Shown here: piece after piece, positions 1 to 64,000 of the stretch
Numbering within the stretch: the first letter of the stretch is position 1
How the letters are laid out: every line of letters starts with the position of its first letter
Source of the DNA: Chthonomonadaceae bacterium
Lineage (GTDB): Bacteria > Armatimonadota > Chthonomonadetes > Chthonomonadales > Chthonomonadaceae
Reading direction: 5' to 3'
Assembly (NCBI GenBank): GCA_027459665.1
Contig: DAIDHN010000002.1
Coordinates: 62,001-126,000, forward strand
Length of the DNA stretch: 64,000 bases
Position numbers and translations under genes: made by a program
The notes under the pieces: model-generated
Databases searched by the model: none
What the model was told of the DNA's origin: nothing
The model's input: the letters and a program-made list of their open reading frames with translations, nothing else

Positions 1-563
1 TCACAACCCGCCCACAAGGCAGAGGAACCGGGCTTGGCTTAGCCTCTTGCTATGGCATAGTACAGCAGTACAATGGGATAATTCATGTACAGAGTGCGCC
101 TCAGAAGGGCACTGTCTTTTCAATCTACCTGCCATACAGCAGTCAGCGCAATGTAGAACCGCCCAAAACCAAGCATTCCAGCCAAACACCCCTTATCTTG
201 CTGGTTGAGGATGACCCTCACGTGAGAGAAATTGTCTCCAAAACACTAAGAACAGGAGATACAAGACTGATTGCGGCAGAAAATGGTCTCATTGCCCTCG
301 AACTTGCAAGACAAAGTGCAGCAAAAATAGATTTGCTGATCACAGATATCAGAATGCCCCAAATGAACGGCATCGAACTGGCGGAAAGACTGATTGCCGT
401 AGATAAAATTACAAGGGTACTCTTCATTTCAGGATACGCAGATGGAGAAAAACCTACCCTTTCTACTGCACATCATGCCGAATTCCTGGCAAAACCGTTC
501 ACTCCAAAAGCCCTCAGAGCAATCGTGCAAAAAATACTGTCCCAAAACCAGACAACAACATAA
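1..563 (+). CDS. Hybrid sensor histidine kinase, C-terminal fragment (HATPase end + receiver domain)
   Basis: Partial gene entering from the left edge; the open frame begins at base 3 and gives 186 residues. The first part carries the G2 box of a histidine-kinase ATP-binding domain (GTGLGLASCYGIV) and the closing beta strand of that fold (GTVFSIYLP). After a short linker a receiver domain follows (VEDDPHVREIV, phospho-acceptor Asp in LLITDIRMP, conserved Lys in LAKPFTP). The order kinase then receiver is that of hybrid kinases that relay phosphate in cis or to a phosphotransfer protein. Sensor and dimerisation domains lie outside the window, so the stimulus is unknown. A promoter for the next gene starts immediately after its stop. 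Confidence 0.85.
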   Translation, partial: TTRPQGRGTGLGLASCYGIVQQYNGIIHVQSAPQKGTVFSIYLPYSSQRNVEPPKTKHSSQTPLILLVEDDPHVREIVSKTLRTGDTRLIAAENGLIALELARQSAAKIDLLITDIRMPQMNGIELAERLIAVDKITRVLFISGYADGEKPTLSTAHHAEFLAKPFTPKALRAIVQKILSQNQTTT

Positions 564-564
564 A

Positions 565-593
565 TTGCAAACACCACAGCAGGGTATTATAAA
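565..593 (+). promoter_or_regulatory. Sigma-70-like promoter of the M1 peptidase gene
   Basis: TTGCAA (565-570), 17-base spacer, TATAAA (588-593). Transcription would begin near base 600, leaving a leader of about 19 bases that contains the AAGGAG ribosome site of the next gene. The same TTGCAA-N17 architecture recurs in front of the pseudopilin gene at 60763. Confidence 0.6.
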
Positions 594-618
594 CTATACT
601 GCACTGCAAGGAGTTTAT

Positions 619-3123
619 ATGTACTGCTCTCGAATTGCACGTACTCTGTTACTGCTTTCTCTATCTGCCTGCACCCTTTTGCTCGCCAAAACGGCATTCG
701 CCCAATTTCAATTCTTCCGAGGCAGTCCTTTTTCCGCTCCAGCCGCAGTCATGCACACAACACGACAGCGCTCGTACCATGTACAACACCTCAAGGTTGT
801 ACTCAACATTCAGCCGAAAACTCATTCTGCACTATGCTCTGCTACTAATACCCTTACGCCGCTTCGCACTCATCTGCTCATGATAGAATTAGACGCAGGC
901 GCCAGCCTCCAAATACAAGACTGTTTCATAGATGGCCTGCGCGCACTGTATGTACACAACAAAGCGAAACTTGACATCACTGCCCCCTTCCCTCTTAAAA
1001 CGGGCCATTGGTATAAAGTAAAAGTGAATTACCTGCTGCCTGGCCCTACTGGCCGCGGCGGGGTAAATGGATCCGAGGGGTTTAACTGGGCAGGGCCAGA
1101 TAAACAGCACCCCAAAAGAGTTCCGCAGTTCTATACTCAGGGAGAAACCGAATACAATCACAATTGGGTGCCGTGTTACGATTTTCCCAATGACAAATGT
1201 ACTACAGAAACCATTACAACAGTGCCAGAAAACTGGTTGGTGATAGGTAACGGTACACTGGTGCAGAACATACCTCATCCAGCTCAACATACAAGAACTT
1301 ACCACTGGGTTATGAACCAGCCACAGTCTACGTACTTACTTTCACTCGATGGTGGACTGCTTTCTCTGCGCAAAGGCGAATGGAGGGGAATACCACTCTA
1401 CTACACCGCCCCCAAGGGGCAGGGCAAAGACCTGCTGCCCTCGTATGGCAATCTGCCAGACGAGCTTTCATTTTTTTCCGATATTCTCAATTACAAATTT
1501 GCATGGCCAAAGTACGCAGAAGATGCTGTATACGACTTCAATGGCGGTATGGAAAACGTTAGCGCCACCACGCTAGATAACCATCTGAATGACTATCGAA
1601 GCGGAACTTATCCTCTTTCCAGCCTGACCTCTCATGAGCTGGCGCATCAGTGGTTTGGAGACCTCATTACCTGTCAGAATTGGGGCAATATTTGGCTCAA
1701 CGAAGGGTTTGCAAACTTTTTTGATGCACTCTACCTCAATCATGCTTTTGGCAGAAATGCCTTCCTGGCAGAAAAAGAAAGTTTCCTCAGAGGCTATCTA
1801 TTTGAAACACATAGATATGAGCGCCCAATTGTAACCGAATTCTACGCACGTCCCTCTGTCATGTTTGATGCCACCACCTACGACAAGGGCGCTCTGGTGC
1901 TTGCCATGCTTTACCATAGGCTTGGGCACAAGGTATTCTTCAAGGCACTGCACAACTACCTCAAAGAATACCAGTACAAAAATGCCAACACGCTTGAACT
2001 GCAACAGTCTATGTCTGCCTCTACTGGCATCAACCTCGCCAATTTCTTCCATCAATGGGTATTCGAGCCAGGGCACCCTGTACTCAACATGACATGGAGC
2101 TATCAACCTGACACACATACTGTACAGGCAGATATACAGCAGAAGCAAAAACTAATCAATGGCGTACCAGTCTTTCACACCCCGGTAACTCTGGGACTGA
2201 TATTCCCAAACGGCAGCATCAAAAAAATAGATGTATATCTGAAAGAACAAACACAAAGCTTCCAGGTTCCCTCTTCAGTTCAGCCTGCTGCAGTTCTCCT
2301 TGATCCCGATCACTGGCTGCTAAAAGAAGTGCCACACCTGCACTGGTCGGCTCAAGAGCTTCCATACATTCTGCACTATGCACCTGCATATCTGGATAGA
2401 ATAGCTGCCGCACAAAAAATTACTGCCGAACACAATGGTCTCAACAATCAAACAGAGCCATTGTTCCTCGCACAGCTTTCTAGAGAACAGTCTGGCAGAG
2501 TGGCGGCATATCTCATCCAGCAGCTAGCTGCCCTCAAAGACCCTCATCTTCAGCCTCTGTTTCTTACACAGGCTCGAAGCAGGTCGCTGCGCAGAAGCAC
2601 AGCAGCAATTGAAGCGCTTGGCAAACTCCTGCCTAATTCATCGGCAGTCAAGCTCGTAAAATCTATCGCAGCCAGCAATACTCTGCCGTATCAACAGGTA
2701 GGCGCTGCAATTGGCAGTCTCGTTGCATTCAATCCCAACAATGCACTGCCCGTAATTCAGCAGCAGGCTGCACACAACAACCCAACTCTCACAGAATCGA
2801 TTCTGAGAGCAATTTCGCTCAAAACACTGCCAGCTGCAGAGCCGATTGTCATAAATGCAGCCAGCCAGAATACACCTTTCTTTGTGCGCTACCTCGCCCT
2901 TATCAAACTGAGGCAAACACCAGATACCGATGCTGCTGCCAACAGCTGTATTCTTTCCATGCTCAAAGGTGCTCCAGGCTTTATGCAAATGCAGATTGTG
3001 AACACACTTGGAGAGCGAAAAGTGAGCAGCGCACTGCCGGCACTAAAAAACCTGCTCAACAGTACAAAAAATCCTGGCTTAAAAAACGCGATAACAGGAG
3101 CAATCAAAAATATCGTGCCATAA
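619..3123 (+). CDS. Secreted M1-family zinc aminopeptidase with helical-repeat C-terminus
   Basis: 834 residues. The ATG at 619 is chosen because AAGGAG lies 5-10 bases upstream and it opens a classical signal peptide (RIARTLLLLSLSACTLLLA ending in AFA-Q). The peptidase has the exopeptidase signature GGMEN (residues 309-313) and the zinc site HELAH-X18-E (H339, H343, E362, the latter in WLNEGFA), so it should remove N-terminal residues from peptides outside the cytoplasm. The last ~250 residues are Ala/Leu-rich helices resembling HEAT/ARM repeats, a plausible replacement for the ERAP1-like C-terminal domain. It stands alone behind its own promoter and converges with the small gene on the other strand. 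Confidence 0.92.
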   Translation: MYCSRIARTLLLLSLSACTLLLAKTAFAQFQFFRGSPFSAPAAVMHTTRQRSYHVQHLKVVLNIQPKTHSALCSATNTLTPLRTHLLMIELDAGASLQIQDCFIDGLRALYVHNKAKLDITAPFPLKTGHWYKVKVNYLLPGPTGRGGVNGSEGFNWAGPDKQHPKRVPQFYTQGETEYNHNWVPCYDFPNDKCTTETITTVPENWLVIGNGTLVQNIPHPAQHTRTYHWVMNQPQSTYLLSLDGGLLSLRKGEWRGIPLYYTAPKGQGKDLLPSYGNLPDELSFFSDILNYKFAWPKYAEDAVYDFNGGMENVSATTLDNHLNDYRSGTYPLSSLTSHELAHQWFGDLITCQNWGNIWLNEGFANFFDALYLNHAFGRNAFLAEKESFLRGYLFETHRYERPIVTEFYARPSVMFDATTYDKGALVLAMLYHRLGHKVFFKALHNYLKEYQYKNANTLELQQSMSASTGINLANFFHQWVFEPGHPVLNMTWSYQPDTHTVQADIQQKQKLINGVPVFHTPVTLGLIFPNGSIKKIDVYLKEQTQSFQVPSSVQPAAVLLDPDHWLLKEVPHLHWSAQELPYILHYAPAYLDRIAAAQKITAEHNGLNNQTEPLFLAQLSREQSGRVAAYLIQQLAALKDPHLQPLFLTQARSRSLRRSTAAIEALGKLLPNSSAVKLVKSIAASNTLPYQQVGAAIGSLVAFNPNNALPVIQQQAAHNNPTLTESILRAISLKTLPAAEPIVINAASQNTPFFVRYLALIKLRQTPDTDAAANSCILSMLKGAPGFMQMQIVNTLGERKVSSALPALKNLLNSTKNPGLKNAITGAIKNIVP

Positions 3124-3130
3124 AAACCCG

Positions 3131-3427
3131 TCAGTCGGTATATTCCACCTGATTGTTTTTATTACGCAACATCACAGAAGAGCAGGCGTCTTCAAGCAGG
3201 ATGCGCCTGCTCCTGCCATCAACCATATTGAGAGTAAAAATCATGCCGTTCTGAACTATCCCCTCCACCACATCCCCATGGAAGGGAGGTTCTTCAGTGC
3301 CCTCGCCCAGCTGTATGATAAGCTGCGAATCATCGGCAAATTTGATACGCATTTCTTTTCCTGCTGTTGATGTATTGTCAACAGTTCGCCCAGCCAGCAG
3401 AGCCGATAATTTTTTATTTGCCCCCAT
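3131..3427 (-). CDS. Small protein of unknown function, predicted beta-rich
   Basis: 98 residues starting MGANKKLSALLAGR. The ATG at 3427 is preferred over an upstream in-frame start because GAGGTG sits just before it. The sequence alternates hydrophobic and polar residues (MRIKFADDSQLIIQL, VVEGIVQNGMIFTLNMVDG), as expected for a small beta barrel, and has a conserved-looking glycine-rich turn. No cysteine pair, signal peptide or membrane segment is seen. It is divergent from accB, and an inverted repeat lies between them. I do not recognise the family; its function is unknown. Confidence 0.7.
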   Translation of the reverse strand: MGANKKLSALLAGRTVDNTSTAGKEMRIKFADDSQLIIQLGEGTEEPPFHGDVVEGIVQNGMIFTLNMVDGRSRRILLEDACSSVMLRNKNNQVEYTD

Positions 3428-3449
3428 TTTACACCTCTTCTCCCCAAGC

Positions 3450-3478
3450 ATACCCCAATACTGCTTTCTCTGGGGTAT
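3450..3478. promoter_or_regulatory. Inverted repeat (possible operator) between the small gene and accB
   Basis: ATACCCCA (3450-3457), 13-base spacer, TGGGGTAT (3471-3478). The centre-to-centre distance is 21 bases, two helical turns, as in sites bound by dimeric regulators. A TATACT hexamer (3476-3481) overlaps the right arm and could be the -10 of accB. It could also be a chance palindrome. Confidence 0.35.
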
Positions 3479-3528
3479 ACTCGCTTAACACATGCACCTC
3501 TGAGTGCCGAAAATCCCCCCAAAATAGG

Positions 3529-4008
3529 ATGGATGCCGTCTGTATGGCAATACTTGGCTTTGAACTGGAAGAAATAGCGCGCCTTGTTACTCTTATGCAG
3601 GAACAAGGTTTGCAAGACCTTATTGTTGAAGAAGAGGGGCGCAGCCTAAGAATGCGCGGCCCTAAAAAGAAAGAGAAATTATATGCAGCCAGGGGTTCAA
3701 AACTACTGGCCAAGCCTGTTTCAGGGCAGCGTGCGTTGTTGCCTGCCCCTGCAGCTTATCAGGAAACAGGTGAAAAACTTCTCTCACCAATGGTAGGCGT
3801 GTTCTATCGCTCGGATAAGCCAGGGGGCACTCCACTAATACAGATAGGAGACCACATTCAGAGAGAACAGACGATTGGAGTGCTGGAGGCGATGAAGGTC
3901 TTTTCTGAATTTAAATCGGAATGTTCCGGTATTGTGGTTGATATTCTAGTCAAAGATGGTCAACTTGTACATACCGGCGATGTCCTCATGGTTGTGAGAA
4001 AGGATTGA
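3529..4008 (+). CDS. accB: Biotin carboxyl carrier protein of acetyl-CoA carboxylase
   Basis: 159 residues. The C-terminal biotinyl domain (about residues 83-158) has the attachment motif EAMKV with Lys123 as the biotinylated lysine; Val replaces the more usual Met/Leu after Lys. The N-terminal third is charged (DLIVEEEGRSLRMRG), as in other AccB proteins, followed by a Pro/Ala linker. It carries CO2 from biotin carboxylase to carboxyltransferase in the first step of fatty-acid synthesis. accC is not adjacent, which is unusual. Its stop overlaps the likely TTG start of hom. The ATG at 3529 has only a weak AGG ahead of it; ATG 3544 is an alternative. Confidence 0.92.
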   Translation: MDAVCMAILGFELEEIARLVTLMQEQGLQDLIVEEEGRSLRMRGPKKKEKLYAARGSKLLAKPVSGQRALLPAPAAYQETGEKLLSPMVGVFYRSDKPGGTPLIQIGDHIQREQTIGVLEAMKVFSEFKSECSGIVVDILVKDGQLVHTGDVLMVVRKD

Positions 4009-5321
4009 ATGCAAGGGTGGCACCAGCTTTTCAAAAACCTTTCATTGGAATTGGCATACTTGGCCTGGGAGTAGTTGGCTCGGGGACAGTAGACCTGTTG
4101 CAGCGCAATCAGGCTGAACTGGAAAAGAAAATTGGCATTCCTATTCAAATTCGACGAATCGCAGTACGCAATCTTCACAAACAGCGATCTGTGCAGGTAA
4201 ATCCTGCATTGCTTACAGATAACCCTTACGAAGTGCTGGATGACCCAGAAAATGATATTATCTGCGAATTGATTGGCGGCATCAACCCGGCACACAAGTA
4301 CGTAATGCATGCTCTAAAACAGGGCAAGCAGGTAGTTACCGCCAACAAGGAAATGATGGCGAAAAGTGGACACGACCTGATGCATGAGGCAGCTCACAGA
4401 AAGCTTGACTTGCTGTTTGAAGGCAGCGTTGCTGGTGGCATTCCTATTATTCAGCCCATGAAAAATGCACTGGCAGGCAACCTTGTACAAGAAGTAGTAG
4501 GCATTATCAATGGTACTACCAACTACATTCTTACACGAATGTCTAAAGATATGGCAGACCTGCCTGATGTGCTGCTGGAGGCGCAGAAACTTGGTTATGC
4601 CGAGGCAGACCCCTCCAGCGACATAGATGGCTACGATGCGCAGTACAAAATCGCTATCCTTTCATCCATTGCCTTCACCAGCCGGGTAAATGTAAACGAT
4701 GTGTATGTAGAGGGAATACGTTCTCTTGCACAAAAAGACATTGCCTACGCCAGAGAACTCGGATACTGCATAAAGCTGGTTGGTATTGGCAAACGACTGC
4801 CCGATGGCAGAATGCAGGTGAGGGTACACCCCGCCCTGCTGCCGGTTTCTCACCCGCTGGCCGCTACCTCAGATGTGTACAATGCTGTGCTAGTAAAGGG
4901 CGATTCGGTAGGAGATGTCATGTTTTACGGCAGAGGCGCAGGAAGCGGACCAACCGGTAGTGCCGTAGTAGGAGATATTCTGGATACATGCAGAAATCTC
5001 AAAGCTGGCTCAACTGGCAGAGTGGTATGTACCTGCTTTGAAAAACGTGATATACAACCCATGGATGAAGTAGAAACCAGACACTATATCCGTATGTCTG
5101 TACAAGACCGCCCCCGAGTTCTGGCTGCTATTTCAGGGGTTTTTGGAGATTACAATATCAACATAGAGGCCATGATTCAAAAAACTATCTATGGCAGGCA
5201 GACCGATATAGTCTGGCTCATGCATGAAGCACCAGGCAAAGCCATCAGGGAAGCATTGCAAATTATTCAGAACCTTGATGTGGTAGTGGAAATTTCGAAC
5301 TGGATAAGAGTGGAGGAATAA
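4005..5321 (+). CDS. hom: Homoserine dehydrogenase with C-terminal ACT domain
   Basis: 438 residues. NAD(P)H-dependent reduction of aspartate semialdehyde to homoserine, the branch point to Thr, Met and Ile. Visible features: Rossmann motif GILGLGVVGSGTV at the N-terminus, the LIGG and VTANKE substrate/cofactor motifs, the family signature INGTTNYILT with EADPSSDIDGYDA downstream, and a C-terminal ACT domain (about residues 355-438, beginning RMSVQDRPRVLAAI), which usually confers feedback control by threonine. It starts at TTG 4005, overlapping the accB stop; GTG 4017 in the same frame is an alternative with better spacing to AAGGA. DUF1854 follows two bases after the stop. Confidence 0.95.
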   Translation: MNARVAPAFQKPFIGIGILGLGVVGSGTVDLLQRNQAELEKKIGIPIQIRRIAVRNLHKQRSVQVNPALLTDNPYEVLDDPENDIICELIGGINPAHKYVMHALKQGKQVVTANKEMMAKSGHDLMHEAAHRKLDLLFEGSVAGGIPIIQPMKNALAGNLVQEVVGIINGTTNYILTRMSKDMADLPDVLLEAQKLGYAEADPSSDIDGYDAQYKIAILSSIAFTSRVNVNDVYVEGIRSLAQKDIAYARELGYCIKLVGIGKRLPDGRMQVRVHPALLPVSHPLAATSDVYNAVLVKGDSVGDVMFYGRGAGSGPTGSAVVGDILDTCRNLKAGSTGRVVCTCFEKRDIQPMDEVETRHYIRMSVQDRPRVLAAISGVFGDYNINIEAMIQKTIYGRQTDIVWLMHEAPGKAIREALQIIQNLDVVVEISNWIRVEE

Positions 5322-5323
5322 CA

Positions 5324-5851
5324 ATGTCTCTGCAAACTGATTCAACTATCGATGAAGGCGCAGCATTCGAACTGCGTGTTCTTGACCCGCAGCAGGTGAA
5401 AATTTTTCGGGTGGCTGGCGTAGTGCGCCTTACACTGGAAAATAATCGCTCATGGACGCGAGCACAGCCCATGAGAGCGTTCCCGCTCTCCAACCCAGAC
5501 CAGTACATTGGATTTCTGGATGTGCAGAACAAGGACATTGGCATCATCACCAACCCTGCTTTACTCGACGCCGAATCACGTAAGATAATGGAAGAGGAGT
5601 TGGAAAAACGTTACTTTGTCCCTCTCATTAGAAAAGTGCTGTCGGTAAAAGAAGAATTCGGGACAGTAACGTGGAAAGTGGAAACAGACCGAGGTCAACG
5701 GGATATTATGGTACGTAACATACGAGACAACCTGCAAGAACTTTCGGCCTCGCGTATTATTGTCACGGATGTAGATGGGAATAGATATGAATTTCCAGAC
5801 ATCAGCCGCATTGATGGTCGCAGCCAGGGAATAATACTGCGCAACCTGTAG
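5324..5851 (+). CDS. DUF1854 family protein
   Basis: 175 residues. Strong match by eye to DUF1854: the block YFVPLIRKVLSVKEEFGTVTW, then TDRGQRDIMVRNIRDNL, and the hallmark VTDVDGNRYEFPDI near the end. Start ATG 5324 has GGAGG 7 bases upstream and lies 2 bases after hom, so the two are probably co-transcribed. In other bacteria the family is noted next to ABC exporters in cyanophycin-associated loci; here an ABC-2 operon lies just downstream on the opposite strand, but no cyanophycin gene is seen. Biochemical function is unknown. Confidence 0.85.
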   Translation: MSLQTDSTIDEGAAFELRVLDPQQVKIFRVAGVVRLTLENNRSWTRAQPMRAFPLSNPDQYIGFLDVQNKDIGIITNPALLDAESRKIMEEELEKRYFVPLIRKVLSVKEEFGTVTWKVETDRGQRDIMVRNIRDNLQELSASRIIVTDVDGNRYEFPDISRIDGRSQGIILRNL

Positions 5852-5856
5852 GCGCC

Positions 5857-6681
5857 CTATCCTCCTTCTGCTCTGCCTACATATTCACGGCTGCTGAAAA
5901 CCAGTATAGCAAGAACCAAACAGCCTGCTGCTACAGAACACAACACCCCCCACGAAAGAGCGGTGGTGATGTGAAAACCGCTTCCAGATGTACCGCCAAA
6001 CCCCAGCAGGCTGCCAGAGGTATCTGTATTAGCCTTATTGACGTGATGAGGCGCCAGCACATGTATGTAAGACATAAGGGATATTGCACGAAAATTGCCT
6101 GGCAGCTGCGGGATAAGCGTCTCCCATAAAAACCCGTACAGCAAACCGGCTACCAGTGGGATAAGAGCGCGATTCACCATTGAGCACAGCAGCAAAAACA
6201 GCGATGTGTATGCAAATGCCCCAAGCAAAAGCACTCCCATGTCTCTTCCAACCGGCGCCTGAGTAAATCCCCCTATCCCCAGCGTACCCAGTGCGAGCAA
6301 TACAGTAGACCCCCAGGCAACTGCAGTGGTAAGGGTAATTGATGCAAAATATCGTGCCAGCAAAATACGCCAGCGCGCTACTGGCCGGGTAAGCAGATAC
6401 ACTATTGTTTTCTGCTCTACCTCCTGCAGTATGATCCCTGTAGATGAAAGTACCGAGAGTATCACCAGCACAAATCCAAAAATCATCAAACTGGAAAAAG
6501 CATTGTATAAATGAAGCGAATGCTCATATGGATCCAAAACTGGGTGGTGAGAGGCAGAAGAAGCATGTTTGACCAGAATTGCCAAAAGTGGCGCTGCCAA
6601 AGCAAGCAGTACAGACCAGATAAGCCTGCCTGGCCTCGCAAGTGTACGCAGTGCCGATGTGTACAGTACAATGTCTACCAT
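5857..6681 (-). CDS. ABC-2 type transporter permease
   Basis: 274 residues with about six hydrophobic segments. Typical ABC-2 permease features are an amphipathic segment before the second helix (EVEQKTIVYLLTRPVARWRILLARYF) and alternating long helices. It is the last gene of a four-gene operon and starts 2 bases after the upstream ATPase, which is its expected partner. Substrate cannot be told from sequence; the family exports polymers, lipids or antibiotics or handles membrane-protein stability. It converges with DUF1854 with only 5 bases between the stops. Confidence 0.85.
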   Translation of the reverse strand: MVDIVLYTSALRTLARPGRLIWSVLLALAAPLLAILVKHASSASHHPVLDPYEHSLHLYNAFSSLMIFGFVLVILSVLSSTGIILQEVEQKTIVYLLTRPVARWRILLARYFASITLTTAVAWGSTVLLALGTLGIGGFTQAPVGRDMGVLLLGAFAYTSLFLLLCSMVNRALIPLVAGLLYGFLWETLIPQLPGNFRAISLMSYIHVLAPHHVNKANTDTSGSLLGFGGTSGSGFHITTALSWGVLCSVAAGCLVLAILVFSSREYVGRAEGG

Positions 6682-6683
6682 AA

Positions 6684-7604
6684 TTACCCCTGCACCAGAT
6701 AGTTGAAAACTGCCTCCAGATTGTTATCGGGAGAATAAAGAGATTGAATCTGCAGCCCCTGCTGCAATACCAGATCAGGAAGATCTGCATAAAACCGCTC
6801 GGGTGAATGAGTCTCCAGTTTTATTTCAAAGGGCCGCTGTCTATTCAAGGCAACGCTCAGTACGCTCTCCATTTCAATCAATTTCTGCGCAGCAGTGCGG
6901 GGCTTATCGGTTTCCAGCACGATACTATGTGGATGCTTGTCTATGAGAGCGCGTATCGTATAAATATCACCCTGGGCCAGCAGACGCCCTTTATGCAGCA
7001 GCAGAATATTGTGAGTCAGATGTTCCACCTCATATAAAATGTGGCTAGAGATAAGAATACCGCACCCTGCGCCTGCCAGTTCCAGCAGCAGTTGTGCCAT
7101 ATCACGCCGGGCTACTGGGTCGAGTCCATTGAACGGCTCATCCAGTATCAGTACCTGAGGCTGGTGTACAATAGCCTGCGCCACTTTGATACGCTGGCGC
7201 ATCCCTTTTGAGTACCCCCCCATTTTTCTGTCTGCTGCCTGATTCATGCCAACTTTTTCAATTACTTCCGCCACTCTCCGCGTACACTCAGCTCCCCTGA
7301 TGCCGGCCAGTCTGGCCATCAGGTTTACAAACTCCCTACCGGTCAAATCATCGTAAGTTGTTTCCAGTTCAGGGCAGTAACCCATGCGTGCGTAAACCCA
7401 TTGATTTGCAAATGGTTGTTTGCCAAGCACTTGTACCTGGCCGGTAGTTGGTCGAATCTGCCCTGTTACCAGTTTTAGCAGCGATGATTTTCCAGCGCCA
7501 TTTGGCCCAAGCAATGCTGTTATGCCGCCTTGTAGTGAAAAACTTACATCATTCAGCGCTATCACCTGGCCATACCATCTTGAAACACGCTGCAGTTCAA
7601 TCAT
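6684..7604 (-). CDS. ABC transporter ATP-binding protein
   Basis: 306 residues. Walker A GPNGAGKSS, signature YSKGMRQR (variant of LSGGQ), Walker B VLILDEPFNGLD and the switch His in ISSHIL are all present, followed by a ~90-residue C-terminal extension usual for CcmA/NatA-type ATPases. The ATG at 7604 overlaps the upstream permease stop as ATGA, so translation is coupled; an upstream in-frame extension exists but would lie inside that permease gene. It pairs with the permease directly downstream. Confidence 0.9.
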   Translation of the reverse strand: MIELQRVSRWYGQVIALNDVSFSLQGGITALLGPNGAGKSSLLKLVTGQIRPTTGQVQVLGKQPFANQWVYARMGYCPELETTYDDLTGREFVNLMARLAGIRGAECTRRVAEVIEKVGMNQAADRKMGGYSKGMRQRIKVAQAIVHQPQVLILDEPFNGLDPVARRDMAQLLLELAGAGCGILISSHILYEVEHLTHNILLLHKGRLLAQGDIYTIRALIDKHPHSIVLETDKPRTAAQKLIEMESVLSVALNRQRPFEIKLETHSPERFYADLPDLVLQQGLQIQSLYSPDNNLEAVFNYLVQG

Positions 7605-8554
7605 CCTTTTACTATCTCCACTGCACGAATACGTTGATGGGCTGCCAGCAAACAAAGCACTACTATAACAAGTGCCGGAATGAGCGAATAGCGCAGCAGC
7701 ACCGGCGGAGTATCTGTAAAAGCAAATGGCCCCCTGCCCAGCATAGGTTGTTTCATATTAAAGTGAAAAACGCGCTGAGCAAATGCATCCATCAATCCGC
7801 TGAGCGAGCAGTGGCTCAACAGGTTCGCCTTGTCTGGTTGTTTCCGAAAAAGCACCATCCCCAATATGCCGGCAATTGTATTGGAAAGAATGTAGATACT
7901 GGCAAATAATGCCCCTGCAGAAAAAGCTGATTTTGACCAGGCAGAAATGCCAAGTATCAAAGAGGTAAGCACTACTGCAGGAAACAGCGCAGCCAGTAAA
8001 ATGTGTACAAACACCCAGTGATCTTGTTGTAAAATGTGCATATCTGAAAATGCTGTCATGGCAGTAAGACAGTACAAAATAGAGGGAATGGCAATAACCG
8101 AATATAGTATTAGAAACAGGCCGCTCCATTTTCCAGCAAGGTAGTCTGTTCGAGTAATCGGACGGGCCAGATACACCATAAGTGCATTGGCACGGTTATC
8201 AGCCGCAATGCTGCCGGCGCCCAGCAGCAAGGCTATGCCCATCACTGCATATTCATTCAAACTTCCATTCATAACAGAAAAGAGCGTCTGTGCGAATACC
8301 TGATGCATACTGGGTGAAAGGCTGCTCAGGTTATGCTGAAAATAAAAGCCAAGTGCATGAAACAAATAAGACAGCGCACATACTCCCGTAAGCACCCAAA
8401 AGCCCACCGAACGCCGTGCCCTGCGAATAGTATAGAGAGCCACCACCCACCATCTTACTGCATGCAGCTTCAACGGGCCGTTGTACCCTCTATAACTTAG
8501 ATCAGCAATAGGAGAAGTTTGTGCATTCAATACAGGAGGGGGTGTCTTTTTCAT
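7601..8554 (-). CDS. ABC-2 type transporter permease
   Basis: 317 residues. After a cytoplasmic N-terminus of about 45 residues there are roughly six membrane segments. The motif NRANALMVYLARPITRTDYLAGK is the cytosolic coupling region typical of ABC-2 permeases that share an operon with single-domain ATPases. Start and stop codons overlap the neighbours by four bases (ATGA) on both sides, so all four genes of the operon should be made in fixed ratio. Substrate unknown. Confidence 0.85.
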   Translation of the reverse strand: MKKTPPPVLNAQTSPIADLSYRGYNGPLKLHAVRWWVVALYTIRRARRSVGFWVLTGVCALSYLFHALGFYFQHNLSSLSPSMHQVFAQTLFSVMNGSLNEYAVMGIALLLGAGSIAADNRANALMVYLARPITRTDYLAGKWSGLFLILYSVIAIPSILYCLTAMTAFSDMHILQQDHWVFVHILLAALFPAVVLTSLILGISAWSKSAFSAGALFASIYILSNTIAGILGMVLFRKQPDKANLLSHCSLSGLMDAFAQRVFHFNMKQPMLGRGPFAFTDTPPVLLRYSLIPALVIVVLCLLAAHQRIRAVEIVKG

Positions 8555-9477
8555 GCTTTTCCATTCCGTTCCACCGTATTCAAAAATACTTCTTCCAGTG
8601 ACCGGCGCGCACTCTTAAAGCCTCTTATCTGTACTCCAGATTCTTTTGCAGCTTCAAACAGCATTTTGCCTGCTACAGTATCTGCAGGAAAGCTTACCTG
8701 CAGTCTGCTCCCTTCTGTATGCAGTACCTGCACACCTTTCTGAGCGAGGCAATGTGCGAAGGCGGCGTTAGTCTCGCGAAGTTCAACATCCATCAAACCA
8801 GAGTCTGCTTTTTGCAGATCTTCTACTGTTCCCTCTGTCGCTACATGCCCGCCCTGCATTACTATTATTCGATCGCAGACCTTTTCAACATCTGGCAGCA
8901 GGTGGGAAGAAACTATGACATTCACACCCTTTCCGCGTGATATATCTCGAATCAGCGCCAGCATTTCATCCCTGCCCACCGGGTCGAGACCATTGGTTGG
9001 CTCATCCAGAAATACAAGTTCAGGGCCGTGTACAAGCGCTTGTGCAAGCTTGATGCGCTGCAGCATGCCAGTAGAGTACGTTTCTACATTGCGGTACCGC
9101 GCTTCACCCAAACCGCAGTATTCCAATACCTCATGCGCTCTCCCCATTGCATAGCTCGCTGGCATACCGGCAAGTTCCCCGGCATAAGCAACAAAGGTAA
9201 CAGCATTTATTCCCGGAATATGACAATCCAACTCTGGCATCAAGCCTATGTGCTGGCGTATTGCCAAACTCTCATTCACACAGTTTTTACCCAGCACACT
9301 GCAAATCCCGCTGGCAGGGCGCACAAAGCCAAGCAGAGTTTTGATTAGTGTTGTTTTACCTGCCCCATTTGGTCCAAGCAGACCAATGCAACCCTCAGGT
9401 ATTTCTAGGTCTATGCCATCCAGTGCTATGCGCGCGCCATAACGTACTGTGAGAGATGAAATGGAAACAACTGTCAA
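8551..9477 (-). CDS. ABC transporter ATP-binding protein
   Basis: 308 residues from a TTG start at 9477, chosen because AAGGAG lies 6 bases upstream; a longer reading to 9534 has no ribosome site. Walker A GPNGAGKTT, signature YSTGMLQR, Walker B VFLDEPTNGLD and switch HLL are intact. The C-terminal extension of about 85 residues is of the CcmA type. First gene of the ABC-2 operon. The 124 bases upstream separate it from pafA, which is transcribed in the same direction, so read-through from the proteasome operon is possible. Confidence 0.88.
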   Translation of the reverse strand: MTVVSISSLTVRYGARIALDGIDLEIPEGCIGLLGPNGAGKTTLIKTLLGFVRPASGICSVLGKNCVNESLAIRQHIGLMPELDCHIPGINAVTFVAYAGELAGMPASYAMGRAHEVLEYCGLGEARYRNVETYSTGMLQRIKLAQALVHGPELVFLDEPTNGLDPVGRDEMLALIRDISRGKGVNVIVSSHLLPDVEKVCDRIIVMQGGHVATEGTVEDLQKADSGLMDVELRETNAAFAHCLAQKGVQVLHTEGSRLQVSFPADTVAGKMLFEAAKESGVQIRGFKSARRSLEEVFLNTVERNGKA

Positions 9478-9601
9478 ATCAGGCTCCTTGCCAGTAACAA
9501 AAGAGTTTAGGCAATACCGCAGGGTACTCTCCAAAGAGAGATCATGATGTGTACGGAATAAACTTCAATGCGGTTTCATTAAAATTCTGCAATATTATAC
9601 A

Positions 9602-11080
9602 TTATGCTGTTGTACTGCGCATAAAACGCACTGCTTCTTTTTCATAGGTATGAAAAGGGTTTTTCAAATCTAGCTGACGGTTCCGCTCAATATACACCGC
9701 ATCCCAGTCTATAATATATCTTGCCCCTGGCCTGCTAAGCAATTGCGTTACAATCTGTCCCCGTGCAAATGCTCTCGTATTGTCTGGAGGAGCAAGCAGC
9801 GCTTTCTCTATATCTTCATCACTGCACAGACGCTGCAGGGCGCCCGCCTGCTCAAGTGCATAACTCAAACCTTTGTCAGGGCTGACATTGTGGTATTCCA
9901 GATCAAGGCTCTGCATAACATCATCCGTCCAGCAAACATTGTTTTCCTGCATGTACTGCATGTACAATGTTTTTTTGGCTGCCCAGTCCAAACGATCTGC
10001 GGTGCTGAGAGGGTCCTGCTCCAAATCATTCAGTGTTCTCTCCCATTCTCTTAAAACCATATCGGTTTGCGCATCTTTCCTGCCTAAATACCGTTTTGCC
10101 GCATCCAGATACCTGCGCTGCAAGTCGATAGCGCTAATCACTCTGCCATTGCGCAGCCGCACTGGCCACTTCATTTTTTGGTCTCGTGATACCTGGCGCA
10201 AGGTTTCCAGCGGGTCTGCCAGTTCCATATCAGGCGGGGCAACGCCTTCTTCAATCAAATCAAGCACCAGACTGGTAGTGCCTACTTTCAGCATGCAGGC
10301 ATACTCGCTCATGTTGCTTTCGCCAAAAAGAATATGCAGGCGATGCAAATTGGAATAAGAGTAGTAGGAATCCCATTTAGGATTGATTATCGCTCTGTTA
10401 AAACGCACTCTGCTGCTAATGGTCTTTACAATATGGTCTGCACGCTGTGAAAGCTGAAAACCTGCCTCGTTATCTATTTCTACACCGTAAAAATTAGATA
10501 CCCAAACATAGTCAACTTCATGTTCTCCCAGCGACATTACATTGTTCTTACTGGAAGGGCGTACCAGCCTGTGCCCGCCTACTCTGCCTATACCGGCAAA
10601 AATCTGACGAGTCACCAAAAAAGGCAGCAGAAAAGTAAGTGCATCGGTAAAAAAACGATCTTCAATTTGCACCAGATAGTTTTCATGGCAGCCAAAAGTA
10701 TGCCCGCCAAAGTGGTCTATACTGTTGTTATGAAAACTGGCAAGGTCTTCCAGATTCAATTCCTGCAGTAGTTGGGCAAGCATAATTCTGCCCACTCTGT
10801 CATATCGTACCAGGTCGAGAAGATCGGTACATTCGGGCGTAGCGTATTCCTCATGGCTTCCTACTGCGTCTATATAAAGCCTGCCCCCATTGCGCAAAAA
10901 ACCACCTGCCCGAGCAGGTTCAAAAGCATAATCTCTGGCATGCAGGTCTATTACGCCAAGTTTTTTCTGGTAAAAGGCATAGTCCTTTACCTGCTCAACC
11001 ACCTCTTCAGGTGTGCCGGCTGCAGCATCGTTTACCATACAGCCAAACTCGGTTTCAATGCCAAAGATTCTTTTTTCCAT
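9602..11080 (-). CDS. pafA: Pup/UBact-protein ligase PafA
   Basis: 492 residues, close to PafA length elsewhere. The glutamine-synthetase-like fold begins with FGIETEFG (Mg/ATP-binding Glu residues) and continues to RLYIDAVGSHEEYATPEC, which contains the catalytic Asp and lacks the long loop that marks Dop. Other landmarks are SIDHFGGHTFGCHENY and the C-terminal region ending KEAVRFMRSTTA. It forms the isopeptide bond between the C-terminal Glu of the modifier and a substrate lysine. It starts 2 bases after prcA and is the last gene of the proteasome operon. Confidence 0.95.
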   Translation of the reverse strand: MEKRIFGIETEFGCMVNDAAAGTPEEVVEQVKDYAFYQKKLGVIDLHARDYAFEPARAGGFLRNGGRLYIDAVGSHEEYATPECTDLLDLVRYDRVGRIMLAQLLQELNLEDLASFHNNSIDHFGGHTFGCHENYLVQIEDRFFTDALTFLLPFLVTRQIFAGIGRVGGHRLVRPSSKNNVMSLGEHEVDYVWVSNFYGVEIDNEAGFQLSQRADHIVKTISSRVRFNRAIINPKWDSYYSYSNLHRLHILFGESNMSEYACMLKVGTTSLVLDLIEEGVAPPDMELADPLETLRQVSRDQKMKWPVRLRNGRVISAIDLQRRYLDAAKRYLGRKDAQTDMVLREWERTLNDLEQDPLSTADRLDWAAKKTLYMQYMQENNVCWTDDVMQSLDLEYHNVSPDKGLSYALEQAGALQRLCSDEDIEKALLAPPDNTRAFARGQIVTQLLSRPGARYIIDWDAVYIERNRQLDLKNPFHTYEKEAVRFMRSTTA

Positions 11081-11082
11081 GT

Positions 11083-11865
11083 TCAGTCCAGTTTCAGCAG
11101 CAGGGGCTTCAGTTCGATTTCCGAGAACAGTCGAAAACGCACTTCTGCATTGGCGCGTCTTTCCAGCAAACCTACTTCAAGAGCGCCTGTTTTCAATTCA
11201 TCTTTCAAAAAAATTATCTCTGCATTTTCATCGCTCACTCTCAGAGGGCTGTGCAAATCATCCTCTTCATCGCGCCTGCCCGTCAACAGTTCACGCGCCC
11301 CTGCTGCCCATGCTGTCAGGGCATTCCACATGGCATCCTCAATCGATATGTTTTTGTCTGTTTCGCCAAGTACTTCCATCATTTTGTCTTCACTTACCTG
11401 CGTGCCTGAAATAACGGCACAGCCTGTAAAATGACGAAACTCACCATCATAGTTAAGGGTATAAAAGCCATCTCTAGAAGGGGTGCGCCCCATTTCTGCA
11501 AAAAGCGCACGTATTACCACCGGAACATACATTTGGTCGCCAAATGCTTTCTTTAAGGTAGGGCTGAGACCAAAACCCACCAGCCTCTGCAGAGTTACGT
11601 CATCGGGGCTTCTTTCAAACCCTTCCTGGTGTGCCTGCTGAATGGCAGCAAGACGCACGTTTTCTATATCCGACTGTTTGCCAATGGCAGCAAACATCTG
11701 CCTGTCATATATTTCGTATATCTTACGCTGGCTTCGTCGAACAGTAAGCAGAAGCAAGCCATGGCGGCAGCATATGCCAACAACAGGGCTACCCGATCTT
11801 AGCCCTTCTTCTACATAATCTTTGCGATGGGCAATTGCTTCATTGATGTCGTATGGAGTGTACAC
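11083..11865 (-). CDS. prcA: 20S proteasome alpha subunit
   Basis: 260 residues. The N-terminus MYTPYDINEAIAHRKDYVEEGLRSGSP matches bacterial alpha subunits, which start with the gate-forming tail and helix H0. It lacks an N-terminal threonine nucleophile, so it should be structural, forming the outer rings that gate the chamber and dock the ATPase. The GTG start at 11865 has GAGG 7 bases upstream and lies 2 bases after the prcB stop. The charged C-terminal extension (TGRRDEEDD onward) is longer than the core fold requires. Confidence 0.93.
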   Translation of the reverse strand: MYTPYDINEAIAHRKDYVEEGLRSGSPVVGICCRHGLLLLTVRRSQRKIYEIYDRQMFAAIGKQSDIENVRLAAIQQAHQEGFERSPDDVTLQRLVGFGLSPTLKKAFGDQMYVPVVIRALFAEMGRTPSRDGFYTLNYDGEFRHFTGCAVISGTQVSEDKMMEVLGETDKNISIEDAMWNALTAWAAGARELLTGRRDEEDDLHSPLRVSDENAEIIFLKDELKTGALEVGLLERRANAEVRFRLFSEIELKPLLLKLD

Positions 11866-11867
11866 GT

Positions 11868-12662
11868 TCAGCCTCTTCCTTGTTCTATTCGGTTCACCAC
11901 AGTACGTAAATCCGCCTCACTCACATCTTCAATTCCCTTAGCGGTTATAGTGCGCGCAAGCGGAAGTATTTTGCTCCATCCACCGGTTGCCGCATCCAAA
12001 TCGGCGGCAATATCCAGCAGAAGCAGTGCCTCCTGCAGTGCCTCATCACGGCTCATCTGATGAAAGGGCTTCTTAGTTTTCACGATGTAGTCAAAAATAC
12101 CTCTAATCTGCATTGAGCCACTGCCTGCCGCACCAAACTCTGTGCTTTCAAACCTGGCCCCCATCCCATCGTAAAAAAAGATACGCCCCTCATTCGCTTC
12201 CAGATCAAAGGTAACCAGAATAGGTATAAACCCGCCGATACCCTGCAGTGCCTCTGGTATGCCGGCGCGAACCACCTTGGTCAGCTCGGCCAGTTTTCCT
12301 TCCAAACTCATAGGCTGCAGGTAGGTTCGTTCGAACAGTTTGAACGAAGTGCGCAGGTAGCGAACTACCTCCATTGCGCGTGCAAATGAGCCTGATATAG
12401 CCAATAGCGTGTAATCATCTACCGAGAGTACCTTGTCTGCCTTGTCATACATCACCGAAAAGTTGGCTGTAGCCCTTCTGTCTCCTACCGCAAGCACACC
12501 CTCATCGTATTTGACTGCTATTACAGTAGTGCCATGCACCTCAAGAGTATTTGGGCTGGCAAACAAATCTGCCTGATGCACCGGAGTCTGCCTGGTAAGC
12601 GGATGCCCGTGTTGCTCGAGCAGACTCCAGAGATCGCCACCTGTTTCACGGGAAGAAAACAT
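11868..12662 (-). CDS. prcB: 20S proteasome beta subunit (catalytic)
   Basis: 264 residues with a 44-residue propeptide ending EVHG, then Thr45 as the N-terminal nucleophile after autocleavage (TTVIAVKYDEG). Counting from that Thr, Asp17 (GDRRAT) and Lys33 (DKADKVL) fall exactly at the canonical catalytic positions, and GSGS lies later in the chain, so the enzyme should be active. It forms the inner rings of the 20S core. It starts 2 bases after ubact; prcB-prcA order is standard. Confidence 0.95.
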   Translation of the reverse strand: MFSSRETGGDLWSLLEQHGHPLTRQTPVHQADLFASPNTLEVHGTTVIAVKYDEGVLAVGDRRATANFSVMYDKADKVLSVDDYTLLAISGSFARAMEVVRYLRTSFKLFERTYLQPMSLEGKLAELTKVVRAGIPEALQGIGGFIPILVTFDLEANEGRIFFYDGMGARFESTEFGAAGSGSMQIRGIFDYIVKTKKPFHQMSRDEALQEALLLLDIAADLDAATGGWSKILPLARTITAKGIEDVSEADLRTVVNRIEQGRG

Positions 12663-12664
12663 CG

Positions 12665-12853
12665 TTATTCCCCGCTCCGCTGCCGGTAGCGGCGGGCTGC
12701 ATCAGGGTCTACCCTGCGCATGCGGCGCAGCAGGTCACTGGTATCTGGGCGCTTTACATCAGGTTTGCCGGGGCCGTCGCCATCGCCTTCCTTACGAGCA
12801 GGTTCAACAGGCTGAACAGGCAGTTGTCTTCGTTCTTCAGCACGCATTTCCAT
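12665..12853 (-). CDS. UBact, Pup-like protein modifier
   Basis: 62 residues. ATG 12853 is chosen because GGAGGT lies exactly 7 bases upstream (a GTG three codons earlier overlaps that site). The N-terminal half is charged and disordered (MRAEERRQLPVQ, GDGDGPGKPDVK); the C-terminal half is the conserved helix-forming block RPDTSDLLRRMRRVDP followed by RRYRQRSGE. It ends in Gly-Glu, so unlike many actinobacterial Pups ending in Gln it needs no deamidation before ligation. This matches the UBact family described from Nitrospirae, Armatimonadetes and related phyla. The start lies inside the end of dop, implying coupled translation. Confidence 0.93.
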   Translation of the reverse strand: MEMRAEERRQLPVQPVEPARKEGDGDGPGKPDVKRPDTSDLLRRMRRVDPDAARRYRQRSGE

Positions 12854-14387
12854 TTTCTTCACCTCCAGACCTTCGTTTTATTTCCGAACCAGGCTGCAGC
12901 AAATCTACAACCTGAGCAAGGCTGCGAGCCACTTGAAACTCTTCATTCAGCAGACGCACATTGTCTTCCACCAGAGGATTCATATCGAATAAAAGGTCTT
13001 CTTCGTTATGACGAAACAATACTCCATTCCAGCCGATCGCCCTTATAGAGGCTGCAAAACGCTCTACAAACAAGCCGCGCAGAAAAGCGCGGGTATCTGC
13101 TGGCGGGCAGGTAATTGCCGACTGTACGCGTGCCTCTGTTACCAGAGTTCGCATTTCTCCCGCCTGCAGCAGTGCATGGTACAACCCGGCTTCAGGGTCT
13201 ATATTATGATATGCGAGGTCTAGGCTCTGCATGTGAGGGTCATTCCATGCCAGCTTTTCTTCTATACCAAACTCGTTCAGCAGTTGATACTTGGCCACCC
13301 AGTCAAGCCTGTCAGCCGCTTCCATAGGGTCTCTGGCTAGTACATTCAGTATATTTTCCCATTCTGCAAGCGTCCATCGTATATCTTCATCTGTTTCCTC
13401 ACTCAAGTACCTGTGCGCCTGATCCAGATAAATACGTTGAATTTCCAGTGCGGTAACAGGAGTTCCATTTTCCCGTTCGGCAGACTGCTTCAGGGTGATG
13501 TCCCTCGAAAACAGCCGAGCAGCACGCACCGGGTCACGCAGTCGCAACAGCGGCTCCGCCCCTTTTTCCAGCATGGCTAGTACTACGGCGGTAGTGCCTG
13601 TTTTCAGGGCTGTCGCGTATTCACTCATGTTTGCGTCGCCGCAAATTACGTGAAGTCTTCTGTAGCGGCTGGGTGTAGCATGAGGCTCATCGCGAGTATT
13701 CACCAGCGGGCGGTTATGCAAAGTATCTACGCTTGCTTCTATTGCCATGTAATCGGCCCGCTGCGACATTTGGAAGAGGTTTGCTTCGCTGCCAGATATA
13801 TTTTCAACACCACTCTTGCCTGCCCCTGCAAATATACAGCGAGAGGCAAAAAAAGGCAGCAGCATGGCAATCAGCATTTCAGGCAAAACATCGCGCAGGG
13901 TGAGATAACATTCATGCGTGCCATAACTGGCGCCATGAAAATCTGTGTTGTTTTTGTAGATGGTTACTGCACGACTGGTTTGCTCACTGCGCTTTTTTGC
14001 AGCTTCCCATACTATGCGTTCACCAGCTTTGTCGTGGGCAACCAAATCACGCAACATGCGGCATTCAGGGGTAGAGTACTCAGGGTGGCCATGGTCATTG
14101 TAAAAACGAGCGCCATTTGCAAGAACCCTGTCGTTGCGCTCCTCCTCCCTGCTCATCGGCTTGCTGCCAGGCAAATCAAATTTGGCATCATCCGGGTTGG
14201 TGCTGAGGTGTTTTACTGTAAAACCACGCATATCACGGCGAGGGTCTTCACCATGATAATTCCAGCCGCTTACTTGCGGACCGGGTACGCCTCTTATAAG
14301 CGCCATCGACTCGCTCACCCAGTCAGAAGCGTTCAGACCCTCTGCCACTATACCGTATTCGGTTTCAATACCCAGTAGTCTATCCAT
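12837..14387 (-). CDS. dop: Dop, deamidase/depupylase of the modifier
   Basis: 516 residues. Shares the PafA/glutamine-synthetase fold (LLGIETEYGI at the N-terminus, DHGHPEYSTPEC with the catalytic Asp), but has the long insertion that identifies Dop between them (about residues 36-80, including GEDPRRDMRGF). Other landmarks are NNTDFHGASYGTHECYL and CGDANMSEYATALKTGT. Because the modifier already ends in Glu, deamidation is not needed and the likely job is removing UBact from substrates. The 3' end overlaps ubact by 17 bases; the gene begins 11 bases after arc. Confidence 0.93.
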   Translation of the reverse strand: MDRLLGIETEYGIVAEGLNASDWVSESMALIRGVPGPQVSGWNYHGEDPRRDMRGFTVKHLSTNPDDAKFDLPGSKPMSREEERNDRVLANGARFYNDHGHPEYSTPECRMLRDLVAHDKAGERIVWEAAKKRSEQTSRAVTIYKNNTDFHGASYGTHECYLTLRDVLPEMLIAMLLPFFASRCIFAGAGKSGVENISGSEANLFQMSQRADYMAIEASVDTLHNRPLVNTRDEPHATPSRYRRLHVICGDANMSEYATALKTGTTAVVLAMLEKGAEPLLRLRDPVRAARLFSRDITLKQSAERENGTPVTALEIQRIYLDQAHRYLSEETDEDIRWTLAEWENILNVLARDPMEAADRLDWVAKYQLLNEFGIEEKLAWNDPHMQSLDLAYHNIDPEAGLYHALLQAGEMRTLVTEARVQSAITCPPADTRAFLRGLFVERFAASIRAIGWNGVLFRHNEEDLLFDMNPLVEDNVRLLNEEFQVARSLAQVVDLLQPGSEIKRRSGGEENGNAC

Positions 14388-14398
14388 TGTTAGCCTTG

Positions 14399-16183
14399 CT
14401 AAATTATGTTTCTTCTGCTTTCCTGCGGGCTTCTTTTGCCGCGTACAGGTTTTACAGTAACAACATTTTCAGGCTCATAGTCAAGCAGTTTGAGCCAGTC
14501 TTCTATGTTGTCTCCCTTCGGGAAGATTTCATTCTCCTTAAACTCTATGCGTACAGCCTGCTCAATGTCGGCTGTTGAGATGCCTTCTTCCTCCGAACGA
14601 CGCTCAATGCTGCGCTTAATCGCAAAATCTTTGGCGCGTTCTACCACCGATTTGATTAATGCTCCGCTAATCAGGTCTTTCCAGTAAAGGGTTTCGGTGC
14701 TGCCATTTCTCAAAAACACCTCCAGAAACTCTGTTTCATGTGAGCGGCGGTAGGTATATTCTGTGGCTCGATCAAGCAGCTCATCCATTACTGCAGTGCA
14801 GTCTCCCTTGTAGCTGCGTATCAGTTCAGGATCAAGCGGTATGCCTGAAAGGTATATGCGGTAAATGTCACGCGTGGCCCGGCGGTCTGGGCGAACCACT
14901 TTGACTTTGCGGTCGATGCGTTCTGGCCGAAGGATGGCGGGGTCTATGTAGTCTGGGCGGTTGGAAGTAAGCATCACCACTACGTTGTCCAGGCTCACAA
15001 GGCCATCCATTTCAGCGCAAAACTGCGGTACAAGCGTATTCGAGATGTTGAGAAAACGCCCGCTGCTTCTGGTACGCAGCAGCGACTCAGCTTCATCTAT
15101 GAAAATGAAAACCAGTCTTCCTTCCTTGGCTTTTTCTCTTGCCTGTGCAAAAATCTCTCTTACCTGTCTTTCGCTTTCACCAAGCCACATGTTGAGAATC
15201 TTTGGCCCATTGATGTACATAAAGTATTCTCTTACATCCCGCCCTGTTCGTTCACGGTATTCCTGGGTCAAATTATAGGCGGTGGCCTTACCAATCAGAG
15301 TCTTTCCACATCCGGGGGGGCCAAACAGAAGTATCCCCTTCATCGGTCGTTTGCCAAAACGCTCGAACAGTTCAGGATGCAGCAACGGCAGTTCAATGGC
15401 ATCTCGAATTACCGAAATAACCTCGTCCTGCCCTCCAATCTTATTCCAGGGCAGCACCGGCACATCTTCCAAAAAGTAATCATTTACCTCTTTTGCAGGG
15501 AAGTGCTCAAGAGCAACCTTGAAATTAGGTTCCATTCTTACTTCTGAACCAGCTTTCAGCGGTGTATCGAGTAAATTTTCTCCACGATACACAATGCGAG
15601 ACTGCATACCCTGCGCATCCATAGATACTCGCAAGCGGCCATCTTCCAGTACTTCAGATATCTTGACAATAGCACCGCCCAGCGCATAACCTAAATCACC
15701 CACTACGGCAAATGCCTCGTTTACTTTTACTTGAGTACCAATATTAAACTTCTGATTTTCCAGTTTAGGGTCTATATTCGCTATGTATTCCTGATCGCCC
15801 AGTGAGATGCGGGCAGCAACGCCTTGTTTTTCTTCGGTTTCAACGGCAAACAGCCTGCGACGCGGCTTTTTTTCTTCTGGTGCAACTATGCCTAAAAAAA
15901 CACCAATGCGATTTGCAGGCGCAGTGAGCTTGTTGTATGCCTCTTCAAATTCGGAGAGCATTTTACGCGCCTCGTCCATCATGGCCTCATCTGTCTCCAA
16001 CTGTTCCCGAAGGGCAAGCAAATGCGCCTGTCTGTTGTCGCTGCGCGGCGTCATGCGAATAATTTCATCCAGTATCCAGAGCGCGCGCAGCTGCATTTCT
16101 ACATCATCTCCAGATGAGTTGTAACTGGAATTGGAATGGTTATTGTCGTCCTGGGGCTGATTGCGATCCGGATTTTTTCTCAT
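14399..16183 (-). CDS. arc: Proteasome-associated AAA+ ATPase (ARC/Mpa)
   Basis: 594 residues. Order: low-complexity Asn/Ser N-terminus (1-30), coiled coil (about 31-88), tandem OB domains (about 92-240), AAA+ module with Walker A GPPGCGKT (288-295), Walker B FIFIDEAE (Asp363, Glu364) and arginine-finger region LRPERIDRK, then a C-terminal tail. It captures the tagged protein through the coiled coil, unfolds it and feeds it to the core. Most bacterial relatives end in a penultimate-tyrosine docking motif (GQYL-like); this one ends SRRNII. SD GGAG is 8 bases upstream. First gene of the operon. Confidence 0.94.
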   Translation of the reverse strand: MRKNPDRNQPQDDNNHSNSSYNSSGDDVEMQLRALWILDEIIRMTPRSDNRQAHLLALREQLETDEAMMDEARKMLSEFEEAYNKLTAPANRIGVFLGIVAPEEKKPRRRLFAVETEEKQGVAARISLGDQEYIANIDPKLENQKFNIGTQVKVNEAFAVVGDLGYALGGAIVKISEVLEDGRLRVSMDAQGMQSRIVYRGENLLDTPLKAGSEVRMEPNFKVALEHFPAKEVNDYFLEDVPVLPWNKIGGQDEVISVIRDAIELPLLHPELFERFGKRPMKGILLFGPPGCGKTLIGKATAYNLTQEYRERTGRDVREYFMYINGPKILNMWLGESERQVREIFAQAREKAKEGRLVFIFIDEAESLLRTRSSGRFLNISNTLVPQFCAEMDGLVSLDNVVVMLTSNRPDYIDPAILRPERIDRKVKVVRPDRRATRDIYRIYLSGIPLDPELIRSYKGDCTAVMDELLDRATEYTYRRSHETEFLEVFLRNGSTETLYWKDLISGALIKSVVERAKDFAIKRSIERRSEEEGISTADIEQAVRIEFKENEIFPKGDNIEDWLKLLDYEPENVVTVKPVRGKRSPQESRRNII

Positions 16184-16283
16184 TCACTTCTCCTCAACTG
16201 TCCCTGTTTGGTGCAAAATAGAAAGCAGTTAGGCTCTGTGCCTTATGTGTTTCATATGCTGCTGTTAGAGACTCTTACGGATA

Positions 16284-16323
16284 GGGAGAGGTAGAAGTTT
16301 CTACACGCTTCCACAGCTCTCCC
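16284..16323 (-). terminator. Branched hairpin between leuD and arc
   Basis: GGGAGAG (16284-16290) pairs with CTCTCCC (16317-16323), enclosing a second perfect hairpin GTAGAA-GT-TTCTAC. It lies downstream of leuD and upstream of arc on the same strand. There is no U tract, so it may attenuate or stabilise the 3' end rather than terminate alone. Confidence 0.4.
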
Positions 16324-16364
16324 TCGTCCTCTGCTCTGTACTACTAGCAATCAATCGGTTAGCA

Positions 16365-16380
16365 GATTGAATATTCAATC
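16365..16380. repeat. Perfect 16-bp palindrome spanning the leuD stop
   Basis: GATTGAAT followed immediately by its reverse complement ATTCAATC; the leuD stop codon is inside. It could be a protein-binding site or part of the 3' end structure. Confidence 0.4.
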
Positions 16381-16995
16381 AAAAACAGGCACTCCCTTCA
16401 CCCAGGCAGGTCGTTTTGCCTCATATGCATCTATGTACTTGCTCTGCTGCAGGGTAAGCCCAATATCATCCAACCCCTCAAGCAGACACTTCCGGCGAAA
16501 AGCGTCTATGCTGAAGTGGTACTGCCCTCCATGGCTGTCTGTTACTGTAAGAGCTTCAAGGTCAACTGTAATCTGGCCGACGGCTTCGTTTTCGGCCAGC
16601 GCCATCAACTTCTGTACTTCTTCTTCAGTAAGTGTTACCGGCAGCAAACCGTTTTGAAAACAGTTGTTGTAGAAAATATCTGCATAAGAGGGAGCAATTA
16701 CCACCCTAAAGCCATAATCTTTCAATGCCCAGGGCGCATGCTCGCGAGAAGAACCACATCCAAAGTTTCGCCCTGCCAGTAAAATAGGTGCCCCTGCATA
16801 GGCTGGCTTATTGAGAATAAAATCAGGGCTTGGCGTTTCTGTGCCAGGGACATATCTCCAGTCAAAAAACAGAAATTTGCCAAACCCCGTGCGCTCAATG
16901 CGCTTAAGAAACTGTTTGGGCACAATCTGGTCTGTATCTACATTTGCACGGTTCAACGGTGCAGCAACTCCAGTTACTTTGCGAAAAGATTCCAT
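16375..16995 (-). CDS. leuD: 3-isopropylmalate dehydratase small subunit
   Basis: 206 residues, the usual length of bacterial LeuD. Conserved blocks: [17 protein letters not shown] at the N-terminus, [21 protein letters not shown] (swivel-domain active-site Ser/Arg region) and [19 protein letters not shown]. With LeuC it isomerises 2-isopropylmalate to 3-isopropylmalate in leucine synthesis. It starts 2 bases after leuC, so both are made from one message. Confidence 0.96.
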
Positions 16996-16997
16996 GT

Positions 16998-18407
16998 TCA
17001 GACGCTCTCTTTCCAGGTTCTTATATCTACCAGATGACCAGCGATTGCGGCGGCAGCTGCCATTTGCGGGCTGACCAGATGGGTGCGTCCCCCTCTGCCC
17101 TGCCTGCCTTCAAAATTACGGTTTGAAGTGGATGCACAGCGCTCGCCAGGTTGAAGTATGTCTGGGTTCATGCCCAGGCACATCGAACAACCAGCCTCTC
17201 TCCACTCAAACCCAGCCTCTACAAATATCCTGTCCAATCCCTCTGCTTCTGCATCCCGCTTCACCTGGGCTGAGCCTGGCACAACCATGGCATGTACATT
17301 AGAGTGTACCTTTCTGCCTTTGGCGATCTCTGCAGCTGCTCTCAGGTCCTCCAGTCTGCCATTGGTGCAAGAGCCAATAAATACCCTGTCTATCTGCACT
17401 TCCTGCAAAGGCGTACCCGGTTCCAGCCCCATATATTTGAGGGCAAGTTCTGTAGCGCGTCTATCGCTCTCATCCTCCAAATCAGTTGGCGATGGAACAG
17501 ATGCAGTAATGGGGGCAGTCATGCCAGGGCTTGTCCCCCAGGTTACAAAGGGTGCAATATCCTCGCCATGCAGCACGATGGTATGGTCAAATTGCGCCCC
17601 CTCATCTGTGACAAGCTCGCTCCATTCGCTCACTGCCTCCTCCCACTCTGCTCCCACTGGAACGCCCGGTCTTCCTTTCAACCAGGCAAAAGTTTTCTCA
17701 TCGGGGGCAATCATCCCGGCGCGTGCTCCTGCCTCAATAGACATGTTGCACACGGTCATACGGCCCTCCATGCTCAGGTTTTCAATCACTGAACCTCTGT
17801 ATTCCACCACGCAGCCGGTTGCGCCAGCAGTGCCTATTTTACCAATAATCGCCAGTATCACATCCTTGGCAGTCACTCCTGGCTTCAAGCTGCCCTCTAC
17901 GCGTATTTCCATTGTGCTTGGCATAGACTGGGGCAGACATTGGGTCGCAAGTACATGCTCTACTTCACTGGTGCCAATGCCAAATGCCAGCGCGCCAAAA
18001 GCGCCATGGGTGCTGGTATGGCTGTCGCCACACACTATGGTTCTGCCGGGCTGTGTTATGCCAAGCTCCGGCCCAATTACATGCACAATACCCTGTCTGG
18101 GGCTGTGCAGATCGAATAATGTGATGCCAAACTCTTTGCAGTTTTCTGCCAGCGTCTCCATTTGCACCCGCGATACCGCATCCGCTACTGGCAAGTGCCT
18201 GTTCTGTGTGGGTACATTGTGATCCATTGTTGCCAGAGTGAGGTCTGGACGGCGAACTTTACGGCCGCTCAGACGCAGCCCCTCAAATGCCTGAGGAGAT
18301 GTAACCTCGTGCACCAGGTGTAGATCAATGTAAAGGAGCGCAGGCTGACCTTCTTCCTGATGAACTACGTGTTTTTCCCAAATTTTTTGAAACAGGGTTT
18401 TACTCAC
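16998..18407 (-). CDS. leuC: 3-isopropylmalate dehydratase large subunit
   Basis: 469 residues. Aconitase-type protein with the three 4Fe-4S ligand cysteines in [13 protein letters not shown] and [10 protein letters not shown], plus [28 protein letters not shown]. The start is GTG at 18407, with AAGGAG 8-10 bases upstream. Co-transcribed with leuD. leuA and leuB are not nearby. The methyltransferase gene lies 18 bases upstream on the same strand, so the transcription unit may be longer than leuCD. Confidence 0.96.
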
Positions 18408-18425
18408 TTCTCTCTCTCCTTGTGT

Positions 18426-19202
18426 TCAAAGTACTGCCTTAAGTGCTACACGGTGCCAGGCAAAACAGAGATCATCACCGCATTCGCGCAAGTCAAAGTA
18501 TGCCTTTACTTCTGGTGAAGCATTGTTCAGCAGTGTACGCACTTCCGTTTCCTGCGAAGCAGAACAGCCTGCTTTCTTTAGCCAGTCAGACAGATTGATC
18601 TTAACCGAACATGGCATACAGTGCAGTTTCTCTACTTTCCATCCTGCTGCGAGCAGCATCGCAGCCCATTCTTTTGCTGTGTAATTGCGCACGTGCGATG
18701 GGTCTCGCACAGTTTCCAGGTGGTTTTGCCACTGGTCTGCCTCTATATCATCTGGAACACAGGTGTCAGTGAGTACCAGCGCACCGCCGTCACGAAGTAT
18801 TCTGGCAGTTTCCAACAGAAAAGCAGGAACAGATAGAAAATGATGTGCAGCTATTCGACACAGCGCAAGGTCGAAACTTTTAGATGTAATAGGCATGCAT
18901 TCTGCCTGGCCCTGAATAAAAGCTACGTTTTGCATCTGTTGCTGCAGTGCGTTTTTTTGTGCCTCCGCCAGCATACCTGCAGATACATCCAGACACACTA
19001 CCTGCCCCACACTTTCAGCAAAAGCCATTGCTGTAAATCCAGTACCGCTTGCAATGTCCAGTGCACAGGTCTGCCTGCTTAATTGGGCATTCTGAAGCAT
19101 CCATTGCAATGTTTCCTCGCTCCATCTGTTCCATTGAGAATCGTAGTGGCTAGCCTGCCGGTCAAATTGCACCCTCGCACTGCGTTTTGGATTCAGGTTC
19201 AT
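18426..19202 (-). CDS. Class I SAM-dependent methyltransferase
   Basis: 258 residues. Motif I for S-adenosylmethionine is DIASGTGFTAMAFAE, followed by CLDVSAGMLAEA (motif II acidic residue) and FDLALCRIAAHHF, typical of the UbiE/Methyltransf_11 group. No signal peptide. Such proteins methylate quinones, lipids or small metabolites; the substrate is not determinable here. It lies between crtI and leuCD on the same strand. Two cysteines late in the sequence show no metal-site pattern. Confidence 0.8.
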   Translation of the reverse strand: MNLNPKRSARVQFDRQASHYDSQWNRWSEETLQWMLQNAQLSRQTCALDIASGTGFTAMAFAESVGQVVCLDVSAGMLAEAQKNALQQQMQNVAFIQGQAECMPITSKSFDLALCRIAAHHFLSVPAFLLETARILRDGGALVLTDTCVPDDIEADQWQNHLETVRDPSHVRNYTAKEWAAMLLAAGWKVEKLHCMPCSVKINLSDWLKKAGCSASQETEVRTLLNNASPEVKAYFDLRECGDDLCFAWHRVALKAVL

Positions 19203-19302
19203 AATTCACCGCCAATCGGTTGCTGTTACATTATACGCTGTTGGCAGCTATGCGTCCAATAGAAAAAGTGTATGCATTTCATGCACAATGCACATAATAA
19301 GT

Positions 19303-19329
19303 CCCTCTCAGTAATATAAACAGAGAGGG
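19303..19329 (-). terminator. Hairpin downstream of the carotenoid desaturase gene
   Basis: CCCTCTC (19303-19309) pairs with GAGAGGG (19323-19329) around a 13-base loop, 20-50 bases after the stop on the minus strand. Only a weak U run follows. Confidence 0.35.
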
Positions 19330-19350
19330 CAGGCGCTGTCTAAATAAAAA

Positions 19351-20985
19351 CTATCGAACTGAAATATCATTCAAAACGGCTTCTGCTGCAAGTCTGCCAG
19401 AAGTCAGGACAATCGGTACGCCGCCGCCCGGATGAGTGCCTGCGCCTGCAAAGTAAAGGCTTTCTACCTCTTCGCTTTTTATGTGTGGCCGAAAATAGGC
19501 AGACTGCATAAACGCAGGGTTCAAGCTTCCATACGCAGCGCCGCCATAACAGCCGTAGATACTCTCAAACTCCGGCGGGGTAAACATGCGTTCAAATACT
19601 ATTCTGCTGCGCAGTTCGGGTAAGCCGGCTGCCTCCAGTGTATCCAGAATGCGTTCACGAAAAGCAGGGCTTTCACGCACCCAGTCTATGCTGCCGCGTG
19701 TATTAGCGCAGGGGGCAAGTATGTACACCACGTCATGGCCTTCTGGTGCAAGTGTGCGGTCTGTTAGGGTTGGAATGCATACATGCAGGGCAGGCTTCTC
19801 AGGCAGTCGATGATTATGGCAGGTATCTGCGAGTATAGAAGCATAATCTTCGGTGAGCACTATCATATTGTGCTTCCAGCTGGTATCTATTTTTTTCACA
19901 CCCAAATAAAGAAGAAAACCCGAACAACCATATTCGTATTTTTCCAGTTTGGCATTGGTATACTTTTTGCGATTGTGCTGCGACATCAAATCTCGGTAAG
20001 CAGAAGGCGCATCCCGGTTACATATCACTGCATCTGCCCGCAGTTCCTCATCTTCTCCAGTAACTACACCAGTAGCGCGATTTTGCGTACATACAATCTG
20101 ACGCACGCATGTGTTGTAACGTATTGTGCCGCCAAGTTCTATCAACAGCTGTTCCAGGGCTTTTGCCAGCCGGCCCGTTCCTCCCATCGGATACCATACA
20201 CCAAACTGCATTTCTATGTATGGCAGCAGGGCATAAATGGCAGGGCACATGTAAGGACTCATGCCGAGATAGAGGGTTTGAAAAGTGAATGCCTCTCGCA
20301 TGCGGGGGCTTTTCATATATCGTGATACAAACTGGTATACGCTTTCCATGGGCAGCGCACGTGCAATACCGCGCAGAGTGGAAGGACGCAGCAAGTCAGA
20401 CAGATGATTGAAAGGTTTTTCTATAAAATTGTAACGTGCATTTTCATATTTATCACGCATGGCATCAAACATTGCACCAACCATATCTGCATCTTCAGGC
20501 GCCAGTTCACGCACCTGTTCAACCATTTGAGGCACTGGTAGCCCCATATTCAGCATGACGCCATCTGGCCACTGTATGGCGTAGGCAGGCCACAGCTGCT
20601 GCATTGAAAGATAGTTGCGCCAGTCTCTGCCGCAAGCCTGAAAGATATTTTCTATCACTTCGGGCATCATCAGCATGGTTGGCCCCATGTCAATAGTGAA
20701 TCCCTGTTCGCAAATTACATTCATTCTTCCGCCAGGTCCGCTGTTTTGCTCCAGTACTGTAACCGTCACGCCTTTTTGAGCAAGGTAAATAGCTGCCGAA
20801 AGCCCTCCTAACCCTGCACCAATTACCAGAGCAGACTGATTTTTTCTCAAACCAGCTGTTCCCCCTTTGCTCCCGGCAGTGTTCTCATCAGAAAGTGGTA
20901 AGGAAGATGATACACACTGCCCGGCTGTTTTTTCAGTTTCTAATGTTGTCTCGCTGTCAGATACCTTCATTTTCCTGCCATACAC
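19351..20985 (-). CDS. crtI: Phytoene desaturase / carotenoid oxidoreductase (CrtI family)
   Basis: 544 residues. A ~50-residue N-terminal extension precedes the FAD-binding Rossmann motif ALVIGAGLGGLSAAIYLAQKG, then the GPGGRM motif. The C-terminal signature LYFAGAGTHPGGGVPIVLTSGRLAAE is the bacterial CrtI hallmark. Enzymes of this group introduce or isomerise double bonds in phytoene or related carotenoids; whether it is a phytoene desaturase or a later ketolase-type relative needs phylogeny. ATG 20985 has AGGA 6 bases upstream. Other carotenoid genes are not in the window. Confidence 0.88.
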   Translation of the reverse strand: MYGRKMKVSDSETTLETEKTAGQCVSSSLPLSDENTAGSKGGTAGLRKNQSALVIGAGLGGLSAAIYLAQKGVTVTVLEQNSGPGGRMNVICEQGFTIDMGPTMLMMPEVIENIFQACGRDWRNYLSMQQLWPAYAIQWPDGVMLNMGLPVPQMVEQVRELAPEDADMVGAMFDAMRDKYENARYNFIEKPFNHLSDLLRPSTLRGIARALPMESVYQFVSRYMKSPRMREAFTFQTLYLGMSPYMCPAIYALLPYIEMQFGVWYPMGGTGRLAKALEQLLIELGGTIRYNTCVRQIVCTQNRATGVVTGEDEELRADAVICNRDAPSAYRDLMSQHNRKKYTNAKLEKYEYGCSGFLLYLGVKKIDTSWKHNMIVLTEDYASILADTCHNHRLPEKPALHVCIPTLTDRTLAPEGHDVVYILAPCANTRGSIDWVRESPAFRERILDTLEAAGLPELRSRIVFERMFTPPEFESIYGCYGGAAYGSLNPAFMQSAYFRPHIKSEEVESLYFAGAGTHPGGGVPIVLTSGRLAAEAVLNDISVR

Positions 20986-21040
20986 CTTCCTGCATTCATT
21001 TTTTAGTAATTGAGGAAAACATTCTGCAACCAGCAGGCAT

Positions 21041-21502
21041 TCACAGCCTGTTTTCTAACTGCCGCACCTGCTCAAGTATCTCTGCAACAGCAGGTTTGCC
21101 GCGCCATATTTTCGCAACAATGCCTTCTCTGTCAAGCAGAAAAACAGTGCGTACGTTGGAGCCGAATTTCCCCCTGCATCCGTACGATTGAGCGATACTG
21201 CCGCTGGCATCGCTAAGCAAAGGAAAAGGAAGCCTGGTGATTCCTGAGAATATTTTATGCAGTGCATGAGGGGCCGGGTTTAAGCCAACTACCAAAATGC
21301 CTGCAGACTGTATTTCCTCCCAGCAGTCTCTAAGTAAACAGAGTTGTGAAGTACATATGGGAGTGAAATCGCCAGGATAGAACACGAGCAGAACAAAATT
21401 GCCTCTGCACTTTTCCAAATGGAATGTTTCCCCATTTGGCAGTTTCGCTGCAAAGAGAGGCGCCGATTGTCCCAAAGAGAGTGAATCAGGCTGACCTCTC
21501 AT
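21041..21502 (-). CDS. Thiol peroxidase of the PrxQ/BCP type
   Basis: 153 residues. Peroxidatic site PGDFTPIC with Thr47 and Cys50; a second cysteine at 55, five residues on, is the spacing of the resolving cysteine in PrxQ/BCP enzymes. The rest of the thioredoxin fold (FVLLVFYP, FPLLSDASGSIAQSYG, RTVFLLDREG) is intact. It reduces hydroperoxides using thioredoxin in the cytoplasm. A strong GGAGG precedes ATG 21502. It sits just upstream of crtI on the same strand, a sensible pairing of oxidant defence and carotenoids, but this is inference. Confidence 0.92.
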   Translation of the reverse strand: MRGQPDSLSLGQSAPLFAAKLPNGETFHLEKCRGNFVLLVFYPGDFTPICTSQLCLLRDCWEEIQSAGILVVGLNPAPHALHKIFSGITRLPFPLLSDASGSIAQSYGCRGKFGSNVRTVFLLDREGIVAKIWRGKPAVAEILEQVRQLENRL

Positions 21503-21590
21503 ACATATTCCTCCACAGTAATGTATCTCGTCTCTATTACTTCAATTACGATTTGACAGTTCCTGCTTTTGCCGAATTCTTTTTATTTTA

Positions 21591-22919
21591 CTACTGTAGC
21601 TGATCGGTTACAGGAAGAGCAACATCCGTTGGAGAAATAGCCAGTACGCTCGCAAGGTCCCCGCGAATACCACTGCGGTCATTGGTTACATTCCTACCCC
21701 GTCGCAACAGCTGTGATAATTGAGATCGAGTATAGGTTCCGTCTCCCGATTGCAGGTTCTCTCCCCATCGGGTCAGAGCAGCATCGGCAGCATCCCTCAC
21801 AGGAAATACCACTGTGCTTTCATTGTGCCCTTTTACCTTTTGCAGCACATAAGCAGGATCATTCGCCATAGTTTCCAGCAGTCTATGATTTTCCTCACCA
21901 CCCATAAAGCTCAAGGTCAAACAGGCTGCTGCTCTCAAGCGGAAGTTAGAGTCATGCAGCAAACGTCTGGCAGTTTGCATAATCAATGCATGCTGATCTG
22001 CAGAAAGCCCATAATCTCTCAAAGAGACAGGCAGAATATTTTTGGTCCAGCTCCTATTCTGGCTGCCAGGTCTGTAATCCATTGCTCCCAGGTATAGCAG
22101 AGCACGCGATCTCAAATAAGTATCACCACTCTTCAGCATCTCAAACAACAGAGGCAGCAAACTTGGTGTGAGTCGGTACACCAGCACATCCGCCGCAGCA
22201 TAGGTGTAGGCGCTCATGTTTCTCAAACCATTCGGGGCCTCCAGAATGCCAAGCGCCACTCTCCGCAAATTCACTCCTCGGTTTACCAGGTAGGCAAGCG
22301 CATTGCTATAGGGAACATGGGTAGCCGGGTCTGGCTGCAGCACCAGAGACAATCCAAATGCAATAGCCTGCTTTTCATCCCCAGAGAGACGTGCTGCACG
22401 AAACGCCAGTCTGCGCAGCCTGTAATCTCTTGCTTCATCTGGTTTATGCATTGTATGGTAGGCAGATGCAAGCACAGAAAGCGCTCTGCTCGCCTCCCCT
22501 TGTTGTAAGAGCTGACGTGCCGCTGCTTCTTTCAACACAGGGTCTGCCGCGATTTGCTGCTGAGTAAAGCCTGATAGCAGCTGGAATGCCTGGCTGTAAT
22601 CATGCTGAACCAGGTAGTTTTTCACATCGGCACGTGCCTGCAGCTGTTTTTTCCCCCTCAGAGAAAATTTCCAGCGAGGCAGCCAGCCCATCCAGAATAA
22701 TTGGTTTTTACCCCATGCATTTTCCCACGAGGCGCCAGTAACCGTATAGGCATATACACTCTCGTCAGAGAGCAGGCCGCCGTAGTGCAGTTCTTTGGCT
22801 GCATTACGTAAATCTGCGCCAAAAAGTGTTGTAACGCTTTCCTCTGCATTTGCTTGCTGCATCACACAGACACAAAGCATCACTGCTGCCAGCAGACCTG
22901 CTCCAAGCCGGGTTTTCAT
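21591..22919 (-). CDS. Exported HEAT-repeat protein of unknown function
   Basis: 442 residues. ATG 22919 gives a clean signal peptide (MKTRLGAGLLAAVMLCVCV, cleavage after ANA), whereas the open frame upstream overlaps the acyl-CoA dehydrogenase gene. The mature protein is almost wholly helical, with degenerate 30-40 residue HEAT-like units (for example LLPLLFEMLKSGDTYLRSR and HEAD-type pairs near the C-terminus). Such scaffolds usually bind other proteins. GAGGAG lies about 12 bases upstream of the ATG. No enzyme motif is seen; function unknown. Confidence 0.75.
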   Translation of the reverse strand: MKTRLGAGLLAAVMLCVCVMQQANAEESVTTLFGADLRNAAKELHYGGLLSDESVYAYTVTGASWENAWGKNQLFWMGWLPRWKFSLRGKKQLQARADVKNYLVQHDYSQAFQLLSGFTQQQIAADPVLKEAAARQLLQQGEASRALSVLASAYHTMHKPDEARDYRLRRLAFRAARLSGDEKQAIAFGLSLVLQPDPATHVPYSNALAYLVNRGVNLRRVALGILEAPNGLRNMSAYTYAAADVLVYRLTPSLLPLLFEMLKSGDTYLRSRALLYLGAMDYRPGSQNRSWTKNILPVSLRDYGLSADQHALIMQTARRLLHDSNFRLRAAACLTLSFMGGEENHRLLETMANDPAYVLQKVKGHNESTVVFPVRDAADAALTRWGENLQSGDGTYTRSQLSQLLRRGRNVTNDRSGIRGDLASVLAISPTDVALPVTDQLQ

Positions 22920-22962
22920 CTTATCAAGTATCTCCTCGCACGGTACTTTTTCTTTCAATGCC

Positions 22963-24711
22963 CTATGTAAGAGGGTAACTTCCCATCTCCATGCAGAGAA
23001 CTGCAGCGGCATGAGTTTTTTCCAGCGGGCTGCCGCAGTATTCTGCCAGTGCTTCTGTGTAGGGATGAAACACCGCCCTCAAATCTCGTAACTGGTCTGT
23101 ATCTCTGGCCAAAATGGCTGCAAGTCGCCTGGCACAATGCAATGCTGTTTCAATACTGCTCTGGGCTTGTACCTCTGCAAGCAATGCCGCCCGTTTTCGA
23201 CGGTTCCCTTCAGACATTTTATGCACTCGCAACTGCGCACTCTGCTGTGCATATGCAGCAATAAGCACATCAGATATGCAGGCACAGGCTTCCTGACACT
23301 GCAGCAGGCCCTCTCCTGCAGATGCCTGTGCCTCTCGCAGCATTTCCAGGACAAGCCTGCGCAGCAGTGATGCGGTATCCTGCTCTGGCCCTGCCTCAAT
23401 ACCGCCTTTATCGGGCAGTGCCAGCCTGCCTGCCGCAATGCGGCGCAGAATTAGATTGACTATGGCCACACGAACTATTTCATTGGCTCCTTCGCCTATA
23501 CGCAGCAGCCTCTGATCCCGCCACGCGCGTGCAAATGGCAGTTCTTCTGTATAACCATACCCGCCGTGAATTTGTATGGCTTCATCGGCGTATGTGCTGT
23601 ATGCCTCCGAGCCAAACACTTTCACGATATTGCACTCTATGGCCAGTTCTTCTGCTGCCCGATGGTACATCGCAGATGCCTCCCCGCTTCGGGGAGATAC
23701 CTGGCTAAAAAGCTGCTCCAGCTCTCCTGCTATACGATAGACCATGCTTTCCAGTGCAAAGGTTCGCGCTGCCATCTCTGCCAGCTTCTGACGAATAAGC
23801 CCATACTCGCCTATTGGCTTTCCAAAAGTTTTACGCTGAACTGCGTACTGCGCGCATTGTTCAAGCAGGTACTTCAATCCCCCTGTTGCACCCGCTTCCA
23901 ACCGAAAACGGCCAATGTTCAATGCACAAAATGCTGCATAATGGCCGCGTCCCTCCTCCAAGGCACACTCGGCCGGTACTTCTGCATTTTCCAGTATCAC
24001 TCGCCTTGTAGAAGTGCCATGCATACCCAGCTTGCATTCTTCACGGCCAAACGACACACCTTTGAAGTTACGTTCTACCAGAAATGCTGTGACACCTTTG
24101 CCGGTGCGTGCAAAAACAGTAAACAAGTCGGCAAAAGCAGTGTTGGTTATCCACATTTTTTCGCCGTTCAAAACATATAAGCCATTATCTCTGTAATCAG
24201 CTCGAGTTTGCATTGCCAGAGCATCTGAACCAGATCCAGCCTCGCTCAGCGCAAAACTGCCAATGCACTCGCCGCTTGCCAGCCCTGGCAGATACTTCGA
24301 TTTCTGGCTGTCGCTGCCAAAATAAAGCAGAGGCAGAGTGGCAATTACAGTGTGCGCCTCATGGGTGAGGGCAAAAGACTGCTGTGGGTTAATGCGTTCT
24401 GCTATCAAGGCGGAAGCAGGCTGAGACAACCCCAGCCCCCCGTACTCAACCGGAATATCAGCAGCCAGCAGACCCAGTTCTCCAGCTTCACGCATCAAGG
24501 CATGCATGAGAGTATGACTGCCCTGCTCAATTTCTTCTGTAGCAGGCATAACACGCTCCCGTAAAAATCGGGAGGCAGTTTCACCAGCAAGACGGTCTTC
24601 TGCACTCAAATCTTCCGGGGTGTAAACCTTGTGGGTATCTCCTAGCAGAAATGCTCCTCCAGTTGGGTTAGACGAACTGTTGGTTCGTGAATTAGGATTG
24701 ATTTTTGTCAT
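22963..24711 (-). CDS. Acyl-CoA dehydrogenase
   Basis: 582 residues. N-terminal, middle and C-terminal acyl-CoA dehydrogenase domains are visible: SFALSEAGSGSDALAMQT and GEKMWITN (FAD and substrate contacts), RKTFGKPIGEYGLIRQKLAEM, EAIQIHGGYGYTEELPFARAWRD, and RIGEGANEIVRV, where the Glu before Gly-Ala is the likely catalytic base. An extra ~150-residue helical C-terminal domain resembles that of VLCAD/ACAD9-type enzymes of Firmicutes-like FadE. It oxidises acyl-CoA in beta-oxidation, passing electrons to ETF. Start ATG with GGAGGA upstream; a divergent promoter region separates it from the DUF302 gene. Confidence 0.92.
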   Translation of the reverse strand: MTKINPNSRTNSSSNPTGGAFLLGDTHKVYTPEDLSAEDRLAGETASRFLRERVMPATEEIEQGSHTLMHALMREAGELGLLAADIPVEYGGLGLSQPASALIAERINPQQSFALTHEAHTVIATLPLLYFGSDSQKSKYLPGLASGECIGSFALSEAGSGSDALAMQTRADYRDNGLYVLNGEKMWITNTAFADLFTVFARTGKGVTAFLVERNFKGVSFGREECKLGMHGTSTRRVILENAEVPAECALEEGRGHYAAFCALNIGRFRLEAGATGGLKYLLEQCAQYAVQRKTFGKPIGEYGLIRQKLAEMAARTFALESMVYRIAGELEQLFSQVSPRSGEASAMYHRAAEELAIECNIVKVFGSEAYSTYADEAIQIHGGYGYTEELPFARAWRDQRLLRIGEGANEIVRVAIVNLILRRIAAGRLALPDKGGIEAGPEQDTASLLRRLVLEMLREAQASAGEGLLQCQEACACISDVLIAAYAQQSAQLRVHKMSEGNRRKRAALLAEVQAQSSIETALHCARRLAAILARDTDQLRDLRAVFHPYTEALAEYCGSPLEKTHAAAVLCMEMGSYPLT

Positions 24712-24832
24712 GGAAATCCTCCGCAGGCAGCTCCGCCTGTCGATATTATTACCAATAAACCTTATTATAACACGAACTATTCTTCAACATTAATCGATAG
24801 TATATATATAAACCTATAATTAGGAGAATGAT

Positions 24833-25228
24833 ATGAAACCATTTGCTATAACGGTCACAACCTCACTCGATTTTGAAGCTGCAGTGCAAGCGGTGGAAAA
24901 CGAAACTGCCGCCGCCGGATTTAGGGTGCTGCATGTGCATGATGTAGCTGCTACACTGGCGGAAAAAGGATTTACACGCGAGCCGCTCAAAATCGTGGAA
25001 ATATGCAATGCCCGGTATGCCAGCCAAGTGCTGGAAAAAGATATTGAGCTGGCACTCATGCTCCCCTGCCCTATCTCTGTGTACGAAAACGAAGGAAAAA
25101 CTCATATCAGCGCACTGCTGCCTTCTTCCATGGCAGAAATGTATCCGCAGGCTGGCATCGAAGAGGTGGCAGGCAAGGTTGAGGAGGCAGTGCGCTCTAT
25201 AGTTGCAAAGGCATCGCATACACTGTAG
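24833..25228 (+). CDS. DUF302 family protein
   Basis: 131 residues. Fits DUF302: an alternating beta/alpha start (PFAITVTTSLDFEAAVQAVENE, RVLHVHDVAATLAEKG), then KIVEICNARYASQVLEKD and ALMLPCPISVYENEG, which carries the family's conserved Cys-Pro. A strong AGGAGA precedes the ATG. It has its own AT-rich promoter region (TATATATATA and TATAAT elements at 24801-24820). Often found with heavy-metal or redox genes; function is not established. Confidence 0.88.
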   Translation: MKPFAITVTTSLDFEAAVQAVENETAAAGFRVLHVHDVAATLAEKGFTREPLKIVEICNARYASQVLEKDIELALMLPCPISVYENEGKTHISALLPSSMAEMYPQAGIEEVAGKVEEAVRSIVAKASHTL

Positions 25229-25298
25229 TCTGCTGCGCATTCGCTCTCAACATAATCACTCGACTCACAACAATAAAGGACGCTATTGTGTGTAAAAA

Positions 25299-25327
25299 AT
25301 GCAAAGCGATTACTTTTGGGTTAAAAT
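25299..25327 (+). promoter_or_regulatory. Possible promoter of the DAHP synthase gene
   Basis: ATGCAA (25299-25304), 17-base spacer, TAAAAT (25322-25327). Weak match at -35, fair at -10. It would leave a leader of about 60 bases. Confidence 0.3.
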
Positions 25328-25393
25328 ATACGCAGGATACCGCTCTTTATTTCATTGTTGAGACAAAGGGCAGATAGAAATGAGATTCTGCCA

Positions 25394-26422
25394 ATGATGG
25401 TTTTGATGCAGCCGGGAGCAAAACCGGCGCAAATTCAAGAGGTCATAGATACTATTTCCAGCCACAATATGCGTCCTCTCAAATTGCCGGGTGATGAACA
25501 AACAGCCATTGGAATTGCAAGTGCTATTCCACCTGAGCTGCGAGAATCGCTCACCGCACAACTGCGCTCCCTGCCAGGCGTAGAACACGTTGTACAAATT
25601 AGCAGGCCGTTTAAGCTTGCTTCTCGTGAATTCTGGAAGCAGGATACGGTTGTGAGTGTTAAGGGAGTGGAAATAGGCGGGCCTAAGTGCGTGGTGATGG
25701 CTGGGCCATGCTCTGTGGAAAATCGTGAACAGATATTCATGGCGGCTGAAGCTGTCAAAAACTGCGGCGCGGCAGTGTTGCGGGGCGGTGCCTACAAGCC
25801 GCGCACCTCGCCTTACTCTTTTCAGGGCCTTGGCCTGGAAGGGCTGAGGTTAATGAAAGAAGTGGGAGACAACCTGCAAATTGCAACTGTCTCTGAAGTC
25901 ATGGCCCCAGAAGATGTAGAGCTGGTCGCAGAACATGTAGACATACTGCAAATAGGGGCGCGCAACATGCAAAACTATGCCTTGCTGATTGCAGTTGGAA
26001 AAGCTGGGCACCCTACTCTCTTGAAAAGAGGACCGGGAGCGTCTATAGATGAATTCCTGCTGGCCGCAGAATACTTGCTTCACCATGGAACAAAAGATGT
26101 GATTCTTTGTGAAAGAGGCGTATACCCGCTTGACAAAACCTATACGCGCAATACGCTTGACCTGAATGCTGTGCCTGTGCTGAAGCACCTCAGTCACCTG
26201 CCAGTGCTTGTAGACCCTTCGCATGGCACAGGCATGGCAAGGTATGTGCCAGCCATGTCGAGGGCAGCTCTCGCTGCCGGTGCAGACGGTCTCATTCTCG
26301 AAGTGCATCCAGACCCCAAACACGCTCTGTCAGATGGGCAGCAGTCTCTGAACCCCGAACAGTTTCAGTGCCTCATGGATAGCCTGAAAGGAATAGCCGC
26401 CGCATCAGGGCGTTCGCTCTAA
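25394..26422 (+). CDS. aroF: 3-deoxy-7-phosphoheptulonate (DAHP) synthase
   Basis: 342 residues. Condenses phosphoenolpyruvate and erythrose 4-phosphate, the entry to the shikimate pathway. The N-terminal ~85 residues form the ferredoxin-like regulatory domain of type I-beta enzymes (MVLMQPGAKPAQIQEVIDTI), followed by the barrel with GPCSVEN, RGGAYKPRTSPYSFQGLG, KRGPGAS and DPSHGTGMARYVPAMS. The ATG pair at 25394/25397 is preferred because homologues begin at this M-V-x-M-x-PGA block; no clear ribosome site is seen, and a TTG 13 codons upstream is the alternative. trpD and trpC lie 5 kb away. Confidence 0.94.
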   Translation: MMVLMQPGAKPAQIQEVIDTISSHNMRPLKLPGDEQTAIGIASAIPPELRESLTAQLRSLPGVEHVVQISRPFKLASREFWKQDTVVSVKGVEIGGPKCVVMAGPCSVENREQIFMAAEAVKNCGAAVLRGGAYKPRTSPYSFQGLGLEGLRLMKEVGDNLQIATVSEVMAPEDVELVAEHVDILQIGARNMQNYALLIAVGKAGHPTLLKRGPGASIDEFLLAAEYLLHHGTKDVILCERGVYPLDKTYTRNTLDLNAVPVLKHLSHLPVLVDPSHGTGMARYVPAMSRAALAAGADGLILEVHPDPKHALSDGQQSLNPEQFQCLMDSLKGIAAASGRSL

Positions 26423-26423
26423 T

Positions 26424-27311
26424 ATGACCCTGGAGCCGCCCCTGCTCTCTATAGCCATTGTCAACTGGAATACCTGTTCACTGCTCATAGATGCGCTGCA
26501 GTCTATCTACTCTGCGCCCCCTCCGTTTGACTTTGAGGTAATAGTAGTAGACAATGCTTCTACAGATGGTTCTGCAAATACAGTTGCCAGCCGCTTCCCG
26601 CAGGTAAAGCTGATTGCCAGTCAAACTAACACTGGCTATGCCCATGGCAACAACCTGGCAATGCAAAGCGCTTCAGGTGCATTTGTTTTGCTGCTAAATC
26701 CCGATGTAATTCTGCCGCCGGGCAGTCTGCAGAGAGCAGTGGAATGCATGCATTTGCACCCGGAAGCAGGTGCACTGGGGGTGCGGCAGGTATTCCCCGA
26801 TGGCGTGCTGCAGCTCTCTGTAAGAGGTTTCCCAACCCCGGGCGCCGTTTTCTGGGAACTGGTAGGCTTAAGCAGGTTATTCCCCAATAACCGCACACTA
26901 GGCGCATATCGCATGATGTGGTTTCACTACGACAACCTGCAGGAAGTTGATCAGCCAATGGGAACATTTCTTCTCATACGAAGAGAAGCCCTCGAACAAA
27001 CAGGGCGGATGGATGAGCAATTCCCTATTTTCTTCAACGATGTAGACTGGTGCCTGCGGTGCAAAAAGGCTGGATGGCGTATACTATTTACACCTGATGT
27101 TCAAATAACGCATTATGGTGGCGCAGGTACTTCGCAGGCCGCCGGTATTGCATGGGAATCACGGCGCAGCCTGCTCGATTTTTATGCAAAGCACTATAGC
27201 AGCCCTCTTTATCTGCCGTTGCGAGCCATGATTGCAGCTGCATCATGGCCTTACGCAATTTGGAAAGGAAGACAGCATAAAAAACACAGGCGGGAAAGAG
27301 AAAGCGCCTGA
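26424..27311 (+). CDS. Family 2 glycosyltransferase
   Basis: 295 residues. GT-A nucleotide-sugar fold: LLSIAIVNWNTCSLLIDAL, EVIVVDNASTDGSANTV, NTGYAHGNNLAMQ and the DxD-like LLLNPDVILPPG, then EQTGRMDEQFPIFFNDVDWCLR, characteristic of WbbL-type rhamnosyltransferase-like members. It starts 2 bases after the DAHP synthase stop. It should add a sugar to a lipid-linked glycan at the inner face of the membrane; donor and acceptor are unknown. A paralogue follows directly. Confidence 0.9.
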   Translation: MTLEPPLLSIAIVNWNTCSLLIDALQSIYSAPPPFDFEVIVVDNASTDGSANTVASRFPQVKLIASQTNTGYAHGNNLAMQSASGAFVLLLNPDVILPPGSLQRAVECMHLHPEAGALGVRQVFPDGVLQLSVRGFPTPGAVFWELVGLSRLFPNNRTLGAYRMMWFHYDNLQEVDQPMGTFLLIRREALEQTGRMDEQFPIFFNDVDWCLRCKKAGWRILFTPDVQITHYGGAGTSQAAGIAWESRRSLLDFYAKHYSSPLYLPLRAMIAAASWPYAIWKGRQHKKHRRERESA

Positions 27312-27333
27312 ATACAAGTTCTGAGGAGTATCC

Positions 27334-28260
27334 GTGGATCTTTCTGTTATTATTTTGAACTGGAATACCTGCGCTCTGCTGGAGAAATGTCTTCATTCTT
27401 TGCTCGACTGCCCTTCCGAAGTAATCAGTGTGGAAGTGATAGTTGTAGACAATGCCAGTGAAGACAACAGCAGAGCAATGGTAACTGAAAAATTTCCGCA
27501 GGTCAAACTAATCGTTAGTAAAAAAAACGTTGGGTTTGGGGCAGGCAACAATCTTGCACTCCCTGAAGCCCGCGGAACTTACCTGCTGTTTCTGAATTCA
27601 GATACTATTGTACACCACCATGCATTGCAGACCCTGGTAGAGTTTGCCAACAACAACCCCGATGCCGGTATCATTGGGGCAAAACTTCTCAACGCTGATG
27701 GCAGCCTGCAGTACTCCTGCAGGCACTATCCCAACCTGGCAACCGGCCTTTTCCGAAACACCCCGCTGGGGCGGCTGTTTCCAGGCAATAAATTCAACAC
27801 AGACTATCTCATGTCTTCCTGGGACCATGCAACCCCCAGAGATGTGGACTGGGTATCTGGCGCCGCTCTCATGATACGCAGAAGCGTGGTTGACCAGACT
27901 GGCTGCTTCGATGAAGAGTACTATATGTACTGCGAAGATGTAGACCTGTGCTACCGTGTTAAACATGCCCCACGGCAAAAGCAGGGTGTAGAGGAAACCT
28001 GGAGGGTGGTTTACTGCCCAGACGCCGTAATCACTCACTACATTGGTAAAAGCAGCGACAAGGTTCCAACCCGTATGACGTACGAATTTCACCGCAGCCA
28101 GTACCTGTTTTATACCAAACACTACCGTGCTAAAACGCCTGTTATCATGAGGCCGCTTGTACCAGTGGGCATTGGCTTGAGGGCCGTAGGTCAGCTTACC
28201 AGATACCGAATCAAATACTGGCGCAGAAAACTATCGGGCCCCCGCAAAAAAACACCCTGA
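27334..28260 (+). CDS. Family 2 glycosyltransferase
   Basis: 308 residues, a paralogue of the upstream gene with the same block order: LSVIILNWNTCALLEKCL, VEVIVVDNASEDNS, NVGFGAGNNLALPEARG, FLNSDTIV and TGCFDEEYYMYCEDVDLCYR. The start is GTG with GAGGAG 6 bases upstream. A short gap of 22 bases separates it from the first transferase; the O-antigen-ligase-like gene follows after 14 bases. The three look like a small surface-glycan unit. Confidence 0.9.
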   Translation: MDLSVIILNWNTCALLEKCLHSLLDCPSEVISVEVIVVDNASEDNSRAMVTEKFPQVKLIVSKKNVGFGAGNNLALPEARGTYLLFLNSDTIVHHHALQTLVEFANNNPDAGIIGAKLLNADGSLQYSCRHYPNLATGLFRNTPLGRLFPGNKFNTDYLMSSWDHATPRDVDWVSGAALMIRRSVVDQTGCFDEEYYMYCEDVDLCYRVKHAPRQKQGVEETWRVVYCPDAVITHYIGKSSDKVPTRMTYEFHRSQYLFYTKHYRAKTPVIMRPLVPVGIGLRAVGQLTRYRIKYWRRKLSGPRKKTP

Positions 28261-28274
28261 TCAGGAACAGTGCT

Positions 28275-30521
28275 TTGACTACTTCTCAAGAGGCTCATAT
28301 CAAAAACAGTGCTTCCTGGCCGCAAAGCGGCTTTCTCTACACTCTTCTTGTAGCTCTGATCTCTGTTACGCTGTTTATTGCTCCTGTCGCAGCAGCGCAT
28401 TTTCCGACGTTCTCCCCCCCTGGCTATACTCCTCCATCAGGGCTGCTGAACTGGATGACCTGGTTTAGCCTGCCATTGATGATTCTCCCAGTTGCTGCGG
28501 CAGTACTGGTTACAGTGTATACTGTGTCGCGGCGGCCGCTGGTTCTTACAGCCGCACCTTACGTGTGGGTCACGGCTGTTCTGCTTCTAGGCTGGGCAGC
28601 GTTGTCATGTATCGGTTCTCTGGCGCTTTTTATGAGCCTCAACGCGCTCGCAGTGCTGGCATGCGGCATTGCCATGGCGGCACTCATATCTCACCTGGCG
28701 CAGCACCGCAATACATTCTTCACTCTCATCTCTGCACTTGTGGCAGGGGCGGGTGTAGAAGCAGCAATGGGTGTGCGAGAGTACCTGATGATCTGGAAAA
28801 CAGGCATCACGAATTATAGAGTGTTTGGTACGTTTATCAACCCAGATTTTCTTGCCGGCTATCTGCTGCTCACCATTATGCCAACCATTGCGCTTTTTAC
28901 AGGCACCAGGATGAGACATGCCAGGTTCGGCTATGGCACTGCACTGGCACTTCAAACCGCCTGCCTGCTGCTCACGGGTTCCAGAGCCGGTATTGCCGCA
29001 TTTTTGGCTGAGCTGATGCTCTGGTTGTTTCTGGCTCATTTCTCTGGTGCATTACAGCGCTGCAGGCGAAATCTGGTCATAGCGGCTGTTCTCATGGCAT
29101 TGGGAGCAATTCCTGCTCTTACGCCTCTGTTGAGCCGTGGAGAAAACATCGCTCCTACACGTACGGCTGCGCATACTAAAGGCGCACCGGTTATGCAAAG
29201 CAACTCTATTCTTTTTCGCATCTATACATGGCGCGGCACCATCGACATGGCAGAGCATAATCTGCTCAAAGGCACCGGCCTGGGCACATTTGATCAAGGC
29301 TATCCGCGGTATTCAACTACTGCCTATACAGCACATGCACACAACAGCATGCTGCAATGGACGGCTGAAACAGGTTTGCCCGGAGCGTTTTTTCTGCTGT
29401 TTACACTGGCAGCAGTTGCTGCTTTTGGCGCCAATGCGCTCCGCCTGAGACGCACCGCCCTGGCAGCGCCCAATTCTGGCGAGCAGGTTTTTCACCCACT
29501 CTGCGAAGAACCAGCATTGCTACTCACTGCCCTGCTTGCTGCACTCACAGGTTCTCTACTTAAAACACTCATCGATTCAGACTGGTATATCGTGTGTACA
29601 TTGTTTGCCCTCTCTGCTTCGTGCGGTTTTCTTATAGGGCTCGCGCGTGAAGTCGCACCACTGGCAACCCTTCCGCCTAAACCGCTGTCAAAAACCATGC
29701 TGGGGCTTGTCACACTGGGTGCACTGCTTGCTATAGTTCGAGCTGCTCAAACCCTAGACGCAGCTTGGCTGCAGGCACAAGGAGCACAGCTGCTGCAAAA
29801 CCAATCACCCCAAGCTATTGCACTCTATCAACAGGCGGCACAGGCAGACCCCTTCAATCCAGATGGCTGGCTGCGTCTTGCTTCACTCCAACAATCTATG
29901 CACAATACTTCCCAGGAAAAAGCAGCGCTTCTAAAGGCAGTGCAGGCGGCCTCGATAGGACGAACATGGTATCGATTGGGACAGTTTTACCAAGCCCAAA
30001 ACAACCCTGGCATGGCTGTAGCTGCATTTCAAAAAGCCCTCGCGTGTGATCCACATAATCTGCAGACTCTACATCAAATTGGCAATACTTATCTCATGCA
30101 GGAAAATACGGCACAGGCACAAAAAGCATTCTCCACCATGACAAATCTTGAGCATGCTCCCTACGGTACAGTGCGTGCCATAGCCGATCAGGTAGTGGAA
30201 GTAGAGTATGCCTATGCTCATGCTGGTCTGGCAGACATTGCTTTGCAGCAGGGAAACGCATCTGCGGCTGCCGGGCAGTATCAGTCCGCGGCTGCCATAC
30301 TGCGGCTGTACTGGAAGTGGCGGCATACTCCCTCCGAACGTGCAAGCCTGTCTCCACCCAGACAAGAAGCGGTGTATCACCTCTACCTAAGTGTACTAAA
30401 AGATTGGAGTGATGCCTTGAAGCAGCTTAACAACAATACACAAATCGCTGCATTGAACAACGAAAAACAGCAGGTAGAAGCAGATCACGCCAAGGACATG
30501 AGTCAGTCAGAAACACAATGA
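28275..30521 (+). CDS. O-antigen ligase/polymerase-like membrane protein with TPR tail
   Basis: 748 residues from a TTG start with AGGA upstream. The first ~490 residues hold about eleven to twelve membrane helices with the Wzy_C/WaaL-type periplasmic loop (FRIYTWRGTIDMAEHNLLKGTG then TAHAHNSMLQWTAETGLPG). The C-terminal ~230 residues form tetratricopeptide repeats (for example PQAIALYQQAAQADPFNPDGW and GMAVAAFQKALACDPHN). Such fusions are known for glycan ligases, including protein O-glycosylation ligases. It should transfer or polymerise lipid-linked glycan outside the cytoplasm. Its stop overlaps the next start as ATGA. Confidence 0.85.
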   Translation: MTTSQEAHIKNSASWPQSGFLYTLLVALISVTLFIAPVAAAHFPTFSPPGYTPPSGLLNWMTWFSLPLMILPVAAAVLVTVYTVSRRPLVLTAAPYVWVTAVLLLGWAALSCIGSLALFMSLNALAVLACGIAMAALISHLAQHRNTFFTLISALVAGAGVEAAMGVREYLMIWKTGITNYRVFGTFINPDFLAGYLLLTIMPTIALFTGTRMRHARFGYGTALALQTACLLLTGSRAGIAAFLAELMLWLFLAHFSGALQRCRRNLVIAAVLMALGAIPALTPLLSRGENIAPTRTAAHTKGAPVMQSNSILFRIYTWRGTIDMAEHNLLKGTGLGTFDQGYPRYSTTAYTAHAHNSMLQWTAETGLPGAFFLLFTLAAVAAFGANALRLRRTALAAPNSGEQVFHPLCEEPALLLTALLAALTGSLLKTLIDSDWYIVCTLFALSASCGFLIGLAREVAPLATLPPKPLSKTMLGLVTLGALLAIVRAAQTLDAAWLQAQGAQLLQNQSPQAIALYQQAAQADPFNPDGWLRLASLQQSMHNTSQEKAALLKAVQAASIGRTWYRLGQFYQAQNNPGMAVAAFQKALACDPHNLQTLHQIGNTYLMQENTAQAQKAFSTMTNLEHAPYGTVRAIADQVVEVEYAYAHAGLADIALQQGNASAAAGQYQSAAAILRLYWKWRHTPSERASLSPPRQEAVYHLYLSVLKDWSDALKQLNNNTQIAALNNEKQQVEADHAKDMSQSETQ

Positions 30522-31246
30522 TACAAATTACGCGCCATCATATCACTGTGCCAGGTCTGCCCGGCGCTATGGAAGGCATAAAGGTAGCACAGCTTTCTGA
30601 TTTCCATCGCAGTCATCTCACCAAAGATTCACTATTGCACCATGCTGTGCAAATTACACTCAATGAGAAACCAGACATCATCCTGCTCACAGGCGACTAT
30701 GTTACATTCAATCAGGGAGATATTGAGCCGTGCGGTCATATCATTCAGCCGCTCAAGGCTCCGCTGGGGGTATATGCAGTACTTGGCAACCATGATTACT
30801 CAACAGATGCACCCGCAGTAGAACGCATGCTCAAACACAACGGTGTGCATGTACTGGTCAACCAGGGAATACGACTTCCACAGGGTTTATGCATCATAGG
30901 TCTGGAAGATGACCGCTACGGTTCCCCACAACCTGCACGTGCATTGCGTGACATAGATCAGCACGAACCTGTACTCGCCATGGTACACAATCCGGGATGC
31001 GCAGAAACGCTTGCTCACAGAGAATGCATTATTTTTTCTGGCCACACTCATGGCGGTCAGATTCTACTGCCTCTGCTCACTGGCAGAGAATTGAAACGCA
31101 TAGGTGCAGGCAAATTCAGGTCTGGCTGGTATCAGGTTGGCAAGGCCAGCATGTATGTAAACCGAGGCCTCGGTTGTGTTGGCTATCCTGTGAGGTTCCT
31201 CTGTAAGCCGGAAGTGAGTTTGTTTACCCTGCACACTTCCAGGTAA
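30518..31246 (+). CDS. Metallophosphoesterase (YaeI/YkuE type)
   Basis: 242 residues. Calcineurin-like signature in order: QLSDFHRS (DxH), LLTGDYVTF (GD), VLGNHDYST (GNHD), MVHNPG (H) and FSGHTHGGQILLP (GHTH), all metal ligands present. The GHTHGGQ ending is usual in the YaeI/LpxH-like branch acting on phospholipid-type phosphoesters; exact substrate unknown. Unlike YkuE it has no Tat signal, so it is probably cytoplasmic or peripheral. Translationally coupled to the glycan ligase by ATGA. Confidence 0.9.
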   Translation: MIQITRHHITVPGLPGAMEGIKVAQLSDFHRSHLTKDSLLHHAVQITLNEKPDIILLTGDYVTFNQGDIEPCGHIIQPLKAPLGVYAVLGNHDYSTDAPAVERMLKHNGVHVLVNQGIRLPQGLCIIGLEDDRYGSPQPARALRDIDQHEPVLAMVHNPGCAETLAHRECIIFSGHTHGGQILLPLLTGRELKRIGAGKFRSGWYQVGKASMYVNRGLGCVGYPVRFLCKPEVSLFTLHTSR

Positions 31247-31251
31247 AGCCG

Positions 31252-32037
31252 CTATCTTCCAAGCAGTTTACGTACTGCCGCCTCCACATCTGCTTCCTTC
31301 ATCAATGCTTCCCCCACCAGCACAGCATCTACTCCGGCAGCTTTCAGACAGGCTACATCGGCAGAGTGAAAAATACCGCTCTCACTTACCAGCAGCACCT
31401 CTGGATGCTCTTTCACACTACTGGCAAGCTGCAGAGTAACCTGCAGAGAGGTACCAAAGGTATGCAGATTGCGGTTGTTGATGCCAATGATGTCTGCCCC
31501 TGCATCCAGCGCTTCAACCAGCTCTTCGCCATCATGCACTTCAACCAGAGCATCCATTCCCATTTCCCTGGTTTGCCGCAGCAGGCTTCTCAAGTCTGAA
31601 GTTGAGAGCGCCGCTGCTATAAGCAGAACAGCATCTGCCCCAGACACACGGCTTTCTAACAGCTGCCAGGGGTCAAGCAAAAAATCCTTACGTAAAACTG
31701 GCAGTTCCACGCTGTGGCGTATCTCACGCAAGTACTGCAGACTGCCCTGGAAATATGGTTCGTCGGTCAATACAGAAAGGCACGCGGCTCCTCCCTGTTT
31801 GTAAGACTGTGCAATTTCTACTGGATGAAAATCTTCTCTTATTACCCCTCGTGAAGGAGATGCCTTCTTCACTTCGGCGATAAGCGCGGGCGCTTCGGCA
31901 GCAATCAGCGCATCCCTAAATCCACGCACAGGGGGGGCATCAATCAATTGTTCCTGCATCTGTTGCAGCGAGGTTTTTTCACGCAGCAGCGTGACCTCCG
32001 TGCGCTTTGTTGCCAGAATCTCCGAGAGTACGCTCAT
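31252..32037 (-). CDS. trpC: Indole-3-glycerol-phosphate synthase
   Basis: 261 residues, the usual single-domain length. Beta/alpha-barrel motifs: LIAEVKKASPSRG (catalytic Lys), LSVLTDEPYFQGS, LPVLRKDFLLDPWQ (catalytic Lys), LVEVHDGEEL, IIGINNRNLHTF and LVSESGI. Fourth step of tryptophan synthesis, closing the indole ring. Starts by ATGA overlap with trpD. Converges with the metallophosphoesterase. Confidence 0.96.
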   Translation of the reverse strand: MSVLSEILATKRTEVTLLREKTSLQQMQEQLIDAPPVRGFRDALIAAEAPALIAEVKKASPSRGVIREDFHPVEIAQSYKQGGAACLSVLTDEPYFQGSLQYLREIRHSVELPVLRKDFLLDPWQLLESRVSGADAVLLIAAALSTSDLRSLLRQTREMGMDALVEVHDGEELVEALDAGADIIGINNRNLHTFGTSLQVTLQLASSVKEHPEVLLVSESGIFHSADVACLKAAGVDAVLVGEALMKEADVEAAVRKLLGR

Positions 32038-33092
32038 CTGTTTTGTCTTTCTATTTCCTGTGTAAAGTTACGTAGTTCAATCAGTTTCTTATATGCTGCG
32101 CCAGAATTCAGTACTTCATATGCCATCGCGACTGCATCAGGCCATTCATCTGCTTTTCCCCCAGCTCTCAGTGCAGCAGCAGCATTGGCTGCCAGAAATT
32201 CCAGGCGTGCTGCTGCCTCAGGGGTACTTTTGTCGGCCTGCAGTGCAGACAGTAAAATGGCGGCATTTTCCTCTGCATTCGCACCGGGCTGCAATAAAGC
32301 TGTATCCGGCGCATTCCCTGTCATTCCCAGCATCTCACGGTGGAGCGTGTAATGAGTCAAACGGTCGTTTTTTAATTCACTTATGGCTGTATCGCCGCAC
32401 ACAGAAACTTCACAAATCCCCTCCATGCCATGTGCAATGATAGCCCTCTGTGCCCCAAGCGCCTGCAGCGCCCCTGCCGCCAACGGGCACAAATCACCAG
32501 AATACACCCCCATCACCTGTTGCTGTGCCCCTGCAGGGTTACAAAGAGGACCAAGCAGATTGAACACTGTTCGTACTCCTATTTCACGACGAACCGGAGA
32601 AGCATGCTTAAGTGCAGAATGGTGCTTGAGTGCAAAAACAAAACCTATGCCTACCTCATCTACGCATCGAGCAGTTTGCTCCGGCATCAGATCGATAACC
32701 ACTCCAAGCGCTTCAAGCACGTCGGCACTGCCACACACCCCAGACATGGCTCTGTTGCCATGCTTTGCCACAGAAACACCTGCAGCAGCTGCCACAAATG
32801 CAGAGGCGGTAGAGACATTATAAACCCTGTTGGCGCTGCCGCCGGTTCCACAGGTATCCAGCAGTGGATGACGGTTGCATGCAACAGGGGTGAGCCTGGC
32901 GCGCATCGCTTCAGCAAAACCGGTTATTTCATCAATGCACTCGCCTTTTGCGCGCAGAGCCACCAAAAAACCACCCATTTGAGCATGCGTAAACTCCCCG
33001 TCCATCATTGCACCCATGCACATCCGGGCCTCATCACGGGTAAGGGATATGCCCGCAAGAAGAGCGCCAAGCAGATCGGAAAATTTTCTCAA
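32034..33092 (-). CDS. trpD: Anthranilate phosphoribosyltransferase
   Basis: 352 residues. Family motifs LLDTCGTGGSANRVYNVST (PRPP loop), VSVAKHGNRAMSG.CGSADVLEALGV, and VFNLLGPLCNPAGA. It transfers phosphoribose to anthranilate in tryptophan synthesis. The start codon overlaps the DUF1444 stop by four bases and its stop overlaps trpC, so the three genes form one coupled unit. trpE and trpG are not present here. Confidence 0.95.
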   Translation of the reverse strand: MRKFSDLLGALLAGISLTRDEARMCMGAMMDGEFTHAQMGGFLVALRAKGECIDEITGFAEAMRARLTPVACNRHPLLDTCGTGGSANRVYNVSTASAFVAAAAGVSVAKHGNRAMSGVCGSADVLEALGVVIDLMPEQTARCVDEVGIGFVFALKHHSALKHASPVRREIGVRTVFNLLGPLCNPAGAQQQVMGVYSGDLCPLAAGALQALGAQRAIIAHGMEGICEVSVCGDTAISELKNDRLTHYTLHREMLGMTGNAPDTALLQPGANAEENAAILLSALQADKSTPEAAARLEFLAANAAAALRAGGKADEWPDAVAMAYEVLNSGAAYKKLIELRNFTQEIERQNR

Positions 33093-34096
33093 CGGGAATT
33101 TCCCCGATCATTGGGGTCAATGGCAGGCTCTGAAAGTAGACTGTTGTCGAACTGCCTGCCTTGCTTTTCCATTTGTGTGGCCTGTGCAACAGAAGCAAGC
33201 GTTGTCTGCTGAAAAATACTTTCTTGTGCCAGCGCCGTTTTCGAATCTCCGTACACGGTCACAGAGCCGCCTGTGAGAGACATGTCAACCATGTAGAGCT
33301 GCGATGTAAGCGGATAGGGCAGGTTTTGAAAACCACGAGCACTATTCTTAATATTGGCTATCAAACCTGGTTCATCTGATCTAACCGCTGTGAGGCGGGC
33401 ACGATTCAACACTGATACCACATAACTTCCCTCCAAACGCTGTCCCACATAATCTCTAAAACGCTCCATAATCAGCCAGGTTGCAGTGAGGTGATTGCCC
33501 GAAAATATCATGCCAAGTTCAGCCGCCCCCTCCCCTTTTGTACCAGACTGAAAAGTAGATTCTACTGCCGGAAAAGAGAGCATGCTCATGTTGTTGTAAG
33601 CAAGGCTCATCACTTCTTCCATAGTAACCGACCAGTTTTCCAGTGCCCCCTGGGTAACCGCCCATATCCTATCATTCAGCTCTACCACGGCTATTACATG
33701 CAGATCACCTACAAATGGCACATAGGGAACACTGTCTGGGGTTTGCCCCCGCTGTAAACTGCTGTCTGCAGCTTTTAGAAAAGAGGTGCTTCTAATTGAT
33801 GGCCGAAGCAGAGGTTGTGCATCCTGCCACGAGTGAATGGGATTATCCACCTGTAAATTGTTCAGGTATGCACGTATCATGCGATCGCATTCACTTGTGC
33901 TTTTGCAATACCCGGCATACAGGCCGCGCAGGTTACAAACCTCCATTCTACCGTTGATATTGAGCAGAAAACCGTTTTCATTGTTCTGCATGGCAGCACC
34001 TGGAAACGCCTTGCGTGCGGCCAGACGTACCATTTCACGAAATTCTGAAAACGAAACCGGTTTTTCCCTTCCCACATTCATGCCAAACAGTTTCAT
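33089..34096 (-). CDS. DUF1444 (YtpQ-like) family protein
   Basis: 335 residues. ATG 34096 is preferred because GGAAGG lies 8 bases ahead; a TTG six codons upstream lacks a site. The middle contains the family core VPYVPFVGDLHVIAVVELNDRIWAVTQGALENW followed by the conserved AYNNM region. No membrane segment or signal peptide. The family is found in Bacilli and Armatimonadota-type genomes without known function. First gene of the trpDC unit, which says more about transcription than role. The C-terminus is Gln-rich and probably flexible. Confidence 0.75.
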   Translation of the reverse strand: MKLFGMNVGREKPVSFSEFREMVRLAARKAFPGAAMQNNENGFLLNINGRMEVCNLRGLYAGYCKSTSECDRMIRAYLNNLQVDNPIHSWQDAQPLLRPSIRSTSFLKAADSSLQRGQTPDSVPYVPFVGDLHVIAVVELNDRIWAVTQGALENWSVTMEEVMSLAYNNMSMLSFPAVESTFQSGTKGEGAAELGMIFSGNHLTATWLIMERFRDYVGQRLEGSYVVSVLNRARLTAVRSDEPGLIANIKNSARGFQNLPYPLTSQLYMVDMSLTGGSVTVYGDSKTALAQESIFQQTTLASVAQATQMEKQGRQFDNSLLSEPAIDPNDRGNSR

Positions 34097-34260
34097 AGTG
34101 TTCGCCTTCCACAACGCAGCAGCGCGCAGTGATGATTTCGATTACAATGCTGCAAAATTACTCGTTCTTATACAAGTGTACCTTTAGAAATAAGTCTTCT
34201 GCACCTATTCACTACAGCCAGTTACAGCAATATGTAGATGGCCATGGTGCAGTAGCTCAA

Positions 34261-34327
34261 AATTGTACCTGCCTGTCGCTGATATGACTTGTACAATTAA
34301 TTGAATAAAGAGAATTCTGGTACAATT
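34261..34327. promoter_or_regulatory. Three GTAC-centred motifs upstream of the GH16-like gene
   Basis: AATTGTACC (34261-34269), TTGTACAATT (34289-34298) and GGTACAATT (34319-34327), the third being the reverse complement of the first. They overlap the extended -10 element, so a repressor or activator site is conceivable. Confidence 0.35.
34318..34326 (+). promoter_or_regulatory. Extended -10 promoter of the GH16-like gene
   Basis: TGG-TACAAT fits the TGN-TATAAT pattern with one mismatch; no good -35 at 17 bases. The leader would be about 43 bases. Confidence 0.4.
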
Positions 34328-34375
34328 GCCTTAGTGCTAAATACTGGTCAATTTCATAATCAGGAAACTCAAGCA

Positions 34376-35113
34376 ATGAAAAAATGCCTGCTTCTTCTCC
34401 TGCTGATACTCTTTCCGCACTATACAATTGCCCAAACTATTTCATTCAGTGGGTACAAATGGCAGGTGCGAACCGACACAGGAGGGCCTGGCCCGAATCA
34501 CTGGTCAAGCAGTGCGGTGAGAATAGACAATAAAGGAAGGCTGCATCTAACCCTGCAGCAGGTCAACGGGGTATGGCAGTGTGCAGAAATTTATACCCTG
34601 CAAAATCTTGGGTTTGGCACATATCGCTTCGAGGTTGAAGGGCCGCTGGATAGTCTGGATAAAAATGTGGTACTCGGTCTTTTCAATTACACTCTGCCCT
34701 CTATTGGTCCAGATGGTACTAATGAGATAGATATTGAGCTGGCCCATTGGGGAGTGCAGTCTTATCCTAATCTTAATCTGACTGTGTGGCCTGCCGTGCC
34801 TCATGTTAAAGAAGGGCACAAGGAATACAATTTTCAGCTTCCAGACAAACGGGCATGGTTTTGCTTTCATTGGACAGCTCATCAGGTAAGTTACAGTGCC
34901 ACGGCTATCGGCAAATCGGCGCCCTTTGGTGTTTGGAAGTTCGCACCTCAAAACTACACGCAGTCCATACCGCAAAACCCGCTTCCAGTTCATATCAATC
35001 TCTGGCTGTTTCGAGGCATGGCACCCTCAAATAGCAAAAGCGTACACATCATCATTCGTAAATTTCAGTTTGAGCCGGCTGCCGAAACCCCGGCTCAAAC
35101 TGATTCGCATTAA
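34376..35113 (+). CDS. Secreted GH16-like glycoside hydrolase
   Basis: 245 residues. Start ATG 34376 opens a strong signal peptide (KKCLLLLLLILFPHYTIA-Q); the open frame upstream is inside the promoter region. The concanavalin-like fold is indicated by SFSGYKWQVRTDTGGPGPNHWS, and the GH16-type catalytic motif appears as NEIDIELAHWG (Glu-x-Asp-x-Glu). It should cleave beta-linked polysaccharides outside the cell; the exact substrate (beta-glucan, galactan or other) is not clear. Family length is normal. Its TAA overlaps the stop of the convergent GH30 gene. Confidence 0.85.
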   Translation: MKKCLLLLLLILFPHYTIAQTISFSGYKWQVRTDTGGPGPNHWSSSAVRIDNKGRLHLTLQQVNGVWQCAEIYTLQNLGFGTYRFEVEGPLDSLDKNVVLGLFNYTLPSIGPDGTNEIDIELAHWGVQSYPNLNLTVWPAVPHVKEGHKEYNFQLPDKRAWFCFHWTAHQVSYSATAIGKSAPFGVWKFAPQNYTQSIPQNPLPVHINLWLFRGMAPSNSKSVHIIIRKFQFEPAAETPAQTDSH

Positions 35114-36588
35114 AAACGCCTCACATTGTGAATGGTAAGGCTGGCTACTGTTTGCGGCGGCAGTGTCACTGTAATCCTCCCCTGCAGCACAGGTCCAGTC
35201 GGCACAGACGCATACTTGTAATCTGGTATGCCTGCACCAGGATGAGTGGTAGTTTCAGTCAGTACAGCCTTTCCATACTCTGCCTGCTGTGCGGGCAGTA
35301 TAAACTGAAAGCTTGCACTGGTGCGTTTTGAAAAGAATACATAGTGCAGCGTATGGGTTCGAGCTTCAAAAGCTGCTGTCACATCAGGCTGAGTAGTAAG
35401 TAATATTTCACTTCCTGCACGAATGGCACGTGAATACTCTGCCATCACATAATATTTTCGCTCAGGTTTGTCTATGCTGCCATTACTGCGGTCGGCATAA
35501 ATCATTCCCCACCCGCCGCTGTCCAGAGGCTGCCAGTAGCACCACACAACAGGCTGCAGCTGATAAATGTCATGCACAATGGTTCGTGCCAGCGTATACC
35601 CGCTGGCATCGCCTTCTCCATTTTCCGATACCCACAAAGGCAAAGGTTTTACTTCCTCCCCAAGAGGAGGCAGATTTGGCCCATACTGCTCATAGGTATG
35701 AGTGTTTACCTTGTCGATCATCCGGCGAACGGCGGGTGAAAAAAACTGCCATGTCTGTGCTGCCTGAAACGAGGTGTTTTCATCTGACGCTGCAAGCTGC
35801 ACCTTGCCCGACAACCCCAGCCTGTTCATTTCTTCTCTCAGAAGCGGTATCACAGCGGCCTGATGTGCATCTGAAAAGTGGCAGCCCTCCTGCCCGGAAG
35901 GAAACTGCCACCACGAGCCAAGCGGTTCGTTGAATGGCTCTACAGAGGTAACGGGAATATGCCAGTACTGCTCGGCATGCTGTACCACGCAGGCCATGTA
36001 GTGTGCGAAGGCTGCATTGTACTTATTTCTCAGATTGTCCTTACCCTGATCTCCGCCACCAGTACTCAGGTTTTTATTCATCCACCATGGGGGAGAATTA
36101 GAGAAAAACTCGACCAGATTCACCGAACGTTTCAGAGCAAGCATCAGCATATGTCTCTGCGCCTTGTCTCTATGCCAGTTCCAGTCAGATGAATTGGGGT
36201 TGGGGTTTGTTCCTGTGAGCCAGTACCCGCGTATATTGGTGGCTGGAATCATTTTAGGCGATACGTTTTCATACAGACTGCCAATTGTCGCTCCACCGCC
36301 GCCGCCGCCAACATTGTATCTAGCTGCATTCATGCCAAGCCCGGGCAGAACTACCCCGTTCAAATTCACATTTTTATAGCTGAATACCAAATCAGCCAGA
36401 CGTGGTGCCAGGGGAGTTTCTCCCCATTCCTTTGCCCACCATGCCAATGAACATCCCCAGCCCTGCCACTGCACTACAGGCGAATTCCCAACGATTTCAA
36501 CCTTGTTCTCCTGCTGCGCCTTCACTGCGCCTGCAGAATAAAACAGTGCGGCAGCTGTCATACCGGCGTACCAGTATTTTGCTTTCAT
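35110..36588 (-). CDS. Secreted GH30-type glycoside hydrolase (endo-beta-1,6-galactanase-like)
   Basis: 492 residues. ATG 36588 has GAGGA 8 bases upstream and begins a signal peptide ending GAVKA-Q. Clan-A barrel motifs: QGWGCSLAWWAKEWG, FSNSPPWWMNKN, acid/base Glu in VEPFNEPLGSWW and nucleophile Glu in LWVSENGEGDASG, then a beta-sandwich with a fibronectin-like C-terminal end. The pattern is closest to fungal/bacterial endo-beta-1,6-galactanases. Together with the convergent GH16-like gene it suggests attack on galactan-rich plant polymers. Confidence 0.88.
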   Translation of the reverse strand: MKAKYWYAGMTAAALFYSAGAVKAQQENKVEIVGNSPVVQWQGWGCSLAWWAKEWGETPLAPRLADLVFSYKNVNLNGVVLPGLGMNAARYNVGGGGGGATIGSLYENVSPKMIPATNIRGYWLTGTNPNPNSSDWNWHRDKAQRHMLMLALKRSVNLVEFFSNSPPWWMNKNLSTGGGDQGKDNLRNKYNAAFAHYMACVVQHAEQYWHIPVTSVEPFNEPLGSWWQFPSGQEGCHFSDAHQAAVIPLLREEMNRLGLSGKVQLAASDENTSFQAAQTWQFFSPAVRRMIDKVNTHTYEQYGPNLPPLGEEVKPLPLWVSENGEGDASGYTLARTIVHDIYQLQPVVWCYWQPLDSGGWGMIYADRSNGSIDKPERKYYVMAEYSRAIRAGSEILLTTQPDVTAAFEARTHTLHYVFFSKRTSASFQFILPAQQAEYGKAVLTETTTHPGAGIPDYKYASVPTGPVLQGRITVTLPPQTVASLTIHNVRRF

Positions 36589-36624
36589 ATGCAGTTCCTC
36601 TCTAAACAAGTACTTGAGCAGCAC

Positions 36625-36633
36625 ATTATAACA
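36625..36633 (-). promoter_or_regulatory. Extended -10 promoter of the GH30 gene
   Basis: On the minus strand TGT-TATAAT, a perfect extended -10. Transcription should start about 30 bases before the GH30 ATG. Confidence 0.5.
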
Positions 36634-36791
36634 TGTTGCATCCTCATTGAACAGTCCTGTACCGCACAGTAGTATCTTTATTGATGCCAGTTTTACTTCT
36701 TGCAGGCTGCCATTCTACTGCCCTGCTTATTCGTAGAGAGTATACTACTTTCATCCTGAATGATACACAGTGAATGCTGCAAGGGAAAACT

Positions 36792-37360
36792 ATGTCTGAA
36801 CAGACTCTAAACCAAATCATAACGGCCGACTGCAGAGAAGCGCTTACACAACTGCCTTCAGATTCTATCGATCTGGTGTTTACCTCACCTCCTTATGCAA
36901 ACCAGAGGATGCACACCTATGGAGGTATTGATCCAGACAAGTATGTAGAATGGTTCCTTCCAATCTCGGCAGAGCTTTTGCGCACTCTCAAACCAGAAGG
37001 ATCGTTTGTTCTAAATATAAAGGAAAGAGTGGTCAACGGGGAAAGACACACCTACATTCTGGACTGGCCTATCCAACCAACGTACTGCATATGGCTACAG
37101 AGTGCGCCAACCGTGGGCACAGTGCAGCATTTCCGCTGGAACTTCCCTCCTGGTTCATCAGGCTTTTCACATCTCCCGGCAATGTGGTGCTCGATCCATT
37201 CGTCGGCAGCGGAACTACAGCCATTGCAGCAGTGCAATTGAACAGGCACTATATTGGCATTGAAGTTCTACCCGAATATGCCGATCTTGCCCGCAAACGT
37301 ATTCACCAGGAAATTGGCACTCAACTCTCCTTGTTCATAGGAGAAGACAGTGAACAATGA
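36792..37360 (+). pseudogene. DNA methyltransferase (beta class) with internal deletion and frameshift
   Basis: Two reading frames together make the ends of one type II DNA methyltransferase. The 5' part (from ATG 36792, AAGGG ahead) has motif IV TSPPYANQRMHTYGG and runs through NIKERVVNGERHTYIL. At about 37056-37066 the homologous reading jumps to the +2 frame: LAYPTNVLHMATECANRGHSAAFP, then motif I DPFVGSGTT and IGIEVLPEYADLA. In relatives a region of roughly 120 residues with the target-recognition domain lies between these blocks, so ~350 bases are missing and the frame is broken. Motif order IV before I marks the m4C/m6A beta class. It cannot be active as read here. Confidence 0.85.
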
Positions 37361-38078
37361 AGAACTGCAGGCAATAGTAGCAGAATGTTTGCAAAATTTC
37401 TACAGCCGCCGCTTGAATAGCTTGTCAACTCTGAGTCTGAAAGCCACCCTCCGTAAAAAGAACCCGTATCTTTTTCGTGCCTGCGGTATGCAGCTTGCAT
37501 CAGAAATTGTAGGCGCTATTCTCACAGCACACATCAATTCTTCTGACGAAACTATTTTTGGAGATGCTTTCTTTGAACCGCTGGTCATATATGTCAGCAA
37601 GGGCGTGGTCTCTCCATCAGAAGGTGTAGACATTGCTATTGAAACTGCTACTGTCTATAAAGCCATCTCAGTAAAAAGCGGCCCTAATATTTTCAACAGC
37701 AGCCAAAGCAAACGACAATCGGATGAATTTGAAACATTGCGGCGTCGTCTTGTAAAATTGCAAAAACAGTTTGACCCGGTGCTGGGTACATGCTATGGAA
37801 AAGGCAGCAAACCAGCATCTGACAAAAGATGTTATCGTATTATTTCTGGGCAGGCTTTTTGGTATGAGCTGACAGGCAAGGTAAACTTTTACCAAAGAAT
37901 ATGCAATGCCATGTCTACGGGTGTAGAAGAACACCGCAGACAATATGAAGAAGAGTACTCCAATGCCCTCAATCGCTTTACACGTGAGTTTTTACTGGAA
38001 TTTGCGAAAGACGATGGAGCCATAGACTGGAATAAACTGCTGCAATTCAACAGCGGCGCTGAGCTTGCTGAAGGTTAG
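37350..38078 (+). CDS. Type II restriction endonuclease, PmeII-like
   Basis: 242 residues from GTG 37350 with GGAGAA upstream, overlapping the methyltransferase remnant by 11 bases. The sequence follows the PmeII-like family: LSLKATLRKKNPYLFRACG, HINSSDETIFGDAFFEPL, then EGVDIAIETATVYKAISVKSGPN, where Asp and the SVK lysine look like a PD-(D/E)xK active site, and NRFTREFLLEF near the C-terminus. It reads full length with no visible lesion. Cytoplasmic DNA cleavage at an unknown site is expected. With its partner methylase broken, it is either inactive, unexpressed or the sites are protected by another enzyme. Confidence 0.8.
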   Translation: MNNEELQAIVAECLQNFYSRRLNSLSTLSLKATLRKKNPYLFRACGMQLASEIVGAILTAHINSSDETIFGDAFFEPLVIYVSKGVVSPSEGVDIAIETATVYKAISVKSGPNIFNSSQSKRQSDEFETLRRRLVKLQKQFDPVLGTCYGKGSKPASDKRCYRIISGQAFWYELTGKVNFYQRICNAMSTGVEEHRRQYEEEYSNALNRFTREFLLEFAKDDGAIDWNKLLQFNSGAELAEG

Positions 38079-38098
38079 AAAACCTATCCGCTGCCCGA

Positions 38099-38668
38099 TT
38101 ACCAGGTAAGCACGATATTCATTATTTCATTTCGCCGCCGCCAGGCTGCCTCCAGATCATTCAGAGCGCTGCTCAAAACCAAGTCCAGTCCAGAATCCCA
38201 TTTTGCGGTATTTTCAAGAGTCTCTACAAAAGAGAGAATCAAATCTGCAGTCTCCAGGTCTGCACGAAGCAGGGCCTGCAATGTCTCTTCCTCATCTCGG
38301 TGTCTTTGCATAACGCGATCTGTTGCAGGGCTTTCCCCTGCTCGCACTGCTGTGTCAATTTTATCACAGCGGGTAATCACACGCTCCATCTCGCGACTTC
38401 TCTCTGCTGCCCCTGCGTCAGGATAGGGATGCTCACGGGTAGGCGCTCCTAAATGTTCCCGCCTGAAGTCTGCTGCCAGCATACGCATTTTGCCTGCAGC
38501 CTGTTTCAACAGTTCCGAAAGGTGAGCGCGTACCAGCAAATCATCGGCACGAAGCTGATTCTTCTTGTCGTAAAAGTTGAAGCCCCAGCCGTACAGGGTA
38601 GAAACTACCAGCTGCTTCACTGGTCCTGCTCTTTCAAGCGAGTTAGGAACATGCCCCATTTCAGCCAT
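38099..38668 (-). CDS. Helical protein of unknown function
   Basis: 189 residues. ATG 38668 has AAGGAG exactly 7 bases upstream. The protein is Arg/Glu-rich and almost all helical (ADDLLVRAHLSELLKQAAGKMRML, EMERVITRCDKIDTAV, EEETLQALLRADLETADLILSF), with a Trp-containing N-terminal strand (LYGWGFNFYDKKNQ). No signal peptide, membrane segment or enzyme motif. It follows the SPFH gene on the same strand after 71 bases containing a hairpin, so the two may be one unit. I do not recognise the family. Confidence 0.75.
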   Translation of the reverse strand: MAEMGHVPNSLERAGPVKQLVVSTLYGWGFNFYDKKNQLRADDLLVRAHLSELLKQAAGKMRMLAADFRREHLGAPTREHPYPDAGAAERSREMERVITRCDKIDTAVRAGESPATDRVMQRHRDEEETLQALLRADLETADLILSFVETLENTAKWDSGLDLVLSSALNDLEAAWRRRNEIMNIVLTW

Positions 38669-38692
38669 CACAACACTCCTTGCAACTTAATG

Positions 38693-38732
38693 ATTCAGAG
38701 AGGCATACCTTGTAAGCGATACCTCTCTGAAT
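38693..38732 (-). terminator. Hairpin between the SPFH gene and the helical unknown
   Basis: ATTCAGAGAGG (38693-38703) pairs with CCTCTCTGAAT (38722-38732), 11 perfect base pairs, 18-base loop. It lies 8 bases after the SPFH stop on the minus strand. Without a strong U tract it may be a partial terminator or a processing site. Confidence 0.5.
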
Positions 38733-38739
38733 AGATATG

Positions 38740-39618
38740 CTATTTAGGAACCACGGGAGGGGGAGCATCTGATTTTGAAACATCTGAAGGAGCAGAATGC
38801 GGTATATGCACTCCCTGATCTGCCAGGCTGACAGGCGTAGTCAAGCCAATATGAAAAGGCGCGCCGATCGCAGCATTGGGTGCAGAAACAAGTCCTCGTT
38901 CCGCCATTTTCAGCGCCGTGTAATAGCGTACTGCCTCCAAGGGGGTTAAGCCAAATGCCCGCAGCGAGATCAACTCGCGCATCCTGTCGTCCCGCGGCAG
39001 TATCAGCAGTTTGGCGTCATTAAGGGTAATTCCGTACACATTCAGAAAATCTGACATATGCTGCTTCAGCAGTTCCATAATATCGTGAATGTGAGCATTG
39101 ATTTCTTCCAGAGGGGTCACTTGCACTACCTGGTTGATTGCCTGCTCAATCACAGGGCCTGTGTATGCAGCTACTTCGTCACTATTGATAGATGCGCCAT
39201 TAAAAGGCATATGGGTAATCAAACTCAGTGCATCATCCTTGTTGTCTATATGTATATAGTACTCAACCACATACTGCACTTCAGCCATCTCTGCAGAAGT
39301 AGCTATCCCATCATTTCGACACAGCAGTTTGGAGCGGTTCAGATAAATCACTTCATACTGCCAGGGAGAGTTGCCAAAAAAATTGCTTACCAGCTGCCCA
39401 ACCAACACTTTGTCGGGGGTTTGCAAGGTATACTGCCCGGTCTCATACACCTGCATCACCGCCCCTCTCGACTTCAGCACTGCAAAATGATTGCTTTCTA
39501 CAGTTAGCAGCGATCCCGAAACTATAGAAGTATCGTTCAATTTCAAAGCAAGGGTTTTTGGCCCCAGCATATCCACGCCGCTCTGATTCAGCGAGGTAAT
39601 CACCTTCAGTCCATTCAT
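38740..39618 (-). CDS. SPFH/band-7-like domain protein
   Basis: 292 residues. The central part has SPFH character (LTVESNHFAVLKSRGAVMQVYETGQYTL, VIYLNRSKLLCRNDGI, AEVQYVVEYYIHIDN), then a helical stretch (EEINAHIHDIMELLKQHMSDFL) and YGITLNDAKLLIL, the usual end of the domain. No membrane anchor is visible, unlike stomatins, so it is closer to soluble YdjI/virion-core-like members. The tail is Pro-rich. Start ATG 39618 has AAGGAG 11 bases ahead; an in-frame GTG is seven codons upstream. Role unknown, probably a scaffold. Confidence 0.75.
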   Translation of the reverse strand: MNGLKVITSLNQSGVDMLGPKTLALKLNDTSIVSGSLLTVESNHFAVLKSRGAVMQVYETGQYTLQTPDKVLVGQLVSNFFGNSPWQYEVIYLNRSKLLCRNDGIATSAEMAEVQYVVEYYIHIDNKDDALSLITHMPFNGASINSDEVAAYTGPVIEQAINQVVQVTPLEEINAHIHDIMELLKQHMSDFLNVYGITLNDAKLLILPRDDRMRELISLRAFGLTPLEAVRYYTALKMAERGLVSAPNAAIGAPFHIGLTTPVSLADQGVHIPHSAPSDVSKSDAPPPVVPK

Positions 39619-39698
39619 AGCTGTGCATACTCCTTTCACAGTAAAGCCATAAACATATGTTCCACATGCACATTACAGGCTGAATCTACAGCAAGTTT

Positions 39699-39710
39699 CA
39701 TAATTATGAT
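39699..39710. promoter_or_regulatory. Perfect AT-rich palindrome in the SPFH/cytochrome b divergent region
   Basis: TCATAA immediately followed by TTATGA. It lies in a 280-base AT-rich gap between divergent genes, where both promoters must sit. Regulator unknown. Confidence 0.3.
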
Positions 39711-39900
39711 TGTGAAAATTTTTTTCTTAAATAGTATCTAATCAACGTATAAGAATTTGCATTTATACTGTATCATTCAGTAATAATCTGTTATCATGTT
39801 ACCAATCTATACTGCTTTTCATCAAACTAGGGTACAGGCGGTTTCAAAACATTATCCTGGCACTGCCTGATCAATATACCACTGCTCACAAGGGGGCAAC

Positions 39901-40602
39901 ATGAAGCGTTTGGAAGAAAAACACACGCTTGCAATACGCTGGTTTCACTGGCTCAACTTTCCTATACTTGCTACAATGATCTGGAGCGGACTGCTCATTT
40001 ACTGGGCAAACGATGTGTACCATATTCACCTGGGCAGCATGAATATACACCTGTTTCCAGGCTGGTTCTATCACCCCAAACCTGCTGCGCTTACAAAAAA
40101 AGGACATGCTCTCTGGCACCTGGATTACAGGCTGGCAGAAGGGATGGCATGGCATTTTTTCTTTTTCTGGTTATTCGCTGTCAATGGGGTGCTTTATGTT
40201 TCCTATCTAATCCTCTCAGGGCAGTGGCGTGAGGTTGCACCGAAAAAAAACTCTTTCAAAGATGCCTTGCAGGTGGTTCTGCACGATCTGCACCTAAGAA
40301 AGGCAAAGCCTGCGCAGTCTAAATACAATGGCGCACAGCGCATCGCTTATACAGCGATTGTAATCATGGGGTTTGGTTCTTTGGTAACAGGGGTTGCAAT
40401 CTATAAACCTACTCAATTTGCATGGCTTACTCGTCTGGTAGGGGGCTATGAAACAGCACGCTTTCTGCATTTCTGGCTCACTATGGGCTATGTTGCATTT
40501 TTCCTTGTGCATATCATGCAGGTAGTACGGTCTGGATGGAACAACTTCCGCTCGATGATAACAGGATATGCCCTGGTTGAAGAGGAGACGAAACAGGCAT
40601 GA
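39901..40602 (+). CDS. Membrane cytochrome b (b561/b6-like), partner of the Mo oxidoreductase
   Basis: 233 residues with four to five membrane helices. Haem-ligand-type histidines are placed in helices near both ends (AIRWFHWLNF, MAWHFFFFWL, ARFLHFWLTMGY, FFLVHIMQV), as in b-type cytochromes of Ni/Fe hydrogenases, formate dehydrogenase and the YedZ-less sulfite oxidase-like systems. It should carry electrons between the quinone pool and the exported Mo enzyme. GGGGG precedes the ATG. The stop overlaps the next gene, so subunits are coupled. Confidence 0.85.
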   Translation: MKRLEEKHTLAIRWFHWLNFPILATMIWSGLLIYWANDVYHIHLGSMNIHLFPGWFYHPKPAALTKKGHALWHLDYRLAEGMAWHFFFFWLFAVNGVLYVSYLILSGQWREVAPKKNSFKDALQVVLHDLHLRKAKPAQSKYNGAQRIAYTAIVIMGFGSLVTGVAIYKPTQFAWLTRLVGGYETARFLHFWLTMGYVAFFLVHIMQVVRSGWNNFRSMITGYALVEEETKQA

Positions 40603-41438
40603 ATGAACAAACTGAACAGAAAAACCAGATACCTGCGAAAAAGACGGAAACCGCCGAACAGCAGATACGACGCATGTCAAGGCGCAGCATACTGCAGGGT
40701 GTGGGTGCTGTTTTTCTTGCTGGCGCCCTCGATCACTGGGTCAATACCCGCCGCACCAGGCAGGGGATACCGTGGCCGTTGCGCAGAGGCTTGCAGATAA
40801 ACGAAGAATTTTGGCATGATCTTGCCTCAAATCGTCATCTTGCCCCAACGTTTCCACCATCACAAATTACTCACGCACGCACCAATGGAGATGTCGGCTT
40901 GGGGGAGGACCAGGATATACAAGACTGGCAGTTGAAGGTATCGGGGCTTGATACCTCTAATGGAGGCCCTTCTGAAAGAGTTTTTCATCTGGACGATATA
41001 AAAAAACTTCCCGCATACACCATCATCACGCAGTTCAAATGCATTGAAGGCTGGAGCTATATCATGCAGTGGAAAGGCGCACGCCTGGCTGATTTCATGC
41101 ATGCATACCCGCCTCCGCTCAGAACAGATGACAATGGCAACCCGCTGCCGCCCATGGATGGTATGCCGGCATACCCTAATTTCGTCTCTATGATGACACC
41201 CAACAAAAGTTATTACGTAGGCCTTGATGTAGAAAGCGCTCTGCACCCGCAAACACTGCTCTGTTACGAAATGAATGGAAAACCGCTCACCCAGGAACAT
41301 GGCTTTCCACTTCGTCTCATTATCCCGGTAAAATATGGCGTCAAAAACATCAAACGCATAGGCTTTATTGCCTACACCAATAGAAGACCTGCCGACTACT
41401 GGGCAGAACAGGGCTACGACTGGTATGCAGAGCTTTAA
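40599..41438 (+). CDS. Tat-exported molybdopterin-dependent oxidoreductase (sulfite oxidase family)
   Basis: 279 residues. A twin-arginine signal (SRRSILQGVGAVFLAGA, Arg28-29) marks export in folded form. The oxidoreductase domain carries the Mo-ligand cysteine in TQFKCIEGWSY and the pocket LLCYEMNGKPLTQEHGFPLRLIIPVKYGVKNIKRI, a sulfite-oxidase/YedY signature. Substrate is undetermined: sulfite, protein methionine sulfoxide or another S/N-oxide are possible. Fused to no haem domain, it relies on the cytochrome b gene that overlaps it by four bases (ATGA). Confidence 0.88.
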   Translation: MNEQTEQKNQIPAKKTETAEQQIRRMSRRSILQGVGAVFLAGALDHWVNTRRTRQGIPWPLRRGLQINEEFWHDLASNRHLAPTFPPSQITHARTNGDVGLGEDQDIQDWQLKVSGLDTSNGGPSERVFHLDDIKKLPAYTIITQFKCIEGWSYIMQWKGARLADFMHAYPPPLRTDDNGNPLPPMDGMPAYPNFVSMMTPNKSYYVGLDVESALHPQTLLCYEMNGKPLTQEHGFPLRLIIPVKYGVKNIKRIGFIAYTNRRPADYWAEQGYDWYAEL

Positions 41439-41466
41439 CACATGCAGTCTGCCTTACTGCATCAGT

Positions 41467-42648
41467 TCAATGATGTAGAAAACCAGGCAGTGTGACTGCT
41501 ATGCCTGCCGCAGCTCCGCCTGCCATGAGCCACAATGAATTGATGCGTGTGCGGAGCAGCAGTACATAAGCTGACAGTGTGAGAATAGCGGGCAAAGGTC
41601 CAGTAAGAGTTGCACGCATAAACTGTATCACTACATTTGCCATCAGAGCAATGGAAACCGCATTCACCCCGTCCAAAAAACACCGCAGCGCCGGTGTTTG
41701 CTTTACATACGCAAGCAAACGACTGCCCAGCATGGCAAAAAAGAAGGCAGGTAGAAAAATACCTGCCACAGCCAGTAATGCCCCTTCAGTACTAAATTTA
41801 AGAAAACCTAAGAAAGCTGCCGTGGTAAAAACCGGCCCAGGTGTTATCTGGCCAGCGGCGATAGCGTTCAACAGTTCTTTTTCGGTAATCCAGTGTAATT
41901 TTGTAATCAGTTCTCTATGCAAAAAAACCACCAGCACATAGCCGCTGCCATACACAATTGATCCTATTCTGGCAAATTCACAGAAAAGCATCGCCCTCAA
42001 ACTATGTGTGTACTGTATATGCAGAAAGGCGGTAACAGTCAATGGTATTGAGAGGAGCAGAATGACAACAATTACCAGTTTCGCTGCATTCTGCAAGCGT
42101 CTTCCAGATGGAGAACTTATCACCTCATACATGCCAAATAGACTGCCAATTACAAACACTATCAGAAAAGGGGATACCCCGGCATAGGCAAGCAGAAATG
42201 CTACAGTGCTCGCTGCCTTCTGCCATGATGTTTTAAGTGCTGTGCGGCCCAGTCCCCATATTGCATGTGCTACTATAGCAGTTACAATTGGCTCAACGCC
42301 ATAAAACAACGCCTGCACAGATGGCAGCCTGCCTAATTGTACATATCCGGCAGCAAGCAGACCAACCAGTAGTGCTGCAGGTAGAATAAAACAGATACCG
42401 GCTGTCCATAAACCTGCGATCCCGCAGCACCGCATTCCAATCAGCATGGCTGCTTCAGTAGAAGAAGGCCCTGGAATTACACTGGCTGTTCCCAGTATGT
42501 CTACAAATTCCGCCTCCTCAAGCCAGCCGCGTTCCTGCACAAACTCCTTGCGCATAAAGGCTATATGAGCCGCTGGCCCGCCAAAAGCCGTCAAACCCAG
42601 TCGCAGGAAGATCGCTGCAAGTTCAGGGATAGTTGTAATCGATTTCAT
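41467..42648 (-). CDS. chrA: Chromate transporter, two-domain ChrA
   Basis: 393 residues with ten or more membrane segments arranged as two homologous halves. The first half has FLRLGLTAFGGPAAHIAFMRKEFV and TASVIPGPSSTEAAMLIG; the second repeats the pattern (FARIGSIVYGSGYVLVVFLHRELI, NAIAAGQITPGPVFTTAAFLGF). Family enzymes expel chromate by proton antiport. No chrB is nearby. Its start lies 1 base beyond a perfect hairpin that includes the only Shine-Dalgarno-like bases. Confidence 0.93.
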   Translation of the reverse strand: MKSITTIPELAAIFLRLGLTAFGGPAAHIAFMRKEFVQERGWLEEAEFVDILGTASVIPGPSSTEAAMLIGMRCCGIAGLWTAGICFILPAALLVGLLAAGYVQLGRLPSVQALFYGVEPIVTAIVAHAIWGLGRTALKTSWQKAASTVAFLLAYAGVSPFLIVFVIGSLFGMYEVISSPSGRRLQNAAKLVIVVILLLSIPLTVTAFLHIQYTHSLRAMLFCEFARIGSIVYGSGYVLVVFLHRELITKLHWITEKELLNAIAAGQITPGPVFTTAAFLGFLKFSTEGALLAVAGIFLPAFFFAMLGSRLLAYVKQTPALRCFLDGVNAVSIALMANVVIQFMRATLTGPLPAILTLSAYVLLLRTRINSLWLMAGGAAAGIAVTLPGFLHH

Positions 42649-42649
42649 T

Positions 42650-42674
42650 TTCTGCCTGTTTCTATCAGGCAGAA
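42650..42674 (-). promoter_or_regulatory. Hairpin covering the chrA ribosome-binding region
   Basis: TTCTGCCTG (42650-42658) and CAGGCAGAA (42666-42674), 9 bp arms and 7-base loop. On the mRNA the right arm ends one base before ATG. The fold would hide the start. As DNA it is also a palindromic operator candidate. Confidence 0.45.
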
Positions 42675-42727
42675 GGTGGATGTTCTCATCCTATGCTTAC
42701 ATACCATCTGTTCCTCAAATGCTTCAC

Positions 42728-42919
42728 TCATGGCGTACTGCCCCAGGTTTGATAAAAACACTGCTGCTTTCTCCCCGAAAAGAATGCCCCTGAAAACAGC
42801 GCCGCATTGTCTGGATCATCTGTCATATTAGACTGGCCTGCGAAAACAGGTCTCCTCGCCCCACCTGAAGTCAATTGTGCATGCAGCAAACCATATTGTG
42901 CCAGCCTGAAGAGATGCAT
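42728..42919 (-). CDS. Possible small protein of unknown function
   Basis: 63 residues starting at ATG 42919 with AAGG 5 bases upstream. The composition is ordinary (QLTSGGARRPVFAGQ, GAFFSGRKQQCFYQTW), not low complexity. It lies in the only gene-free stretch near chrA, about 80 bases upstream of it on the same strand. No recognised family, no signal peptide. The gene is uncertain; it may be a chance frame. Confidence 0.3.
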   Translation of the reverse strand: MHLFRLAQYGLLHAQLTSGGARRPVFAGQSNMTDDPDNAALFSGAFFSGRKQQCFYQTWGSTP

Positions 42920-42920
42920 A

Positions 42921-42949
42921 TTCACCTTATGATATTGAGCAGCTATAAT
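42921..42949 (+). promoter_or_regulatory. Promoter of the Eis-like acetyltransferase gene
   Basis: TTCACC (42921-42926), 17 bases, TATAAT (42944-42949). Transcription would start near 42956, about 90 bases ahead of the ATG. The remainder of the 42649-43044 gap holds the chrA hairpin and the small possible gene on the minus strand, nothing else recognised. Confidence 0.5.
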
Positions 42950-43044
42950 TCTCTGCGCAACAGTGTACCTTAGTCGTTCCCAGCAGATGCGTATGCTAAA
43001 CTATGCAGGGCTATTTATTCAATCTTATAACAAAGGCTGAGCAT

Positions 43045-44229
43045 ATGGAAATCAGATTGATATCTCCTGAAGATGGACAGACAGCAATGGACATAGGCTG
43101 TCAGGCATTTCAGCATGGGGCAAGAAGAACCTACACGCCACACCCCAAAGAACAAGACCCGTCCATTTATGGCACAACGCATACAGATACCTTTGGCGTA
43201 TATGATGAAGACGGTATGCAAGCAATGGTACGGGTGCATCACTATAAAGCACATCTTGCCAACCAGGAGCCAGTTGCAATGGGTGGAATAGCAGGAGTAA
43301 GCTGTCTCCCTGCAAAAAGAGGGAGAAATTATATTGGCACATGCCTGAAATATGTGCTGGAAAGAATGAAAGAAAACGGGCAGACTCACTCGTCACTTTA
43401 TCCATTTGCACAACAATTCTACCGAAACTATGGATGGCAGTGGATTGGCGAAAAACGCACTTATATTGTGCCATCCAGTATTTTGCAGCCTGATCCTCAT
43501 ACCGAACAGGTCAGAGCTGCACGCCCTGCAGACAGGGAGGCGATAATTGCCTGTTATACACAATACGCCCAGAAATACAGAGGGATGCTAGCACGCAATA
43601 CAAAAGACTGGGATACTCTGCTCAATCCCACTGAATCGCACCACACCTATATCTATGTCTATGCCCCGAACAACACTATCGAAGGCTACATCATGTACAA
43701 TGGAGGCGGGTCTACCACTCATCTTCGAGAGTTTATCTGCCAGAACATCACTGCCCAGAAAGCACTTCTAGGGCTGCTGCGCCGCATGAACATGCAAATA
43801 GACACTTATCGCTGGAATGCTCCAGCCAATGACATGCTCTGGTGGGCGCTGCAGCACAACGAGACAAAAACCGAGGCAAATCCACTCATTATGTGGCGTC
43901 TGGTCGACATAGCAGGCGCTTTTGCAAGATGGCGTGCAGAAGAAACGATAAATGGCACGGCTGTATTGAGGGTACACGACTCTGAGGCACCCTGGAACAA
44001 TGGTATTTGGAGGCTGGAAGCAGAAAAAGGCATACTTTCTCTGGAACCAGCCAGAGCAGAACCTGATATCGAGCTTGACATTCAGGCTCTAACACAAGCT
44101 TTTATGGGCAGCCCTGGCGCAGTCGCTGTTCGCAGTGCAGAAAATATACGGGTACACAGCGAAACCGCATTTGCTTTCTTCACCAGCGCTCTCAACGGGC
44201 CGCCTGCATACATCAGCGACAGCTTTTAG
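43045..44229 (+). CDS. GNAT-family N-acetyltransferase, Eis-like
   Basis: 394 residues with the three-part Eis layout: an N-terminal GNAT domain (MEIRLISPEDGQTAM, MGGIAGVSCLPAKRGRNYIGTCLKYVLERMKENG as the acetyl-CoA region, LYPFAQQFYRNYGWQW), a second GNAT-like domain starting near residue 155, and a C-terminal SCP2-like sterol-carrier domain (GTAVLRVHDSEAPWNNGIW onward). Eis enzymes acetylate amines of aminoglycosides or peptides. ATG 43045 has AAAGG ahead and matches the family N-terminus. A single gene behind its own promoter. Confidence 0.9.
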   Translation: MEIRLISPEDGQTAMDIGCQAFQHGARRTYTPHPKEQDPSIYGTTHTDTFGVYDEDGMQAMVRVHHYKAHLANQEPVAMGGIAGVSCLPAKRGRNYIGTCLKYVLERMKENGQTHSSLYPFAQQFYRNYGWQWIGEKRTYIVPSSILQPDPHTEQVRAARPADREAIIACYTQYAQKYRGMLARNTKDWDTLLNPTESHHTYIYVYAPNNTIEGYIMYNGGGSTTHLREFICQNITAQKALLGLLRRMNMQIDTYRWNAPANDMLWWALQHNETKTEANPLIMWRLVDIAGAFARWRAEETINGTAVLRVHDSEAPWNNGIWRLEAEKGILSLEPARAEPDIELDIQALTQAFMGSPGAVAVRSAENIRVHSETAFAFFTSALNGPPAYISDSF

Positions 44230-44230
44230 A

Positions 44231-45766
44231 CTAACTGCCCGGCAAACTCGCAAGCTGCTGCCTGGCTACAAACTGCACGTCGGGATCGCTGCTCTGGGCA
44301 AGCTGCTGTAGAGCCGGTCTGGCTGCAGCAACGCCAGTCTGGCCCAGTGCATAGGCAGCCCAGCGCTGCACATTGGTATTGTGGCTCTGTGCCGCCTGCT
44401 GCAGAGCCTGCAGTACCACAGCATTGACGCTGCCTTCCTGCCCTAGCGCCGTTGCTGCGTAATAGGCAACCACATTTTGCTTTGCAAGCAGTCCTGTCAG
44501 CGTCGGCACAGCAGCAGGTCCAATAGCTGCCAGGGCATTCCCTGCCTCTTTGTCAACCATTCCCGATGGATCACTCAGCAAGGCGGCAAGGGTTGGCACT
44601 GCAGAGGCATTTCCTCTGAACCCAAGTGCCTGTACCGCTTGTTCACGCAGGCTCACAGACATGACGGGGTTTTTCACAATGGAAGTCAGCGCATCATCAG
44701 CCAGTGTAGACTTAACGCTGCGCAATGCCTCAATAATTCCGTATTGTGTAGAAGTGTTCGTACCATTCAAAGCCCCTACTATCTGAGTTGTTACAGCGGT
44801 ATTCACAGGGCTGTCGAGACCGGGACGTGCAGCACGTGCCAAGCCGGCAACAGCAGCTTCGCGTATGGAGAGATCATTGTCTGTCAAACTCTCAAGCAGG
44901 GCGCTTACGGCCTGAGGGGTGGCCAGCTTACCCAGGCCTGCAGCAGCTTGTTCTCTTGCATTTGAATCATCTTCATGATTCTGAAGCGCTGCAATAAGAG
45001 TTGGCTGTGTAGGGGGTGATGCAATAAGCGCTATCGCTCCTATGGCAACACGCACTACCGATTTACTGGTTTTCGAATTGTTCACCAGCGCTATCAGAGG
45101 CTGCGCGCCAGATGGATCGCCAATTTTACCCAATGCATCTGCAGCGCCAGAAACTACTGTGTCATCGCTGTTATCCAGCATCGCTACCAATCCAGGCACA
45201 GAACGGCTGTTTGCAGATGGGTCAAACAATGGGCTGCTCAATACATCTCCTACCGGCCTGCGTGCGTCAGCCGTACTTTGCAGGGTTTTGAGCAGGTCGG
45301 CAACAACATCCGGGCGGGTACGCGGCCCAATACCGCCTTTTTGATCTGTCAGCGCTTCAATGGTGCCCTTTCGCACATTCAAGTCGCCATCACTCAATCC
45401 AGACATAACTGCATCCAGATTGCTCTGATTGGCTCCTCCTATCCGTTCCAGCTGCTGCAGTGCGGCAGCGCGCACTCGTTTTGCCTCATCCTTCAACAAA
45501 GGTAGCAGCTGCTTCACTGCATCTGCATTGCCCAGGTCGCCCAGCGCAAGCGCTGCCTGTACGCGCACCGCCTTGTGCTCACCTGCTATCACATCGGAAA
45601 ACTGTTCCCCGGCGATCAATTCCCTCGCAGCACCCGCTCTCTGCCCCGAATTTCCGCTCGTAATTGCAGCAATCAGGGCACTCATATGCCTGCTGTGATT
45701 CCAGGCCAAAAAGGCAACTACTAAAACGACCGCCCCAAACAATACCAGATTCAAATGCTTCTTCAA
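44231..45766 (-). CDS. Membrane-anchored HEAT-repeat protein
   Basis: 511 residues from TTG 45766, chosen because GGAGG lies 8-12 bases upstream (a GTG eight codons earlier overlaps that site). A single N-terminal membrane helix (LNLVLFGAVVLVVAFLAWN) is followed by about twelve regular HEAT/PBS-lyase-type repeats of ~31 residues (for example VRVQAALALGDLGNADAVKQLLPLLKD and IRVASPPTQ blocks), each with the conserved Ala-Leu-Gly-x-Leu-Gly turn. It should form a superhelix on the outside of the membrane and bind partners. No catalytic motif; function unknown. Confidence 0.8.
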   Translation of the reverse strand: MKKHLNLVLFGAVVLVVAFLAWNHSRHMSALIAAITSGNSGQRAGAARELIAGEQFSDVIAGEHKAVRVQAALALGDLGNADAVKQLLPLLKDEAKRVRAAALQQLERIGGANQSNLDAVMSGLSDGDLNVRKGTIEALTDQKGGIGPRTRPDVVADLLKTLQSTADARRPVGDVLSSPLFDPSANSRSVPGLVAMLDNSDDTVVSGAADALGKIGDPSGAQPLIALVNNSKTSKSVVRVAIGAIALIASPPTQPTLIAALQNHEDDSNAREQAAAGLGKLATPQAVSALLESLTDNDLSIREAAVAGLARAARPGLDSPVNTAVTTQIVGALNGTNTSTQYGIIEALRSVKSTLADDALTSIVKNPVMSVSLREQAVQALGFRGNASAVPTLAALLSDPSGMVDKEAGNALAAIGPAAVPTLTGLLAKQNVVAYYAATALGQEGSVNAVVLQALQQAAQSHNTNVQRWAAYALGQTGVAAARPALQQLAQSSDPDVQFVARQQLASLPGS

Positions 45767-45934
45767 GGTTTTCCCTCCAGCAGCCAGCACAGTGCAATAT
45801 TGAAACTTTGTAGTGAGTTTCTCTCTCTCCTGCCTCTTTTCCTGCTCAATTTACACAACATTTTGCTCATGAATACGCCAAACTGCGGAGTTGCAGCTGC
45901 AGGCGTGCAGTGTACACTTTTATATATACCACTT

Positions 45935-45956
45935 GCTTTGCAACTATAGGCAAAGC
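45935..45956 (+). promoter_or_regulatory. Inverted repeat in the cydA leader
   Basis: GCTTTGC (45935-45941), 8-base spacer, GCAAAGC (45950-45956), 40-60 bases ahead of the cydA ATG. A possible promoter TTGCAG-N16-TACACT lies at 45891-45918, so the repeat would sit just after the start site, where a redox repressor could act. The 10-bp palindrome AGTGTACACT (45909-45918) overlaps the -10. Confidence 0.4.
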
Positions 45957-45995
45957 CCTTGTTACACATAGTACGCACGAAAGGAATTGGCACTC

Positions 45996-47360
45996 ATGAA
46001 TGCTGCAGGCTGGAGCCGGATTCAATTCGCATTCACCATAACTTATCACTACCTGTTTCCACAGCTCACCATGGGGCTTGCTTTGCTCATAGTAATTTTC
46101 AAAGCGCTCTACCTAAAAACTCGCAATGAGAATTTCAACCATGCAGCAAGATTTTGGACACGCATATTCGGCATCAATTTCGCAGTAGGCGTTGTTACCG
46201 GCATTCCAATGGAATTTCAATTCGGTACCAACTGGGCTAAATTCTCCAATTTTGCGGGCGGAGTCATCGGAATGTCGCTTGCTATGGAAGGTATGTTTGC
46301 TTTCTTTGCAGAATCATCATTCCTGGGAATTCTGCTCTTCGGAGAAAAACGCTTTGGCCAGAAGGTACATATGGTCTCAGCCATCATGCTTTTTCTGGGT
46401 TCCTGGCTATCAGGATACTTCATCATAGTCACTAATGCCTTCATGCAGCACCCCGTGGGCTATACCATGGGGGCTGACCACAAACTGCACATGGCTAACC
46501 CCATGGCTTTTCTGCTCAACCCCTGGGCGCTGTGGGAATATTCGCACAATATGACTGCCTCTGTAGTCACCGCATCATTTGTAGTTGCATCGGTAGGCGC
46601 ATTCTATCTGCTCATTGGCAGGCACAGAGAAGTGGCCTCACTTTTCCTAAAGGTTGCAGTGGTCACCGGTTTCATTGCCTCTGTTATTCAGGTCTTTCCT
46701 ACCGGAGATGGTCAGAGCAGGATGATCTCATATTATCAAAAACCAACACTGGCAGCAATGGAGGGGAAGTTTCGTACCAGTGCACATGCTGGTCTTGTAC
46801 TGATGGGTCAGCCTAATGAAGAAAACGGAAACATTGAAAACCCGGTGGTGGTGCCAAGCGTACTCAGCGCACTGGCATACGGCTCTGCCAATTCAAAGGT
46901 AAAAGGTCTCAATTCATTCCCTAAACAAGATCGGCCAGACAACTTGGTGCTGCTTTACTATGCCTACCATATTATGGTAGGGCTGGGTACCTTTTTCATA
47001 CTCCTAACAGGCATTTCCCTAGTGATGCTGCGCAAGAATCTGCTGATGAACAGTACCCCGCTGCTTTGGGTGATTATGCTAGCATTCCCATTTCCATACA
47101 TCGCCACTACCGCAGGCTGGATGGTAACAGAAATTGGCAGGCAGCCATGGCTGGTATACGGCCTTGAACGCACCATACAGGGCGTGTCGCCTACTGTAAG
47201 CGGTGGAGATGTTGCGTTTTCTACCCTCGGATTCCTGGGGCTGTACCTGGTAGTAGGGGTACTGTTCCTCTACATGATTGGCCGCACTATCAATGAAGGC
47301 CCAGAACCACACGCCGAAATGACATCTGGTACACAACTCCCAAGTGCCACTGCAAACTGA
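45996..47360 (+). CDS. cydA: Cytochrome bd quinol oxidase subunit I
   Basis: 454 residues, nine membrane helices. ATG 45996 is used because AAAGGA is 10 bases upstream. Visible marks: RIQFAFTITYHYLFPQLTMG with haem His18, FAFFAESSFLGILLFGEKRFG (proton/haem-region glutamates), the Q-loop between VFPTGDGQSRMI and the later helix, and GWMVTEIGRQPWLVYG with the quinol-oxidase GRQPW signature. The Q loop is short (no E. coli-type insertion). High-affinity terminal oxidase reducing oxygen with quinol. Operon with cydB. Confidence 0.96.
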   Translation: MNAAGWSRIQFAFTITYHYLFPQLTMGLALLIVIFKALYLKTRNENFNHAARFWTRIFGINFAVGVVTGIPMEFQFGTNWAKFSNFAGGVIGMSLAMEGMFAFFAESSFLGILLFGEKRFGQKVHMVSAIMLFLGSWLSGYFIIVTNAFMQHPVGYTMGADHKLHMANPMAFLLNPWALWEYSHNMTASVVTASFVVASVGAFYLLIGRHREVASLFLKVAVVTGFIASVIQVFPTGDGQSRMISYYQKPTLAAMEGKFRTSAHAGLVLMGQPNEENGNIENPVVVPSVLSALAYGSANSKVKGLNSFPKQDRPDNLVLLYYAYHIMVGLGTFFILLTGISLVMLRKNLLMNSTPLLWVIMLAFPFPYIATTAGWMVTEIGRQPWLVYGLERTIQGVSPTVSGGDVAFSTLGFLGLYLVVGVLFLYMIGRTINEGPEPHAEMTSGTQLPSATAN

Positions 47361-47381
47361 TCTACGAAAGAGAATAATACA

Positions 47382-48428
47382 ATGACTATAATCTGGTTTG
47401 CACTTATAGCTGTCGCGCTGGCGGTCTATGTGGTTCTGGATGGGTTCGATTTTGGCGCTGGAATACTGCACCTCTTCGTAGCGCATACTGATGAAGAAAG
47501 GCGCACTGTGCTGGCAGCAATTGGGCCAGTGTGGGATGGAAATGAGGTTTGGCTGCTGGCAAGCGGAGGCACGCTTGTATTTGTATTCCCCGCAGTGTAT
47601 GCAGCTGGCTTTAGCGGATTCTATCTGCCACTCATGATGGCTCTCTGGCTGCTTATACTGCGCGGTATTTCTATCGAATTTCGCTCGCATGAAAAGCATT
47701 GGATTTGGAGAAGCTTCTGGGACGGGGTGTTCGCTTTCTCTTCACTGCTCATGGCGGTCATTTTGGGGGCTGCGCTGGGTAATGTAATACGCGGTGTGCC
47801 TCTCACACAGCAGGGATATTTTCACGGCCCGCTTTTCACCAACTTTATGCCGGGCAAAAATCCGGGTGTGCTAGACTGGTATACCGTTTTGGTTGGGGTG
47901 TTTGCAACTGTCGCACTGGCGCTGCATGGTGCGTGCTACCTGCAGTTAAAAACAGAGGGCACACTGCAAAAAAGGCTGAATGCCACAATCCCGGCGCTTT
48001 GGGCAGCTATGCTGGCAACAGGCTTGCTTACCACACTTGCAACAAATGCTGTGCGGCCAGAACTGTATGCAAACCTCATTCTGCGCCCATGGACCTGGCT
48101 GCTGGCGCTTATGATTGCTGTATCTGTTTTTGGACTGCCCATTGCACATAGAAAAGGGAGTGAGCTGTTCACATTCATCGCATCGGCAGGAACACTAATT
48201 GGGCTGCTGGCCGCCACTGCCGCAGGGCTTTATCCAGTCTTACTGCTCTCTACAACCAATGCGGCCTACAGTCTTACCGTTTATAACAGCGCAAATTCAC
48301 AACATGGGCTGCAAATAGGGTTGATCTGGTGGAGTACTGCACTTGCCATCGCTGTGGTGTACTTCGTGTTTCTTTTCAGGTCTTTCAAAGGCAAGGTAAA
48401 CCTGGGAGATAACGTTTACCACGAATAA
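47382..48428 (+). CDS. cydB: Cytochrome bd quinol oxidase subunit II
   Basis: 348 residues with eight or more membrane helices. Family start VVLDGFDFGAGILHLFVA and the block GPVWDGNEVWLLASGGTLVFVFPAVYA are diagnostic, followed by IEFRSHEKHWIWRSFWDGVF. It stabilises subunit I and completes the oxidase. It begins 21 bases after cydA. No cydCD or cydX is seen nearby. A long hairpin follows about 50 bases after the stop. Confidence 0.95.
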   Translation: MTIIWFALIAVALAVYVVLDGFDFGAGILHLFVAHTDEERRTVLAAIGPVWDGNEVWLLASGGTLVFVFPAVYAAGFSGFYLPLMMALWLLILRGISIEFRSHEKHWIWRSFWDGVFAFSSLLMAVILGAALGNVIRGVPLTQQGYFHGPLFTNFMPGKNPGVLDWYTVLVGVFATVALALHGACYLQLKTEGTLQKRLNATIPALWAAMLATGLLTTLATNAVRPELYANLILRPWTWLLALMIAVSVFGLPIAHRKGSELFTFIASAGTLIGLLAATAAGLYPVLLLSTTNAAYSLTVYNSANSQHGLQIGLIWWSTALAIAVVYFVFLFRSFKGKVNLGDNVYHE

Positions 48429-48477
48429 CAGCCTCTCTAAACTGCTCTAGAACTAGGGCAGGTTGAAATCAGCCTCC

Positions 48478-48518
48478 TTTATCCTGCATGGCGTTTTTCG
48501 GCTGTCATGCAGGATAAA
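48478..48518 (+). terminator. Long perfect hairpin after cydAB
   Basis: TTTATCCTGCATG (48478-48490) and its complement CATGCAGGATAAA (48506-48518), 13 bp arms and 15-base loop. No U run follows, but it is the strongest structure between cydB and the next gene. Confidence 0.55.
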
Positions 48519-48595
48519 ACATGCATAACGGGGAATAAGTATGCACTGCATTGAGTGCGAAGTTCTCAAAGTGATGGCATGGAGGTTTATATCGA

Positions 48596-49645
48596 ATGAT
48601 TTGCAGGCACTGCGGGTTAGACAGCACTACCCCCAACGTTTGCAGCAATTGCGGCCAGCCTCTGAAAGCGGAAGAAGCACGCGCTTCAGACGGCCTGGTA
48701 AACCCTGTTACAGGCACTGTTACACAGACCGGAAAACGCAGGCCACCCGCTCCCGGAATTTCAATGCCTGGTAAATCAGCATCTAAATCTGCAGGGGCAA
48801 GAAAACTTCCTCCCCTGCCTCCGCCTTCGCGCATACCAGACTTTAAGACAGAGCCATCCCGCCGGCCGGCAGAGCCTGAGATACAGCTGCCACACATCGA
48901 ATTTGAAGAGGTGGCAGACACACACACTGATGTTCAAAATGCTGCTCCCGCCCTCTCACCAGCACCTGCAGCTGCAGCAAAACCTGCTGATGTCACAGTG
49001 CAGACTGCTGCAGTCAACCTCTACCCAGCCGCACCAGAGGCAGCGCCTGCCGCTTCCAGCCGCCCTGCAAGGCCGTCGCCTTCGTCGCCTGTCGATGAAG
49101 TGATACTACTGGAACCACAGAAAGGCATTGCATTCTACCTGGGCAGATATGCTGCACTGCTTGTTCCAATGCTGTTGCTGCAGGGCATACTTACCTATTT
49201 TGCTCCAAGCATTTCAGTAATTCCATACCTAATAGTGCTCATGGTCGGGGCGCTGCTGCTGCCTGTGATGAGGGTTACCCCCTTTCTGGAAGATGACCCC
49301 GATGATATTGCACTGGCTGTTGTGCTTGGGCTTCTTTTTGGCCCGGGCGCAGGGTTGATTATCTATGGAGTGCTGGCATTGATACGCCAAACCCTCAACT
49401 CATCGTTGGCAGGTTGTATGATCATTGGGTTGGCTGCAAGGCTGGTTATGGATGTTGCACACCCTGGCATGCATCTCACTCTGCAGCAAATACTGCTCAA
49501 TACCATGCCCTTTACCTCCTTTACTGCGGCACACTTCAAGTTAGGATGGAACATAGTGAGGCCGGCAGTGCTAGACTGGCTCAGCCTCGCTGCAATCATT
49601 GGCTGGGTCAGTGCATCAACCCTGCGAAGATCTCATGAAGGTTAA
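48596..49645 (+). CDS. Zinc-ribbon membrane protein of unknown function
   Basis: 349 residues. Order: an N-terminal zinc ribbon (CRHC at 3-6 and CSNC, four cysteines), a ~150-residue Pro/Ala-rich disordered linker, and a C-terminal ~170-residue membrane part with about five helices (ALLVPMLLLQGILTYFAPS, AVVLGLLFGPGAGLIIYGVLAL, LDWLSLAAIIGWVSAST). This layout is common for small sensor or scaffold proteins, but the family is not recognised. GGAGG is 9 bases upstream of the ATG. The stop lies inside the start of the PHP gene. Confidence 0.75.
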   Translation: MICRHCGLDSTTPNVCSNCGQPLKAEEARASDGLVNPVTGTVTQTGKRRPPAPGISMPGKSASKSAGARKLPPLPPPSRIPDFKTEPSRRPAEPEIQLPHIEFEEVADTHTDVQNAAPALSPAPAAAAKPADVTVQTAAVNLYPAAPEAAPAASSRPARPSPSSPVDEVILLEPQKGIAFYLGRYAALLVPMLLLQGILTYFAPSISVIPYLIVLMVGALLLPVMRVTPFLEDDPDDIALAVVLGLLFGPGAGLIIYGVLALIRQTLNSSLAGCMIIGLAARLVMDVAHPGMHLTLQQILLNTMPFTSFTAAHFKLGWNIVRPAVLDWLSLAAIIGWVSASTLRRSHEG

Positions 49646-50537
49646 AGAATACAGAGAAGCATGGAGGGTGTCGCTCCATGGAGGGCACAGCGGTCAGTTC
49701 TGTGACCATGCAGAAGGCTCACTGCTTGATATATTGCAGGCGGCAAACGCAAAAGGCTATCATACTTTCGGCGTTACAGAGCACATGCCTCGCACTCAGG
49801 CTTACATCTACCCGGAAGAAGCAGCGATGGGCTGGACAGCAGAATATCTGCAGCAGCTGTTTGATGCGTACATTCTGGAGCTAAATAGGCTGCAGCAGGA
49901 ATTTTCAGGCCAAATGCACATACTGCGTGGTTTTGAAGCGGAAGTAGTGCCTCCAGATTCCTGGCTGCCCTGGGTGCAAAACTTGCGCAGCGCACGGCTT
50001 GCCGGCAATCAGCCTGCATTCGACTACCTGGTCGGTTCTGTACACTTTGTCAATGGCTTTCAAATAGATGGCTCGCTGCAGGCATGGCAGCTGGCCGTAG
50101 AAGAACATGGCGGCACCGAACCGCTTGCCATAGCATACTACAACATGCTCGAAGAAATGGTAACTACTCTTCGACCAGAGGTAACAGGGCACTTCGACCT
50201 CATCAAAAAAAACCCTATGCGTCATAACCTGGAGGCAGACAAACTGCACGCCCCTGCAGTGAGAAAAGCGAGCACACGCGCTCTGCAGGCTGTCAAAGAG
50301 GCTGGCAGCATACTTGATTTGAACCTGGCAGGATGGCGCAAAAAACTGGGTGAGCCATACCCGTCTCCAGAACTGGTGCAGGAAGCATCTGCAATGCGCA
50401 TTCCGTTTTGTTTCGGAGACGACAGCCACCGGCCATCTGAAGCAGGCGAAAACCTTGATAAGGGGAGAGAGTATCTGCTCTCGCTGGGTGTCAACACCAT
50501 ATCCTCATTGAACCAGACTACTATCTCCCTCCTCTAG
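49635..50537 (+). CDS. hisK: PHP-family histidinol phosphatase
   Basis: 300 residues. Polymerase-and-histidinol-phosphatase fold: SLHGGHSGQFCDHAEGSL (metal site 1), FGVTEHMP (His), LRGFEAEVVPP, YLVGSVHFVNGF (His), VTGHFDLIKK (His-Asp) and FCFGDDSHRPSEAG (Asp-His), matching HisK/HisJ. It dephosphorylates histidinol phosphate in histidine synthesis. Start ATG 49635 overlaps the end of the zinc-ribbon gene, so the two are coupled. No other his gene is nearby. Confidence 0.9.
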   Translation: MKVKEYREAWRVSLHGGHSGQFCDHAEGSLLDILQAANAKGYHTFGVTEHMPRTQAYIYPEEAAMGWTAEYLQQLFDAYILELNRLQQEFSGQMHILRGFEAEVVPPDSWLPWVQNLRSARLAGNQPAFDYLVGSVHFVNGFQIDGSLQAWQLAVEEHGGTEPLAIAYYNMLEEMVTTLRPEVTGHFDLIKKNPMRHNLEADKLHAPAVRKASTRALQAVKEAGSILDLNLAGWRKKLGEPYPSPELVQEASAMRIPFCFGDDSHRPSEAGENLDKGREYLLSLGVNTISSLNQTTISLL

Positions 50538-50646
50538 TCAAACTCCCTGCCCCGCTCATACCTGAGGCTGCATAACCTGTGACAAGGAAGGAAATTGCAC
50601 TCACATACCGAATACTTTCTCTAAACACTTGTTCGGGAGTTGCAAC

Positions 50647-53397
50647 TTGCCTTTCTTAAGTAGTTTTATACTACTGCTGCTACTGCTGCTCGCACCTCAA
50701 ACTGCGTCCACAGCACAGTCATACAGAGTATTCCCATCCAGTCAGGCTGAAGTAGACCACATCCTGGCACGCCCCTATACCAGCCAAACGCCATTCGGCT
50801 CTACAGGCCGAAGGGTGTGGGCTTCTAGTCCCCAGGGGTGGGCGTTTCGACAGGGTGTACATCTCATCTACATTACTAACCTTGATGCGTTTCATCTCTC
50901 GCTGCACGGTGCGGGCAGACGATATCTTGTACACAATGCGCTCTATACCCCTTCTCATATACATATGGTAGGCGCACCTGGTTCACACATGCACGCTGCA
51001 GCTTCGTTTACCTTCACCACAGACAATGCTCAAAATCCGCTTACAACTCCATTTACACCCGATAAAAGGTGGACCTGCTGGTCTAGCGGAAACCGCGTTG
51101 ACACCTACACGGTAGACCTCGGAGCAAAAAAGCAGATAAAAGGTCTCACTCTCTACTTCTACAGCGACATCGATCGAGGGGGTGGCTGCACCCAGCCGCA
51201 AAGCCTGCAAATAGCACTTCTGCAAAACCAAAAGTGGCACACGCTTACACTGCCTCAAACTACACCGATTGCAGGGCGCAATGTTTACAGTTTCAAACAT
51301 GTACACAGCGCTTCAACCATACGATTAACCTTTCACAACCAGGGAACACACTTCTATACAGGTCTGTATGGCTTTTCCCCAGCTGTGGTGTCGAGTCAGA
51401 AAACTGCTCCAGACCCGCTGCTCATCACAGGAGACAAATGGATTACGCACGATGATGTACTGGTGACGCGTATTCAGGTGAAAAATCTCTCGCACGTTTC
51501 ACAGCCCTTTGCAGCGCGCATGGGGTCTTCTCTCAACGGCACAGAATACGGTTTTCAGCAAACAAGGTTGGTCGATGGCTTCCCCCTCACTCTTGCTGCA
51601 GCAGGATGGGATGGTCAAAAGGAGGGCGTTCTTTTTCTCAAACAAATTCCCCCTGGTAAAACCCTGCGTTTCACATTCGCATGCGCCGCAGCCGCCACCT
51701 TGCAGCATGCGCAAAAACGCCTTGAACTTACCTTGCACAACCCTCATCCACTACTCACTCAAAAAGAGCAGTATCAGGGCTGGTTCAACAAAAATACTGC
51801 CTACTTTCGATGCAGCAATCCCTGGGTTTCCAAACTGTACTGGCATAGATGGTACCTGTTGAAGAAAAACAGCCTCTATCCGCGATTGGGTAAACTGCAG
51901 TACAGAACCTTTTCTGAAGGACACTGGACTTCCGACTGGTATGCCAATGTCATCTCCTACGGCGCCGGGCATCAGATGAGTGAAGCACGCTGGCTAAGAG
52001 ACCCCAGCTACGCATGGGGCGCACTGCAAACCTGGGCTTACAACGAAAGACCACATGGTCTTTTCCCTTCCCATATCACCTTGCAGGGACAGCAGGGAGG
52101 ACAGTACACCGACTGGATTTCTTCTGAACTGTGGGATGTCTACAAAACCCTCCCAAACAAAACTATGCTTGCAAGGCTGGCGCCGTACATGGCCAAAAAC
52201 GCCATCGCCTGGCGCACTCAGTATGGCTGGAACAACAGCCCGCTTCTCACAGTTGACAGTCACTGGTGGACCGGTATGGAGTGGCAGCCCGCCTTCTTTT
52301 CATTTGCAGGGTATCACACCGGCGGTGGCGGTGGTACATCAAGCAAGTATATGACTCCGTTGCGCCGCACAGACTTAACATCCTACGACTACGCTGACCT
52401 GCATAACATGTCCCTCGCTTATGCAGCGCTTGGCGAGCAAAGCAAAAGCAGGAAGATGGAGATGCTTGCCAGGCAGGATGCGGCCGCTGTACTTCAGAAA
52501 ATGTGGAACCCTGCATCTCAATGGTTCACAGATCTGCGAGCATCTGATTTTGCCCAGTCTCCTGCACTCGAAATTACAGGCATCTATCCGTTTAGCTTTC
52601 AGCTTCCCCCATCCAATAAAGAATATACAAAAGCCTGGGGCAATATACTCAACCCGAAGCTGTTTTGGACAAAATGGCCGCTCGCCTCAACTGCCCAAAA
52701 CTGCCCAGCCTATTCGCAAAACGGATGGCCGATTGGCCCCGGGGGAAGTATCTGCATGTGGAACGGTCCATCTTGGCCGCATGCAAACAGCCTGGTGATG
52801 AAAGCCATGATTCATACTCTGCGCCACTATCCTTCCTGCAGTCTGACGCGTGCAAAATTCCTGCAGCTCTTTACCTCATTCACCAAAGCCCAGTTCTATA
52901 AACAGAGATTCAGCACTCCCTGGACAGGAGAATACTACAATGGAAATACGGGGGCATGGAAAACAGACCAGCGTGACTATTTTCACTCTACCTGGCTCGA
53001 TCCGCTCATTTCCGGCCTAATTGGCCTTCGCCCCCGCCCGGATAATCTGCTGGAAATTGATCCCCTGCTTCCACCCAATGCCTGGAGTTACTGGATACTG
53101 GATGGGCAGGCGTACCATAACCATAATATCACCATTGCATGGGATGCAAAAGGGGGACACTTTTCCAAACGCTTTAAGGGGTTTGGCGTCTGGCTGGATG
53201 GAAAACTCATCTATTCGGCGCCGCACATCTCTCATATACTCTACAACATGCACAAACATACTCTGCTCACTGCAGTTTCAGTTCAAGGGAGGGCCGCATT
53301 GCAATGCAAAATACACACTGCAGAATCCAAATTGCTTTCATCCTGGCGCTTCTTGCCCTCGCAGGCAGCGCACAAGCACTTGGGAGACACAAAATGA
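50647..53397 (+). CDS. Large secreted glycoside hydrolase, discoidin-like plus (alpha/alpha)6 type
   Basis: About 916 residues from TTG 50647, where GGGAG sits 7 bases upstream (TTG 50629 is an alternative without a site). Signal peptide LPFLSSFILLLLLLLAPQTAST-A. An F5/8 type C-like module is seen around residues 140-240 (RWTCWSSGNRVDTYTVDLGAK, LTLYFYSD). The catalytic half has the MGH1/GH63-like pattern FSEGHWTSDWYANVISYGAGHQ, WISSELWDVYK, DYADLHNMSLAYAALGE and GSICMWNGPSWPHANSL. It probably cleaves an alpha-linked sugar from glycans; substrate unknown. First gene of a unit with ThuA. Confidence 0.8.
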   Translation: MPFLSSFILLLLLLLAPQTASTAQSYRVFPSSQAEVDHILARPYTSQTPFGSTGRRVWASSPQGWAFRQGVHLIYITNLDAFHLSLHGAGRRYLVHNALYTPSHIHMVGAPGSHMHAAASFTFTTDNAQNPLTTPFTPDKRWTCWSSGNRVDTYTVDLGAKKQIKGLTLYFYSDIDRGGGCTQPQSLQIALLQNQKWHTLTLPQTTPIAGRNVYSFKHVHSASTIRLTFHNQGTHFYTGLYGFSPAVVSSQKTAPDPLLITGDKWITHDDVLVTRIQVKNLSHVSQPFAARMGSSLNGTEYGFQQTRLVDGFPLTLAAAGWDGQKEGVLFLKQIPPGKTLRFTFACAAAATLQHAQKRLELTLHNPHPLLTQKEQYQGWFNKNTAYFRCSNPWVSKLYWHRWYLLKKNSLYPRLGKLQYRTFSEGHWTSDWYANVISYGAGHQMSEARWLRDPSYAWGALQTWAYNERPHGLFPSHITLQGQQGGQYTDWISSELWDVYKTLPNKTMLARLAPYMAKNAIAWRTQYGWNNSPLLTVDSHWWTGMEWQPAFFSFAGYHTGGGGGTSSKYMTPLRRTDLTSYDYADLHNMSLAYAALGEQSKSRKMEMLARQDAAAVLQKMWNPASQWFTDLRASDFAQSPALEITGIYPFSFQLPPSNKEYTKAWGNILNPKLFWTKWPLASTAQNCPAYSQNGWPIGPGGSICMWNGPSWPHANSLVMKAMIHTLRHYPSCSLTRAKFLQLFTSFTKAQFYKQRFSTPWTGEYYNGNTGAWKTDQRDYFHSTWLDPLISGLIGLRPRPDNLLEIDPLLPPNAWSYWILDGQAYHNHNITIAWDAKGGHFSKRFKGFGVWLDGKLIYSAPHISHILYNMHKHTLLTAVSVQGRAALQCKIHTAESKLLSSWRFLPSQAAHKHLGDTK

Positions 53398-54188
53398 AAC
53401 AACTACTCGTAGTCACAGTTACCAAAGGATTCCGTCACGACAGCATTCCAGTAGCTGAAGAAGTAATACAGCGGCTGGGAGAAACCACCGGATTGTGGCA
53501 GACCCACTTTGTACGCACCGATGAAGAGATGCAGCAAAAAATGACGGCAGAAAATCTGAAGCAGTACGATGCTGTCGTATTTGCAAATACCACAGGCACA
53601 CTGCCTCTGCCAGACCCGCAGGCATTCCTCAACTATATTCACAGTGGTCACGGGTTTATTGCAATGCATGCCGGCAGCGATACTTTTCACCAATGGCCTG
53701 CACAGCAAGAAGGCGTATCCAAGTACGTGGAAATGCTTGGCGGCGAATTTCTAACTCACCACAATCAATGCACAGGCGATCTCATCATAGCAGATTCGCA
53801 TTTTCCTGGCATTTCAGAATTGCTGAAAGACGCCTCCGCCACATTTGACTCAGCAAAGGTATCTGAAGGTCAAAGCGCTATTACCCCCCACCACTATCAC
53901 ATTGCAGACGAAATGTATCTCTTCAAAAACTTCGACCCTGCTAAGGTGCATCTCATACTTTACATGGATCATCACCCGCCAGATGGCAGCCCAGACGCTG
54001 GCAAACCTGGCCTGTTTCCTTCAACATGGTGCCGTATGTATGGTGCAGGAAAAGTATTCTACACCTCACTCGGTCATAGAAAACGAGTATGGAATGATCC
54101 CCTTTACCAGAAACTGATACTGGGCGGCATAGAATGGGCACTTGGCCTAAAATCGGGCAGCTCAGTGCCCGGCAACGTGAAAGGCTGA
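53304..54188 (+). CDS. ThuA-like domain protein, probably secreted
   Basis: 294 residues from ATG 53304, which adds a convincing signal peptide (RIQIAFILALLALAGSAQA) but lies 94 bases inside the glycosidase gene. ATG 53394, overlapping that gene's stop as ATGA and preceded by GGGAG, would give a 264-residue cytoplasmic form; both are possible. The domain (LLVVTVTKGFRHDSIPVAEEVI, GFIAMHAGSDTFHQWP, FPSTWCRMYGAGKVFYTSLGHR) is the ThuA/trehalose-utilisation fold, a glutamine-amidotransferase relative without a clear catalytic triad. Often beside polysaccharide genes. Confidence 0.85.
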   Translation: MQNTHCRIQIAFILALLALAGSAQALGRHKMKQLLVVTVTKGFRHDSIPVAEEVIQRLGETTGLWQTHFVRTDEEMQQKMTAENLKQYDAVVFANTTGTLPLPDPQAFLNYIHSGHGFIAMHAGSDTFHQWPAQQEGVSKYVEMLGGEFLTHHNQCTGDLIIADSHFPGISELLKDASATFDSAKVSEGQSAITPHHYHIADEMYLFKNFDPAKVHLILYMDHHPPDGSPDAGKPGLFPSTWCRMYGAGKVFYTSLGHRKRVWNDPLYQKLILGGIEWALGLKSGSSVPGNVKG

Positions 54189-54189
54189 A

Positions 54190-54258
54190 ACCTGCACTGC
54201 AGGTCTTGTAGGTTTTCTCATAGAATACATTATAAAATGTCCGATAATGTTTTATCGG
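54190..54258 (+). ncRNA. Hairpin-rich region after ThuA (possible small RNA or 3' UTR)
   Basis: ACCTGCA-C-TGCAGGT (54190-54204) and CCGATAA-TGTT-TTATCGG (54241-54258) precede the terminator. TTGTAG (54206) and TATAAA (54231) are 19 bases apart, a poor promoter that could give a ~65-base RNA. A plain 3' UTR is equally likely. The rest of the 54189-54495 gap shows only the terminator and no gene. Confidence 0.25.
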
Positions 54259-54268
54259 TAACTTATCA

Positions 54269-54306
54269 AACTCCCTGCCAGCACAGTGCAAGGCAGGGAG
54301 TTTTTG
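54269..54306 (+). terminator. Rho-independent terminator after the glycosidase-ThuA unit
   Basis: AACTCCCTGCC (54269-54279) pairs with GGCAGGGAGTT (54292-54302), 11 bp, 12-base loop, followed by TTTGTTCT. The only hairpin in this window with a real U tract. Confidence 0.8.
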
Positions 54307-54495
54307 TTCTGTTGCACTGTACCCAAATGTTGCAAGGTGAGAAGTAAAGGTTTCGGTACTCTTCCCGCTCTCATAACAACATCACATAACCTATTGCTGG
54401 TAAATACGGTAAAATAACCCCGTTTGCAGGGAGTGGGGAAACATTAGCCAGAGTAGAGTTCAACCAGTCTAATCAATTTGAAAGTCGGTGAATGA

Positions 54496-55800
54496 GTGGC
54501 TTTGACAAGCAGCCTGCAAAATGAACCAGTTGTGGCAAAACGCAACCTGTTTGCGCTCACCACAGACGTAGTCTGCTTCAGTGCAGGATGTGCCTTCCTC
54601 GACCCCAATGCAGTGCTGCCGCTGCTGCTGCATAGACTCGGCGCTACAGGACTGCTCATCGGAATATTTGCTGCAGTTCGAGGCATAGGGTTCAACCTGC
54701 CCCAAATCTTTGTAGCTGTGCTGGCCCACCGAATGCCCCGGCAAAAACCGATACTGGCATGGGTGGCAATTTTCACGCGAATACCACTCTTTCTGATTCC
54801 GCTGCTGCTTCTTGGCCTGATGAATCACTGGTTGACTGCCAAAACCGTACTCTGGGCAATCACATGCCTGTTCTGGGTCTGGGCGGCAGGAGACGGGCTG
54901 AGTTACATACCATGGATGGAAATTGTAGCACGTTCTTTTTCCGACAAGCTGAGAGGTCGTTTCTTTGCTCTCACACAGTCAATCACCGGCGCCATTGGTA
55001 TACTCATAGCACTGGGAGTGGTACACACTGCTCTGCATTCCTCTGCTCTGCCTTTTCCAAAAAACTATGCACTGCTTGCATTTTTGGGTGCGTGCGTCTT
55101 TTTTATATCTATTATCGGTATCTTGTTCATACATGAACCACCCGTTCCAGAAACCCACCAAAACCTGCAGGGTGAGACGAATACTGCCGCATACCTCAAA
55201 AAACTGCCGACTCTGCTGAAAGCAAGCCCAACCTTTGTCCTGCTCTCAGCTGTACAGTTGTTCTGCTCTGCTGGAGCCATATCGTCTAGCTTCTATGTAC
55301 TCTACGCCACACGTCGATTTCAATTGCACGATGCATGGGCTGGCTACTTTCAGGGCAGTTATGCGTTGGGAGTTGTCACGCTCATTCCTGTTTGGGCTTG
55401 GATTGGTGAACATTATGGGCAAAAAACTTCTATTAGAATGGTGGCATTTGGCGCCCTGCTGGCCCCCGTCATAGCCCTCACGCTGGGCAGAATCTCTCCC
55501 TGGGCATTCTGCCCGGTCTATGCTCTCATGGGAGGCACAATGGACTGGGGACTATGGATTGTATTGAATCATTACCTGCTTACACACACCCCCGAAAAAG
55601 AAAGACCTGCCTACATTGCGCTCTTCAGTCTGCTGGCTGTTCCTGCCTCACTCTATCCTCTGCTGGGCGGTTTAATGGTGCCAAATCAACACCTGCTCAC
55701 GCTCTATCATGTGCCGGTGCTTTTTGTCTGTACCGCCCTCTTCACAGGGGTAGGCTTTCTGCTTGCACAGCGCCTCGAAGAGCCAGACAGGCAAGAATGA
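54496..55800 (+). CDS. Major facilitator superfamily transporter
   Basis: 434 residues with about twelve membrane helices. The loop HRMPRQKPILAWVAIFTRIP after helix 2 takes the place of the MFS motif between helices 2 and 3; the central cytoplasmic loop (PPVPETHQNLQGETNTAAYLKKL) separates the two halves. Closest in feel to the sugar/unknown MFS members of Armatimonadota and Planctomycetes; substrate unknown. The GTG at 54496 is weakly supported; TTG 54502 is possible. It follows the terminator of the glycosidase-ThuA unit, so it is a separate transcript. Confidence 0.8.
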   Translation: MALTSSLQNEPVVAKRNLFALTTDVVCFSAGCAFLDPNAVLPLLLHRLGATGLLIGIFAAVRGIGFNLPQIFVAVLAHRMPRQKPILAWVAIFTRIPLFLIPLLLLGLMNHWLTAKTVLWAITCLFWVWAAGDGLSYIPWMEIVARSFSDKLRGRFFALTQSITGAIGILIALGVVHTALHSSALPFPKNYALLAFLGACVFFISIIGILFIHEPPVPETHQNLQGETNTAAYLKKLPTLLKASPTFVLLSAVQLFCSAGAISSSFYVLYATRRFQLHDAWAGYFQGSYALGVVTLIPVWAWIGEHYGQKTSIRMVAFGALLAPVIALTLGRISPWAFCPVYALMGGTMDWGLWIVLNHYLLTHTPEKERPAYIALFSLLAVPASLYPLLGGLMVPNQHLLTLYHVPVLFVCTALFTGVGFLLAQRLEEPDRQE

Positions 55801-56053
55801 ACAGAGACCAATAACAAAGTGTAATCTGTCTGAAAAATTTTGTTTCCAAATTGTTTCAGAACAGGGTATACTTTCCTGGCACAGTGGAAACACACTCTAT
55901 TCCCCGGCTTCACACAGTCATAATCTGTCTGATTTCTGTAGCCCTGTGCGCCTCTCACAATGTTGTGCGGGGAAAAGCGGCTGTCTGTCTTAGGCACAAT
56001 CCTGCCCGACAGATGTGCCGCTCTGTTCATCTCCACACAGGATTCCTAATTTG

Positions 56054-57403
56054 ATGGTTACTCAACATTACGCCCATTTTCGCAAGGCTGTGCGCATTCT
56101 GCTGCCTGCACTTGCCGCTCTGTTTATCGCTTCGCCAGTTCTTGCCCAGTCAGCCCAGTCATCTCCCGCCGTCAATAGCGGCGACACGGCCTGGATGCTC
56201 ATATCTGCTGCTCTTGTCATGCTCATGACGCCGGGCCTTGCACTCTTTTACGGCGGTATGGTTCGCTCTAAAAACGTTCTCAACATGCTTATGCAAAGCT
56301 TTGTAGCACTAGGAATTGTAACACTCGTCTGGGTGCTTTGGGGCTACTCGCTTGCTTTCTCACCCGGCAGCCCAATTGTAGGCGGGTTGAAATGGCTCGG
56401 GCTTATGCATGTAGGGCTGCAGCCAACATCCCTGTATGCTCCCACCATCCCTCATCAACTATACATGATTTATCAGATGATGTTCGCCATCATCACACCA
56501 GCTCTTATCAGCGGTGCCATAGCAGAGCGAATGAAATTTTCCTCCTACTGCCTTTTCATGCTGCTATGGGTTACACTCATCTACTGCCCCATTGCACACT
56601 GGGTATGGGGCACTGGAGGCTGGCTGAATACACTGGGAGCGCTTGATTTTGCCGGCGGTACTGTGGTGCACATCAGCAGCGGTATATCGGCATTGGTTCT
56701 GGTGATTATGCTGGGTAAGCGAAACACAACCGAACACACAGGTGAAGAGATGCGGCCCCACAACCTTCCTGTCACTCTCATAGGCACCGCACTGCTCTGG
56801 TTTGGCTGGTTTGGTTTCAATGCAGGCAGCGCACTTACTTCCAGCTCACTGGCTGTAGCCGCCTTTTGCGCTACACACATTGCTGCTGCTTCTGCCGGAC
56901 TTGCATGGATTGCAATTGAGTGGATACGCTACAAAAAGCCCACTGCCCTCGGTTTTGCTACAGGAGCAGTAGCAGGGCTGGTGGCTATTACACCTGCTTC
57001 TGGTTTTGTTACACCGCCTGCAGCAGTAATCATTGGCATTCTGGTTTCTATCATCTGTTCTCAAGCTATACACCTCAAGAGCAAATTCCATTTCGACGAC
57101 TCGCTGGATGTATTCGGCGTGCATGGCGTTGGGGGAATATTTGGCGCCATAGCCACGGGGCTGTTTGCCACTACCGCCATCAACAGCGCAGGCGCCAACG
57201 GACTATTTTATGGAGGCGGCGTTACACTGCTTCTCAAACAGTGTGCAGCTGTAGGCAGCGTAATTCTATACGCAGCGCTGGGTACCTGCCTGATCGCGTT
57301 TCTCATCAAATCAACCATTGGCCTGCGCGTAACAAATGATGAAGAGATTGAAGGTCTAGACATCACACAGCATGGAGAAGAAGCCTATGCCATGGCGGAA
57401 TAG
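56054..57403 (+). CDS. amt: Ammonium transporter
   Basis: 449 residues. An N-terminal signal sequence (RILLPALAALFIASPVLA-Q) precedes the eleven membrane helices, as in many bacterial Amt proteins. Motifs: DTAWMLISAALVMLMTPGLALFYGGMVRSKNVL, GAIAERMKFSSYCLFMLLW, DFAGGTVVHISSGISALVL (first pore His), and DDSLDVFGVHGVGGIFGAIATG (second pore His). It conducts ammonia/ammonium; no glnK follows, which is unusual. ATG 56054 has a distant AGGA; an extension upstream is unsupported. Promoter lies in the 250-base gap after the MFS gene. Confidence 0.94.
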   Translation: MVTQHYAHFRKAVRILLPALAALFIASPVLAQSAQSSPAVNSGDTAWMLISAALVMLMTPGLALFYGGMVRSKNVLNMLMQSFVALGIVTLVWVLWGYSLAFSPGSPIVGGLKWLGLMHVGLQPTSLYAPTIPHQLYMIYQMMFAIITPALISGAIAERMKFSSYCLFMLLWVTLIYCPIAHWVWGTGGWLNTLGALDFAGGTVVHISSGISALVLVIMLGKRNTTEHTGEEMRPHNLPVTLIGTALLWFGWFGFNAGSALTSSSLAVAAFCATHIAAASAGLAWIAIEWIRYKKPTALGFATGAVAGLVAITPASGFVTPPAAVIIGILVSIICSQAIHLKSKFHFDDSLDVFGVHGVGGIFGAIATGLFATTAINSAGANGLFYGGGVTLLLKQCAAVGSVILYAALGTCLIAFLIKSTIGLRVTNDEEIEGLDITQHGEEAYAMAE

Positions 57404-57418
57404 GCATTCTTAGGCAAT

Positions 57419-57447
57419 CCTGGGGAGTCATGGCATGCCTCCCCAGG
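57419..57447. terminator. Hairpin between convergent amt and DUF6785 genes
   Basis: CCTGGGGAG (57419-57427) and CTCCCCAGG (57439-57447), 9 bp, 11-base loop. It could serve both directions; no U tract on either side. Confidence 0.5.
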
Positions 57448-57498
57448 CTGAATCAAGCCTCCATCTCGCCACAGTGTTCTTTCTGCAGCACAGCCGTT

Positions 57499-59496
57499 TC
57501 AAGTGGCAAAAGTGCGAAACAAGTTCAAGTGCAATAACGTGCCGATAACCGACCAGACAGAACCAGTTACAAAATCTCCCAATATAAGCCCCAAAAAGAA
57601 CGGAAGCAGTTTTCGGTACAGGTCTCTTCCTCCATAACGCAAAATCAATGTCTTCAGCAGCCACGCGATAAACATATCCAGCCAGAAAAAATCGTTGGCA
57701 AAAGTCATATTGAATGCGTATCCTGCAGCGGTCAAAGGAAAATCAACAAAACGCGTGCGTAACACAGAAAGCAGTGCTGCCATCCCTATTCCGAATACCA
57801 TCCCTGCCCCCATGCCGAACTGCGGAGGCTTCGGATTTTGAATCCATCCCTGCAGGTCTCTCCAGGGTTCAGAGCCTTTTAGTATCCGCCAGGCATTCAC
57901 CTTAGCGGTTGCGGCCCCCAGGGTGTAATAGAGCTGCAAATCCCACAACAGCGACGCCGCCATGGCCACAATAGTTGCGAACAGTATCGCCCATACCAGG
58001 CTGCTCATGCGGGAGCGGGACCGATGCTGCCCTACAAAGCCTTCCAGCATATGCGGCATAGGCACAGCACGGTAATCGGTATTGAACCAAGACAACATGG
58101 CCATGTGAGTCATGTCAGTCTGTGAAAGATGATTGGTTCCCAGCAGGCCGGGAATGATAGACTGTGGATTTACCCACACCAATTCGCTGGAAAGGACAGC
58201 CGTTTCTGCGCGAATGCGCGAGAGAGTAATCATAATCACAACATAAATTCCAAAAAACAATATGGGGAGCCACCACGACCCTCCCTGCCCCCATACAAAG
58301 GCACAGAGGGCGATAAATCCTGCTGCAAAGCCAAACAGCCCCATGCGCGCGCTCATTGGCTCAAAACTGTCTACTCCCTGTGAGTCGCCATGCAATGCAC
58401 GGTGAAGGTATGCTTTCAGATGTCTTCTGCCGCTCCACAGCACTATGATTCCCAAGCCAATCCACGCACCCCAGCCTTGAGCGCTGATATAAGGAAACTG
58501 TCCGTTTGCCTCTGCTCCCCAGCCAGTTGCGGCATCTCGAAAGTTCATGCTCACCGACCAGACAAGCATCAGTTTTTTAAGCAGGTAAAAAAACCAAAGT
58601 GAAAACGACACATCTGTGTTGATGAGATAGCCAAACCCAACTCCTGCAGGATGCAGCATATAGAAAAACGATCCCATTCCTGTCCAGGGTGTATGCAGTC
58701 CGAAATCTGGGATGACATCATGTACCGAGTTGACAGGGTAAAACGGAAGAGTAGGGTAGATGCTGTGCAGCGAGTTGAGTGAATGTAGCAGGGCAGGAAG
58801 CAGAAAACCCGCCCACAGCATTTTATTGCTATACAGCGGGGCGCCATCACGCGTCATTTCCATAGGAAGCGCTATTACCGGAAACGGCAGATACTCCTCG
58901 CTCTCCCACCCTCTGCGCAAAATGGCGGCAAGGCACATGGTTGTCCAGATCAACACCATAAAAAAAACAGACCAGACAACCAATGGTTTCACCCAGGCAA
59001 GCATGATGTAGGGCTGAAAAAACGTGGAGTGGCCTAGATAAAATGGTTTCAGTACGGCTTTGCTGCGCGGGCCAATAAACCAGGGCAGCAAATGCCACCA
59101 CTGCTTCCAGCCATTGGTTGCCGTGTCATAGTAAAATGGGTTGGCCAGAAAAGGAAGAAAAAAACCGTAATTGCCCACTCCTGCAACTACGCTCGCCATG
59201 GAAAGCATAGTATACAAGGCCATCATTTCCGGCTGATTTAGCGCCTGTTTTTTGCTTATCCAGCTGCATACTGCAAGATTGATGAGAGTGAGCAGAAAAA
59301 GAAGAAATACCACCCCCATAAACAGTGATGAAATAGTGATCTCGGTCACACCAGTTTTCATTTCTGAATTGGCAATCCAGCCGGTGATTAGTACAATCAG
59401 GGGAAGCGAGAGCAGCGCTACTCTCACCCAGCGCACCATAACCAGCCTGTCAGTCTGACCGCGATGCGTTCCGTCAAGACCAGGAAATCCGCTCAC
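57499..59496 (-). CDS. DUF6785-type multi-pass membrane protein
   Basis: 665 residues with about fourteen membrane helices. The sequence follows DUF6785/DUF6784 proteins of Armatimonadota and Planctomycetes: LNQPEMMALYTMLSMASVVAG, then WESEEYLPFPVIALPMEMT and GLLGTNHLSQTDMTHM, ending with FPLTAAGYAFNMTFANDFFWLDMFIAWLLK. The pattern resembles OPT-like oligopeptide transporters but is not assigned. The start is GTG 59496 with GGAGG 10 bases ahead. It is 63 bases downstream of the LacI regulator on the same strand, so probably co-transcribed and controlled by it. Confidence 0.8.
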   Translation of the reverse strand: MSGFPGLDGTHRGQTDRLVMVRWVRVALLSLPLIVLITGWIANSEMKTGVTEITISSLFMGVVFLLFLLTLINLAVCSWISKKQALNQPEMMALYTMLSMASVVAGVGNYGFFLPFLANPFYYDTATNGWKQWWHLLPWFIGPRSKAVLKPFYLGHSTFFQPYIMLAWVKPLVVWSVFFMVLIWTTMCLAAILRRGWESEEYLPFPVIALPMEMTRDGAPLYSNKMLWAGFLLPALLHSLNSLHSIYPTLPFYPVNSVHDVIPDFGLHTPWTGMGSFFYMLHPAGVGFGYLINTDVSFSLWFFYLLKKLMLVWSVSMNFRDAATGWGAEANGQFPYISAQGWGAWIGLGIIVLWSGRRHLKAYLHRALHGDSQGVDSFEPMSARMGLFGFAAGFIALCAFVWGQGGSWWLPILFFGIYVVIMITLSRIRAETAVLSSELVWVNPQSIIPGLLGTNHLSQTDMTHMAMLSWFNTDYRAVPMPHMLEGFVGQHRSRSRMSSLVWAILFATIVAMAASLLWDLQLYYTLGAATAKVNAWRILKGSEPWRDLQGWIQNPKPPQFGMGAGMVFGIGMAALLSVLRTRFVDFPLTAAGYAFNMTFANDFFWLDMFIAWLLKTLILRYGGRDLYRKLLPFFLGLILGDFVTGSVWSVIGTLLHLNLFRTFAT

Positions 59497-59559
59497 TGCT
59501 TCTTCGCCTCCACAAGATATTGCAGTACTACCCCTCTGCCAAAACTGACGGCAGGTTTT

Positions 59560-60681
59560 TCATGCACGCACACATTTTGAACTACCTCCCAAAGGTGCAC
59601 TGGAATCTCGCACCACAAGTTCTACAGGAAACATTTCAGTGTGAGAGGTTGTATTATTTTCAGGGCTTGAATTGGATATTATCCATGTGTCGTCTTCTTT
59701 CGCTGGCAGCGGACTGTTCTCTATCTGTGAAAGCAGCAGATCAACCGCCCTCATTCCCATTCTGTAAAACGGCTGCCGAATGGTAGTGAGTCGGGGTGAG
59801 GCAACCCGTGCCAGTAGTGTATCATCAAACCCTGTCACCGATATTTCCTGTGGAACTGATAGCTCCTGCTCTGCAAGAGCTTCCATGCAGCCATAGGCAA
59901 TGTTGTCATTGCCGCATACAATCGCGGTTGGCAGACTGCCTCTTCCAAAACATGACAGCAGCTCCAGCACACGCACACGCCCCGTAGAGACATTGAACTG
60001 GCCTGGAAGCACCAACTCATCCGTATACTCCAGTCCTGCCTCTTCCAAAGCTTTTCTGTACCCTATTGTCCTCTGTCTGGCCCCAAGTAAATGCTCTCCG
60101 CCAGGAAAACAGGCTACACGCCTGTGCCCAAGCTCTATCAGATGCCTGGTAATCAAATACCCTCCCTGTTCATTGTCAATATCTATGTTCACCAGACGGG
60201 GGGCTTCTATACTGCCATGTACCATAATAGCAGGATTGTACTTTTGAATAGAATCTACCAGCTCGGGATGTAGGTTGTTGGGCGCAATAAACACCACGCC
60301 ATCCACTCTGCCGTCGCAAAACTGAAGAATGCGGTCATCTTCTTCCCAGCTGCTAAGCGATAGGATTGTAGTGTTTTGCCCCCATTCTCTTGCATGGTCC
60401 AGCAAACCATTGAGCATTTCCAGAAAATAGAGATTCACTTCATTCTTCTCCATCACCATGGCAACCCCAATGGTATGCATTCTCCGGTTGAGCAGACCCG
60501 ATGCAACGGCATTCCGCCTGTATTGAATGCGGGCGGCAGTTTCCAGCACACGCAGTCTGGTTGTCTCTGAAACCCGTGTGGACGAGGAGGTCGCGCCATT
60601 GAGCACAACAGATGCAACCATAACGCTCACACCTGCCTCTCTGGCAACATCAGAAAGTGTTGGTATATTACTTCGCTTCAT
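59560..60681 (-). CDS. LacI-family transcriptional regulator
   Basis: 373 residues. HTH at the N-terminus (LSDVAREAGVSVMVASVVLNG), hinge near residues 50-60, then the periplasmic-binding-like effector domain (HTIGVAMVMEKNEVN, ICGNDNIAYG, ISVTGFDDTLLARVASPRLTTIRQP). It ends with a short unstructured tail containing two cysteines. Effector likely a sugar. No Shine-Dalgarno precedes the ATG, and an extended -10 places the start of transcription on the ATG, suggesting a leaderless message. A perfect AT-rich palindrome 36-65 bases upstream may be an autoregulatory site. Confidence 0.9.
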   Translation of the reverse strand: MKRSNIPTLSDVAREAGVSVMVASVVLNGATSSSTRVSETTRLRVLETAARIQYRRNAVASGLLNRRMHTIGVAMVMEKNEVNLYFLEMLNGLLDHAREWGQNTTILSLSSWEEDDRILQFCDGRVDGVVFIAPNNLHPELVDSIQKYNPAIMVHGSIEAPRLVNIDIDNEQGGYLITRHLIELGHRRVACFPGGEHLLGARQRTIGYRKALEEAGLEYTDELVLPGQFNVSTGRVRVLELLSCFGRGSLPTAIVCGNDNIAYGCMEALAEQELSVPQEISVTGFDDTLLARVASPRLTTIRQPFYRMGMRAVDLLLSQIENSPLPAKEDDTWIISNSSPENNTTSHTEMFPVELVVRDSSAPLGGSSKCVRA

Positions 60682-60687
60682 ATTGAT

Positions 60688-60696
60688 ATTATAGCA
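60688..60696 (-). promoter_or_regulatory. Extended -10 of the LacI-family gene (leaderless start)
   Basis: TGC-TATAAT on the minus strand, ending 6 bases before the ATG, so +1 coincides with the A of ATG. No -35 match. Confidence 0.5.
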
Positions 60697-60716
60697 CTGT
60701 AGAAAAGAAAGTAGTA

Positions 60717-60746
60717 TTTTTTGAATTTAACTATAAATTCAAAAAA
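60717..60746. promoter_or_regulatory. Perfect 13-bp inverted repeat upstream of the LacI-family gene
   Basis: TTTTTTGAATTTA, 4-base spacer ACTA, TAAATTCAAAAAA. It lies between the divergent LacI and pseudopilin promoters. A classic LacI operator has a central CG, which this lacks. Confidence 0.45.
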
Positions 60747-60762
60747 TTTATCCTTAAATTAC

Positions 60763-60791
60763 TTGCAATCAAACATTTTTTGTTTTATAAT
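60763..60791 (+). promoter_or_regulatory. Promoter of the pseudopilin gene
   Basis: TTGCAA (60763-60768), exactly 17 bases, TATAAT (60786-60791). Predicted start near 60798, giving a leader of about 170 bases in which no riboswitch is recognised. Confidence 0.65.
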
Positions 60792-60971
60792 GACTGTGAA
60801 GAGTATGCACAAAAACTAACTCGAAAACTTTACTGGGCTTTACGAACACGAAACAACTCAGGGGCGTAATGCAATGCGCTGGCTGCAAATACCTTACACA
60901 AGGCGCAGCATGCTTTCGAATCACTCTATTGCGCACACTCTTGAAATCACAATCTTTCAGGGAACATACGC

Positions 60972-61769
60972 ATGACGTACACAAAAAAGGGCTTCACACT
61001 GATCGAACTGCTGGTAGTTATCGCAATTATCGCTATTCTTGCTGCTATTCTTTTTCCAGTATTCGCACAGGCCAGAGAAAAAGCAAGAGCCATCTCATGC
61101 CTCTCAAATGAAAAACAGATTGGCCTGGGAATCATGATGTATACACAGGACTACGACGAAGCATTTCCGTTTGGCCTGGACGCAAAATGGCAGGTGTCCT
61201 GGGCTGTAACTACACAGCCCTACATAAAAAACTACAATATATACAGATGCCCGGATGACTCAAATCTCAATCTGGGCTACTCTTGGATGTCTTCGTCATG
61301 GGCAGGAATCCCAATCTCCTATGGTGTCAACGGATTGATACAAACCAACTCCAGCGGAGTCACCTCTCTGCTGGGGGTAATGACACCTATGGCCCAATCG
61401 TGGATTTCACCCATGAGCGTTACACTTGCCAACGTAACTTATCCGGCAAATACTGTGCTGCTCGCCGACAAGCACAACACAGATGCTCTCACGGTAAAGG
61501 GGTTTGGCGTTCTTACCGGCTTTTATGGAGCTACTTTTGTTGGCGTCAACTACTTCGACTGGTCTGCACCCGGTGAAATCCCAAACGGCACACTCTCTGC
61601 AGCCAATGCCTATCCCAACGGCCCCAATGGAGCTGTGAGCACAACACACAGCAATATGGCTAACTTTCTCTTCATTGATGGGCACGCAAAAGCAATGGTT
61701 CCATCTGCCACCAATCCAGACCCGGTGCATCATCCCGAACTCAATCTCTGGCTTGCATCCCGTCCCTGA
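60972..61769 (+). CDS. Type II secretion/pilin-like prepilin, DUF1559 (H-X9-DG) type
   Basis: 265 residues. Class III prepilin leader [22 protein letters not shown] with Glu at +5 of the mature chain, cleaved by a prepilin peptidase. The following block [33 protein letters not shown] and the C-terminal [12 protein letters not shown] (H-X9-DG end) are typical for the very large pseudopilin families of Armatimonadota and Planctomycetes. The C-terminal beta-rich head should be exposed outside the cell. A weak AGGGAA precedes the ATG. Its role (adhesion, secretion) is not known. Confidence 0.92.
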
Positions 61770-61838
61770 TCTCTCAGGGTGAACCAAATATTGATTACGG
61801 TCTCTCCGTTCTTTTGTAGCACATGAAAGGAAGGTTGT

Positions 61839-62033
61839 ATGAAAACCAGGATGTTCCTGCTCTGGGCTGCTCTGCCTCTTCTGTTGCTGGCTGGCTGCAA
61901 CAGCAGTGCGCCTGCTCTTACTAAGCAGGAACAGAACAACTTCAAGGGAGGCGGGCCAATTCCGCCTCAGGCACGTGCAGAAATTGCAAAGCATATGGCA
62001 GCCATGAACAAATCAGGGCACTCTATTCCATAG
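61839..62033 (+). CDS. Small lipoprotein
   Basis: 64 residues with a textbook lipobox (LLLLAGC, Cys20) and a short mature part (GGGPIPPQARAEIAKHM). GGAAGG is a few bases ahead of the ATG. The FKGGGPIPPQAR-type core resembles tiny lipoproteins seen repeatedly in Armatimonadota genomes next to pseudopilins. Function unknown. After it, 62034-62274 shows no gene on either strand, only a short hairpin TGCAGGG...CCCTGCA near 62190. Confidence 0.8.
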   Translation: MKTRMFLLWAALPLLLLAGCNSSAPALTKQEQNNFKGGGPIPPQARAEIAKHMAAMNKSGHSIP

Positions 62034-62274
62034 TCGCATACAAGCTCCATACTGCAGCAGACGACTTTCAGGTATTGCTCACAGGCAAAATCCTGCAGGT
62101 CAACTGCTGCAGTCACCCTCTCAATGTATCCCCCAAACCACAGCGATGTGGGTGCCGCGTTGCCTTTGGCTGTAGATATCATTGCAGGGAACAGCCCCCT
62201 GCATGAAGAAATGTGTTATCGTACCAATGCATGCCCTGCACAATTCTATCTCTAACGCCAGAAAGAACACGGCA

Positions 62275-63153
62275 ATGATTATTCGATACAATGACAATTC
62301 AGGCAATATGCCTCGCCTGCGCCTGCAGCAGTCGCTGTGGGCGATGGGCAAACTACCTATGAATGCAGCGGAAGAATGGTCTTTGGTAGAAAAAATGACC
62401 AGAATCAAAAATGCAGGTTTTGAAGCGGTGGAATGCTGGCTCAACACAGAGAATGAGGCAGTTCATGGCGCCGCACTGCAGCAGGCCGGGCTGCATCTTG
62501 TGCTGGGGCATCGCCCTTATTCGGTAAGCGATGTACGCGACACGGTAGAACGGGCTGTGAGAATGCAGGCAGACTTTATTTTTGCCCAGCCTGCAGATGC
62601 GTATACATCTCTTTCAGACACCGTTGAGATATGCAGGGAAGGCTGCAGCATTGCCAACGAGCAGGGACTGGCGTTTTTTGTTGAGACACACCGCAGCAAC
62701 TACACAGAAAATTTGTTTCAAACGTTGCGTCTCATTGATGCATTCCCCGATATCCGATTCACTGCAGACCTGTCGCATTTTGTACTGGCAGGAGAGTTCT
62801 ATGGGTGGGATGAAGAACAGGCTCTCAACAAGATGCTGCCTGTACTGCAGCGCACCTCGCATATTCATGGTCGTATTTCGAACGGTGAACAGATACAAGT
62901 AGATGTGGGCAGCGGAGAAGGCGATACTGCCCAATTTTTTGTACGACTATGGAGCGCCGCAATGCAGAGCTGGCTTTCTGAAGCGCAGCCTGGAGATGTT
63001 TTCCCTTTCACCAGCGAACTTGGCCCGCCCCGCTATGCTATTACCCTGCCAGATGGTTCTGAGTTTAGCGATCGCTGGCAGCAAAGCCTGGTTATGCAGA
63101 AACTGGCGGCACAGGCATGGCAGACTGCCTCCGAAACATCCTCTCTTACTTGA
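62275..63153 (+). CDS. TIM-barrel sugar epimerase/isomerase-like protein
   Basis: 292 residues. Xylose-isomerase-like barrel: SLWAMGKLPMNAAEEW, FEAVECWLNTENEAVHG, FFVETHRSNYTENLFQTLRLI, IRFTADLSHFVLAGEFYG (metal-ligand Asp-x-x-His region), TSHIHGRISNGEQIQVDVGSGEG and TSELGPPRYAI. Some members isomerise sugars or act on inositol; this one is uncharacterised. Start is uncertain: ATG 62275 is used, ATG 62308 is also possible; both have weak ribosome sites. Confidence 0.82.
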   Translation: MIIRYNDNSGNMPRLRLQQSLWAMGKLPMNAAEEWSLVEKMTRIKNAGFEAVECWLNTENEAVHGAALQQAGLHLVLGHRPYSVSDVRDTVERAVRMQADFIFAQPADAYTSLSDTVEICREGCSIANEQGLAFFVETHRSNYTENLFQTLRLIDAFPDIRFTADLSHFVLAGEFYGWDEEQALNKMLPVLQRTSHIHGRISNGEQIQVDVGSGEGDTAQFFVRLWSAAMQSWLSEAQPGDVFPFTSELGPPRYAITLPDGSEFSDRWQQSLVMQKLAAQAWQTASETSSLT

Positions 63154-63261
63154 CACGGCTTCTCAAAGCATACACATCCCCTGCTGTCAAAACTACCTGA
63201 ATAGGTGTCATACTACCTTCAGGCACAATGGTGTCTTCGTTTGGAAAGGAATGAATGCCTC

Positions 63262-63999
63262 ATGCACCACACGGCAAAAAAAATGACGGCGCTTGGCATG
63301 GCGCTGTCTTGCGTGCTGCTTCTCACAGGTTGTCGCACTCGCAGTTTCCTCTCAACAAAACAGGAAGTTGCACTGGGCAAAGAAGGTGAACGAGAGGTCG
63401 AACAGGCATATAGACTCGATACTTCTTCGGCAGATGCAGACAGGGTGCGTGAAATTGGTGAAAAACTTCTGCAGCATATGCACCGCCGAAATATCCCATA
63501 CTCGTTTCATGTGATCAAAAGCAACGAAATCAATGCCTTTTCGCTGCCGGGCGGCCCAGTGTACGTGTACAGGGGTCTGCTCGATATGATTGGCAGCAAC
63601 AACAACGCTCTAGCCTGCATCATTGGTCATGAGCTGGGGCACATCAATGCAAGGCATGTGGCTAGAAACATTTCATCTAGCTTTGTAAACAATGTACTCA
63701 TTGCAGTACTCATTCCTAATCCCAATATTCAAAACGGAGCTTCTATAGTTACTCAGATTCTTTCACTCAAGTACAGTCGTGATGAAGAATACGAAGCGGA
63801 CTGGAGGGGGCTTTCCTACGCGGCCAAATCCGGTTACAATCCTGAAGGGATGATTCAGTTTTTTAAAAAGCTGGAACGGCTTTCTCGCAGGCAAAAAGGC
63901 GGCCCTCCAGAGTGGCTGCGCGACCACCCGCTCACCCGATCGCGTATAGCACGCGCCGAATACATCATAGAACATCATATGTATCGCTACGGAAAGTAG
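63262..63999 (+). CDS. M48-family metalloprotease lipoprotein
   Basis: 245 residues. The lipobox LLLTGC (Cys24) anchors it to a membrane. Zinc site HELGHINARH with the third ligand Glu in DEEYEADWRGLSYA; flanking blocks PGGPVYVYRGLLDM and HPLTRSRI match M48 peptidases such as BepA/YfgC-type proteases that degrade misassembled outer-membrane proteins. Without the TPR domain of BepA it is closer to LoiP-like proteins. AAGGA is 12 bases upstream of ATG. The gene ends one base before the window edge. Confidence 0.9.
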   Translation: MHHTAKKMTALGMALSCVLLLTGCRTRSFLSTKQEVALGKEGEREVEQAYRLDTSSADADRVREIGEKLLQHMHRRNIPYSFHVIKSNEINAFSLPGGPVYVYRGLLDMIGSNNNALACIIGHELGHINARHVARNISSSFVNNVLIAVLIPNPNIQNGASIVTQILSLKYSRDEEYEADWRGLSYAAKSGYNPEGMIQFFKKLERLSRRQKGGPPEWLRDHPLTRSRIARAEYIIEHHMYRYGK

Positions 64000-64000
64000 C

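Follow-up and report, generated by a model that had tools for sequence, protein, structure and literature searches.

In the 64,000-nucleotide stretch of DNA analysed here (the window), six intact genes follow one another on the minus strand between positions 9602 and 16183, in the order arc, dop, ubact, prcB, prcA, pafA (Table 1). A gap of 11 bases separates arc from dop, dop and ubact overlap by 26 bases, and the remaining junctions are gaps of 2, 2 and 2 bases, in agreement with the preliminary description, which had noted the overlap and put the other junctions at 2-11 bases. Its central claim, a six-gene UBact operon on one strand, is borne out by curated family matches for all six products and by uninterrupted open reading frames; a premature stop, which it had named among the observations that would speak against it, occurs in none of the six in the sequence as deposited. 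A single transcript probably covers all six, and translation of ubact is probably coupled to that of dop. Near the operon, matches to promoter and terminator patterns do not rise above chance, and neither tRNA genes nor Rfam elements were found within the window. Could the operon be a degraded relict? This is highly improbable: no signs of decay were seen in it, the reading frames are intact, the catalytic residues are kept and relatives are conserved up to 81% identity.

Table 1. Features of the UBact operon (positions in the window).
Feature	Position	Strand	Description
arc	14399..16183	-	proteasomal AAA+ ATPase with a coiled coil, two OB domains and an AAA domain; ends RRNII
arc tail	14399..14410	-	last three codons N-I-I plus stop; hydrophobic C-terminal dipeptide where GQYL would be
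dop	12837..14387	-	predicted UBact deconjugase of Dop type; Dop-loop present, catalytic residue Asp98
ubact	12665..12862	-	65-aa modifier, ends RYRQRSGE; GTG start lies within dop
prcB	11868..12662	-	beta subunit of the 20S core; propeptide of 44 residues, then the catalytic Thr45
prcA	11083..11865	-	20S alpha subunit; GTG start
pafA	9602..11080	-	predicted UBact ligase; without Dop-loop, catalytic Asp71, PafA-type spacing

The modifier matches two UBact profiles above cut-off (PF20513, 2.3e-22; NF033388, 1.4e-22), and its gene is the sole copy in the genome. Pfam assigns it to UBact and not to Pup, and actinobacterial Pup scores 0.8 bits against UBact. The C-terminus, RYRQRSGE, fits R-[YF]-R-Q-R-[ST]-G-[EQN]; the last residue is Glu here and Gln in close relatives, with at least 10 changes between the two over 39 loci. 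Two PafA/Dop GS-fold enzymes, the alpha and beta subunits of a 20S core and an ARC-type ATPase are all encoded in the neighbourhood of ubact.

Both 20S subunits are recognized in profile searches. PrcB matches PF00227 (Proteasome, 2.3e-26) and TIGR03690 (1.6e-44), carries Thr45 together with Asp17 and Lys33 (by mature count), and is the only 20S beta subunit in the genome, the other PF00227 match being HslV. PrcA matches TIGR03691 (20S_bact_alpha, 1e-22) and is 30% identical to Nonomuraea PrcA, with RKIYEIYDR aligning with HKISEIYDR. Lys48 lies within this motif, which corresponds in the alignment to the part of actinobacterial PrcA around the activator-pocket lysine; judged from it, the pocket lysine is kept.

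Dop matches PF03136 (Pup_ligase, 2.8e-158), scores 456 bits with the Dop model TIGR03688 against 343 with the PafA model, has Dop structures as its nearest solved relatives and possesses the Dop-loop. The product of the last gene also matches PF03136 (1.9e-135), and stands equally close to Dop and PafA, whether judged by sequence or by fold: TIGR03686 gives 338 bits against 315 for the Dop model, and Dop structures are matched first by both routes. Its AlphaFold model (pLDDT 86) superposes on solved Dop and PafA alike with a TM-score of about 0.8, and its alpha-loop region is modelled with little confidence and lacks the helix seen in PafA, so that the fold does not decide between the two. In the tree it joins Dop1 of UBact systems (98/95; 84/83 with more references), and the best tree lacks a clade of PafA1 with actinobacterial PafA. 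It is conceivable, then, that both enzymes are of Dop type, the last gene encoding a second hydrolase or a protein of mixed role, and that the PafA and Dop roles in UBact systems arose independently of those in Actinobacteria. We regard this as quite unlikely, since the AU test does not reject the PafA1 and actinobacterial PafA clade (p 0.247), lending no support to the independent origin of PafA at which the trees hint, and since by the criteria for a PafA ligase taken from PMC7947786 (no Dop-loop, catalytic spacing, alpha-loop residues) the protein has the features of one. The Dop-loop is missing, ExE, the catalytic Asp71 and HxN are kept, the D-x(1,2)-G-S-H spacing is of PafA type, and His216 and the Ser-Ser of the alpha-loop are present. 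The missing loop, the active-site spacing and the place in the operon are the grounds on which the pafA product is called a ligase. At the position of the actinobacterial PafA/Dop motif NTRDEPHA it reads NPKWDSYY.

ARC matches TIGR03689 (pup_AAA, 2.5e-133) as well as PF00004, PF16450 and PF17758, and its best solved relatives are Mpa structures (e.g., 5kwa, 6.2e-98). How would such a motor engage the 20S core? Mpa requires a GQYL tail for gate opening (PMC8142254), and GQYL ends the actinobacterial reference ARCs of Nonomuraea and Tsukamurella, whereas it is found in none of the 47 UBact-type ARC motors examined, all of which end in [VI][VI]. Docking may therefore differ here or need another factor. 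Alternatively, tagging may work while ARC does not dock on PrcAB at all, UBact being regulatory or ARC a stand-alone unfoldase. The uniform absence of GQYL would suit this alternative, but it is unlikely given that prcBA lies in the same operon at 28 loci, that the alternative tail is fully conserved, which argues for a retained docking function, and that the putative pocket lysine of PrcA is conserved too. Docking of ARC on the 20S core by the new tail is preferred, and the invariant tail offers a new testable angle on 20S gate opening by bacterial ARC motors. The preliminary description had held all key residues to be present; this stands for the PrcB triad and the catalytic residues, and does not extend to the ARC tail or the PafA motif. 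Both departures are clade-wide and not damage.

The locus is very probably a complete UBact-proteasome operon, a reading whose direct basis is the intact genes, their families and order, the conserved residues and the clade-wide tail. Conjugation, degradation, docking and targets, like co-transcription, are predicted. In the proposed scheme, PafA would activate the C-terminal Glu of UBact at its gamma-carboxylate, at the expense of ATP, and link it to substrate lysines. Since UBact is encoded with Glu, prior deamidation would be unnecessary and Dop would act here as a deconjugase. A hexamer of ARC would bind UBact through its N-terminal coiled coils, unfold the tagged protein and thread it into the PrcAB 20S core, docking there via the short hydrophobic -II tail rather than GQYL, and Thr45 of PrcB would be exposed once the propeptide is cleaved.

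Lehmann et al. reportedly described the UBact family in 2017, working with Gram-negative bacteria. With the UBact-proteasome system the present operon shares the RYRQRSG[EQ] ending, the arc-dop-ubact-prcB-prcA-pafA neighbourhood and a single-copy 20S, with no difference in kind and only species-level ones, the C-terminal residue being E here. The comparison of gene order that the preliminary description had proposed finds the identical six-gene order at 27 other loci in Armatimonadota, Bipolaricaulota and Fraserbacteria (28 including this one), and UBact occurs in 99 of the 201 Armatimonadota genomes sampled. The Chthonomonas calidirosea MAG L013 is among the carriers of the operon. The modifier being widespread and the order recurrent, the locus is a further example of a known system which, judged by gene content, is common in its phylum, and the rarity first implied was overstated. 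That about half of the sampled Armatimonadota carry UBact stands against the recent literature, where bacterial proteasomes are still placed in only two orders (PMC8142254); Dop/PafA homologues in Armatimonadota had already been noted in print (PMC7947786). The actinobacterial Pup-proteasome (Mpa/ARC, Dop, Pup, PrcBA, PafA) agrees with the present operon in its enzyme families, in the core of the gene order, in the chemistry predicted and in having a Thr-protease 20S. The operon described here differs from it in having UBact for Pup, NII for GQYL at the end of ARC, NPKW for NTRDEPHA in PafA with an additional residue following the catalytic Asp, and pafA directly downstream of prcA.

The strongest lead for novelty in this genome lies outside the window, on contig C18 (L148 850-10852), as one co-directional row: FHA/RING-E1-E2-X-Ubl-JAB-ARC2-Dop2-Pup2-PafA2. 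The E1 matches ThiF (2.6e-27) and the E2 matches eukaryotic E2s by profile (3.9e-14), with HPN and the catalytic Cys invariant in 18 sequences; the Ubl matches YukD/ubiquitin, JAB has a JAMM motif, and no family or structure could be matched convincingly to protein X. From these assignments, the row joins ubiquitin-type and Pup-type conjugation genes in one operon. Prokaryotic RING/Ub operons were reportedly surveyed by Burroughs, Iyer and Aravind in 2011. No description of the hybrid row was found in the literature; most subscription papers lay outside the search, and an earlier description is possible. No hybrid relative was found in plasmid and viral collections, an ARC-like match on a Streptomyces plasmid having no annotated Ub or Pup neighbours. 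PADLOC calls no known defence system here, and its JAB and E1-E2 models are matched only in part by JAB and E1.

The C18 row shares the GS-fold and ARC families with the UBact operon, and differs from it in three ways: it lacks 20S genes, its Pup-like modifier ends in GGQ, and it also holds a set for ubiquitin-type conjugation. We lean, with some reserve, towards a joint reading in which the genome would run two separate Pup-type systems. The C18 row would form a single ubiquitin-type/Pup-type machine that brings its own AAA+ unfoldase and lacks a 20S protease. Both tags would be attached to shared substrates or to one another; JAB and Dop2 would be the two erasers, and ARC2 would serve as reader or segregase. 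In this reading the UBact-type ARC would also dock on the 20S by the new -[VI][VI] tail. If active, the C18 locus would bring both tagging chemistries, thioester-relayed Ubl and phosphate-activated Pup, into one bacterial operon and bear on the interaction and evolution of tagging systems.

Five of 291 Armatimonadota genomes, from four families, keep the order of the row. Neither UBact nor 20S was detected in three of these five, and genomes G053, G158 and G005 show only HslV. Pup2 is present in all four loci that hold the junction, Pup-like and adjoining PafA2/Dop2 homologues, and in the C18 row its GGQ terminus fits the G[EQ] ending. The acidic motif is ExE in PafA2 and DxE in Dop2, and the catalytic Asp is present.

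The UBact (Pup-like modifier) proteasome operon recognised in the preliminary description is intact and an ordinary member of a known system, as judged from its reading frames and family matches. The six consecutive minus-strand genes span 9602-16183 of the window, none of them interrupted, with gaps of 11, 2, 2 and 2 bases and a 26-base overlap of dop and ubact in different frames; leuC and leuD (named by eye, no family scan) lie on the same strand, 191 bases upstream of arc. UBact scores above the curated thresholds for both PF20513 and NF033388, and the two GS-fold enzymes, Dop and PafA, have PF03136 matches of 1e-135 or better. ARC, PrcA and PrcB match bacterial proteasome models, but under NCBI's equivalog cut-offs. 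The window covers positions 62001-126000 of contig C2 in the source genome (3.67 Mb, 99.9% complete), which encodes one UBact and one 20S beta subunit, plus HslV. A gene-order comparison recovered the same six genes, identically ordered on one strand, in 28 loci including the window; in Fimbriimonadia, pafA is separate from the other genes in many loci (10 kb viewed). The closest PafA relatives (81% identity) belong to Chthonomonadaceae and other Armatimonadota, which places the host in this phylum, within the Chthonomonadaceae or close to them. The system is also commoner than first implied: UBact was detected in 99 of the 201 Armatimonadota genomes sampled (80 of 140 of high quality; 62 of 122 genera) and in 8 of 60 sampled genomes from the phylum of one Bipolaricaulota relative.

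Genes of the window operon (window coordinates) and of the row on contig C18 of the same genome (coordinates of locus L148)
Gene or product	Location	Coordinates	Strand	Remark
arc	window	16183-14399	-	uninterrupted ORF
dop	window	14387-12837	-	uninterrupted ORF
ubact	window	12862-12665	-	uninterrupted ORF
prcB	window	12662-11868	-	uninterrupted ORF
prcA	window	11865-11083	-	uninterrupted ORF
pafA	window	11080-9602	-	uninterrupted ORF
FHA/RING-like	L148	10852-10322	-	labels read from sequence
E1/ThiF	L148	10313-9189	-	
E2	L148	9204-8698	-	
X	L148	8694-7819	-	no family match found
Ubl	L148	7822-7517	-	
JAB	L148	7542-6490	-	
ARC2	L148	6441-4765	-	ARC-like AAA+
Dop2	L148	4743-3100	-	Dop-like
Pup2	L148	3095-2898	-	Pup-like, 65 aa, C-terminal FLRQSKQRGGQ
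PafA2	L148	2901-850	-	PafA-like enzyme with TPR tail

Criteria telling PafA from Dop were taken from PMC7947786. In Dop, the Dop-loop is present as WNYHGEDPRRDMRG, together with the ExE motif and the catalytic residue Asp98. PafA is without the loop, its catalytic Asp71 sits in the PafA-type spacing D-A-V-G-S-H, the alpha-loop carries Ser-Ser, and His216 is present. Its assignment as a predicted ligase is good but not proved, since the PafA and Dop models score almost equally (338 vs 315 bits), Dop structures come first in a structure search by sequence, the AlphaFold model (pLDDT 86) fits Dop about as well as PafA structures (TM 0.7-0.8), NPKWDSYY replaces the otherwise conserved NTRDEPHA stretch, and UBact-type PafA adjoins UBact-type Dop in trees. 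NPK[WRQH] occupies that position among the displayed UBact-type PafAs, and a common clade of UBact-type and actinobacterial PafA is not rejected by the AU test (p 0.247).

The window UBact ends in Glu, so that deamidation by Dop is not needed. The last two residues are GE in 31 and GQ in 20 of 51 distinct UBacts; at least 10 changes are required on the PafA tree (39 loci), so the choice between an encoded E and an encoded Q has been labile in evolution. Close relatives differ in this residue (loci L002-L110). Some Armatimonadota genomes (G013:C4:768105-768378 and G079:C30:12142-12415) show a complete UBact-like match accompanied, at a distance of about 80 bases, by a partial one, and such pairs are possibly tandem modifiers.

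Gate opening of the 20S by Mpa requires a C-terminal GQYL (PMC8142254). This motif terminates both actinobacterial ARCs fetched as references (n=2), whereas UBact-type ARCs end in a branched hydrophobic pair, [VI][VI]: II, VI, VV or IV was found in 47 of 47 examined, and GQYL in none. These comprise the window ARC (tail at 14399-14410) and 46 others (loci L002-L074 and L118-L137) from Armatimonadota, Abditibacteria, Bipolaricaulota and one Fraserbacterium. In the window PrcA, the lysine of RKIYEIYDR aligns with that of actinobacterial HKISEIYDR; in the Mtb proteasome this is the activator-pocket lysine. Docking of the ARC tail may rely on the terminal carboxylate and the aliphatic pair, with no need of the tyrosine, and the clade-wide difference is worth testing.

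The more surprising result lies outside the window. A PF03136 search of the source genome returned two additional enzymes, on contig C18, in a row of ubiquitin-type and Pup-type genes (L148 850-10852) whose order is shared with four other Armatimonadota genomes, G155, G158, G053 and G005 (further loci L187, L188, L189 and L220; in the last three genomes the contig begins or stops within the row or at its edge). The flanks are not conserved across the loci listed. Protein X (about 290 aa) was found in the hybrid rows only and, used as a marker, finds exactly the five hybrid-row genomes among 291 Armatimonadota. No family or structure match was found for X; its halves look similar to each other by eye, and a chaperone-like fold is a possible guess.

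Judged by sequence comparison, the ubiquitin-type half is real. The E2 profile matches eukaryotic E2 enzymes (3.9e-14), UQ_con matches 16 of 18 E2 members, and HPN and Cys are invariant in them; the Ubl profile matches ubiquitin, YukD matches 13 of 15 Ubl members, and AG is invariant near their C-terminus. The FHA and RING labels, JAMM motif and E1 cysteine were read by inspection, with weak (RING, 0.1) and marginal (JAB, 0.0016) Pfam values. For the Pup-type half, all four loci holding the Dop2-PafA2 junction contain a short ORF there, ending GGQ, SGE, GGQ or GGE. Three of these ORFs were compared with actinobacterial Pup and are closer to it than UBact is (17.2, 10.1 and 4.8 bits, vs 0.8 for UBact). 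PafA2 and Dop2 each form one deep clade (support 100/99 and 100/100).

No protease gene was found inside the C18 row. G053, G158 and G005 fall outside the UBact-positive set, and PF00227 found an HslV-type protein alone in them (G005 99% complete, the other two 72-80%). Given the completeness of G005, ARC2 there probably cannot depend on a 20S. Most likely, the row encodes two reversible tags: E1-E2-RING would write one and PafA2 the other, JAB and Dop2 would erase them, and ARC2 would read them as an unfoldase or segregase. Ubiquitin-type and Pup-type conjugation in a single operon without 20S was seen in 5 of 291 Armatimonadota genomes; the row appears novel as judged against open-access literature only. 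Ubl-E1-E2-JAB loci in which no Pup genes were detected also occur in other Armatimonadota; the hybrid therefore resembles a system of this type in which a Pup set was either acquired or retained. Loci including L191, L195, L197 and L201 combine Ubl-E1-JAB with RING-like proteins and a pair of E2 genes separated by about 5-6 kb, with no Pup genes detected.
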